From a virus, in IMG/VR virus record IMGVR_UViG_3300042502_000824, positions 1-23,598 of that record: 23,598 nt of DNA; one strand, written 5' to 3'. Position numbers and translations under genes: made by a program. The notes below the pieces were generated by a model. The model was not told where the DNA came from. It searched no databases and was given only the letters and a program-made list of their open reading frames with translations. Positions 1 through 23,598 of this stretch are shown here, piece by piece (positions within the stretch are counted from its first letter, which is position 1; every line of letters begins with the position of its first letter).

Positions 1-1368
1 CGAGACGCCAGTGCCTGTTTGCGGGGTAACAAACTGGTCAGAGATTACCGATGCCCCGACTTGAGAAAACGACACGTTCCAGATTTCCTGACCGATTGCC
101 CGCACAGGCGCTCCAGATGCTTCATTGTCCAGAACGCGGGTCGATAGCGCTGCAAGTTTACCGTTGATAGCAGAGGCCGATGTCGCAATGGACGAGGTGT
201 CTACTTCGACGGCTGTCAGGGTGGTTTCGGTGGCAGCACCAGACGGCAGTGCGCTGGAAACAACGTCAACCTGAAGTTCCCCGTTTGAATCGGTCTTAAG
301 AATTCGGAGATTTGTGCCGTCGCTTCCGCCAACCTGAGTCGCCTGAGAAAGGGCTGGGAAACCGATAGCGCCAGTCGATGGGGTGTTGGCGGTAACGGTT
401 CCGGTTATCGGAACATCTGATGCACGAAGCTGCGCGTCGGTCAAAGGCCCAGTCACAGCAACCGATGCCGCAATGCTGACCGGTTGAGTGGCTTGAAAAA
501 ACGTGCCACTGACCGGAACAGCCGTTCCGCTGACAGTGCCTTCAATTTGAATCGCAGTGGCGCGAAGTTGCGTGTCGGTAAGAGGCTGAGTAAGTCCGGT
601 GTTGGCGGTAACGGTTCCACTTATTGGAACAGCAGAAGCACGAAGCTGAGCGTCTGTCAGTGGTTGGCTCAACCCAGTGTTGGCTGTTACCGTTCCAGAA
701 ATCGGAACATCTGATGCGCGAAGCTGCGCGTCGGTCAACGGACCTGTAACAGGAACAGACGATGCGATGCTGACAGGTTGAGTCGCTTGCCAAAACGTGC
801 CAGAAACTGGCTGAGTTACACCACTTCCATCAACAGGCACGCGGCTAGAAACAAGCGCCGGAAGTTTGCCGTCGATGTTGCTTAGCGAAGTATTTCCAGT
901 CGTTTGAAGTGCTGACGTAGATGCACCTGTCGGAAGCGCAATGGAACCGACTGAAACAGGGACAGCGCTTGCGCGAAGTTGAGCATCAGTGAGAGGCTGA
1001 CTCAACCCAGTGTTTGCCGTCACAGTTCCGCTTACCGGCTGCGTTGCTTGGAAGAACGTGCCACTAACCGGAACGGCTGCGGCTCGAAGCTGGCTATCCG
1101 TAAGAGGTTGAGACAGGCCGGTATTCGCCGTCACCGTTCCAGAAATTGGAACTGTAGCCGCTCGCAGTTGTGCATCAGTCAATGGCTGAGACAACCCAGT
1201 GTTAGCCGTAACGGTTCCCGTAACCGGCATCGGGTTGCTTGACGAGACATCGGTAGCAGAGCCATCGGTTCCAATGCCGATCTTAACGCGCTGATGCAAA
1301 ACGCCTGCGATTTCGTCAGCAGCCACTGTTGCACCCGTTCCAGGTGTATATCCTACGTTGTCTGCCAT
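1..1368 (-). CDS. Tail/receptor-binding-type repeat protein, C-terminus beyond the window
   Basis: An open frame begins at ATG 1368 (reading MADNVGYTPGTG) and runs 456 codons to the window edge without a stop, so it is partial. The N-terminal stretch (GYTPGTGATVAADEI, then VLHQRVKIGIGTDG) is a pattern I associate with phage virion proteins of the tail-fibre or baseplate class. After it come seven copies of a PLTD(A/S/T)QLRA motif, usually followed by VPISGTVTANTGLSQ, spread over two blocks and separated by a stretch resembling LPTGASTSALQTTGN. The low-complexity, Ser/Thr/Ala/Gly/Val-rich sequence fits a repetitive beta-rich fibre shaft. It lies 3 bases downstream of the next tail gene and is likely co-transcribed with it. 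The exact role (fibre, baseplate or sheath decoration) is inferred. Virion structural protein is a good call; receptor binding is not shown. Confidence 0.8.
   Translation of the reverse strand, partial: MADNVGYTPGTGATVAADEIAGVLHQRVKIGIGTDGSATDVSSSNPMPVTGTVTANTGLSQPLTDAQLRAATVPISGTVTANTGLSQPLTDSQLRAAAVPVSGTFFQATQPVSGTVTANTGLSQPLTDAQLRASAVPVSVGSIALPTGASTSALQTTGNTSLSNIDGKLPALVSSRVPVDGSGVTQPVSGTFWQATQPVSIASSVPVTGPLTDAQLRASDVPISGTVTANTGLSQPLTDAQLRASAVPISGTVTANTGLTQPLTDTQLRATAIQIEGTVSGTAVPVSGTFFQATQPVSIAASVAVTGPLTDAQLRASDVPITGTVTANTPSTGAIGFPALSQATQVGGSDGTNLRILKTDSNGELQVDVVSSALPSGAATETTLTAVEVDTSSIATSASAINGKLAALSTRVLDNEASGAPVRAIGQEIWNVSFSQVGASVISDQFVTPQTGTGVS
400..1230 (-). repeat. Intragenic tandem repeats, seven PLTDxQLRA units
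   Basis: Within the tail protein, units of roughly 25 residues recur, each holding PLTD(A/S/T)QLRA and mostly VPISGTVTANTG. On the + strand the conserved DNA cores sit near 425, 558, 631, 712, 968, 1080 and 1160. Units differ at synonymous sites, so this is protein-level repetition and not recent exact DNA duplication. The spacing is broken between about 740 and 960 by a non-repeat insert. Confidence 0.85.
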
Positions 1369-1371
1369 AGA

Positions 1372-1722
1372 TTAGATGTATTGAAGGTAAATATCCCCAT
1401 CAGATCCGCCAGATGGTGATGACGTTCCGCTTGTTATGGTTTTTTGAGCGACAAGATTTGACCGAGCGGAATCGGCTGTAATTGCACCAGTTCCTCCACT
1501 TGCGACAGCGAGAGTTCCTCCGATGGTCATCGTGCCGCTTGCCGTCAACGGGGAGTTGGCCACGGTCAAACCTGTGCTTCCGCCTGAAAGCCCGATGCTC
1601 GAAATTGGAGGAGTTGAATAGACTACGTTTACGAGGTTGAGCGTGTAATCCAGCTCGTTCTCGGAAATCGTTGATACGACTCCAGCTCCGTCAAATTGGA
1701 TGGAGATGTCGTAGCTGCTCAT
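1372..1722 (-). CDS. Small tail-fibre-type protein
   Basis: This 116-residue protein is rich in Ser, Gly, Thr and Ile. The segment SGTMTIGGTLAVASGGTGA (around residues 62-81) is of the kind repeated in phage tail fibres, where it precedes trimeric beta-helical or collagen-like shafts. The C-terminus (SPSGGSDGDIYLQYI) resembles the 'GDIYLQY' ending seen in short fibre proteins. It starts at ATG 1722 in a 4-bp overlap with the stop of the upstream tail gene and ends 3 bases before the repeat protein start. No enzymatic motif or membrane segment is visible. The structural assignment rests on composition and context. Confidence 0.65.
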   Translation of the reverse strand: MSSYDISIQFDGAGVVSTISENELDYTLNLVNVVYSTPPISSIGLSGGSTGLTVANSPLTASGTMTIGGTLAVASGGTGAITADSARSNLVAQKTITSGTSSPSGGSDGDIYLQYI

Positions 1723-2144
1723 GGCGCGACTGTGATTCCGTCACAGACGATGAGTTTGTAGGTTCCAGTCGTTTTCGGGCCGAACGTGCCGACAACTTCG
1801 AACGAAAAATCAACGTAATAAGTGCCAGCAGCCCAATTTGCCGTTGCAGAACCGGGAGCGATAAACAGGATCGTAGCGTTTCCGCTTCCATCGATTGCAC
1901 CTGAAATGGTTCCGAAATCGTAAAGCAGCACCCCAGACGAATCTCTGATCTGAGAATACCCAACAATGCCGGTCCAGGAAATCGGAGGATTTGCGGGAAC
2001 AAAAAGAGAAACGGAGTATTCCTCGCCAATTTTGATGGTCATCACGCCGATTACAGCGCAATTATCACCGGAAGGTTGGCAATCGGTTGCCGTTGTCGCG
2101 CATGGCGACGAGCAGGATGAACCGAAGTATGGTTGCGAAGGCAT
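1719..2144 (-). CDS. Beta-sandwich-like tail/baseplate protein
   Basis: A 141-residue protein with a Cys-rich N-terminus (Cys at about 11, 15, 22 and 29), then a segment starting at about residue 35 (VMTIKIGEEYSVSLFV) resembling the immunoglobulin-like N-terminal domains of phage baseplate and receptor-binding-protein adaptors (BppU type). Alternating hydrophobic residues and the ending TGTYKLIVCDGI support a beta-sandwich. It is the first gene of the leftward tail block and is divergent from the large terminase across only 47 bases. There is no Shine-Dalgarno sequence before ATG 2144. The family is recognised by pattern only. Confidence 0.6.
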   Translation of the reverse strand: MPSQPYFGSSCSSPCATTATDCQPSGDNCAVIGVMTIKIGEEYSVSLFVPANPPISWTGIVGYSQIRDSSGVLLYDFGTISGAIDGSGNATILFIAPGSATANWAAGTYYVDFSFEVVGTFGPKTTGTYKLIVCDGITVAP

Positions 2145-2191
2145 AACCTTCCTAAAACTCTGAATCCATGATTCTTTAACGCAAGGTCAAA

Positions 2192-3877
2192 ATGGCGGAT
2201 CAAACCACAGAGCATCCACTTATTCAGCACAAGTATGGAATTCGTTCTCCGGTCAAGATTCCTGACCTTGAGCTAGAGCTTTACGCATTCCGAAACCGAC
2301 TCCAGCCCAATGAGGGCGGACTAGGTACTTTCAACCATTTTGTTAACGCCACCAAAATGCTCTGGCCAAAGATGAGCTGGAATCCGTGGCTTGAAAATCA
2401 AGCAGAAGACCTATGTGAGCATGACTACGTTGGGTGGGCAGGATGTGGCGCGTCCGGCAAGACCTTTGGGGCAACACTTTTCGCTACCGTCTGGTGGTTG
2501 GCCAACCCTGCCAAGTCAACGGTTGTCCTGACATCGACGACCGCGAAGATGATCCGAAAGCGTATGTGGGCCAATCTTCAGGATCTGGTCCGTAAGTCTC
2601 GCGGGTTCCCAGGCAACATGGTCGATTCCAAAATGGCCTTACAAGCTGTCAAAGGTGACGACCGCCATTCCATTTCCGCTATCGCCGTCGCCGAAGGAAA
2701 CACCTCGAAGGCAGTGGCCAACATCCAGGGTATTCACGCCGAGCGGGTGATGGTCATCATCGATGAGGCGACGGACACGCCCGAAGCAGCTTTCGAGGCT
2801 TGTACCAACCTTTCCAAAGGTTGCCGCGAGTTCAAGATGTTGGTTATCGGTAATCCGGCATCGAAGTACGATCCACACGGTCGATTCTGCACACCGGCAA
2901 AGGGTTGGCGCAGCGTAACGATTGAAGATCAGCATTGGCTGACCGAACGTGGCATGTGCCGACGATTCGACGGCATGAAGTCGCCCAACATCAGCGAAGG
3001 GCGAACGAAGTACCCATACCTTATAACGCATGATCAGGTGTTATCCGCTATGCGACATGAGGGTGAGCAAAGCCCTACGTTCTGGAAGTACACGCGCGGA
3101 TTCTGGAGTCCTGACGGCATGGTCAAGACGGTGTTGTCCGAATCACTGATCGAGACGCACACACCTACAAGAAAGTTGACGTTTACCACAAATGTCCAAG
3201 TCGTTGCCGGTCTTGACCCAGGCTTTGGTGGCGACAGATGCGTTCTTCGCTTCGCCAAGGTTGGCACAGCAAACGACAAGGTGAGCATACTTTTTCAGGA
3301 TATCGTCCAGATATCCCCAAACGCTCAGCTAACGGAACCAGTTCACTACCAGATAGCCAACCGCGTCAAAGAGGAGTGCAGCAAGCGCGGCGTGTCGCCC
3401 GATAGGTTCGCTCTCGATTCAAGCGGTGAGGGTGGTGGTCTTGCAGATATTCTGACCCGCGAATGGGGCGTCGTTCATCGCGTTGAGTTTGGCGGCTCTC
3501 CGTCAGCCATTCCGGTCAGCGATGAAGACAGTCGGCCATGCAATGAGGCATACGACCGCAAGGTGACTGAACTATGGTTCTCGATGCGTAAATGGGTTGT
3601 CGAGGAGCGTGTTGGAGGAATGGACATCGAGACTCTTCAGGAGTTCTGCGCGCGCATGTTCGACGATTCCAAGCGGAAGATATCGGTCGAATCCAAGACC
3701 GTGATGAAGCAGCGAACCGGCAAATCGCCTGACTTGGCCGACGCAGCTACAGTCTTGCTTGATCTAGTCCGAAAAACCGCTGTCCTCGAACCGCGAGCAA
3801 CCAGAATGGATAAAGTCTGGGAAAAGCTCGTTCGGGATGCCGATTCAATCTACCACGACGAAACTATCGAAGAATGA
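2192..3877 (+). CDS. terL: Terminase large subunit (packaging ATPase/nuclease)
   Basis: The 561-residue protein drives DNA packaging through the portal and cuts the genome. The ATPase domain shows a Walker A motif (GCGASGKT, residues 84-91) and Walker B (VMVIIDEATD, 186-195, with Asp191-Glu192). A coupling-motif-like VIGNP follows at 218-222. The C-terminal RNase H-like nuclease is marked by GLDPG with Asp342, FALDSSGEG with Asp409, and DLADAA with Asp514 and Asp517. Length is normal for the family. The start at 2192 has an A-rich leader and no Shine-Dalgarno. It overlaps the next gene by 4 bp. The likely small-subunit partner lies about 13 kb away on the other strand, which is not the usual arrangement. 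Confidence 0.93.
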   Translation: MADQTTEHPLIQHKYGIRSPVKIPDLELELYAFRNRLQPNEGGLGTFNHFVNATKMLWPKMSWNPWLENQAEDLCEHDYVGWAGCGASGKTFGATLFATVWWLANPAKSTVVLTSTTAKMIRKRMWANLQDLVRKSRGFPGNMVDSKMALQAVKGDDRHSISAIAVAEGNTSKAVANIQGIHAERVMVIIDEATDTPEAAFEACTNLSKGCREFKMLVIGNPASKYDPHGRFCTPAKGWRSVTIEDQHWLTERGMCRRFDGMKSPNISEGRTKYPYLITHDQVLSAMRHEGEQSPTFWKYTRGFWSPDGMVKTVLSESLIETHTPTRKLTFTTNVQVVAGLDPGFGGDRCVLRFAKVGTANDKVSILFQDIVQISPNAQLTEPVHYQIANRVKEECSKRGVSPDRFALDSSGEGGGLADILTREWGVVHRVEFGGSPSAIPVSDEDSRPCNEAYDRKVTELWFSMRKWVVEERVGGMDIETLQEFCARMFDDSKRKISVESKTVMKQRTGKSPDLADAATVLLDLVRKTAVLEPRATRMDKVWEKLVRDADSIYHDETIEE

Positions 3878-4503
3878 GCAAGGTTACTGGATACAAGGTT
3901 CTCAACGAACACATGGTCATCCCCGGCGGATGGCATTACCGAGTGCCAGAGACGGGCATCGAAATCATGGGAGGATCATGGCCGCAGCTCCATGAGTTCG
4001 TTCGCAACCATTACACAGCGAACGCCATCGCCGTACCGATCAACCTTGACACTTTAATCACCGAATATGCGTGTCGCAACGGTGCGGATTGCGCCTACAA
4101 CGAGGTTGAACTTCCAAAACCAGAAGGCCGCAAATCGCTGCAAATTGGAGATGTCATCCGATTCAGCATGAGTTTGCTTCATGGACTGACCGTCGGCGGC
4201 GGAAAAGTCGATCAAGCGGAGGCAAATCGACGCGCAAGCATCTGTTCAGGATGCCGTTTTAATCGTAAGCCGCTCGGATGCACTGGATGTAATGCTCGCG
4301 TTCTAAAAGACGCCGTAAAAACCTTCTCACAACACGGAAATACGCCGTATGATGAGCAGGTTCAGAGCTGTGAATTTTGTGGTTGCTTTATCAGAAGCAT
4401 GGTGTGGTTTCCCATTGAAACACTCCATAAATTTACGGACGCTACAGAGAACGAAAACCTTCCGGCTCACTGCTGGAAAAAACGACCATGTACGGAAACC
4501 TAG
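3874..4503 (+). CDS. Cys-rich putative zinc-binding protein between terminase and portal
   Basis: A 209-residue protein of unknown function. The visible pattern is a set of Cys pairs: ICSGC (Cys124, Cys127), GCTGC (Cys136, Cys139) and CEFCGC (Cys166, Cys169, Cys171), plus Cys200 and Cys206. These could form one or two zinc ribbons or a small metal site. The N-terminal half has no recognised motif, although WHYRVPETGIEI and the following Trp/Pro-rich stretch look compact and globular. It overlaps the terminase stop by 4 bp (ATGA) and the portal start by 16 bp, so its expression is coupled to both packaging genes. A role in packaging or head maturation is inferred from position alone. Confidence 0.8.
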   Translation: MSKVTGYKVLNEHMVIPGGWHYRVPETGIEIMGGSWPQLHEFVRNHYTANAIAVPINLDTLITEYACRNGADCAYNEVELPKPEGRKSLQIGDVIRFSMSLLHGLTVGGGKVDQAEANRRASICSGCRFNRKPLGCTGCNARVLKDAVKTFSQHGNTPYDEQVQSCEFCGCFIRSMVWFPIETLHKFTDATENENLPAHCWKKRPCTET

Positions 4504-6737
4504 CCCAACTGCCGCTTGAAACCATCAACGAAAACGGCAAAGCGCCTGAAACGCGCATAGCCGATGCGGCATCAGCTCGCGAAATTTTCCAGAAGCTGAT
4601 CATGGCCGATCAGTTGCGGAACGTGACGCGCGCCAAGTTGCGCGGTCTTGTTGATGGTAACCCTCCGTACAATCCTGCCGAACTGCGCCGTAACAACCAA
4701 GCGTTCCGAACCAATGTGAACTTCCGCGAGTCGGAAGCGTTCCTCACGTTGGCCATGTCTGCCTTCTACGATGTGTTCGCCGAGGTTCCGACCTACGCCA
4801 ACATTCGCACCGCTTACGGCAACGACATGGATAAGCGGGAGGAATGGTCGAAGATCATTACCGAGGAATTCGACCGTCTCCAGAAGATGGACAAAGACTT
4901 CGACTACCTCATGCAGCTCTCGCAGCGTGAGATGGTCCTTATTGGCGATGGCCCGTTGATTTTCGAGGACAGCACCGATTGGCGGTGTAAGGCCATCATG
5001 GCAACGGATCTTCTCGTTCCAGATGGAACCAAGTCGAACGTCAGCGACTGGAAAGTAGCCGCTGTCCGAACCCGCATGGGTGTCGATGATCTTTTTGAGA
5101 AGATTCAAGATGAAGAGGCAGCTCGCGCCGCCGGTTGGAACGTGGATTACGTTCGCCAGCGTATTCGCGCCGCAATGCCCGAGCCGTATCGTTCTGGTGT
5201 TCAGTACGACTGGGAGTTCTTCCAGCGCCAGCTTCGCTCGAACGACATCACATTCTCGGCTCGCTCCGAGGTGGTCTTGATGTGCCACATCTTCTACAAG
5301 GAGTTCGATGGTCAGATCAGCCATGTCATCATCGATGAGCGTGACAGCGAGGACTTCATGTACAAGAAGCTGCGTCGCTTCGGCCGGTGGGAGCAGGTTA
5401 TCCATCCGATGTACTACGACCGTGGCGATGGCGAGCATCATGGTGTAAAAGGCTTGGGCATCAAGATGCTCCAGGCGATGGAACTGAAGAATCGTCTGCG
5501 TTGCTCGATGGTTGATAGCGCATTCGCTCGCACCCAGATTCTCTTCCGACCTCTCAACCCGAACGCTCTAAACAAAACGAGCGTCGTTCAGCAAGGACCG
5601 TATGCTATTCTCCCGCCCGACTACGAAGTCATTCAGCAGAACATTGCTGGCGTTCTGGACGCTCCTATGGCGGTCAACGCTGACCTTGAGAATGTTCTTC
5701 AAGGCAACCTCTCTCAGTATCGCCAATCGCTCAACAAGCCGTCGGGCAATCCTCGTACTGCCACCGAAGTCCAAGCCATCGTGGCACAGCAGTCAGCAAT
5801 CGGTAAGACGCAGTTGAGCCGGTATTACAACCAGTTAGATTCTTTCTTTGAGGAACGGTACAATCGCGCCTCAAACCCCAACCTTAACCCAATTACCAAG
5901 TCGGACAAAGACGCCATCGAGTTCCAGCGTCGGTGCAAGGAGCGTGGTGTTCCTGTTCAAGCGATGATAGACATCGATTACGTCGAGGCGACTCGCACGG
6001 TCGGCCAAGGTTCTCAGTTCGCTAAGCAACAGCTTCTTGGAACTTTGCTCGGGCTTTCCGGTTCTCTTCCCGAAGGCGGAAAGATCAACCTGCTCAAGGA
6101 CTACATCGCCGCTCAGGTTGGCCAACAAATGGTTGATCGTTATTTGCCGACTCAGATGCAGTCTGCTCGCGTTCAGGATCAGGCTGCTCTTGCTGTTCTG
6201 GAGCATTCATCGTTGCGCCAGGGCAACATGCCAATCGTCACCGACACGCAGAGCCATATCATTCACATCGACACACATCTGGCGGCTGCAAACGAGGCTG
6301 CTGCATCGCTTCAACAGGGTGGAAATCCGCAGGAGATTGTCCTCTTCCTCCAAGGCATAGGTCAACACGTTCAGGATCATCTCCAGCGCCTGTCCACCGA
6401 TCCTACGCGCAGGCCGCAGGTTGAGGCTTATACGCAGCAGTTGCAGATGCTTAGCCAGACGATTGAACAGCTTGGTCAGTTGATTCAGGAACAGCAGCAA
6501 GCTCAGATGCAGATGCAGCAAGCTCAAGCGATTCAGCAGGGTGTTGATCCGAAAACGGCGATGATGAATGCGGAGGTTCAGTCAAAAATCGCTCGCCAGA
6601 ACGCCGAGACTATGGCCAACATTCAGCGTCAGAACACGAAGGCGATGGCAGATCTGTCACGCCGGAATGCGAAGACCACCGCTGATATTCAGCGAGCGAA
6701 TGCAACTGCCGAGTCCAACTTGGCGCGTCAGGGATAA
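4488..6737 (+). CDS. Portal (head-tail connector) protein
   Basis: A 749-residue protein in the portal position, right after the terminase genes. Length fits large podovirus-type portals. The N-terminal two thirds are mixed alpha/beta with a portal-like pattern: a conserved-looking TNVNFRESEAF segment at about residue 75, a long central region with HGVKGLGIKMLQAMEL (about 318-333) and RTATEVQAI (about 424-432), the last resembling the helix that precedes the long portal stem/clip helices. The last 130 residues are Gln/Ala/Met-rich coiled coil ending in repeated ARQNA/RRNAK-type units, like barrel regions of P22-type portals. The protein forms the dodecameric DNA channel at one capsid vertex (family knowledge). 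The start overlaps the previous gene by 16 bp. Confidence 0.85.
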   Translation: MYGNLAQLPLETINENGKAPETRIADAASAREIFQKLIMADQLRNVTRAKLRGLVDGNPPYNPAELRRNNQAFRTNVNFRESEAFLTLAMSAFYDVFAEVPTYANIRTAYGNDMDKREEWSKIITEEFDRLQKMDKDFDYLMQLSQREMVLIGDGPLIFEDSTDWRCKAIMATDLLVPDGTKSNVSDWKVAAVRTRMGVDDLFEKIQDEEAARAAGWNVDYVRQRIRAAMPEPYRSGVQYDWEFFQRQLRSNDITFSARSEVVLMCHIFYKEFDGQISHVIIDERDSEDFMYKKLRRFGRWEQVIHPMYYDRGDGEHHGVKGLGIKMLQAMELKNRLRCSMVDSAFARTQILFRPLNPNALNKTSVVQQGPYAILPPDYEVIQQNIAGVLDAPMAVNADLENVLQGNLSQYRQSLNKPSGNPRTATEVQAIVAQQSAIGKTQLSRYYNQLDSFFEERYNRASNPNLNPITKSDKDAIEFQRRCKERGVPVQAMIDIDYVEATRTVGQGSQFAKQQLLGTLLGLSGSLPEGGKINLLKDYIAAQVGQQMVDRYLPTQMQSARVQDQAALAVLEHSSLRQGNMPIVTDTQSHIIHIDTHLAAANEAAASLQQGGNPQEIVLFLQGIGQHVQDHLQRLSTDPTRRPQVEAYTQQLQMLSQTIEQLGQLIQEQQQAQMQMQQAQAIQQGVDPKTAMMNAEVQSKIARQNAETMANIQRQNTKAMADLSRRNAKTTADIQRANATAESNLARQG

Positions 6738-6742
6738 AATTT

Positions 6743-7363
6743 ATGAGCCAAAACGAAGAACTCGTTTCTCAATTCATCGCAGAGCAGTTTCCCAAAATGG
6801 GCGGCTGGTGCGACGTTAAGAAAGGTTTGGAAATCGCCAAACTTGTCCTTGAAACCAAACCGCAGCGCATCGCTGAAGTTGGCGTTTTCGAGGGCAAGTC
6901 AACGCTCGCCCTGGCCTACGCCTGTAAGCTGAACGGAAGTGGCACGGTTTACGCCATTGACTCTTGGAAGAAAGAGGACTGCATCGACGATGAAAATGCA
7001 GTCAATCAAGAATGGTGGGCGGCGCTTGATTTGGACGGCCATTACGAGGCTTTCGTTCGCCACTGTGTCCGTGCAGAAGTTGTTCGCCATATCCAATTCT
7101 GCCGCATGTCGTCGTGGGACGCGTCGCGATTCCTGCCCGAGGTAGACATGGTTCACATCGATGCCAATCACGCTGAATGGCCGTCTACGAGCGATGTCGT
7201 CAACTGGCTTCCGAAGCTCAAGGTTGGCGGTTACATCGTGATGGACGATGTGAACTGGGAGTCCACACAGACTGCGCTGAAGTTTGTTCTGAAACGCTGT
7301 GAATTTGTTGCGCGTTTCGATCTGAACGAAAGCTGCTTTGCCATCTATCGTAAGTTAAAATAA
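6743..7363 (+). CDS. Class I SAM-dependent methyltransferase (Methyltransf_24 type)
   Basis: A 206-residue cytoplasmic enzyme predicted to transfer a methyl group from S-adenosylmethionine. Motif I is AEVGVFEGKS (residues 44-53), followed by an acidic ribose-binding position in VYAIDSW (Asp73). VDMVHIDANH (134-143) and the LKVGGYIVMDDV block (159-170) are the signature of the Methyltransf_24 group, which often acts on sugars or small molecules near surface-glycan genes. No signal peptide or membrane segment. It begins 5 bases after the portal stop and is followed after 2 bases by a glycosyltransferase gene, so a glycan-related substrate is likely but not shown. The leader is A/T-rich with no Shine-Dalgarno. 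Confidence 0.85.
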   Translation: MSQNEELVSQFIAEQFPKMGGWCDVKKGLEIAKLVLETKPQRIAEVGVFEGKSTLALAYACKLNGSGTVYAIDSWKKEDCIDDENAVNQEWWAALDLDGHYEAFVRHCVRAEVVRHIQFCRMSSWDASRFLPEVDMVHIDANHAEWPSTSDVVNWLPKLKVGGYIVMDDVNWESTQTALKFVLKRCEFVARFDLNESCFAIYRKLK

Positions 7364-7365
7364 CC

Positions 7366-7968
7366 GTGAAAACGGTCGTCATTACGATGCGCGGTTCGCC
7401 ACGCATCCCGCGCTTAAAAGAGAACCTGAATGCTTTCAGCATTTTGGACTACCGGATTTTCTATGGACTAAATGGAAAGAAGTCTGGTCTGAAAGCAAGC
7501 ATTCCGTACGAGGTTGATAATCCCGGCTCCGGTTATTTAATCTGCCATAAGCATGTCGGATGCACCATGTCTCATTGGATGCTGTGGAATGCTCTCGATT
7601 TTGATCCATCAACACCTGACATGGTGATGATTCTTGAGGACGACGTTATTTTTCGTCCGCACTGGAAAGAAACGGTTGAACGCGCACTGACAAAACTACC
7701 AGAAGATTGGGACATTCTCTATCCTGGATCTTGCTGCGCGCACGGAAAGATGTCCCGAGAGCTGGATTCCAACCTTTTTGAGGGAATGCCGCTTTGCACC
7801 CACTGTTACATAGTACGCAAGAAGGCTCTCAAGACGTTGATTGAGACGAACGAGGAGATTTTTGCGCCTATCGATTTGCAAATGTACCTCAACAGTCGCC
7901 ATCTCCTGAAATGCTTTACCATTTTTCCAAGGGTCGTTGACCAAGATGGAACCGATCTTTCAGACTGA
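7366..7968 (+). CDS. Glycosyltransferase family 25-type (LPS-type) transferase
   Basis: A 200-residue protein with the GT25 pattern: an N-terminal strand with an aromatic/Gly turn (IFYGLNG, 31-37), the GCTMSHWMLW helix (65-74), and a DxD-like metal/nucleotide-sugar site MILEDDVIF (88-96, Glu91-Asp92-Asp93). FAPIDLQMY (166-174) matches the later conserved 'D-x-x-L/M' region of the family. GT25 enzymes transfer hexoses to lipooligosaccharide or to collagen-type hydroxylysine. Here the acceptor is unknown. The start is GTG at 7366, two bases after the methyltransferase stop, implying translational coupling. No membrane anchor is visible, so it should act in the cytoplasm. The family call is firm, the substrate open. 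Confidence 0.85.
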   Translation: MKTVVITMRGSPRIPRLKENLNAFSILDYRIFYGLNGKKSGLKASIPYEVDNPGSGYLICHKHVGCTMSHWMLWNALDFDPSTPDMVMILEDDVIFRPHWKETVERALTKLPEDWDILYPGSCCAHGKMSRELDSNLFEGMPLCTHCYIVRKKALKTLIETNEEIFAPIDLQMYLNSRHLLKCFTIFPRVVDQDGTDLSD

Positions 7969-7970
7969 AA

Positions 7971-9314
7971 ATGAAAGACATAATCCGCAGCATTTCACTT
8001 AAGGCTCTCAAACGATTTTCTAACGGAGGAGATGGCCACGCGGATCTTCTCATGCAGATCGAGGATCTTCGCAAGACAATCGAAATACGGACCAAAGAAA
8101 ACGAGGAGCATCTGACAGAAGTTCGCGAGGAGCGTGACTATTGGTTGGCTCAATACGATGAGGTCAAATTTGCCGCTGAATTTCTTATGAGTTACGCAAA
8201 AAACGATGTTCCAATTCTGGCGGACCAAGTGGATTGGGAGGTAGGAAAGATTGGACTTCCGAAAGAAGCCGGAACGTACTACTTCAACCCTGCCATCACG
8301 CAGGAGCCTGACGGAAAGATTCTGCTTTTTGCACGGCGATGCCGCAACAAGCGCGAAAGGGATGAGGATGTCTACATCGAGAAGAATGACATCGCTGTTT
8401 TCGAGCTGAACAACGATTTGCGCGCCACAAAAAAGGCTCTCATTCAGCTCAATTCCAACTATCCGAACGAGCAATTCGAAGATCCTCGCGTCGTAAAGTT
8501 TGGCGACAAGTATGGGCTAAGTTGCTGCTCATACGTTCCACTAAAATCATACGCGCATCAGGCGATGTTCCTGCTTGATGCCCAGTTTTCAAACGTGGCC
8601 AGATTCGATCCGATCTACGGAAACAATTTGGCTCAGGCGATGGTGAACGATGGCCATGAGAAGAACTGGCTCTACTTTGTCCACGACAACGCGCCACATC
8701 TGGTGTATTCGGCCAATCCTCATGTCGTAGTGCGCCTTAATGGGCGTCTTGAGAGTGAAACGAAATACATCACAGACGAGTTCAATCCGCTCTGGAAGTT
8801 TGGTGAAGTTCGAGGAGGCTCAAATCCAATCCTTGTCGATGGCTTGTACTGGACCTTCTTCCACAGTTCTCTGCCGTGGATAAACAAGAAGCGTCGTTAC
8901 TACATGGGCGCGTACGCATTCGAGGCAAAAGCTCCATTCCGAATCGTCCGCATGACGACTTTGCCGATCCTGACTGGAACAAATCAGCAAGACTGGTGGC
9001 CAGGACTTCCGGCTGTTGTGTTTCCATGTGGAGCATTCTTTGACATCGCAAAGAATCAATTCGTCGTATCGTACGGCATCAACGATGTTGATTGCGGCTA
9101 CATCAAGCTGCCGCTGGGCGACATGCTTGAAATCACCAAGGTCATCCGACCGAATCGCGATGTCGTCAACAAAGAGAATCCAATCCGATTGGATGAGGTT
9201 CTCGACCCAATTCCCCCAAAGCACAAACTGAAACGAAACACAAAGACAAGATATGATGAACTGGCTAAGAGGCTTGAAGAACGAGAACCCGAAGAACCTG
9301 CTGGAGTTGCCTGA
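7971..9314 (+). CDS. GH130-like beta-propeller protein with N-terminal coiled coil
   Basis: A 447-residue protein. Residues 20-70 are a charged heptad-like coiled coil. Residues 100-390 resemble the five-bladed propeller of GH130 glycoside phosphorylases/hydrolases: FNPAI (105-109), the hallmark FEDPRV (169-174), GGSNPILVDGLYW (282-294), YYMGAYAFE (310-318) with a downstream Arg, and VVFPCGAFFD (349-358) before a final SYG strand. GH130 enzymes act on beta-mannosides and similar links, by phosphorolysis or hydrolysis. The catalytic Asp could not be assigned with confidence, so activity is uncertain. The C-terminal 30 residues are Lys/Arg/Glu-rich. The coiled coil could oligomerise or attach the domain to another protein. 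It starts 2 bases after the glycosyltransferase stop. Confidence 0.72.
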   Translation: MKDIIRSISLKALKRFSNGGDGHADLLMQIEDLRKTIEIRTKENEEHLTEVREERDYWLAQYDEVKFAAEFLMSYAKNDVPILADQVDWEVGKIGLPKEAGTYYFNPAITQEPDGKILLFARRCRNKRERDEDVYIEKNDIAVFELNNDLRATKKALIQLNSNYPNEQFEDPRVVKFGDKYGLSCCSYVPLKSYAHQAMFLLDAQFSNVARFDPIYGNNLAQAMVNDGHEKNWLYFVHDNAPHLVYSANPHVVVRLNGRLESETKYITDEFNPLWKFGEVRGGSNPILVDGLYWTFFHSSLPWINKKRRYYMGAYAFEAKAPFRIVRMTTLPILTGTNQQDWWPGLPAVVFPCGAFFDIAKNQFVVSYGINDVDCGYIKLPLGDMLEITKVIRPNRDVVNKENPIRLDEVLDPIPPKHKLKRNTKTRYDELAKRLEEREPEEPAGVA

Positions 9315-9576
9315 CGTAAATGTATCTGACTGGCAGACTGATGGCCAACAGGCTGAACTCGCTCAAATTCTGCAAAATCCGATTCTTCGGATGGCTTTAC
9401 GCATCGTGGCTGAATCAATGCCAGTTCCGATGCCGTCTCATGGCAGCAAGGAATCGGACATTATTTTCGCTGCCGGTGTAACCGCTGGCTACGCGCATTG
9501 TCTTGAAAACCTTCGTAAATTGGCGGTAATTGAAACAGCGAAAGAACCAGAAGCGACATTCGATAAGCAATACTAA
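9253..9576 (+). CDS. Small phage protein before the scaffold
   Basis: A 107-residue protein without a recognised enzyme motif. The recurring elements are a hydrophobic helix LQNPILRMALRIV (about 40-52) and GVTAGYAHCLENLRKLA (about 76-92), a pattern I have seen in small proteins encoded next to phage scaffolds. The ATG at 9253 overlaps the previous gene by 62 bases in another frame. Internal Met codons near residue 47 (MALRIV) could be the true start, but starting there would split the paired helices. It ends 6 bases before the scaffold start. Function unknown; head assembly is inferred from position. Confidence 0.7.
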   Translation: MMNWLRGLKNENPKNLLELPDVNVSDWQTDGQQAELAQILQNPILRMALRIVAESMPVPMPSHGSKESDIIFAAGVTAGYAHCLENLRKLAVIETAKEPEATFDKQY

Positions 9577-9582
9577 CAAATT

Positions 9583-10767
9583 ATGGAAGAACCACTGAAC
9601 TCACCTCTCGCCAACAACGGAACAACCCCTGACTTCGGCAGCTCGTTCATCGACGCTTTCAAGGCAAGTGGCATTGATGACGCCGCATTGGCTGATGAGT
9701 CGGCCAATTCTGCCTCGCAGATTACGGAAGAGCCGAAAGCTAAAACTCAGAAGCCAGCCGCAAAGTCCGCAGACGCTTCCAAGCTCAGCAAGGCTGAGAT
9801 GGATATCGAGCGGATGTTCGGTACGAAAAAGCAGCAGGCCGAGGCTCCGACTTCTACGGACGCTGATTCCGATATTCCCGAGACGATCAAGTCTACGAAG
9901 GCCGCTGATGCTTTCCGCAAGATCAAGGAAGAGAAGGCTTTGCTGGCCAAGCAGTTGGATGAGCTGAAGTCTGGAAAGACTGCCAATCCGAACTACGAAG
10001 CGCAGCTCAAGACATTGCAGGAAGAGCGTGACGCGCTTTCCGAGCGTGTTCGCATCCTCGATGTCGAGCGCCACCCTGAGTTCGTCAAGAAGTACGAAGG
10101 CAAGATTAGCGGCGTCTTTGATTCCGTGAAGAACCTTGTTGGAACTGACGGGGAGCGACTTGTTGATTTGCTCAAGTCTCCTGAGAGCGAATATCGCAAC
10201 TCGCAGATCGACGACATTGTCGAAGGGCTTTCTCCGTCCAAGAAGGCAAAGCTCGGTGCGCTGATCGTGAAGTACGACGAAATCAATGGCGAACGCGCGT
10301 CAGAGATTTCCGAGGCGAAAGCTGATTACGACGCCATCATCTCGAAGTACCAGCAGGACAACGAGGAGGGTACTAAGGCTGCGCTAGAGTCGGCCACCAA
10401 GACCTGGGCTAAGGTGAGCGAGAATGCTCGCGCGCTTGAAATCTTTGAACCGCGCGAAGGTGATGATGAATGGAACACCGAGTTGAATGGCCGACTGAGT
10501 CTCGCCCAGCAGATCTTCAACGGCGAGAACAGTGAGGAGGATCTTGCCAAGGCGGCTCTGTGGGCCGCTGCTGCGCCGAAGTACCGCGAACTGCTCTATG
10601 CTCAGGTTGAGGTGAACAAACGCCTGCAAGCTGAACTCTCAAAGTATCGAGGAAGCGAGCCTGGAGTTACCTCGAAAGCGACATCTGGCAGTTCTCGTCC
10701 CTCGAACACGAACACCGCGAAGAGCGAAGACTTTGTTGCCAGCGTGATGAAGTCGCTCGGACGCTAA
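9583..10767 (+). CDS. Capsid scaffolding protein
   Basis: A 394-residue, strongly acidic, mostly helical protein. The N-terminal 120 residues are low-complexity Ala/Glu/Lys/Asp-rich, residues 120-155 form a coiled coil (KEEKALLAKQLDELKSG, then LQEERDALSERVRILD), and the C-terminus after about 345 is Ser/Thr/Gly-rich with a final FVASVMKSLGR, like the basic C-terminal tail that binds coat protein in P22-type scaffolds. Such proteins direct procapsid assembly and are then removed. Its place downstream of the portal fits, but the major capsid gene is not next to it; it is on the opposite strand about 4-5 kb away. It is the last gene before a strong terminator. Confidence 0.82.
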   Translation: MEEPLNSPLANNGTTPDFGSSFIDAFKASGIDDAALADESANSASQITEEPKAKTQKPAAKSADASKLSKAEMDIERMFGTKKQQAEAPTSTDADSDIPETIKSTKAADAFRKIKEEKALLAKQLDELKSGKTANPNYEAQLKTLQEERDALSERVRILDVERHPEFVKKYEGKISGVFDSVKNLVGTDGERLVDLLKSPESEYRNSQIDDIVEGLSPSKKAKLGALIVKYDEINGERASEISEAKADYDAIISKYQQDNEEGTKAALESATKTWAKVSENARALEIFEPREGDDEWNTELNGRLSLAQQIFNGENSEEDLAKAALWAAAAPKYRELLYAQVEVNKRLQAELSKYRGSEPGVTSKATSGSSRPSNTNTAKSEDFVASVMKSLGR

Positions 10768-10772
10768 AACAA

Positions 10773-10812
10773 TTATCCCCCGATGGTTCTCATTACCACC
10801 GGGGGATTTTCG
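10773..10812 (+). terminator. Intrinsic terminator between convergent blocks
   Basis: An inverted repeat pairs ATCCCCCG (10775-10782) with CGGGGGAT (10800-10807), continued inside by TGGT (10784-10787) with ACCA (10795-10798) after one A/C mismatch. It is followed by TTTTCGTTT, a good U-tract for the rightward transcript from the scaffold. In the leftward direction the trailing sequence is AATTGTTTT, so it may also stop transcripts from the lysis block. It is placed 5 bases after the scaffold stop and 11 bases beyond the end of the leftward gene. Confidence 0.9.
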
Positions 10813-10818
10813 TTTAAA

Positions 10819-10962
10819 TCACTTACGATAAGGACCGCTTCCGCTCGGAACCGGCTTTGCAACCGGCTTAATCGGAGGCTTCGGCGGAGGAGACTGCTTG
10901 TAAGGTCCGCTGCCGCCTACCTTAACAGACGGCGAACCTTTGTACGGTGCGTTATTGCTCAT
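10819..10962 (-). CDS. 47-residue proline-rich peptide
   Basis: A short frame that starts at ATG 10962, overlapping the stop of the upstream lipoprotein gene by the usual 4 bp (ATGA). It encodes 47 residues with three APYKGS/SGPYK/SGPYR elements flanking a proline-lysine core (PPPKPPIKPV). No membrane segment or signal peptide. The ATGA coupling, a clean stop just before the terminator and the internal repeats support it being translated. Function unknown; being the last gene of the lysis block, it may be a small partner of the spanin-like proteins, but this is speculation. Confidence 0.55.
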   Translation of the reverse strand: MSNNAPYKGSPSVKVGGSGPYKQSPPPKPPIKPVAKPVPSGSGPYRK

Positions 10963-11189
10963 TCTTTTGGGAGTGCATACCAGCCTTCATGGATGGTAAT
11001 ACGGTTCTGACTACGCACCGATTTGCCGCTCGCGTCAACGACCCAAACCTTAGCCTTAACGTCCTCAGCAAGCCTCACCGGCTCACCGTGGGGGACGTAA
11101 ATCACTCGGCTCGCGCAGCTCACGCTCATGCTCGCGCACACGATCAAGAAGACCGCGCTTAAGATCAGGTTGTTTCTTGGCGTCTTCAT
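10959..11189 (-). CDS. Small lipoprotein, candidate o-spanin (Rz1-like)
   Basis: A 76-residue protein. The N-terminus has Lys/Arg, a hydrophobic stretch (LILSAVFLIVCASMS) and a lipobox-like SVSC with Cys25, expected to be the lipidated residue after signal peptidase II cleavage. The mature part contains YVPHGEPVRLAEDVKAKVWV and ends in EGWYALP, a pattern found in small phage lipoproteins of lysis regions. Its 5' part overlaps the upstream gene by 107 bases in another frame, as in Rz/Rz1 pairs. The role proposed is the outer-membrane partner in envelope fusion at lysis. Lipoprotein is well supported, spanin only by context. It suggests a diderm host. Confidence 0.7.
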   Translation of the reverse strand: MKTPRNNLILSAVFLIVCASMSVSCASRVIYVPHGEPVRLAEDVKAKVWVVDASGKSVRSQNRITIHEGWYALPKE

Positions 11190-11262
11190 TTGTTGTGTCC
11201 TGCTTGGTCAGCGCATGAAGCCAGATGACCAGCTTCATAACGAGGTCGGCCAGGAAGTTCAT
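11083..11262 (-). CDS. Short membrane-anchored protein, candidate i-spanin
   Basis: The frame reads back to 11319, but ATG 11262 is chosen because it forms an ATGA overlap with the stop of the upstream holin-like gene, matching every other junction in this block. The 59-residue product has an amphipathic-hydrophobic N-terminus (MNFLADLVMKLVIWLHAL) and a highly charged helical tail (Lys/Glu/Asp/Arg-rich, ending in DLRPPR). That is the topology of an inner-membrane spanin, though it is shorter than lambda Rz. The lipoprotein gene starts inside it in another frame. Alternative: a small lysis-block protein of unknown role. Confidence 0.55.
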   Translation of the reverse strand: MNFLADLVMKLVIWLHALTKQDTTNEDAKKQPDLKRGLLDRVREHERELREPSDLRPPR

Positions 11263-11453
11263 TCCGTCTGTTTGGCGGGTGCAGCAGCGGCTGATTGCTT
11301 GTTCTTCCACATAGACCAAGCGACGCCAGAAATGCTGACAGCAGCACCGGCCAATTCAGCAACCTGATCGGCGCTGGCCAACCCTTTGGCAACGATGAAT
11401 CCACCGGCAGCGGTCAGGATGTGGCGGAGAAGAGAGGAGATATTAGCGTTCAT
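11259..11453 (-). CDS. Holin-like small membrane protein
   Basis: The start at 11453 is preferred over the longer reading from 11501 because it overlaps the upstream stop by ATGA. The 64-residue product begins MNANISSLLRHILTAAGGF and has two hydrophobic segments (about 10-24 and 28-46) separated by a short polar turn (LASADQVAEL), then a WSMWKNK segment and an Ala/Lys tail. This pattern resembles the Pam3-gp28-type putative holins. Holins form the inner-membrane lesions that release or activate the endolysin. In the lysis block it precedes the spanin-like pair. Family assignment by pattern, moderately sure. Confidence 0.7.
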   Translation of the reverse strand: MNANISSLLRHILTAAGGFIVAKGLASADQVAELAGAAVSISGVAWSMWKNKQSAAAAPAKQTE

Positions 11454-11644
11454 TTGTCGTTTTTGAGTTTGCGATACAGTTCGACTGCTTTCACGACGCA
11501 AGTAAGAAGCGCGGCGAACGCGCCAAGTGCCAATGACGCAGTCTTGAGGTGAGGATCGGAGAATACCGCGTTCCCCAGAATGCCGATGGCCGGACCACCG
11601 ACGCCGATTGAGATGTCTCTTAAAAAGGCGTGGTGGTCCGTCAT
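11450..11644 (-). CDS. Small membrane protein, second holin or antiholin candidate
   Basis: A 64-residue protein with two hydrophobic stretches: ISIGVGGPAIGILGNAVF (about 12-29) and TASLALGAFAALLTCVVKAV (about 35-54), then a basic tail (YRKLKNDK). The size and two-helix topology fit a holin or a holin antagonist. It sits directly upstream of the other holin-like gene with a 4-bp overlap. The pairing of two such genes could be a holin/antiholin set that times lysis. No homologous family is recognised. Confidence 0.62.
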   Translation of the reverse strand: MTDHHAFLRDISIGVGGPAIGILGNAVFSDPHLKTASLALGAFAALLTCVVKAVELYRKLKNDK

Positions 11645-11652
11645 CGTGGTGG

Positions 11653-11811
11653 TTAGTTAGTGTCCGCCTGCGATTGCTTGGCAGCTTCCAAAATCAGTTC
11701 GGCCAGAGGTACTCCGACCTTTGCATTCTGGAAACCGCCAGCTTTGATGGCGATGTCGATGAGTTGGAGGAGTTGATTGGCCTGCTCAGTGGTAAGTTCG
11801 ATTGTAATCAT
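11653..11811 (-). CDS. 52-residue small helical protein
   Basis: A short frame starting at ATG 11811, which overlaps the stop of the upstream gene by 4 bp (ATGA). The product of 52 residues begins MITIELTTEQANQLLQLID, contains an Ala/Leu-rich amphipathic second helix (VPLAELILEAAKQ) and ends QADTN. The leucine spacing suggests two helices packing against each other. It has no membrane or catalytic signature. ATGA coupling and clean codon use support it as real. It fills the gap between the DUF7936-like gene and the lysis cassette. Function unknown. Confidence 0.65.
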   Translation of the reverse strand: MITIELTTEQANQLLQLIDIAIKAGGFQNAKVGVPLAELILEAAKQSQADTN

Positions 11812-12239
11812 GCCGCCGGAGCATCCGAAACAACCGGCTGTTCGTCAACAGCGGCGACAGGAGTTTCCGCATTGACGAGCGGCGGCTCCACCTGCGGCAA
11901 CATCGGATGAACGATTTCAACCGGCGGCAACCACGGCAGCGGCGGAGCGATGACCGGAGGGTTGATCTGGTTCTGGATCTGCGCGGTGACGTTCGCTTCG
12001 ATGGCGGTCTTATTGACGCCATTGCTGAAACACCAGCCAAGCACCTGTTCCTGTGTCAGATCAGGAAACGGCGTGAACTCACCAGACGGCGGAGCGAACG
12101 AGCAGGAGCCGTAGCAAGTGCCGCTGTACTGATCCTGCGAGCCGTTGCAACGCCAATCGGCGGTGATGACGACATCGGTGTGAGTGCCTTCGGTCGGTTT
12201 GACCAACAGGCGTTCGATGATCCAAGAGATAGTAATCAT
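11808..12239 (-). CDS. DUF7936-like small tail-region protein
   Basis: A 143-residue protein starting MITISWIIERLLVKPTEG. The first 90 residues carry the pattern of a phage family I recall as DUF7936: an N-terminal strand pair, a WRCNGSQDQYSGTCYGS segment, and PFPDLTQEQVLGW near residue 57. The C-terminus is Pro-rich (NPPVIAPPLPWLPP) and then Val/Ala/Glu-rich. Genes of this kind accompany tail-fibre genes and their function is unknown. It starts 6 bases after the tail fibre stop and overlaps the next small gene by 4 bp. Confidence 0.7.
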   Translation of the reverse strand: MITISWIIERLLVKPTEGTHTDVVITADWRCNGSQDQYSGTCYGSCSFAPPSGEFTPFPDLTQEQVLGWCFSNGVNKTAIEANVTAQIQNQINPPVIAPPLPWLPPVEIVHPMLPQVEPPLVNAETPVAAVDEQPVVSDAPAA

Positions 12240-12245
12240 GGGGTA

Positions 12246-13457
12246 TTAGGCGAGAGTGATGTCGGCGACTCGGGTCGTGCCATCAGAACCGCGATAGCTA
12301 AAGCGGAGGTTGGTGTTGCTGGTGGCGGTCATTGTAAGCTCACCGTTGGTTGTGAGTGTTGCCGGAGTAGTGGTCGATGCCAACAGAATCAAACGCCCGC
12401 TCGCATCGAGCGTCATTCTGCTCGTTCCAGCTCCAGAGGCAAGCGGATCGCCACCAAGCGCGTTCGATTGCTGGAACACCAAATCGCCGAAAGCGTTCCA
12501 GTTTGAAATAACAGCCCAATTTCGAGCTGCAGCGTTTACGGAGCTTGTCCCGAGAACAACAGCAGAATTGTTTGATCCCGTAATCTGCAACTTTTTATTT
12601 CCTGCAACAGCAGCAGCGGGAGCACCGCCTATGCCCACGTTGCCGGAGGTGTCGATGATAGCTCTGGCCGTAGAATCCCCATTTGTGTGGAAAACAATTC
12701 CGTTTCCGCTAGTCGACCAGATTGCAATGTTCTGGGATGTACTTCCAACCAGTGAACCGATGGTTCCAAAAAAACCAGCATTAACACCACCAGTAGCAAT
12801 CGCTAGATTTCCGCCCCAAGCATTTGCGTTGGTATTGTCGATTGTTACAGCAGTGGCAGCACCAGAAGATGTAAAAATAGCAGTTGCTCCAGCAGTTGTT
12901 GAAACTGTCAACTTATGTGTCGGACTAGCAACCCCCACGCCCAGCCCCGTGGAGTTCAAAGTCATGGCTAGAGTAGAAGCAGCCGAGAACGACAGGTTGT
13001 TGGCAGATCCGAGATACACACCATTCGCAGGAATGGTTGCGCCAGTCACATTCAGTCGAGCAGCGTCAAGTGCGCCGCTGATGGTGGCGGAGCCAGTGGT
13101 AGTTACTCGGCCAGCAATTCCGTCAATGTTTAGAACATTAACACCATCCACAGCTATGCCGATGTTTTTTGACGATGGCAGATAAATTCCATTGCTAGGA
13201 ATTGCCGAAGCCGTGGGGTTAAACGAACCAGCAGTCAGAGCATCAGTTGCGCTACTGTAAAGCAAACCTCCGTCGCCAGCCAGATTGGTTCCGTTGTTGA
13301 AGATGACCTGATTAATTGCGCCAGGAAGTCCAACACCTCCACCAAGAGCATTATACAGCTCGGTGAAGTTCTGGTTGGTGTAATCGAACGAAGTGCGAAG
13401 CGGAGTTCCCGTTCCGTCGTTCGGTGCTGCGCCGATATTGATAGTTTGCTTTGCCAT
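12246..13457 (-). CDS. Tail fibre / tailspike-type protein
   Basis: A 403-residue protein. The N-terminus MAKQTINIGAAPNDGTGTP, followed by FTELYNAL, is a recurring virion-attachment module of phage fibres and tail needles. The rest is Gly/Ser/Thr/Ala/Asn-rich with repeated short strands (NPTASAIPSNGIYL, then TGATIPANGVYLGS near 135-150 as a degenerate repeat; GNVGIGGAPAAAV; ASGRLILLAS), typical of beta-helical shafts. The C-terminus ends in a short beta segment (NLRFSYRGSDGTTRVADITLA, of which the last residues complete the protein) similar to many phage fibre ends. No enzyme motif or intramolecular chaperone seen. It probably contributes to host recognition. Confidence 0.82.
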   Translation of the reverse strand: MAKQTINIGAAPNDGTGTPLRTSFDYTNQNFTELYNALGGGVGLPGAINQVIFNNGTNLAGDGGLLYSSATDALTAGSFNPTASAIPSNGIYLPSSKNIGIAVDGVNVLNIDGIAGRVTTTGSATISGALDAARLNVTGATIPANGVYLGSANNLSFSAASTLAMTLNSTGLGVGVASPTHKLTVSTTAGATAIFTSSGAATAVTIDNTNANAWGGNLAIATGGVNAGFFGTIGSLVGSTSQNIAIWSTSGNGIVFHTNGDSTARAIIDTSGNVGIGGAPAAAVAGNKKLQITGSNNSAVVLGTSSVNAAARNWAVISNWNAFGDLVFQQSNALGGDPLASGAGTSRMTLDASGRLILLASTTTPATLTTNGELTMTATSNTNLRFSYRGSDGTTRVADITLA

Positions 13458-13485
13458 GTTGGGTGTTAAAGGGTTTTACCGTAGA

Positions 13486-13707
13486 TTAAAATTGAGTCTC
13501 ATCCGCAGTTATCGTCGTTACGTCAGCCGTAATCGACGTCAAATCCGCCGTAAGCGGAAATCCGACCGCGCCGCCAGTGGAATCCGAAATACGACTCAAA
13601 AGCGCCAACTCAAGCATGTCCACCTCCCACGGAGAACGACATCCAGTTGCCGAAACCTCGGCGATAAGCTGAGCAGCTTCGGTACAGGTTATGGATGAGT
13701 CGGCCAT
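13486..13707 (-). CDS. Short tail-associated protein, paralogue of its upstream neighbour
   Basis: A 73-residue protein whose first 42 residues match the neighbouring 146-residue protein (blocks EVS-TGCRSPWE-DM and LALL-RI-D). After that it has a short Thr/Ala/Asp-rich tail with TADLTSITADVTTITAD, a repeat of T-ADVT-I units. It lacks the C-terminal beta domain of the paralogue, so it looks like a truncated or minimal copy. Function unknown; the shared segment may be a virion- or chaperone-binding module. Starts 4 bases after the paralogue's stop. Confidence 0.7.
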   Translation of the reverse strand: MADSSITCTEAAQLIAEVSATGCRSPWEVDMLELALLSRISDSTGGAVGFPLTADLTSITADVTTITADETQF

Positions 13708-13711
13708 ATTA

Positions 13712-14152
13712 TTAGTCTGCTACAATGAACCACGCCGTTCCATTGCTGATGATCGAAACTTTGGACCAGTGCGTCGTCAAAGAATAAGTTGCCGTTCCGT
13801 CAATCGTTTCGGAACCAAACGGATCAACAGTGACATGGTTCGCGCCAGCATTCACGCGCTTCACGAAGAATATCCGCCCATTGGCCGTTGCCGCCGGGGG
13901 AAGCGAAACCGTAATCGCTGCCGCTGTTGAATTGGCGATAATCGCGAAATCACTCGAAACGATTGAAGTGGATGCCGTAACCGAGCGAACCGTTCCAAAC
14001 GAAGCAGCATTTGCCGCAGCCGTTCCAGCGCCATCAGCAATACGATTGAGAAGTGCCAACTTGGCCATATCACGCTCCCACGGCGAGCGGCACCCAAGAG
14101 GGCTAACCTCGCTTAGCAGCGTTGCCGTTTCAGCGCATGTAATGTCAGCCAT
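13712..14152 (-). CDS. Small tail appendage protein with C-terminal beta domain
   Basis: A 146-residue protein. Residues 1-42 form the shared helical module (ITCAETATLLSEVS, then GCRSPWERDMAKLALLNRIAD). Residues 55-146 resemble the beta-rich unit common at the ends of phage fibres: a strand SSDFAIIANSTAAAITVSLP, then FFVKRVNAGANHVTVDP, GSETIDGTATYSLT and a terminal ISNGTAWFIVAD. That unit usually builds a trimeric tip or shaft. It is two genes downstream of the capsid gene. The structural call is good; exact position in the virion is unknown. Confidence 0.75.
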   Translation of the reverse strand: MADITCAETATLLSEVSPLGCRSPWERDMAKLALLNRIADGAGTAAANAASFGTVRSVTASTSIVSSDFAIIANSTAAAITVSLPPAATANGRIFFVKRVNAGANHVTVDPFGSETIDGTATYSLTTHWSKVSIISNGTAWFIVAD

Positions 14153-14170
14153 ATCGTTTTAGCGTTTCGG

Positions 14171-14464
14171 TTATCGTGCCATCGGACCAGCGCCGCGCTG
14201 CATCACCTCGGCAATGAAACCGCCGCCACCAGGAGCAGACCCCCCCTCCATCTCCTCGCCCTCCTCATACTCCTCCTCGCCTCCCTCGGCCATCTTCTTA
14301 CCCTTAGACTTCTTCTCGTAACCAGGGATGGCCATGCCATCAATCTCGATGACTTCCGCCTTTCCACCCTTGCCAAGAACGATAGTCGCCATTGTCTGGA
14401 AAGCCTCGCCTTCCTTCAAGTTCTCGGGGATTTCGACGCCTTTGGGAATGGTAAATACCGGCAT
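14171..14464 (-). CDS. Acidic low-complexity small protein
   Basis: A 97-residue protein beginning MPVFTIPKGVEIPENLKEG. The first 55 residues look folded (short strands, FQTMATIVLGKGGKAEVIEIDG), then a Lys-rich patch (KKSKGKK), a Glu-rich run (EEEYEEGEEMEGG), a Gly run and a C-terminal FIAEVMQRGAGPM. No known family. It follows two terminators behind the capsid gene, so it probably begins a separate transcript, or receives read-through. It may bind a basic partner or the capsid through its acidic tail; this is speculation. Confidence 0.6.
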   Translation of the reverse strand: MPVFTIPKGVEIPENLKEGEAFQTMATIVLGKGGKAEVIEIDGMAIPGYEKKSKGKKMAEGGEEEYEEGEEMEGGSAPGGGGFIAEVMQRGAGPMAR

Positions 14465-14500
14465 GAAGCGAGCATCAGACTCATGGCATGTATGTCAATC

Positions 14501-14536
14501 AAAAACCCCCCACCAGCCTTTCGGGCCGATGAGGGG
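14501..14536 (-). terminator. Strong leftward terminator
   Basis: On the minus strand CCCCTCATCGGCC (14536-14524) pairs with GGCTGGTGGGGGG (14518-14506) over 13 consecutive pairs including three or four G-U pairs, around a CGAAA loop, and is followed by TTTTTGATT. It is the second terminator behind the capsid gene. A shorter hairpin (GCTCC, six-base loop, GGAGC at 14539-14554) stands immediately before it. Confidence 0.85.
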
Positions 14537-14600
14537 CTGCTCCAACAACGGAGCTGTGAGACAAACAACCTATGAGATAATCCGGTGGCCACAATCGCCG

Positions 14601-14640
14601 AAAAGAAAAAACCCGCAAGCATTTTCACGCCTGCGGGTCT
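14601..14640 (-). terminator. Terminator of the major capsid gene
   Basis: On the minus strand ACCCGCA (14638-14632) pairs with TGCGGGT (14617-14611), extended by GGC/GCT, around a loop of about 8 bases, then TTTTTTCTTTTC. It lies about 50 bases downstream of the capsid stop and should end that very abundant transcript. Confidence 0.9.
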
Positions 14641-14689
14641 TTTGAATGCTTAGCGTCAGATGATCCGCGAAGCGTGAGCGTTTGCAGCG

Positions 14690-15937
14690 TTAGCTGCAAA
14701 TGATCTGGGTCAAAGCGCCGGTGCAACGACGGAAGATAATCGTCATGCCCTGATTCGTGAAAATCGGCTCGGGCGCGTGAATGAACTCAGCGTAGTGCTG
14801 ACCCTTCTTCTCCAGCGGATCGGCGCAATCCACATCGAGCTTGTACGCACCAGTCACCCACTGCCACTCGCCCATGTAGTTGGTCGGCATCCAGCTCAAA
14901 TCACCAACACGGTTCACAGGACGCACAATGTGCGACTTGAACACATACGGGGTGACAACGAACGCAGCCTCGAACGGAGCAGTCACCCAGCTTGAGTTGA
15001 CGCTGAACACAGTACCCTTCGTGCCATTGGCGCTGGTAAACGGCTGAACCAACGTGTACTTGCCACCAGCGTAGGTGTAGCGGGGCGGGAACAGATTCGG
15101 CACATGCCGGAAGTTCTTAATCACCCGATTCGCACCAATGCGCTTGAGCAACTCAGCGCCGCTGCCGCTGCCCATATCAGCCTGACGCAGATCCTCGCGG
15201 AACGCGGGGTTGTTCTGAGCGATGCGCTGCGAAGCCTCCAAGCCGATATAGAGCGGGAACACCGGACCGTCGCTGCTGTAGCTGATGAAGCCAGAGCTAT
15301 CAGGATTGGTAGCACCGTTACGGATCAGGGTGGCAGCAGCCACATCAAGCATCTCCTGAGTCAGCTCGGAGGTGGACTGATTGAGCGCCTGACCAGCGGA
15401 ACCGGTCTGAATCCAGGGCAGCTCATTCACGCCAGACGGAATCGTCTCAACCTGAGTGAAGGACGAGTCGGCCACAGCCTTGATGGCATACTTGGCGAAC
15501 ATGTTCTGGTAACGGGTTTCCCAAGAACGCTGAGCGCGGATGGAGAGCTTCTCCAAGTACACTCGCAAGAACGCCTCGACGCGATGGTCGAAGGTCAGAT
15601 CGTCCTTACACAAGAGCGGACCTTTGAGGGCGAAACGCTCAGGACTCCAGGTAACGGCATTATAGCCGACCGGAACGTCATTGTAGGTGACATCGCAAGC
15701 GCCACCGTTATCGCCGGGATTGCCGCTGGCGAGCGTGATGGCCGACCACTCCTCAGCCGCAGTCGGCTCGATGGAGGTGGTGGTGAACGAGGTCTGGGTC
15801 AGACCAGTACCCTGAGGATACTCGCCGCGCTCAATCATGTTGAGCCACATCGAGCGGTACGAGGCGCGTTTATAAACGTCCTGAGCGAGCGACTCGGTAG
15901 CCACCGCAAAGGCGTTGAAGACATTAGGACAGGCCAT
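14690..15937 (-). CDS. Major capsid protein
   Basis: A 415-residue protein beginning MACPNVFNAFAVATESLAQ. It has no enzyme motifs, a length typical of HK97-fold capsid proteins, and a Trp/Tyr/Phe-rich mixed alpha/beta sequence, with an N-terminal helix of YKRASYRSMWLNMIERGEY type that I associate with capsid proteins of podovirus-like phages, and a C-terminal TIIFRRCTGALTQIICS. A long leader and two terminators fit a highly expressed isolated transcript. The scaffold and portal identify this phage as needing a capsid gene and no better candidate exists in the window. Unusually, scaffold and capsid genes are on opposite strands. Fold assignment was not tested. Confidence 0.72.
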   Translation of the reverse strand: MACPNVFNAFAVATESLAQDVYKRASYRSMWLNMIERGEYPQGTGLTQTSFTTTSIEPTAAEEWSAITLASGNPGDNGGACDVTYNDVPVGYNAVTWSPERFALKGPLLCKDDLTFDHRVEAFLRVYLEKLSIRAQRSWETRYQNMFAKYAIKAVADSSFTQVETIPSGVNELPWIQTGSAGQALNQSTSELTQEMLDVAAATLIRNGATNPDSSGFISYSSDGPVFPLYIGLEASQRIAQNNPAFREDLRQADMGSGSGAELLKRIGANRVIKNFRHVPNLFPPRYTYAGGKYTLVQPFTSANGTKGTVFSVNSSWVTAPFEAAFVVTPYVFKSHIVRPVNRVGDLSWMPTNYMGEWQWVTGAYKLDVDCADPLEKKGQHYAEFIHAPEPIFTNQGMTIIFRRCTGALTQIICS

Positions 15938-15975
15938 GAGATTATGAAATTAAACCGACGTTATCTGCGTTATGG

Positions 15976-16068
15976 TTGGCCATCCATCCACCACACGGTG
16001 GCTGATTATCCAACCTGCTACATGCGGAGTGTCATTGCCGCTTAGACGGTTTTGCGATGGATGACCAA
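15976..16068 (-). promoter_or_regulatory. Structured RNA leader of the capsid gene
   Basis: On the minus-strand transcript, TTGGTCATCCATC (16068-16056) pairs with GATGGATGGCCAA (15988-15976) over 13 pairs with one U-G pair. Inside are GCGG/CCGC with a 10-base loop (16041-16024) and CCACC/GGTGG (16001-15988), giving a three-way-junction outline. It ends 38 bases before the capsid start. The pairing is intact as RNA only from the leftward strand (the + strand has a C/A mismatch), which supports a role in this mRNA. Function unknown; autogenous control is one possibility. Confidence 0.5.
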
Positions 16069-16134
16069 TCCGCCGCCTTGCTTAGGGTCGATGCGCGCAC
16101 TGACGCATAAGAATGTCTACTAAGTCAATCAGAA

Positions 16135-16665
16135 TTAGTAATTGGCTGGAAGATCGTCCGTCAGCTCTGACTGCTCCGCCATGTACGAGCTGTATCCTTT
16201 GAGTAGGCCAAGTTTGTGAGGTTGGATGATATGCTCTCTGGCGATGAAGCCTCTGAATGTGTACGGGCCGGGAAAAGTGCCAGTCATCAGAACATAGAAA
16301 TCAACAGCCTCAGTTTTCACACCCTTACGCGCATCGACCAGTAGCTTCCCATTGTCGTACTTGGTCGTTTTGACATCGATGCGGAATCCCGGCGGAGGCG
16401 GGATGACCGCGTCGTAGAGCGGATGCGGAGGCTCGCGGTCGGTATCAATGTCGGGATACACATTGAACAGGCGACAGAAAGCCAGCTCGCCAGCAATACC
16501 CTCAAGATCGACCGTATGCGGATCTTCCGCGCTGATCTTTAGATTCGTAACGTTGAAATAGCGGTTATTGCCATTTCGATTCTTGGCGACGTAATGGGCC
16601 AGCTTCTGCTCTGCTGTCGATAGAAATACTTTTTGACCTATTTTAATTTTATTTATCATGGTCAA
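16135..16665 (-). CDS. PD-(D/E)XK-like nuclease
   Basis: A 176-residue protein. DLEGIAGELAF (53-63, Glu60) gives the early helix with its acidic residue, YDAVI (84-88, Asp85) the motif II Asp, and FRIDVKTT (94-101, Asp97 and Lys99) the D-x-K motif, followed by strand KLLVDARKG and DFYVLMTG. This order is the core of restriction-endonuclease-like phage nucleases. Possible roles are genome trimming, host DNA cleavage or processing of packaging intermediates; none can be chosen. Start at ATG 16665; Met3 would be an alternative. It lies between the small-terminase-like gene and the capsid gene. Confidence 0.72.
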   Translation of the reverse strand: MTMINKIKIGQKVFLSTAEQKLAHYVAKNRNGNNRYFNVTNLKISAEDPHTVDLEGIAGELAFCRLFNVYPDIDTDREPPHPLYDAVIPPPPGFRIDVKTTKYDNGKLLVDARKGVKTEAVDFYVLMTGTFPGPYTFRGFIAREHIIQPHKLGLLKGYSSYMAEQSELTDDLPANY

Positions 16666-16717
16666 AAAGGCGGAAAATTTTTGAGGGGGTATCGTAAACG
16701 AAGCCCACCCGCAAAAG

Positions 16718-16728
16718 GGGTGCCACCC
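16718..16728. promoter_or_regulatory. Small palindrome, operator candidate
   Basis: GGGTG-C-CACCC is an 11-base dyad about 50 bases upstream of the nuclease start. A further CACCC at 16706-16710 could pair with the same GGGTG, making two mutually exclusive hairpins. Protein binding or attenuation are both possible; no conserved operator family is recognised. Confidence 0.3.
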
Positions 16729-16777
16729 TGCCAGTCAAAAAGTGTGCCAACCCCTAGGAAAAACAATCCTTTTCTAT

Positions 16778-16815
16778 CATTAGCTAATCTAATCCAATCT
16801 ATTAGACAGCTAATG
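16778..16815. promoter_or_regulatory. Nested inverted repeat downstream of the terS-like gene
   Basis: CATTAGC (16778-16784) pairs with GCTAATG (16809-16815), and inside TCTAAT (16788-16793) pairs with ATTAGA (16801-16806) around a 7-base loop. It begins 21 bases after the leftward stop at 16836. There is no U-tract on either strand, so it is not a standard terminator; attenuator, RNA-processing site or DNA operator are open options. Confidence 0.5.
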
Positions 16816-16835
16816 CTGCACAAACACTGTTATAT

Positions 16836-17297
16836 TTACTTCGTTTCGGATTCGCTCACGACTTGCACCTCCGCGATTCTGTCCGGCATCGAACCGAGAA
16901 GGTTGATTGAGACTGACGCTGCTTCGCCTTGCTCAGACCAGCCAAACACCAAAGCGGAACGCTTTGCGACGCTTCCTAGGATAGTCTCCCTCACGCTCTC
17001 GTCTTTTATCCCGTCCAACGAATAGCCTTCGATGCGTTCCAACGTGCTGGCGGCATCGGCCGCTAGCTTGTTTCGGACGAGAATTGAAAGCGCCTCGATT
17101 GAGTTTTCCGTTTTAAGAGATTTATTCTCTTTGCAAACGGTTTGCATTTGCTTCCTTAACTTCGTCAATCCCGTCCGGCTTGCTTTGGTTTGCACCGTTT
17201 CAACGCATAGCTTCAAATCGCTTGCAATCGTCGACAATTCTTCCCCGGCAAGATATCGGGCCGACACTGTTTCCCAGACTTCACTTGGTTTCGCCAT
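16836..17297 (-). CDS. Terminase small subunit-like HTH protein
   Basis: A 153-residue protein. Residues 1-45 form a helix-turn-helix of the AGEELSTIASDLKLCVETVQ type followed by a basic helix (KASRTGLTKLRKQ), the usual DNA-recognition part of small terminase subunits. The middle is helical (60-115), and the C-terminus has SALVFGWSEQGEAAS, then INLLGSMPDRIAEVQVVS, a pattern I recall from podovirus small terminases. That subunit recognises the packaging site and regulates the large subunit. The gene is 13 kb from the large subunit and on the other strand. A plain transcription regulator is an alternative. Confidence 0.6.
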   Translation of the reverse strand: MAKPSEVWETVSARYLAGEELSTIASDLKLCVETVQTKASRTGLTKLRKQMQTVCKENKSLKTENSIEALSILVRNKLAADAASTLERIEGYSLDGIKDESVRETILGSVAKRSALVFGWSEQGEAASVSINLLGSMPDRIAEVQVVSESETK

Positions 17298-17482
17298 GCA
17301 TGACGGGTAGCCGTTTTCCGTTTCCCCGGCAATGCGCCGCTTGTGACGGCGCGAAAAATCCCCGTTTTCCTGAGGAATTCCGCATGTTTTCCCCTATCGA
17401 AAAAAAGTTTAGAAAACTTTGTTGACGCCGTTTTCCGGTTCGCCTAGCCTAGCGGCTCACGGTTGAATTTTAAATCGAACGC
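17298..17482. promoter_or_regulatory. Divergent control region with direct repeats
   Basis: This 185-base gap separates the leftward terS-like gene from the rightward accessory block. It holds three exact copies of CCGTTTTCC (17311-17319, 17362-17370, 17428-17436), a GCGCCG/CGGCGC hairpin (17334-17352), and an AAAGTTT/AAACTTT dyad (17404-17420). The third direct repeat lies inside the promoter spacer. It could be an operator region or the packaging recognition site of the adjacent small terminase, which in several phages lies next to that gene. Confidence 0.55.
17422..17450 (+). promoter_or_regulatory. Sigma70-like promoter for the right block
   Basis: TTGACG (17422-17427) and TAGCCT (17445-17450) are separated by 17 bases. 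The -35 matches the consensus at 5 of 6 positions; the -10 keeps the key TA and final T. The palindrome at 17404-17420 ends directly upstream, and a CCGTTTTCC repeat lies in the spacer, so binding there could block transcription. It precedes the first gene of the right block by about 32 bases. Confidence 0.5.
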
Positions 17483-17668
17483 ATGAAAACACTCCAGATT
17501 GAGAAAACCTCTTCGGGACAATTCCGATACCGCATCGTCCGATACTTCGAAGACTTGGCGAAGACTTGCGTCGTCGTCGTCGATTGGGAATTCGGCCCAT
17601 TCAATCGGGAAGAAACGATTGAGCAAGCCAAAGAGCGGTTCTCTTTCGATGAAATCCAATCCCTTTGA
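17483..17668 (+). CDS. Small protein, first gene of the right block
   Basis: A 61-residue protein starting MKTLQIEKTSSGQFRYRIV. It looks like one small alpha/beta fold: two or three strands (QFRYRIVRYF, TCVVVVDWEFG) followed by a helix (REETIEQAKERF). No family recognised. The start ATG is preceded by a low-GC, Shine-Dalgarno-free leader (TTTTAAATCGAACGC). It begins with MKTL, close to the MKTI of two genes downstream. Probably early expressed from the promoter at 17422. Confidence 0.65.
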   Translation: MKTLQIEKTSSGQFRYRIVRYFEDLAKTCVVVVDWEFGPFNREETIEQAKERFSFDEIQSL

Positions 17669-17672
17669 ATCC

Positions 17673-17780
17673 ATGAAACGCATCACCTTGAAACGCATCG
17701 CCATCGCCGCCTTCATTATCTTTTCAATCCTTGCAATCGGCATCGCCGAATCCGTTCTCAATCTCACCCCCAATCACTAA
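17673..17780 (+). CDS. 35-residue single-pass membrane peptide
   Basis: A short frame starting at ATG 17673, 4 bases after the previous stop. Its product has a basic N-terminus (MKRITLKR), one hydrophobic helix (IAIAAFIIFSILAIGIAES) and a short polar tail (LNLTPNH). The positive-inside layout predicts an N-in inner-membrane peptide or a signal-anchored secreted one. Function unknown; such peptides in phage early regions often act on host membrane processes, but nothing here shows which. A longer reading from 17499 overlaps the upstream gene and is rejected. Confidence 0.55.
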   Translation: MKRITLKRIAIAAFIIFSILAIGIAESVLNLTPNH

Positions 17781-17785
17781 ATCCC

Positions 17786-18457
17786 ATGAACGTTCACCTA
17801 ACTCTCAAATCATCAAACGTCAAAACCGGCCCTATTCCGGTTTCAACGTCGGCCGCCGATACCTGCCCGGAAGCCTGCCCATTCAAGAAAGACGGTTGCT
17901 ATGCTGACTCCGGACCGCTTGCGCTTCATTGGTCTAAAGTGACAAGCGGTCAACGCGGTTTTGATTGGTCCGCCTTCCTGTCCAAAGTCCGCTCTTTCCC
18001 AGCTGGTCAATTATGGCGGCATAATCAGGCGGGTGATTTACCGGGTGTTGGTGATTCAATTGACGCAACCGCACTAGATGAACTCGCAACCGCAAACACC
18101 GGCAAGCGCGGTTTTACTTACACCCATAAACCGTTGACACCCGACAATCTGTCCGCAATTCGGACCGCCAATGAGCGCGGTTTCGTTGTCAATCTGTCCG
18201 CCAATTCGGTGTCGCATGCTGACACCCTTGCCAAGACAGGCCTCCCGGTTGCGGCCGTTGTCCCTCAGGACAGCGCGGACCGTTTCACCACACCCGATGG
18301 AAACCGCGTAGTTATCTGTCCGGCCCAAAGGGTTGACGGGATATCCTGCAACACGTGCCGCCTATGCGCGAAAGGAAACCGTGGGTTCATTGTCGGTTTC
18401 AAGCCACACGGAACGGGTGCCAAACGGGTGCAACGCATCACAACGGCCGGAAATTGA
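17786..18457 (+). CDS. Gp88/DUF7227-like phage protein with Cys clusters
   Basis: A 223-residue protein starting MNVHLTLKSSNVKTGPIPV. Visible features are CPEACPFKKDGCYA (Cys29, Cys33, Cys39), a LWRHNQAGDLPG segment (73-84), RGFTYTHKPL, then VVPQD, FTTPDGNRVVICPAQ (Cys178) and a final Cys cluster GISCNTCRLCAKG (Cys186, Cys189, Cys192) before GFKPHG. This pattern fits the phage Gp88-type/DUF7227 proteins, whose role is unknown. The many Cys could coordinate a metal or an Fe-S cluster. It is preceded by a G-poor leader and followed by a structured intergenic element. The family name is from memory. Confidence 0.7.
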   Translation: MNVHLTLKSSNVKTGPIPVSTSAADTCPEACPFKKDGCYADSGPLALHWSKVTSGQRGFDWSAFLSKVRSFPAGQLWRHNQAGDLPGVGDSIDATALDELATANTGKRGFTYTHKPLTPDNLSAIRTANERGFVVNLSANSVSHADTLAKTGLPVAAVVPQDSADRFTTPDGNRVVICPAQRVDGISCNTCRLCAKGNRGFIVGFKPHGTGAKRVQRITTAGN

Positions 18458-18470
18458 CGGTCCGCTTCAA

Positions 18471-18488
18471 TCTATCCGAAAGGGTAGG
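18471..18488 (+). promoter_or_regulatory. Intergenic hairpin element, copy 1
   Basis: CTATCC (18472-18477) and GGGTAG (18482-18487) enclose a GAAA tetraloop of the GNRA type, with one further U-G closing pair. It begins 14 bases after the stop at 18457 and 75 bases before the next start. It is followed by a 45-base stretch without any G. No U-tract, so not a standard terminator. Confidence 0.55.
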
Positions 18489-18545
18489 TTGACGCGTCTC
18501 TTCAATCTCAATCTCAATCAATCAAAACTCAATCCATCAAATCCA

Positions 18546-18779
18546 ATGATCAACCGATACCCCGGCCAATGCGTCCAATGCCACGAATACGTTCCCTCAG
18601 GCTTAGGCACCGTCTCAAAACGCAACCGCGCATGGCGCATAGACTGCAATGCATGCACCGGCCGCATGCCTGAGAATTCCGGCCTTGTGTGCGTCAAACT
18701 CTCCTCCGGTTGGACAGGCACGCGCAATGCGCGCGGCCGCTGCGAGGATGCGCCGTGTTGCGGGTGCTGCTCTTTCTAA
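18546..18779 (+). CDS. Cys-rich small protein, putative zinc ribbon
   Basis: A 77-residue protein with start ATG 18546; the longer frame from 18333 overlaps the upstream gene and is rejected. CVQCHEYVPSGLG (Cys9, Cys12) and IDCNACTGRM (Cys34, Cys37) form two CxxC pairs typical of a zinc ribbon. Other Cys are at 49 and in a C-terminal CEDAPCCGCCSF run. The fold may bind nucleic acid, but no catalytic partner is visible. Its leader from 18502 to 18545 contains no G and no Shine-Dalgarno. Confidence 0.7.
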   Translation: MINRYPGQCVQCHEYVPSGLGTVSKRNRAWRIDCNACTGRMPENSGLVCVKLSSGWTGTRNARGRCEDAPCCGCCSF

Positions 18780-18808
18780 GTCTCAAAACCCAACGAATAA
18801 AACACCAT

Positions 18809-19000
18809 ATGACACACTGGACATTTGAAACGATAGAATCGGCCGTCGACTTTTCGCGCTTATTTAATCAATGGGGCGCGCGCCGGAATAACGGGTCGAC
18901 GATAGCCTTTCGCGATGGCAAGACCGTCACCCTGCGGCCGGAGTTTGACTCCAAGGAAACACGCCGCGAATTCCTTTATCTGAAAGGATTTTTCGAATGA
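18809..19000 (+). CDS. Small accessory protein
   Basis: A 63-residue protein starting MTHWTFETIESAVDFSRLF, with an amphipathic helix, a short strand segment (GSTIAFRDGKTVTLRPEF) and a charged C-terminus (ETRREFLYLKGFFE). Start ATG 18809 follows the pattern ACACCATATG without a Shine-Dalgarno; the longer frame from 18689 is rejected because it overlaps the zinc-ribbon gene. It overlaps the next gene by 4 bp (ATGA). No family recognised. Confidence 0.65.
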   Translation: MTHWTFETIESAVDFSRLFNQWGARRNNGSTIAFRDGKTVTLRPEFDSKETRREFLYLKGFFE

Positions 19001-19179
19001 AACTTGTCGAATTCCTACGCGCGCGCGCCTTCGAAGAGCCGTTCCTGATGCATTCTGAAAAGTGGCAGTTCGTCACGATCAGACGCGCGGACGGAGCCGA
19101 AGACATCGGTGTCTATCGGTTCGCGACGGACTTGTGTTACGACTACGCGGACTTCCGCGCGCATTTCAACCTATCCTAA
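18997..19179 (+). CDS. Small accessory protein
   Basis: A 60-residue protein starting MKLVEFLRARAFEEPFLMH. It contains an alternating strand QFVTIRRADGAEDIGVYRF and a Tyr/Asp/Phe-rich tail (DLCYDYADFRAHF). Translational coupling with the previous gene is clear from the ATGA overlap. GCGCGC sequences are dense in and around it, unlike the left part of the window. No family recognised. Confidence 0.65.
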   Translation: MKLVEFLRARAFEEPFLMHSEKWQFVTIRRADGAEDIGVYRFATDLCYDYADFRAHFNLS

Positions 19180-19196
19180 ACCATCAAATCAAAACC

Positions 19197-19484
19197 ATGA
19201 AAACCATTGACGATAGAAACGAAGAGCAAAAGAAAACTCACCTTTGGGCAATTGTCGCCAAGGACCGCGCAATGTCCTATTGGGGCGGCGCGCAAGGCGG
19301 TGTCTCACGCTGCGCGTGGGCTGTTCCATTCGCAGATTTGGACAAGGTAGACAGATGGGTACGCGCGCGCAGCGACATGTCCTATGTGCGGCCCATTGCC
19401 TTGGCAAACTATCGCGCGCCAAAAGGAACGGCCCATCTTCATATTTACGCGGTCGACCAGAATCATCCCGCGCTGAAAGCCTGA
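19197..19484 (+). CDS. Accessory protein of unknown function
   Basis: A 95-residue protein starting MKTIDDRNEEQKKTHLWAIV; the longer frame from 19062 overlaps the previous gene and is rejected. The middle segment YWGGAQGGVSRCAWAVPFA and the final THLHIYAVD-like run (GTAHLHIYAVDQNHPA) suggest a compact alpha/beta protein. The start context, CATGAAAACCATT, is almost identical to that of the gene at 19565. The leader (ATCAAATCAAAACC) has no G and no Shine-Dalgarno. Function unknown. Confidence 0.65.
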   Translation: MKTIDDRNEEQKKTHLWAIVAKDRAMSYWGGAQGGVSRCAWAVPFADLDKVDRWVRARSDMSYVRPIALANYRAPKGTAHLHIYAVDQNHPALKA

Positions 19485-19529
19485 CCTATCCTCCGCGCAT
19501 CACACGCAAGTGTGCTGCGAAAGGGTAGG
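19485..19529 (+). promoter_or_regulatory. Intergenic hairpin element, copy 2 with inner stem
   Basis: CCTATCC (19485-19491) pairs with GGGTAGG (19523-19529). Inside, CGCA-T-CACAC (19496-19505) pairs with GTGTG-C-TGCG (19510-19519) around a GCAA tetraloop. It starts directly at the end of the stop codon of the previous gene and ends 35 bases before the next start. Same outer stem as copy 1. No U-tract. Confidence 0.6.
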
Positions 19530-19564
19530 CCAATCTATCCGCAGCAATTAATCCAATCCAAAGC

Positions 19565-20164
19565 ATGAAAACCATTCACGAAATCATCCAAGAAATCCAA
19601 TTTTTCGACCCTGCAATCCGCGCATTTGACGCGCACGACCTACCGCAATCCGTCCGCGCGTACCTGCACCACAACTACCGCATGGACGCGCGCCTGACGG
19701 ACGAGGAGCAACAACTTGTTGAAACCTCATTCGAGCCGTTCGCCGACAACATCCGCGAAGCATTTCAGGACGATCCAAGGCCTGACGCAACTCGGTTCTA
19801 TCTGTTCGACGATCTTAGTCTGTACGTCAAAACGAATGCCGGACCGGAGCTATGGGCCGACGCGCAGGTATTTGTCGTCGAACGAATTCTCCCGAGCATG
19901 CGCCTGACGCGCCTTGAAGCGGACTTGATGCGTGAAATCGGAATGGACGATCAAGTCAGCGAGGTCCGCGACGACTTTTTCTCCTCCTTCGCGCATGTCC
20001 TGCACCGCGACTGCGGAATCCCGCATTGCGACGCGCGCGAGCATTGGAACGCCTATGCGCGCCAGCTAGGCGACTCCGCGTGCGAAAGCATCGTCCTTGG
20101 CGGCGGCGAATCAGGCCGCGCGGAAGGCATTCGTTTCGCGTCTGAGTACACCGTCAAAGCCTAA
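19565..20164 (+). CDS. Acidic accessory protein of unknown function
   Basis: A 199-residue protein starting MKTIHEIIQEIQFFDPAIR. It is mostly helical and acidic, with Arg/Asp/Glu-rich patches (DDPRPDATRFYLFDDLSLYV). A short Cys/His segment HRDCGIPHCDAREH (about 149-162) might bind a metal, but there are too few ligands for a standard motif. Start ATG follows AATCCAATCCAAAGC. Many GCGCGC motifs lie within. No family recognised. Confidence 0.7.
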   Translation: MKTIHEIIQEIQFFDPAIRAFDAHDLPQSVRAYLHHNYRMDARLTDEEQQLVETSFEPFADNIREAFQDDPRPDATRFYLFDDLSLYVKTNAGPELWADAQVFVVERILPSMRLTRLEADLMREIGMDDQVSEVRDDFFSSFAHVLHRDCGIPHCDAREHWNAYARQLGDSACESIVLGGGESGRAEGIRFASEYTVKA

Positions 20165-20169
20165 ATCCC

Positions 20170-20382
20170 ATGCGCTACAAAATCCAACTCTCAACCTCAA
20201 CCGGCGGCTGGTCAGACCTCCGCGAATCATCCGACGACGGCCAGACCTATGAAACCTGTCTATTCCCCACGCGGAACGCAGCCCTCGCCGCGCGCGATGA
20301 GTTTGGCGAACTGTCCGAATTCCTTGAAACGCTCCGAATCGTCCCCGCCGAAACCCCCGAAACCGAGAACATCTACGCATGA
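20170..20382 (+). CDS. Small phage protein, paralogue of the one at 21777
   Basis: A 70-residue protein starting MRYKIQLSTSTGGWSDLRES. It shares with the 82-residue protein at 21777 the blocks R(Y/F)K(I/V)Q(I/L)S, GWSDL(K/R)E, (F/Y)ET, and (I/V)RVVP-E-PE--(N/D)-Y near the C-terminus. This looks like a small all-beta or alpha/beta domain duplicated within the block. Function unknown. It begins 5 bases after the previous stop and overlaps the next gene by ATGA. Confidence 0.7.
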   Translation: MRYKIQLSTSTGGWSDLRESSDDGQTYETCLFPTRNAALAARDEFGELSEFLETLRIVPAETPETENIYA

Positions 20383-20693
20383 AACCCCAATTCACCCCCG
20401 GCCCTTGGCTTGTCCGATTCGACGAGGATCGATTCGACTCGAAACTGTCTGTCCTTGAGGTCATCGATGGAAGCGAGGCGTCATTAAATCATCCGCAGGG
20501 CGAACTTGTTCTTGCGCGAGTCAATGTCAGCGCGTTTGCGCCGCACATGGACGAACCGCTTGCCAACGCTCGCCTAATCGCCTCCGCCCCCGATCTTCTC
20601 GCCGCCCTCGAACGCCTCGCGCATCCAATGGCCGACGACGAAGACCTAGACTACGCGCGCGAAATCATCAAGAAAGCGAAAGGTCAGCTATGA
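20379..20693 (+). CDS. Small conserved phage protein (FTPGPW...ARLIASAPDLLAAL)
   Basis: A 104-residue protein starting MKPQFTPGPWLVRFD. The opening FTPGPW, the middle LARVNVSAFA and ANARLIASAPDLLAALERL (about 62-80) make up a pattern common in phage proteins of unknown function encoded by early accessory genes of many host groups. The C-terminal helix is acidic and then basic (EIIKKAKGQL). ATGA overlaps on both sides indicate coupled translation. No enzyme motif. Confidence 0.75.
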   Translation: MKPQFTPGPWLVRFDEDRFDSKLSVLEVIDGSEASLNHPQGELVLARVNVSAFAPHMDEPLANARLIASAPDLLAALERLAHPMADDEDLDYAREIIKKAKGQL

Positions 20694-20827
20694 AAGTCTA
20701 TTGGACGGCATTTTACGGAAGGAGTGAATACACGTTTCAAGGTCGCAACGCCAAGCGTGACGCGTATCGACTGGTCAAACGATTCGGTGGGCGTGTGGTT
20801 CGTGAAATCATCAAATCCCACGAATAA
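20690..20827 (+). CDS. 45-residue basic peptide
   Basis: A short frame with its ATG in a 4-bp overlap with the previous stop. It encodes 45 residues starting MKVYWTAFYGRSEYTFQGRN, basic in the middle (AKRDAYRLVKRFGGRVVRE). Net positive charge may let it bind nucleic acid. It starts 3 bases from the previous stop and ends 21 bases before the lysozyme-like gene. No family recognised; the ATGA coupling supports expression. Confidence 0.6.
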   Translation: MKVYWTAFYGRSEYTFQGRNAKRDAYRLVKRFGGRVVREIIKSHE

Positions 20828-20848
20828 ACCGCATCCGCGCATCAAATT

Positions 20849-21226
20849 ATGCATCCATTGCTTTTATCCGCTCTCATTCAGGTCGAATCCAACGGAAACG
20901 ATCATGCCCGTGGCCGTCATGGCGAGCTTGGCGCGCTTCAAATCAAATCGATCATGGTCCGCGACGTGAATCGGATCATGGGGACGCACTACGCGCACCA
21001 ACAGGTAACGAACCGCGCCATCTCGATCTTCATCGCGGAAAGCTATTTCGCGCATTACGGACGCAATCTCAGCGACGAATCTTTAGCTCGACTCTGGCAA
21101 GGTGGGCCAAAAGCCCTTAAAAGATCATCCACGCGCGCCTATGGCCGCCGGGTTATGCGCGAGCTTGAGAAACAAACCGCCAAAGAATCCTTGCAAGTTG
21201 CGACTCGAAACGAAACTCGACAGTAA
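20849..21226 (+). CDS. Lysozyme/transglycosylase-like endolysin candidate
   Basis: A 125-residue protein matching the SLT (soluble lytic transglycosylase) fold: the catalytic Glu13 in ALIQVESNGN, GELGALQI (25-32) as the family's GxxQ region, VRDVNRIMG, a helix with IFIAESYFAHYG, and RLWQGGPKAL (81-90) like the usual 'N/QGGP' segment. It cleaves peptidoglycan glycan strands (family knowledge). No signal peptide, so it would need a holin for export. The holin-like genes are 10 kb away on the other strand. It could also be a virion-associated lysin; the context of early accessory genes does not decide. Confidence 0.75.
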   Translation: MHPLLLSALIQVESNGNDHARGRHGELGALQIKSIMVRDVNRIMGTHYAHQQVTNRAISIFIAESYFAHYGRNLSDESLARLWQGGPKALKRSSTRAYGRRVMRELEKQTAKESLQVATRNETRQ

Positions 21227-21265
21227 AAACCCTACTTTCACCGCACGGTAAAACAGCAGAAACCA

Positions 21266-21499
21266 ATGAAACTAACCATTCAGTCCAAACAGAACGCTCA
21301 GACGATCATCGATTTGTTCAATGCAATCATCAATGGCGAGATAGAGGAGCATCAGGCGACGCCGCTCAGCATCTACGATGAGGAAAAGCACATTTGCAGC
21401 ATCGTCGCGGCCAACGGCGAGCAGATTCTTGAGCTGATCATCGAGCGGGAGGAGGGTGATAAGATCATCCAGCAGGGCGAACCGGAGACGTTGCAATGA
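21266..21499 (+). CDS. Small accessory protein
   Basis: A 77-residue acidic protein starting MKLTIQSKQNAQTIIDLFN. The second half has strands around HICSIVAANGEQILELIIE. Looks like a small alpha/beta domain. Overlaps the next gene by ATGA. The leader (GCAGAAACCA) lacks a Shine-Dalgarno. No family recognised. Confidence 0.65.
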   Translation: MKLTIQSKQNAQTIIDLFNAIINGEIEEHQATPLSIYDEEKHICSIVAANGEQILELIIEREEGDKIIQQGEPETLQ

Positions 21500-21780
21500 C
21501 AACCGCAGAACTAGAGGCGCGCAACATGACGCACGATGAAATGGTGGGGCTGCTTTGTCGGCTTGAGGATGCCTCGTACATTCCGCCGATTACCATCACG
21601 CGAGAGATTTTGCATCGCATGACCATCGCCGAACGAATCGCAGATCGTCTTGAAGACTCTCTTTTCTACGCGCGCATGTACAAGGATGCGAGCGACGATG
21701 GCCGCACGCGACGGGAGGAGATGATTGACGATGCGGTCTATCTTATCTCGCTCTTCCGCAATGGAGGAATCTATCCATGA
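21496..21780 (+). CDS. Small helical accessory protein
   Basis: A 94-residue protein starting MTTAELEARNMTHDEMVGLL, helical and acidic throughout, with a Met/Arg-rich helix (EILHRMTIAERIADRLEDSL) and a basic end (DGRTRREEMID). It joins its neighbours by ATGA overlaps at both ends. It could mediate protein contacts; no family or motif recognised. Confidence 0.65.
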   Translation: MTTAELEARNMTHDEMVGLLCRLEDASYIPPITITREILHRMTIAERIADRLEDSLFYARMYKDASDDGRTRREEMIDDAVYLISLFRNGGIYP

Positions 21781-22025
21781 GCAGCCGCAATCTCTTCGCC
21801 CCGCCCCGCTTCAAGGTTCAAATCAGCGGCGCGATTGGCTGGTCCGATCTAAAGGAACGGGTCGTCCGTTTCGAAACGCTCGAATTCCGCGCGCGCAAGG
21901 ATGCTGAGGCGACGGCTAAGGAACTGAATCCCGGCGAGTACACGCAAGGTCGGATTCGCGTCGTGCCGGTCGAAGTGCCAGAGGATTATGATGTTTATCC
22001 CACGCCCGAAAGGTCCAAACCATGA
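21777..22025 (+). CDS. Small phage protein, paralogue of the one at 20170
   Basis: An 82-residue protein starting MSSRNLFAPPRFKVQISGAI. Relative to the paralogue it has a ten-residue N-terminal extension and a short insertion (about EYTQG). Shared blocks are RFKVQIS, GWSDLKE, FET, RIRVVPVEVPE and DVYP. The two copies lie 1.4 kb apart with the lysozyme-like gene between them. ATGA overlaps with both neighbours. Function unknown. Confidence 0.7.
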   Translation: MSSRNLFAPPRFKVQISGAIGWSDLKERVVRFETLEFRARKDAEATAKELNPGEYTQGRIRVVPVEVPEDYDVYPTPERSKP

Positions 22026-22294
22026 GCGACATTCGAGATGAACTGGCCGAAATCGATCCTGACCTGCTTCTCATGGACGGCTTCGATGACTGCATCATCG
22101 GGATATGCCATAGCTTCGGCGGCGAGCCGGTCGTCGCCTACGATTACGAGAAGGTCATCGCGCAACTTCAAAGCCACGGCATGACCTACGAGGAAGCGGT
22201 CGAGTACCATGAGTTCAATCAGGCCGGAGCCTACGTCGGCGAGCTAACACCCGTCTTCATCGTCCGCATCGAAAATCCAAAATCCGCCGGATAA
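22022..22294 (+). CDS. Small conserved phage protein (GFDDCIIGIC type)
   Basis: A 90-residue protein starting MSDIRDELAEIDPDLLLMDG. The pattern GFDDCIIGICHSFGGEPVVAYDYEKVIAQL, followed by MTYEEAVEYHEFNQAGAYVGE and TPVFI, is one I have seen in many phage accessory regions. No enzymatic residue set is recognised. It ends the ATGA-coupled run of four genes; 4 bases after the stop begins copy 3 of the intergenic element. Function unknown. Confidence 0.75.
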   Translation: MSDIRDELAEIDPDLLLMDGFDDCIIGICHSFGGEPVVAYDYEKVIAQLQSHGMTYEEAVEYHEFNQAGAYVGELTPVFIVRIENPKSAG

Positions 22295-22297
22295 CTT

Positions 22298-22316
22298 CTT
22301 ATCCGACAAGAGTAGG
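22298..22316 (+). promoter_or_regulatory. Intergenic hairpin element, copy 3 (degenerate)
   Basis: CTTATCC (22298-22304) pairs imperfectly with GAGTAGG (22310-22316) around GACAA: five or six pairs including U-G, with one C/A mismatch. The context ('GTAGGCCA-TC') is shared with copy 2. It starts 4 bases after the stop at 22294. The weaker pairing makes it the least certain copy. Confidence 0.4.
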
Positions 22317-22348
22317 CCATTCAACCCCATTCCAGCGCATCCAAAACC

Positions 22349-22630
22349 ATGACCTCCGACCGATTCGATTCTGGCGTCGCAAACACCGCATTCGCTACCA
22401 ACACATCATCCGGCAATCAAAACGCGCCATTAAGGCGTTTAGAGCGTTTGGCGAGCATTCGAAACGAGCGATTGAGCGGCAGAAACGCATCTCTCCCCAA
22501 TTATTCGGAACGGCTCGGGCGGCGTTCACAGCCGCACCGAGGAGCCGTTTCCGAATTAACCCCCCTTATTTATAAGGGGGTAATGTTTATCTTTCAGATG
22601 AATAGCTACAAATTTAAGCTAACTTTCTGA
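22349..22630 (+). CDS. Doubtful 93-residue ORF, frame conflict
   Basis: The ATG at 22349 is preceded by ATCCAAAACC, the leader pattern of neighbours, but the product (MTSDRFDSGVANTAFATN...) has an unremarkable low-complexity composition. Another frame read through the same DNA (in frame from 22348 to stop 22573-22575) gives a basic, helix-like sequence (IRFWRRKHRIRYQHIIRQSK) with codon use closer to the neighbours, but no ATG/GTG/TTG start. Either a frameshifted small gene or a leader with no protein. The latter part falls into a strong hairpin. Reported as low confidence. Confidence 0.3.
   Translation: MTSDRFDSGVANTAFATNTSSGNQNAPLRRLERLASIRNERLSGRNASLPNYSERLGRRSQPHRGAVSELTPLIYKGVMFIFQMNSYKFKLTF
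22503..22580 (+). terminator. Double hairpin after the accessory block
   Basis: ATTCGGAA-CGGCTC (22503-22516) pairs with GAGCCG-T-TTCCGAAT (22542-22556, one bulged T), and GCGGC (22519-22523) with GCCGC (22531-22535) inside. Directly after comes the perfect dyad CCCCCTTAT-TT-ATAAGGGGG (22561-22580). There is no long U-tract, so termination is likely but not certain. It ends the ATGA-coupled accessory run. Confidence 0.6.
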
Positions 22631-22697
22631 TGGAGCAATGTGTCGCATCAAGTTCTCAGTTGACGGTGCGTAGTCTTTATTTCACTTTCTTTGCAGT
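22581..22697 (+). promoter_or_regulatory. Leader before the coiled-coil gene, weak promoter
   Basis: 117 bases of A/T-rich sequence. The only -35-like box is TTGACG at about 22661-22666, with no good -10 at proper distance (TTTATT or TCACTT are the nearest). No Shine-Dalgarno before the ATG at 22698. A new transcript start here is plausible because of the preceding double hairpin. Confidence 0.3.
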
Positions 22698-23273
22698 ATG
22701 AGTTATCTAGAAAACGGAGCCACACACCGCAGCATGTTCAGATTGATGCCGCCTCTGCATCACGACATCGATCCGAGCCGCTCGCAGATTGTGGCCTACA
22801 TAATGGACAACACGGGCTGGGAAATTGGCCGTGCGGTTGCCGCTTTCAACAGCATGCGAAATCCAAGGTCGAGGGTCTTGGTTTTCGATAAGACGCATCG
22901 TGTCTGGAAGGGGTGCGATTGGATGCCGCCGAAGGATGAAAGCTCGCATCAGATGATTCTCGCCGAGCATCGTGCCTTGGAGCGTCGGGTCATCGCGATG
23001 GATGCCGAACTCCGTAAGGCGACGCGAGAAATCAAAAGGCTGTCCAAGCAGTTGGCCAACCTAAAGGAATCGGTTGTCGATGATGATGACGAGGGCGATG
23101 AAACCGAGGAGGAGTATCTAGAACGCCGCAAGATGGAGAACGATGAATTGAACCGCGATGAGGAGAACAAGGAACGAATCGAAGCAGCGCAGAAAGCGGC
23201 ATGCAAAGGCTTGAAAAAGCGCGATGATCCGTCGTCCCAACTAGCCGCAAACATCGCCGCAGCATGGAGCTGA
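22698..23273 (+). CDS. Coiled-coil acidic protein of unknown function
   Basis: A 191-residue protein starting MSYLENGATHRSMFRLMPPL. Residues 10-75 include a compact domain (DIDPSRSQIVAYIMDN, then WEIGRAVAAFNSMRN and FDKTHRVWKGCDWMPP). Residues 85-125 are a coiled coil (EHRALERRVIAMDAEL, REIKRLSKQLANLK) followed by an acidic DDDDEGDETEEEY run and further helix. The likely form is an oligomer with an N-terminal binding domain. No family recognised. It lies between the accessory block and the excisionase-like gene, so a regulatory or replication-associated role is one idea. Confidence 0.7.
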   Translation: MSYLENGATHRSMFRLMPPLHHDIDPSRSQIVAYIMDNTGWEIGRAVAAFNSMRNPRSRVLVFDKTHRVWKGCDWMPPKDESSHQMILAEHRALERRVIAMDAELRKATREIKRLSKQLANLKESVVDDDDEGDETEEEYLERRKMENDELNRDEENKERIEAAQKAACKGLKKRDDPSSQLAANIAAAWS

Positions 23274-23346
23274 AAAAAACTTTCGATTGTCCATTGACAC
23301 CATTCCAGACAACTGCAACACTACGTCCGCAACAATGACCAATTTT

Positions 23347-23430
23347 CTGCAATCGGGAATAGTGCGCGAGGAGAACTCGCGACGGGGTTTTTAATTGGAT
23401 TTTTATCCCTGATTAAACACCCGATTGCAG
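23347..23430. promoter_or_regulatory. Inverted repeat upstream of the HTH gene
   Basis: CTGCAATCGGG (23347-23357) and CCCGATTGCAG (23420-23430) are perfect 11-base inverted copies 62 bases apart. Between them is CGCGAG-GAGAA-CTCGCG (23365-23381), then GGGG and TTTTT, a terminator-like stem, and GGAT-TTTT-ATCC (23397-23408). This could be a terminator for the preceding gene, a DNA-binding site for the excisionase-like protein, or a recombination core. Confidence 0.5.
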
Positions 23431-23441
23431 TCGATTTTTGA

Positions 23442-23598
23442 ATGAAAGTTTATACGGCCAAGGCCACAGCGGCGATGCTTCAAATCTGCACCGAGACGCT
23501 AAGGCGAATCGTTCGCAATGACGGCATCCAGCACAGGAGAATTGGCCGACGAATCCTTTTCACGGAAGCCGACATCGCGGCGATTCTTGAGAGTCGAG
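23442..23598 (+). CDS. HTH_17/excisionase-like DNA-binding protein, C-terminus beyond the window
   Basis: A frame from ATG 23442 to the window end gives 52 codons without a stop, so it is partial. It begins MKVYTAKATAAMLQICTETL and continues RRIVRNDGIQHRRIGRRILF, then TEADIAAILES. This is the MerR-superfamily HTH_17 pattern (two helices, 'RR(I)GRR' wing region, 'T-AD/IAAIL' end) used by excisionases and by plasmid/phage regulators. No integrase was found in the window, so excision is one option and transcription control another. The leader GTCGATTTTTGA has no Shine-Dalgarno. The 11-base inverted repeat lies just upstream. Confidence 0.75.
   Translation, partial: MKVYTAKATAAMLQICTETLRRIVRNDGIQHRRIGRRILFTEADIAAILESR

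Follow-up and report, generated by a model that had tools for sequence, protein, structure and literature searches.

The window analysed here (the whole 23,598 nt of viral DNA taken from IMG/VR record IMGVR_UViG_3300042502_000824, with coordinates counted from its first letter) carries what may be a phage 'glycotype' locus in which interchangeable methylated glycans would be built in the cytoplasm, with a virion protein as the most likely acceptor, a reading to which we assign a probability of about one half. In related uncultured phage contigs a putative portal gene, a GH130-like gene and a putative scaffold gene are constant, and the stretch from the portal stop to the GH130 start is exchangeable. 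The interchangeable sets of glycosyltransferases (GTs) and methyltransferases (MTs) beside a single constant propeller suggest that related viruses differ in their sugar coat or mark.

Organisation of the locus

The block lies on the plus strand and starts with the constant gene of the terminase large subunit (TerL, 2192..3877; PHROG phrog_2, E 6.9e-23). The interval between TerL and the putative portal holds an open reading frame for a 209-aa cysteine-rich protein of no assigned family (3874..4503), which is seen in 55/80 loci, most of the remaining loci being truncated. The putative portal gene (749 aa, 4488..6737) forms the constant left flank of the cassette, which in the window consists of an MT gene (6743..7363) and a GT25 glycosyltransferase gene (7366..7968), both exchangeable, and the constant right flank is a gene encoding a GH130-fold propeller with N-terminal helices (7971..9314). 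The latter is overlapped by a conserved 107-aa gene with no assigned function (9253..9576, present in 80/80 loci) which separates it from the constant putative scaffold gene (9583..10767), recognised by position and composition. The preliminary description had noted three adjacent genes and a GTG start for the GT25 gene; this observation is confirmed, with gaps of 5 bases from putative portal to MT, 2 from MT to GT25 and 2 from GT25 to propeller. A 13-pair hairpin 3' of the putative scaffold gene (10775..10807), the longest stem in the scan and followed on the plus strand by a T-rich stretch, is a possible operon end, in a scan where 6 terminator-like sites were seen against 5.9 by chance. A single promoter-like site (9228-9257) occurs within 6400-11000, fewer than the chance mean of 2.8.

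The placement of the genes inside a head operon holds in so far as they lie within the block started by the terminase, and the head assignment itself is presumed. The names 'portal' and 'scaffold' are putative and derive from the placement of the genes after TerL and from a gene order shared with MW202879, which has a terminase, a 740-aa connector and a scaffold in the same succession without sequence similarity to the window. No convincing match was found for the putative portal in Pfam, PHROG or PDB or for the putative scaffold in Pfam or PHROG, and the candidate for the major capsid protein (MCP) has no identifying sequence match either.

All three families that had been named for these genes, methyltransferase, GT25 and GH130-like, are borne out by Pfam matches above the gathering cut-offs. 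The MT, a class I SAM O-methyltransferase-like protein of family MT24a, matches Methyltransf_24 (E 1.7e-20) as well as the O-methyltransferase 3cbg in the PDB (E 8.1e-05). The GT25 protein, of family GT25a, matches Glyco_transf_25 (E 8e-13, 49.1 bits against a cut-off of 24) and the PDB entry 9crz R655 (E 2.6e-05), and an acidic EDD (DXD-type) motif is found in 31/31 GT25a copies, so that both profile and motif identify the window's gene as GT25. The proteins had also been said to lack signal peptides, and this stands for strong membrane segments as judged by Kyte-Doolittle hydropathy only, no 19-residue segment of MT, GT25 or propeller exceeding 1.6.

Diversity and exchange of the cassettes

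Relatives were read as the best 80 each of 139, 134, 344 and 97 stretches found, with cassette genes called by homology. This gave sets of 168 loci with 70 distinct cassettes and later 226 loci with 72, many loci being the same contig repeated; loci without the portal end or the propeller start are left out of these counts. The distinct cassettes, at least 72 in the 226 redundant loci, show nine arrangements of 11 enzyme families, six of them GTs and five MTs or MT-like. GT- and MT-type genes only are present in 72/72, and the 11 families, none of which was found outside the slot between portal and propeller in 384 loci (E 1e-4), cover 96.4-100% of the interval. A GT25-type, an MT-type and a GH130-like gene stand together in 72/72 distinct cassettes, a count in which MT3, of weak Pfam assignment (E 0.027), is the sole MT in 7/72 and GT25c, at 23.3 bits against the Pfam cut-off of 24, the sole GT25 in 9/72; GT25b and GT25d lie above that cut-off at 55.5 and 80.8 bits (one representative per family). 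The window's cassette has one GT25 and one MT, and relatives carry other combinations. The expected co-occurrence of the three genes in relatives therefore holds at family level, whereas orthologs of the window's own MT and GT25 are found together in 30/72 cassettes and make up the entire cassette in 4/72. A fixed three-gene set, as first envisaged, has to be abandoned: only the GH130-like gene is constant, being present in 65/65 loci found through the scaffold and 14/14 found through the MCP that had room for it, and the MT/GT25 part is exchangeable.

Whole sets are swapped through recombination whose end points lie at the portal stop and the propeller start. Flanking DNA is about 96-98% identical in phages with differing cassettes (66 of the 70 distinct cassettes, with flanks of at least 600 bases), for example 97.2% and 98.6% for the pair L105/L178 and 97.4% and 97.6% for L033/L201. 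Identity between the window and L003 stops at 6739, two bases past the portal stop, and restarts at 7969, two bases before the propeller start, with the left and right breakpoints of the exchange located at 6738..6742 and 7969..7970. The corresponding distances are 4 bases and 1 base for L220/L228, 2 and 3 bases for L204/L122 and 2 and 7 for L212/L216. The pairs L105/L178, L201/L033 and L023/L229 share an outer cassette gene and break further inside on the shared side. On a tree of the portal gene (62 of the 70 cassettes, with at least 2,100 bases of portal; 62 rows, eight states) at least 25 arrangement changes are needed, or 21 with weak branches collapsed. The value of 25 is below that of all 500 shuffles (29-39), and arrangements are not free of ancestry.

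Every family is under purifying selection, with median dN/dS values of 0.046-0.123 that are near those of the portal (0.059) and the GH130-like gene (0.083), calculated for each family from randomly drawn pairs (400 at most) with dS of 0.1-2 and from only 3 pairs for GT2/7C. In the same 70-cassette set, 259/260 gene copies are uninterrupted and the acidic or SAM motifs searched for are present in 260/260, some of these motifs being short (DD, DxD, EDD). The hydropathy threshold is exceeded in 3/260 cassette proteins, all MT24b, with a maximum of 1.68.

The GH130-like propeller

The propeller matches the Pfam family Glyco_hydro_130 (PF04041) with an E of 2e-11 over residues 93-390, and the score of 43.9 bits against a gathering cut-off of 26, spanning profile positions 26-319 of 320, identifies it as GH130 at the profile level. 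AlphaFold2 models, built from narrow alignments of 18 and 42 sequences (at least 78% identical to the window's propeller), have mean pLDDT values of 43.9 and 47.2. With a low-confidence model of this kind as query, ranks 1-24 in Foldseek are taken by GH130 proteins or by entries of the Leishmania GT108 type (best E 1.9e-05), and the list includes structures of the Leishmania GT108 MPT-2 (E 3.9e-05, 16% identity). Rows 1-21 in VIA-align (again with a low-confidence model; Z 10.5-12.7) consist of GH130 enzymes and of putative glycosidases which we take to belong to GH130, with sialidases next from Z 9.4. GT108 entries thus rank high in Foldseek, yet in VIA-align their Z of about 9 only equals that of sialidases. 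Because the mean pLDDT is low, the fold claim rests on the profile matches and the consistent fold search and not on the model alone. The GH130-like propeller proposed in the preliminary description is supported, as a predicted five-bladed beta-propeller fold, by Foldseek, VIA-align and the profile, and leans on the last of these. The coiled coil said to be fused to it fared less well: N-terminal helices are predicted at residues 2-17 and 22-77, an extension of about residues 2-77, but pLDDT is 65-69 up to residue 40 and below 40 beyond residue 50, which makes the coiled coil a weak prediction.

The motif E170-D171-P172-R173 (8478..8489) is invariant in 81 sequences, some of them from one virus, and in a set of 42, and it aligns with the DPR of bacterial GH130 proteins and TM1225; sequence comparison with solved GH130 proteins gives an E of 1.9e-6 at best. 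The Asp of the DPR motif is presumably catalytic in GH130, which makes Asp171 the candidate catalytic acid and answers, by alignment, where this residue would be placed. At the positions aligned with the basic residue and the His-Arg pair of GH130 phosphorylases, which we assume to bind phosphate, the propeller reads Asn219 or Ala221 (in alignments two residues apart) and His238-Asp239, and its active site appears to depart from that of the phosphorylases. A bacterial-type GH130 used as query against viral contigs, meant to deepen the alignment, found nothing there. The constant GH130-fold partner is apparently an undescribed viral branch of a family with phosphorylases, hydrolases and mannosyltransferases.

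Possible roles and relationship to other systems

It is proposed that the constant GH130/GT108-fold propeller works with the exchangeable soluble GTs and sugar-type O-methyltransferases encoded just upstream. The enzymes would be made in the cytoplasm, probably late, and their most likely product would be a short, methylated glycan attached to a virion protein ahead of assembly or in its course, the propeller perhaps adding or trimming a sugar common to all types. Swapping the whole set would then yield a new particle sugar type with unchanged architecture, and the benefit may be evasion of defences that recognise glycans or surfaces, or a change of receptor. More tentatively, and at somewhat less than even odds, the locus may be the phage equivalent of a bacterial serotype locus, with a fixed site in the virion operon at which phages that are otherwise nearly identical swap whole glycan-writing programmes, each phage thereby having a distinct glycotype, in which the constant protein would be a shared priming or capping enzyme or the scaffold of a glycosylation complex. 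Virion glycosylation is on record for a number of cultured phages. Swaps on near-identical backbones offer cases in which what is presumably one and the same particle carries differing sugar programmes, so the role of virion glycans in host range, recognition escape and particle stability becomes directly testable.

The main rival, which we consider possible though unlikely, is modification of the host surface, with the enzymes acting late at the inner membrane face on LOS/LPS or a lipid-linked glycan, blocking re-adsorption of progeny or superinfection by competing phages, and exchange following host glycan types. Pfam names GT25 as an LPS biosynthesis family, GT2/7C matches the exopolysaccharide glycosyltransferase EpsD, albeit far under the cut-off (39 of 370 bits), and exchangeable GT sets look like polysaccharide loci; however, the cassettes are made up of families of soluble GTs and MTs and contain no flippase- or polymerase-like membrane gene, and in the loci searched the genes are confined to the block that runs from terminase to scaffold. 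It is improbable that the junction of portal and propeller is an accessory hotspot gathering counter-defence genes, with the GTs and MTs modifying a host defence target. Such a hotspot would gather mixed functions rather than the GT- and MT-type genes found throughout, and PADLOC returned for 10 representatives only weak mad2 matches of two methyltransferases (9.4e-05 and 1.6e-05). Breakpoints at gene edges would fit acquisition, and so would the GC content of several cassette families, which falls to as little as 41% compared with 55.4% in the putative portal, but the window's own families, at 51.0% and 50.7%, are close to the 51.7% of the GH130-like gene.

Less likely again is glycosylation of DNA, in which the GTs would decorate hypermodified phage bases and the MTs would methylate sugars or bases. 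DNA-modifying GTs are known from phages, as described in PMC12619734, and the MT matches phrog_2675, 'DNA methyltransferase' (2.8e-15). Pfam, on the other hand, groups the MT with O-methyltransferases, the genes lie in the terminase block away from replication genes, and a C5 DNA methylase is present in just 2/12 records. A ThyA-type synthase or hydroxymethylase (PF00303) was found in 0/12 records (41.7-92.5 kb and maybe incomplete) and in 9/14 control genomes; a TET/JBP dioxygenase match was found in 0/12 records, in a search whose control was silent too. Recycling of host sugar, an option raised in the preliminary description, is poorly supported and the least probable of all: the propeller would be a mannoside phosphorylase supplying sugar-1-phosphate to metabolism, and besides GH130 membership the NCBIfam mannobiose phosphorylase profiles match weakly, at 43.4 and 39 bits where the cut-offs are 550 and 450, whereas the positions presumed to bind phosphate appear to differ in the alignments (Asn219/Ala221 and Asp239) and the propeller is constantly linked to writer enzymes. 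Taken as a whole, the earlier interpretation is partly supported.

Exchangeable sets of GTs and MTs beside constant genes are found in flagellin glycosylation islands and O-antigen loci, which are bacterial, larger and often include genes for sugar-nucleotide synthesis or membrane export. Unlike these, the phage cassette has no sugar-nucleotide synthesis or export gene, and unlike gtr-type seroconversion modules it has no membrane flippase or membrane GTs. The propeller resembles GH130 mannoside phosphorylases and hydrolases and the dual-activity mannosyltransferases of GT108 in its predicted fold and in a DPR motif with a candidate catalytic Asp, but differs in the N-terminal helical extension, in canonical basic residues that are not conserved in the alignments and in its constant position beside head genes. 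In mycobacteriophages Che8, Corndog and Myrna a capsid or tail-tube protein is glycosylated by the phage's own enzymes (PMC12363180, PMC12619734). A phage GT gene is likewise present in the window, but the locus differs from the mycobacteriophage system as described in those sources in its exchangeable multi-gene cassette, fixed flanks and GH130-fold partner. The Ostreococcus viruses are described as having a hypervariable region of host-interaction genes between core genes, with capsid genes near and glycosyltransferases elsewhere in the genomes (PMC12906663); compared with that region of large algal viruses and its mixed content, the phage locus has a clean GT/MT cassette swapped at gene edges. 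Among the best-ranked matches in the open-licence literature, judged by titles and the starts of abstracts, no exchangeable cassette of this kind and no phage GH130 beside head genes was described.

Among named phages no relative of the putative portal or the MT was found at E 1e-5. TerL has relatives at 23-33% in 19 records, and the only relative found for the GT25 protein is in Burkholderia phage AP3 (27%; two records of one phage). MT839999, the sole 'phage' match of the propeller, was rejected as it is apparently a bacterial scaffold assigned to phages by mistake. When a profile was made from the phage propellers, it matched 1/398 genomes in the phylum of the metagenome-assembled genome (MAG) G013, namely through a phage contig inside that MAG, and in a small set it matched many preselected bacterial PF04041 proteins (best E 2.4e-11). 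Ordinary PF04041 genes occur in 29/299 genomes of this phylum, G013 being counted via the same phage contig. The binning of a 4.8-kb phage contig in a Nitrosomonadales MAG gives a weak hint at the host. Of ten G001 proteins compared with PHROGs, one of 1058 aa weakly matched an 'integrase' (phrog_95, 3.6e-4), a match which may be due to chance. G001 also encodes a ThyX-type synthase.

Sugar-related genes in a putative head operon

The record behind the window is a virus of 23,598 bases in which the TerL gene (2192-3877; phrog_2, E 6.9e-23) is followed by genes for a 209-aa protein, a 749-aa protein in the place of the portal (4488-6737), a methyltransferase (6743-7363), a GT25 glycosyltransferase (7366-7968), a GH130-like propeller (7971-9314), a 107-aa protein (9253-9576) and a 394-aa protein in the place of the scaffold (9583-10767), all on the plus strand. 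For the three sugar-related genes, the preliminary description is correct on the gaps of 5, 2 and 2 bases, on the GTG start of the GT25 gene and on the family names; Methyltransf_24 (1.7e-20), Glyco_transf_25 (8e-13) and Glyco_hydro_130 (2e-11) all pass the Pfam cut-offs. Among solved structures, the methyltransferase is similar to O-methyltransferases (3cbg, 8.1e-05) and the GT25 protein to a 'putative glycosyltransferase R655' (9crz, 2.6e-05), which we take to be a mimivirus protein.

The provisional labels portal, scaffold and MCP are supported by position and not by sequence: none of the three proteins has a convincing Pfam or PHROG match, nor do the putative portal and MCP have one among solved structures or eight relatives of the putative portal one in Pfam. 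In MW202879, whose terminase is 26% identical to that of the window, two hypothetical genes separate the terminase from a 740-aa head-to-tail connector, which is followed by a small gene and then by scaffold and major capsid; the head proteins in these positions do not align with the window's candidates. The putative MCP, a very conserved 415-aa protein encoded on the minus strand (14690-15937), opposite to the terminase block, has 344 relatives in viral contigs and no convincing family or PDB match. The 209-aa protein (3874-4503), located between the terminase and the putative portal, contains several CxxC pairs and is kept in relatives, without a convincing family in Pfam or PHROG. A hairpin of 13 pairs (10775-10807) after the putative scaffold gene has the longest stem of the scan, in which terminator-like sites are not above chance (6 versus 5.9).

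A fixed slot with exchangeable cassettes

Related loci were collected from viral contigs with the propeller protein (best 80 of 139 relatives), a divergent propeller (best 80 of 134, mostly the same contigs), the MCP candidate (best 80 of 344), a divergent scaffold (best 80 of 97) and a conserved DNA pattern. As far as their contigs extend, the first 80 loci all keep the 749-aa gene, the propeller, the 107-aa gene and the scaffold, and the interval from the 749-aa gene to the propeller varies from 1.2 to 2.9 kb. The constancy of the propeller is not a search artefact, because loci collected by other genes have it too: of the 80 found with the scaffold, all 65 that leave 1.6 kb or more for it, and of the 80 found with the MCP candidate, all 14 that leave 1.5 kb or more.

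Typing by clustering and homology gives 11 cassette families, namely GT25a-d, GT32 (Gly_transf_sug), a GT2/7C protein, MT24a, MT24b, MT11a, MT11b and MT3, of which MT3 (Methyltransf_25, E 0.027 only) and GT25c (23.3 bits, just under the cut-off of 24) are weakly labelled. Once redundancy is removed, the final 226 loci represent 72 distinct cassettes, in the arrangements MT24a-GT25a-MT3-GT25c (26), GT32-MT11a-MT24a-GT25b (18), GT32-MT11b-GT25d-MT24b (9), GT2/7C-MT3-GT25c (7), the window's MT24a-GT25a (4), GT32-GT25d-MT24b (4), GT2/7C-MT24a-MT3-GT25c (2) and two further arrangements of one cassette each. Every cassette interval is filled to 96.4% or more by these 11 families, and a search of 384 loci at E 1e-4 found none of them outside the slot.

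Different cassettes lie between flanks of 96-98.6% DNA identity (66 of 70 distinct cassettes compared), and their exchange looks recent and clean. Between loci L220 and L228, identity is 96.2% as far as 4 bases beyond the portal stop and 97.4% again from one base upstream of the propeller start; between the window and locus L003 it ends at 6739 and returns at 7969. Left breakpoints fall within 2 bases in both L204/L122 and L212/L216, right ones within 3 and 7 bases respectively. Where a pair has the first or last cassette gene in common, the breakpoint at that end lies deeper in the cassette. A phylogeny built from the 749-aa gene, with 62 rows and 8 arrangements, requires at least 25 changes of arrangement, or 21 when branches under 95/80 support are collapsed, compared with a minimum of 7 if each arrangement arose once. 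Shuffled labels require 29-39 (mean 34.8, 500 shuffles), and ancestry therefore still counts. Strongly supported sister groups with unlike cassettes are L023/L229, L206/L108 and L220 with L228/L103.

The searched motifs (the short patterns EDD, DxD or DD for glycosyltransferases, a SAM motif for methyltransferases) occur in 260 of 260 gene copies, only one of which is interrupted (GT25c of L221). Median dN/dS of the cassette families is 0.046-0.123 (portal gene 0.059, propeller 0.083); as judged from sequence, the enzymes are kept functional. Exchange, integrity and constancy of this system are shown by these comparisons. GC content by family is 41-51% (portal gene 55.4%, propeller 51.7%), so that several families look imported, the window's own two (51.0 and 50.7%) less clearly.

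The constant propeller and a possible virion glycan

Pfam, NCBIfam and PDB sequence matches concur on homology of the propeller to GH130, and bacterial GH130 proteins are also matched directly by a profile built from the phage proteins. An EDPR motif with Asp171 is invariant and aligns with the DPR of the bacterial enzymes; the N-terminal part, predicted to be helical, is also conserved. Phosphorylases have a basic third-blade residue that falls on Asn219 or Ala221, depending on the alignment, and a His-Arg pair that falls on His238-Asp239, positions which we take to be functional in these enzymes. If these roles hold, phosphorolysis is improbable and the reaction would be hydrolysis or transfer. 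The predicted model is poor; in Foldseek the top entries are GH130 and Leishmania GT108-type proteins, and in VIA-align GH130 and similar enzymes stand well ahead, GT108 scoring about the same as sialidases. According to a review, GT108 and GH130 have one common fold, and phosphorylases are told from hydrolases by phosphate-binding residues (PMC8950772).

The presence of soluble glycosyltransferases and sugar-type O-methyltransferases in a presumed virion operon, invariably accompanied by the one constant sugar enzyme, is best accounted for if a virion component receives a short methylated glycan in the cytoplasm. Three MT24b copies lie slightly above the hydropathy threshold for membrane segments, and the other 257 gene copies do not exceed it. 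The propeller would carry out whatever step all types share, be it adding the first sugar, capping or trimming, and a cassette swap would alter the glycan and leave the particle untouched; acceptor, product and benefit are what we infer from this arrangement. The main rival is that the enzymes modify the host surface instead. Glycosylation of DNA is disfavoured, as a ThyA-type hydroxymethylase occurs in none of 12 records, with a working control, and a C5 DNA methylase in two (G001 and G011). No TET match turned up in the 12 records or in the control used for it. Glycosylation of phage virions itself is already known (PMC12363180, PMC12619734). A fixed slot where sets of glycosyltransferases and methyltransferases are exchanged next to a constant GH130-fold protein is not described among the entries listed in searches of open-licence literature.

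Relatives and host

Among 50,697 annotated phage records, the 749-aa protein and the window methyltransferase have no relatives at E 1e-5 and GT25 has only a match at 27%; by that measure the clade is without a close cultured member. The sole host hint is L082, a propeller-bearing phage contig binned in a Nitrosomonadales MAG. L240 (MT839999.1, named 'Bacteriophage sp.') was rejected as a phage relative, as it looks like a bacterial scaffold; from reading of the translations, it carries a canonical GH130 and sigma-factor-like and sugar-isomerase-like genes. At 92,531 bases, record IMGVR_UViG_3300021962_000056 (L237, L238, L346) is twice as long as its relatives; it has a single propeller match, its middle is richer in GC (57.5%) and only partly resembles relatives, and it is either a two-phage chimera or a larger variant. 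The G001 record (L232/L233) encodes a ThyX-type thymidylate synthase, an exonuclease VIII-like protein, a helicase and a primase. In the window, fibre-like genes on the minus strand (12246-13457 and 13712-14152) range from about 30% to 99% identity to relatives and, on this comparison of sequences, are a second variable region.

Follow-up and report, generated by a model that had tools for sequence, protein, structure and literature searches.

In the phages lambda, 21 and N15, differences in the N-terminal recognition helix of the small terminase (TerS) match differences in the adjacent repeated R sites and set packaging specificity (PMC4669245). The lambda-like TerS binds to the R sites of cosB (PMC4669245), and in P22 the pac site lies in the TerS gene (review PMC9611059). 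Small terminases follow the order HTH, helical core, flexible tail, and in headful phages the binding of TerS to pac has proved weak and difficult to quantify in vitro (review PMC9611059). How TerS chooses phage DNA is poorly resolved, and in the population described here a reading domain and the DNA next to it have been re-paired dozens of times. Phage immunity cassettes consist of a repressor plus its operators, and promoters are known that carry upstream phased A/T tracts or UP elements; both are compared with this locus below.

Here, we propose that about 48 bp of DNA abutting a TerS-like gene, which change together with the N-terminal HTH of its protein across phages, are therefore probably the site that this HTH recognises. 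The DNA analysed (the window) is a 23,598-base IMG/VR record (23.6 kb) from a phage group that is abundant in metagenome collections. A preliminary description had noted a repeated 9-mer, CCGTTTTCC, a dyad and a promoter beside the TerS-like gene, and had read the repeats either as a packaging site bound by the TerS HTH or as a repressor array for the block to the right. Its observation is right and its interpretation half right, with the packaging-site idea moving, in our reading, to the 48 bp that abut terS. Three scans of viral contigs for TerS-like proteins gave about 200 loci of relatives (themselves up to about 45 kb), of which 124 were distinct and 121 were taken into the linkage and tree tests. 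The genes and the element are as follows:

2192–3877, plus strand: large terminase (phrog_2, E 6.9e-23)
16135–16665, minus strand: next gene of the leftward block, PF19161 (DUF5843; E 3.5e-10)
16836–17297, minus strand: TerS-like gene, 153 aa, with Terminase_5 and PHROG small-terminase matches among 78 relatives
17154–17297, minus strand: N-terminal HTH, codons 1–48 of the TerS-like protein; the other half of the proposed cassette
17298–17346: TerS-linked element, some 48 bp that adjoin the TerS-like start codon and co-vary with HTH type
17483–17668, plus strand: first rightward ORF, 61 aa, without a family match

The TerS-like protein is likely a phage small terminase, although the matches behind this assignment are weak. 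For the protein encoded in the window itself, no family match falls below E 0.01. Among the 78 relatives, Terminase_5 is matched weakly by 32 (best 3.6e-5) and PHROG small-terminase families are matched weakly by 29, 26, 17 and 5 (best 1.8e-5), while the HMM matches of the relatives' proteins also include transcription regulators and GcrA. AlphaFold2 models a three-helix HTH (helices 4–16, 21–27 and 32–42) at a pLDDT of about 87, followed by helices 44–91 and 100–113 at about 65–74 and a tail below 50. This modelled order, in which a confident HTH is followed by a long helix, another helix and a low-confidence tail, is that of small terminases (PMC9611059). A search of viral structures placed small terminases among the closest matches, VIA-align and Foldseek returned matches to HTH domains, and searches of solved structures gave HTH matches only, with no small terminase among the matches listed. 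No other small-terminase match was present among 20 scanned proteins of one relative. Between types the HTH is hypervariable and the C-terminus is nearly invariant. In the relatives, the intergenic region that corresponds to 16666–16835, which separates the TerS-like gene from that of DUF5843, carries a AAAAGGATTGTTTTCCTAGGGGTT-like block on the minus strand in 26 contexts.

The first 48 bp or so from the start codon are wholly different between groups of phages, and these groups are the N-terminal HTH types, of which the population holds nine, each with its own adjacent DNA element. Across 0–48 bp, similarity is 0.72–0.81 in pairs of the same HTH type and 0.40–0.47 in pairs of different type. 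This coupling falls sharply beyond about 56 bp upstream, and on the protein side it fades past the HTH, the C-terminal blocks being equally alike in same-type and different-type pairs. When HTH type is predicted from the most similar non-identical neighbour, the 0–48 bp segment scores 0.99 (chance 0.15), segments farther upstream 0.78–0.59, and the TerS C-terminal blocks 0.50–0.23. On a tree of the downstream DNA (121 loci), HTH type undergoes at least 64 changes, the element 58 and their joint labels 65, and the two labels occur in 15 of 117 possible combinations; on the same tree, the 60–140 bp segment and the HTH occur in 47 combinations with 88 joint changes. The remaining protein and the remaining intergenic region reassort freely.

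Linked inheritance of adjacent DNA accounts for part of this coupling. That it is mere physical linkage without contact, with recombination joins happening outside both partners, seems to us very improbable. The element and the HTH are adjacent, exchange is frequent in the population, and one relative encodes RecE/RecT-like recombination proteins, as such an explanation would have it; however, joins are commoner at the HTH/C-terminus boundary (17 extra separations) and where the element meets the following 48 bp (8) than between the first 24 bp of the element and the DNA of the recognition helix (2), at similar distances. The second half of the element is tied more loosely to the recognition helix than the first half. 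Also against linkage alone, type 3 shares the CTTTGTCCCACAAAG element with some of type 6, although the HTHs of the two are otherwise less than 75% alike.

The TerS-linked element is single-copy in the window and in its relatives, and a search of about 0.8 Mb of loci for the motifs of six types, one mismatch being allowed, placed them at the element, with two weak matches elsewhere. The elements of types 0 and 3 contain inverted repeats (e.g. TACCTTGCAATCCAAGGTA and CTTTGTCCCACAAAG), which are not found in all types. An RNA hairpin in the TerS leader was considered and set aside, since types other than 0 and 3 are without dyads.

The inverted repeats also suit the operator of a dimeric repressor, which is a point against a packaging role. 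The main rival to our reading is autoregulation, in which the element is an operator, the HTH protein controls only its own leftward operon and has no part in packaging, and cassette exchange keeps repressor and operator matched. We judge this unlikely, and it could coexist with a packaging role. The element adjoins the start codon, a place that would suit an operator covering the transcription start, types 0 and 3 have their dyads, and transcription regulators and GcrA are among the HMM matches. Yet the dyad is not in all types, small-terminase families are among the best matches, and a nearly invariant body joined to a hypervariable HTH suits a packaging partner. A repressor of the immunity type acting on the early promoter is itself unlikely, because the region of that promoter is only weakly tied to HTH type. 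The likeness to immunity cassettes is that DNA-binding specificity and its sites are exchanged as a single block; in contrast to them, it is the HTH half of the protein alone that is exchanged here, and a type-specific site is not seen at the early promoter.

On balance, and with modest confidence, we favour reading 17298–17346 and the first 48 or so TerS-like codons as an exchangeable recognition cassette, pac-like or cosB-like. In this mechanism, drawn from the comparative coupling, the HTH would bind the 48-bp element beside its own gene and so mark phage DNA for the terminase, the element serving as a pac-like or cosB-like packaging-initiation site. The constant TerS C-terminus would meet a constant large terminase and portal. 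The HTH and the element have been swapped jointly many times, with the TerS body held constant and the promoter region shuffled independently. The earlier idea that the TerS HTH reads DNA beside its own gene gains strong comparative support, for the 48 bp that adjoin terS and not for the CCGTTTTCC repeats.

This arrangement resembles that of lambda, 21 and N15 in that a recognition helix pairs with adjacent DNA (PMC4669245), here as seen through sequence coupling. In contrast to those phages, neither a cohesive-end site nor fixed genome ends were found here, at least nine types and at least 64 exchanges occur in one phage group, and the layout of half-sites varies by type. With the headful phages P22 and SPP1, the locus shares the size and predicted architecture of TerS, and the circularly permuted contigs fit; unlike in P22 and SPP1, the candidate site lies just upstream of terS, and terS lies about 15 kb from terL. 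Contig order among the relatives is circularly permuted on a map of ~43–48 kb, which fits headful packaging, and assembly from concatemers would yield the same pattern. Contig ends of the relatives do not build up in the region upstream of terS, which speaks against fixed genome ends near terS. A cluster of ends does lie about 1.0–1.5 kb downstream of the terS start, around the point where the next structural gene begins; their positions are scattered, and they are probably assembly breaks at that conserved gene.

What, then, are the CCGTTTTCC repeats? The repeats and the promoter features are as follows:

17311–17319, plus strand: CCGTTTTCC copy 1, within the TerS-linked element; its core (17313) is 109 bp from the -35 box
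17362–17370, plus strand: CCGTTTTCC copy 2; its GTTTTCC core (17364) is 58 bp upstream of the -35 box
17386–17392, plus strand: fourth GTTTTCC core, in ATGTTTTCCCC, 36 bp upstream of the -35 box; missed by the preliminary description
17404–17420: 7+7 dyad AAAGTTT-AGA-AAACTTT
17422–17450, plus strand: rightward promoter TTGACG-N17-TAGCCT (TTGACG 17422–17427, TAGCCT 17445–17450)
17428–17436, plus strand: CCGTTTTCC copy 3, in the promoter spacer

The three exact copies, at 17311, 17362 and 17428, are spaced by 51 and 66 bp as had been described, all on the plus strand, and the third does lie within the promoter spacer. Many copies elsewhere had been named as telling against a special role; there are none in the rest of the 23,598-base record. 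Without the relatives, a triple repeat of this kind is no more than mildly unusual for the window: local shuffling yields some 9-mer three times in 185 bp in 84 of 5000 trials, and shuffling of the whole window does so in 3 of 100. A second 9-mer, ATCTGTCCG, makes such a triple within 185 bp at 18147–18322 of the window, inside a DUF7227/GP88-like gene (17786–18457), and is probably coding repetition.

The GTTTTCC core is another matter. In 53 non-redundant intergenic regions of relatives it is present 45 times, where 3.2 copies are expected; 200 shuffles give at most 8, and the opposite strand of the same regions has 2. Per locus, this 200-bp bin averages 1.11 copies and every other bin 0–0.21. 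A by-type table places it in most HTH types, which makes it an unlikely TerS-specific site. At the position of copy 1, most other HTH-type-1 loci align with GCGGCTTTGG. On these two observations, CCGTTTTCC was rejected as the TerS binding site.

The core is tied instead to the rightward promoter. Measured in the relatives from the first base of the -35 box, TTTTCC peaks at -67/-68, -57/-58 and -35, and the centres of A/T tracts peak at -66, -56, -45 and -34, in steps of 10–11 bp. These T-tract positions hold whatever the HTH type, which points to promoter architecture, and copy 1 falls outside the phased set. In the window, the cores at 17364 and 17386 would be T-tracts helically phased with the rightward -35 box, a device separate from the recognition cassette, and may act as bent DNA or as regulator sites. 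They share with phased-tract and UP-element promoters the spacing of 10–11 bp upstream of a TTGAC/TAnnnT promoter; what differs is the strand-fixed, C-flanked GTTTTCC, which our searches place in this phage group only.

The spacer copy (copy 3) recurs in no more than 9 related loci, which are of HTH types 0, 1, 2 and 5, and goes with one promoter/first-gene cassette. With copy 1 inside the TerS-linked element and copy 3 tied to that single cassette, the three copies do not form one unit, and by this comparison the exact 9-mer triple combines three different things. An alternative, to which we give a low probability, is that all GTTTTCC copies form a single array for a repressor or activator of the rightward block. 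The enrichment is indeed strong and strand-specific and there is helical phasing to the -35 box, but, besides the separate affiliations of copies 1 and 3, the only positionally conserved copies are those around -58 and -36, joined in some relatives by one around -68, and phased T-tracts can work without a protein. Of the repressor array first suggested for the right block, what survives is the phasing of the cores at 17364 and 17386 with the promoter, copies 1 and 3 being separate; these two cores fit control of the right block, the repressor being hypothetical. For the most part, the repeat signal is promoter architecture of the neighbouring gene switch.

A promoter of the TTGACG-N17-TAGCCT type is kept in about 80 related loci, yet here it lies below the threshold of a sigma-70 consensus scan, which returned no promoter above threshold in this region. 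In the related promoters, TTGAC and TAnnnT are 17–19 bp apart (18 bp in 68 of 79) and stand upstream of unrelated first genes, and the promoter sequence is weakly tied to HTH type. The dyad that precedes the -35 box was rejected as an operator, being perfect in only 10 of 80 related promoters; it is the A/T character of this region rather than the dyad that the relatives conserve, and the dyad is more aptly viewed as belonging to an A/T-rich stretch in the upstream part of the promoter. The rightward block of one relative contains genes for RecT-like, RecE-like, SSB, helicase and primase proteins, and these replication and recombination functions suggest that the rightward promoter is probably an early promoter. 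In L287 (2922–4985), a relative of the right block, genes for a RecT-like annealing protein, a RecE-like exonuclease and an SSB-like protein are adjacent, and these may be a source of the extreme mosaicism of the group.

In many relatives, L012 and L019 among them, the intergenic region carries recurring AT palindromes such as TCAAAAATCGATTTTTGA, about 75–95 bp upstream of terS, which are absent from the window. Loci of types 3 and 4, and some of type 0, have other dyads (GTTCCACGTGGAAC, CCACAATGGATTGTGG) about 44–75 bp upstream of terS. Some of the loci with GTTCCACGTGGAAC/CCACAATGGATTGTGG dyads do not match the TTGAC/TAnnnT promoter, which suggests alternative promoter cassettes.

In light of the coupling between HTH and element, what might it mean for phage packaging? 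The findings suggest that packaging specificity diversifies by cassette exchange, as host range does. Tentatively, and with more doubt than belief, we propose that selection for rare types maintains nine or more interchangeable packaging addresses in this environmental phage population, an address being a TerS HTH and the element matched to it. One conceivable target of such selection, if it exists, is packaging by co-infecting phages or satellites, and the natural covariation would then spell out a TerS–DNA recognition code. The population offers at least nine matched protein–DNA pairs, naming both a site and the residues to test.

As to the wider relationships of the group, TerL matches among annotated relatives are all below 35% identity, and TerS has no match in the phage collection. 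The sole match to a bacterial genome is a short fragment lying at a contig edge in an Akkermansiaceae MAG (L283, CAILVZ010000353.1), a weak hint at a verrucomicrobial host.
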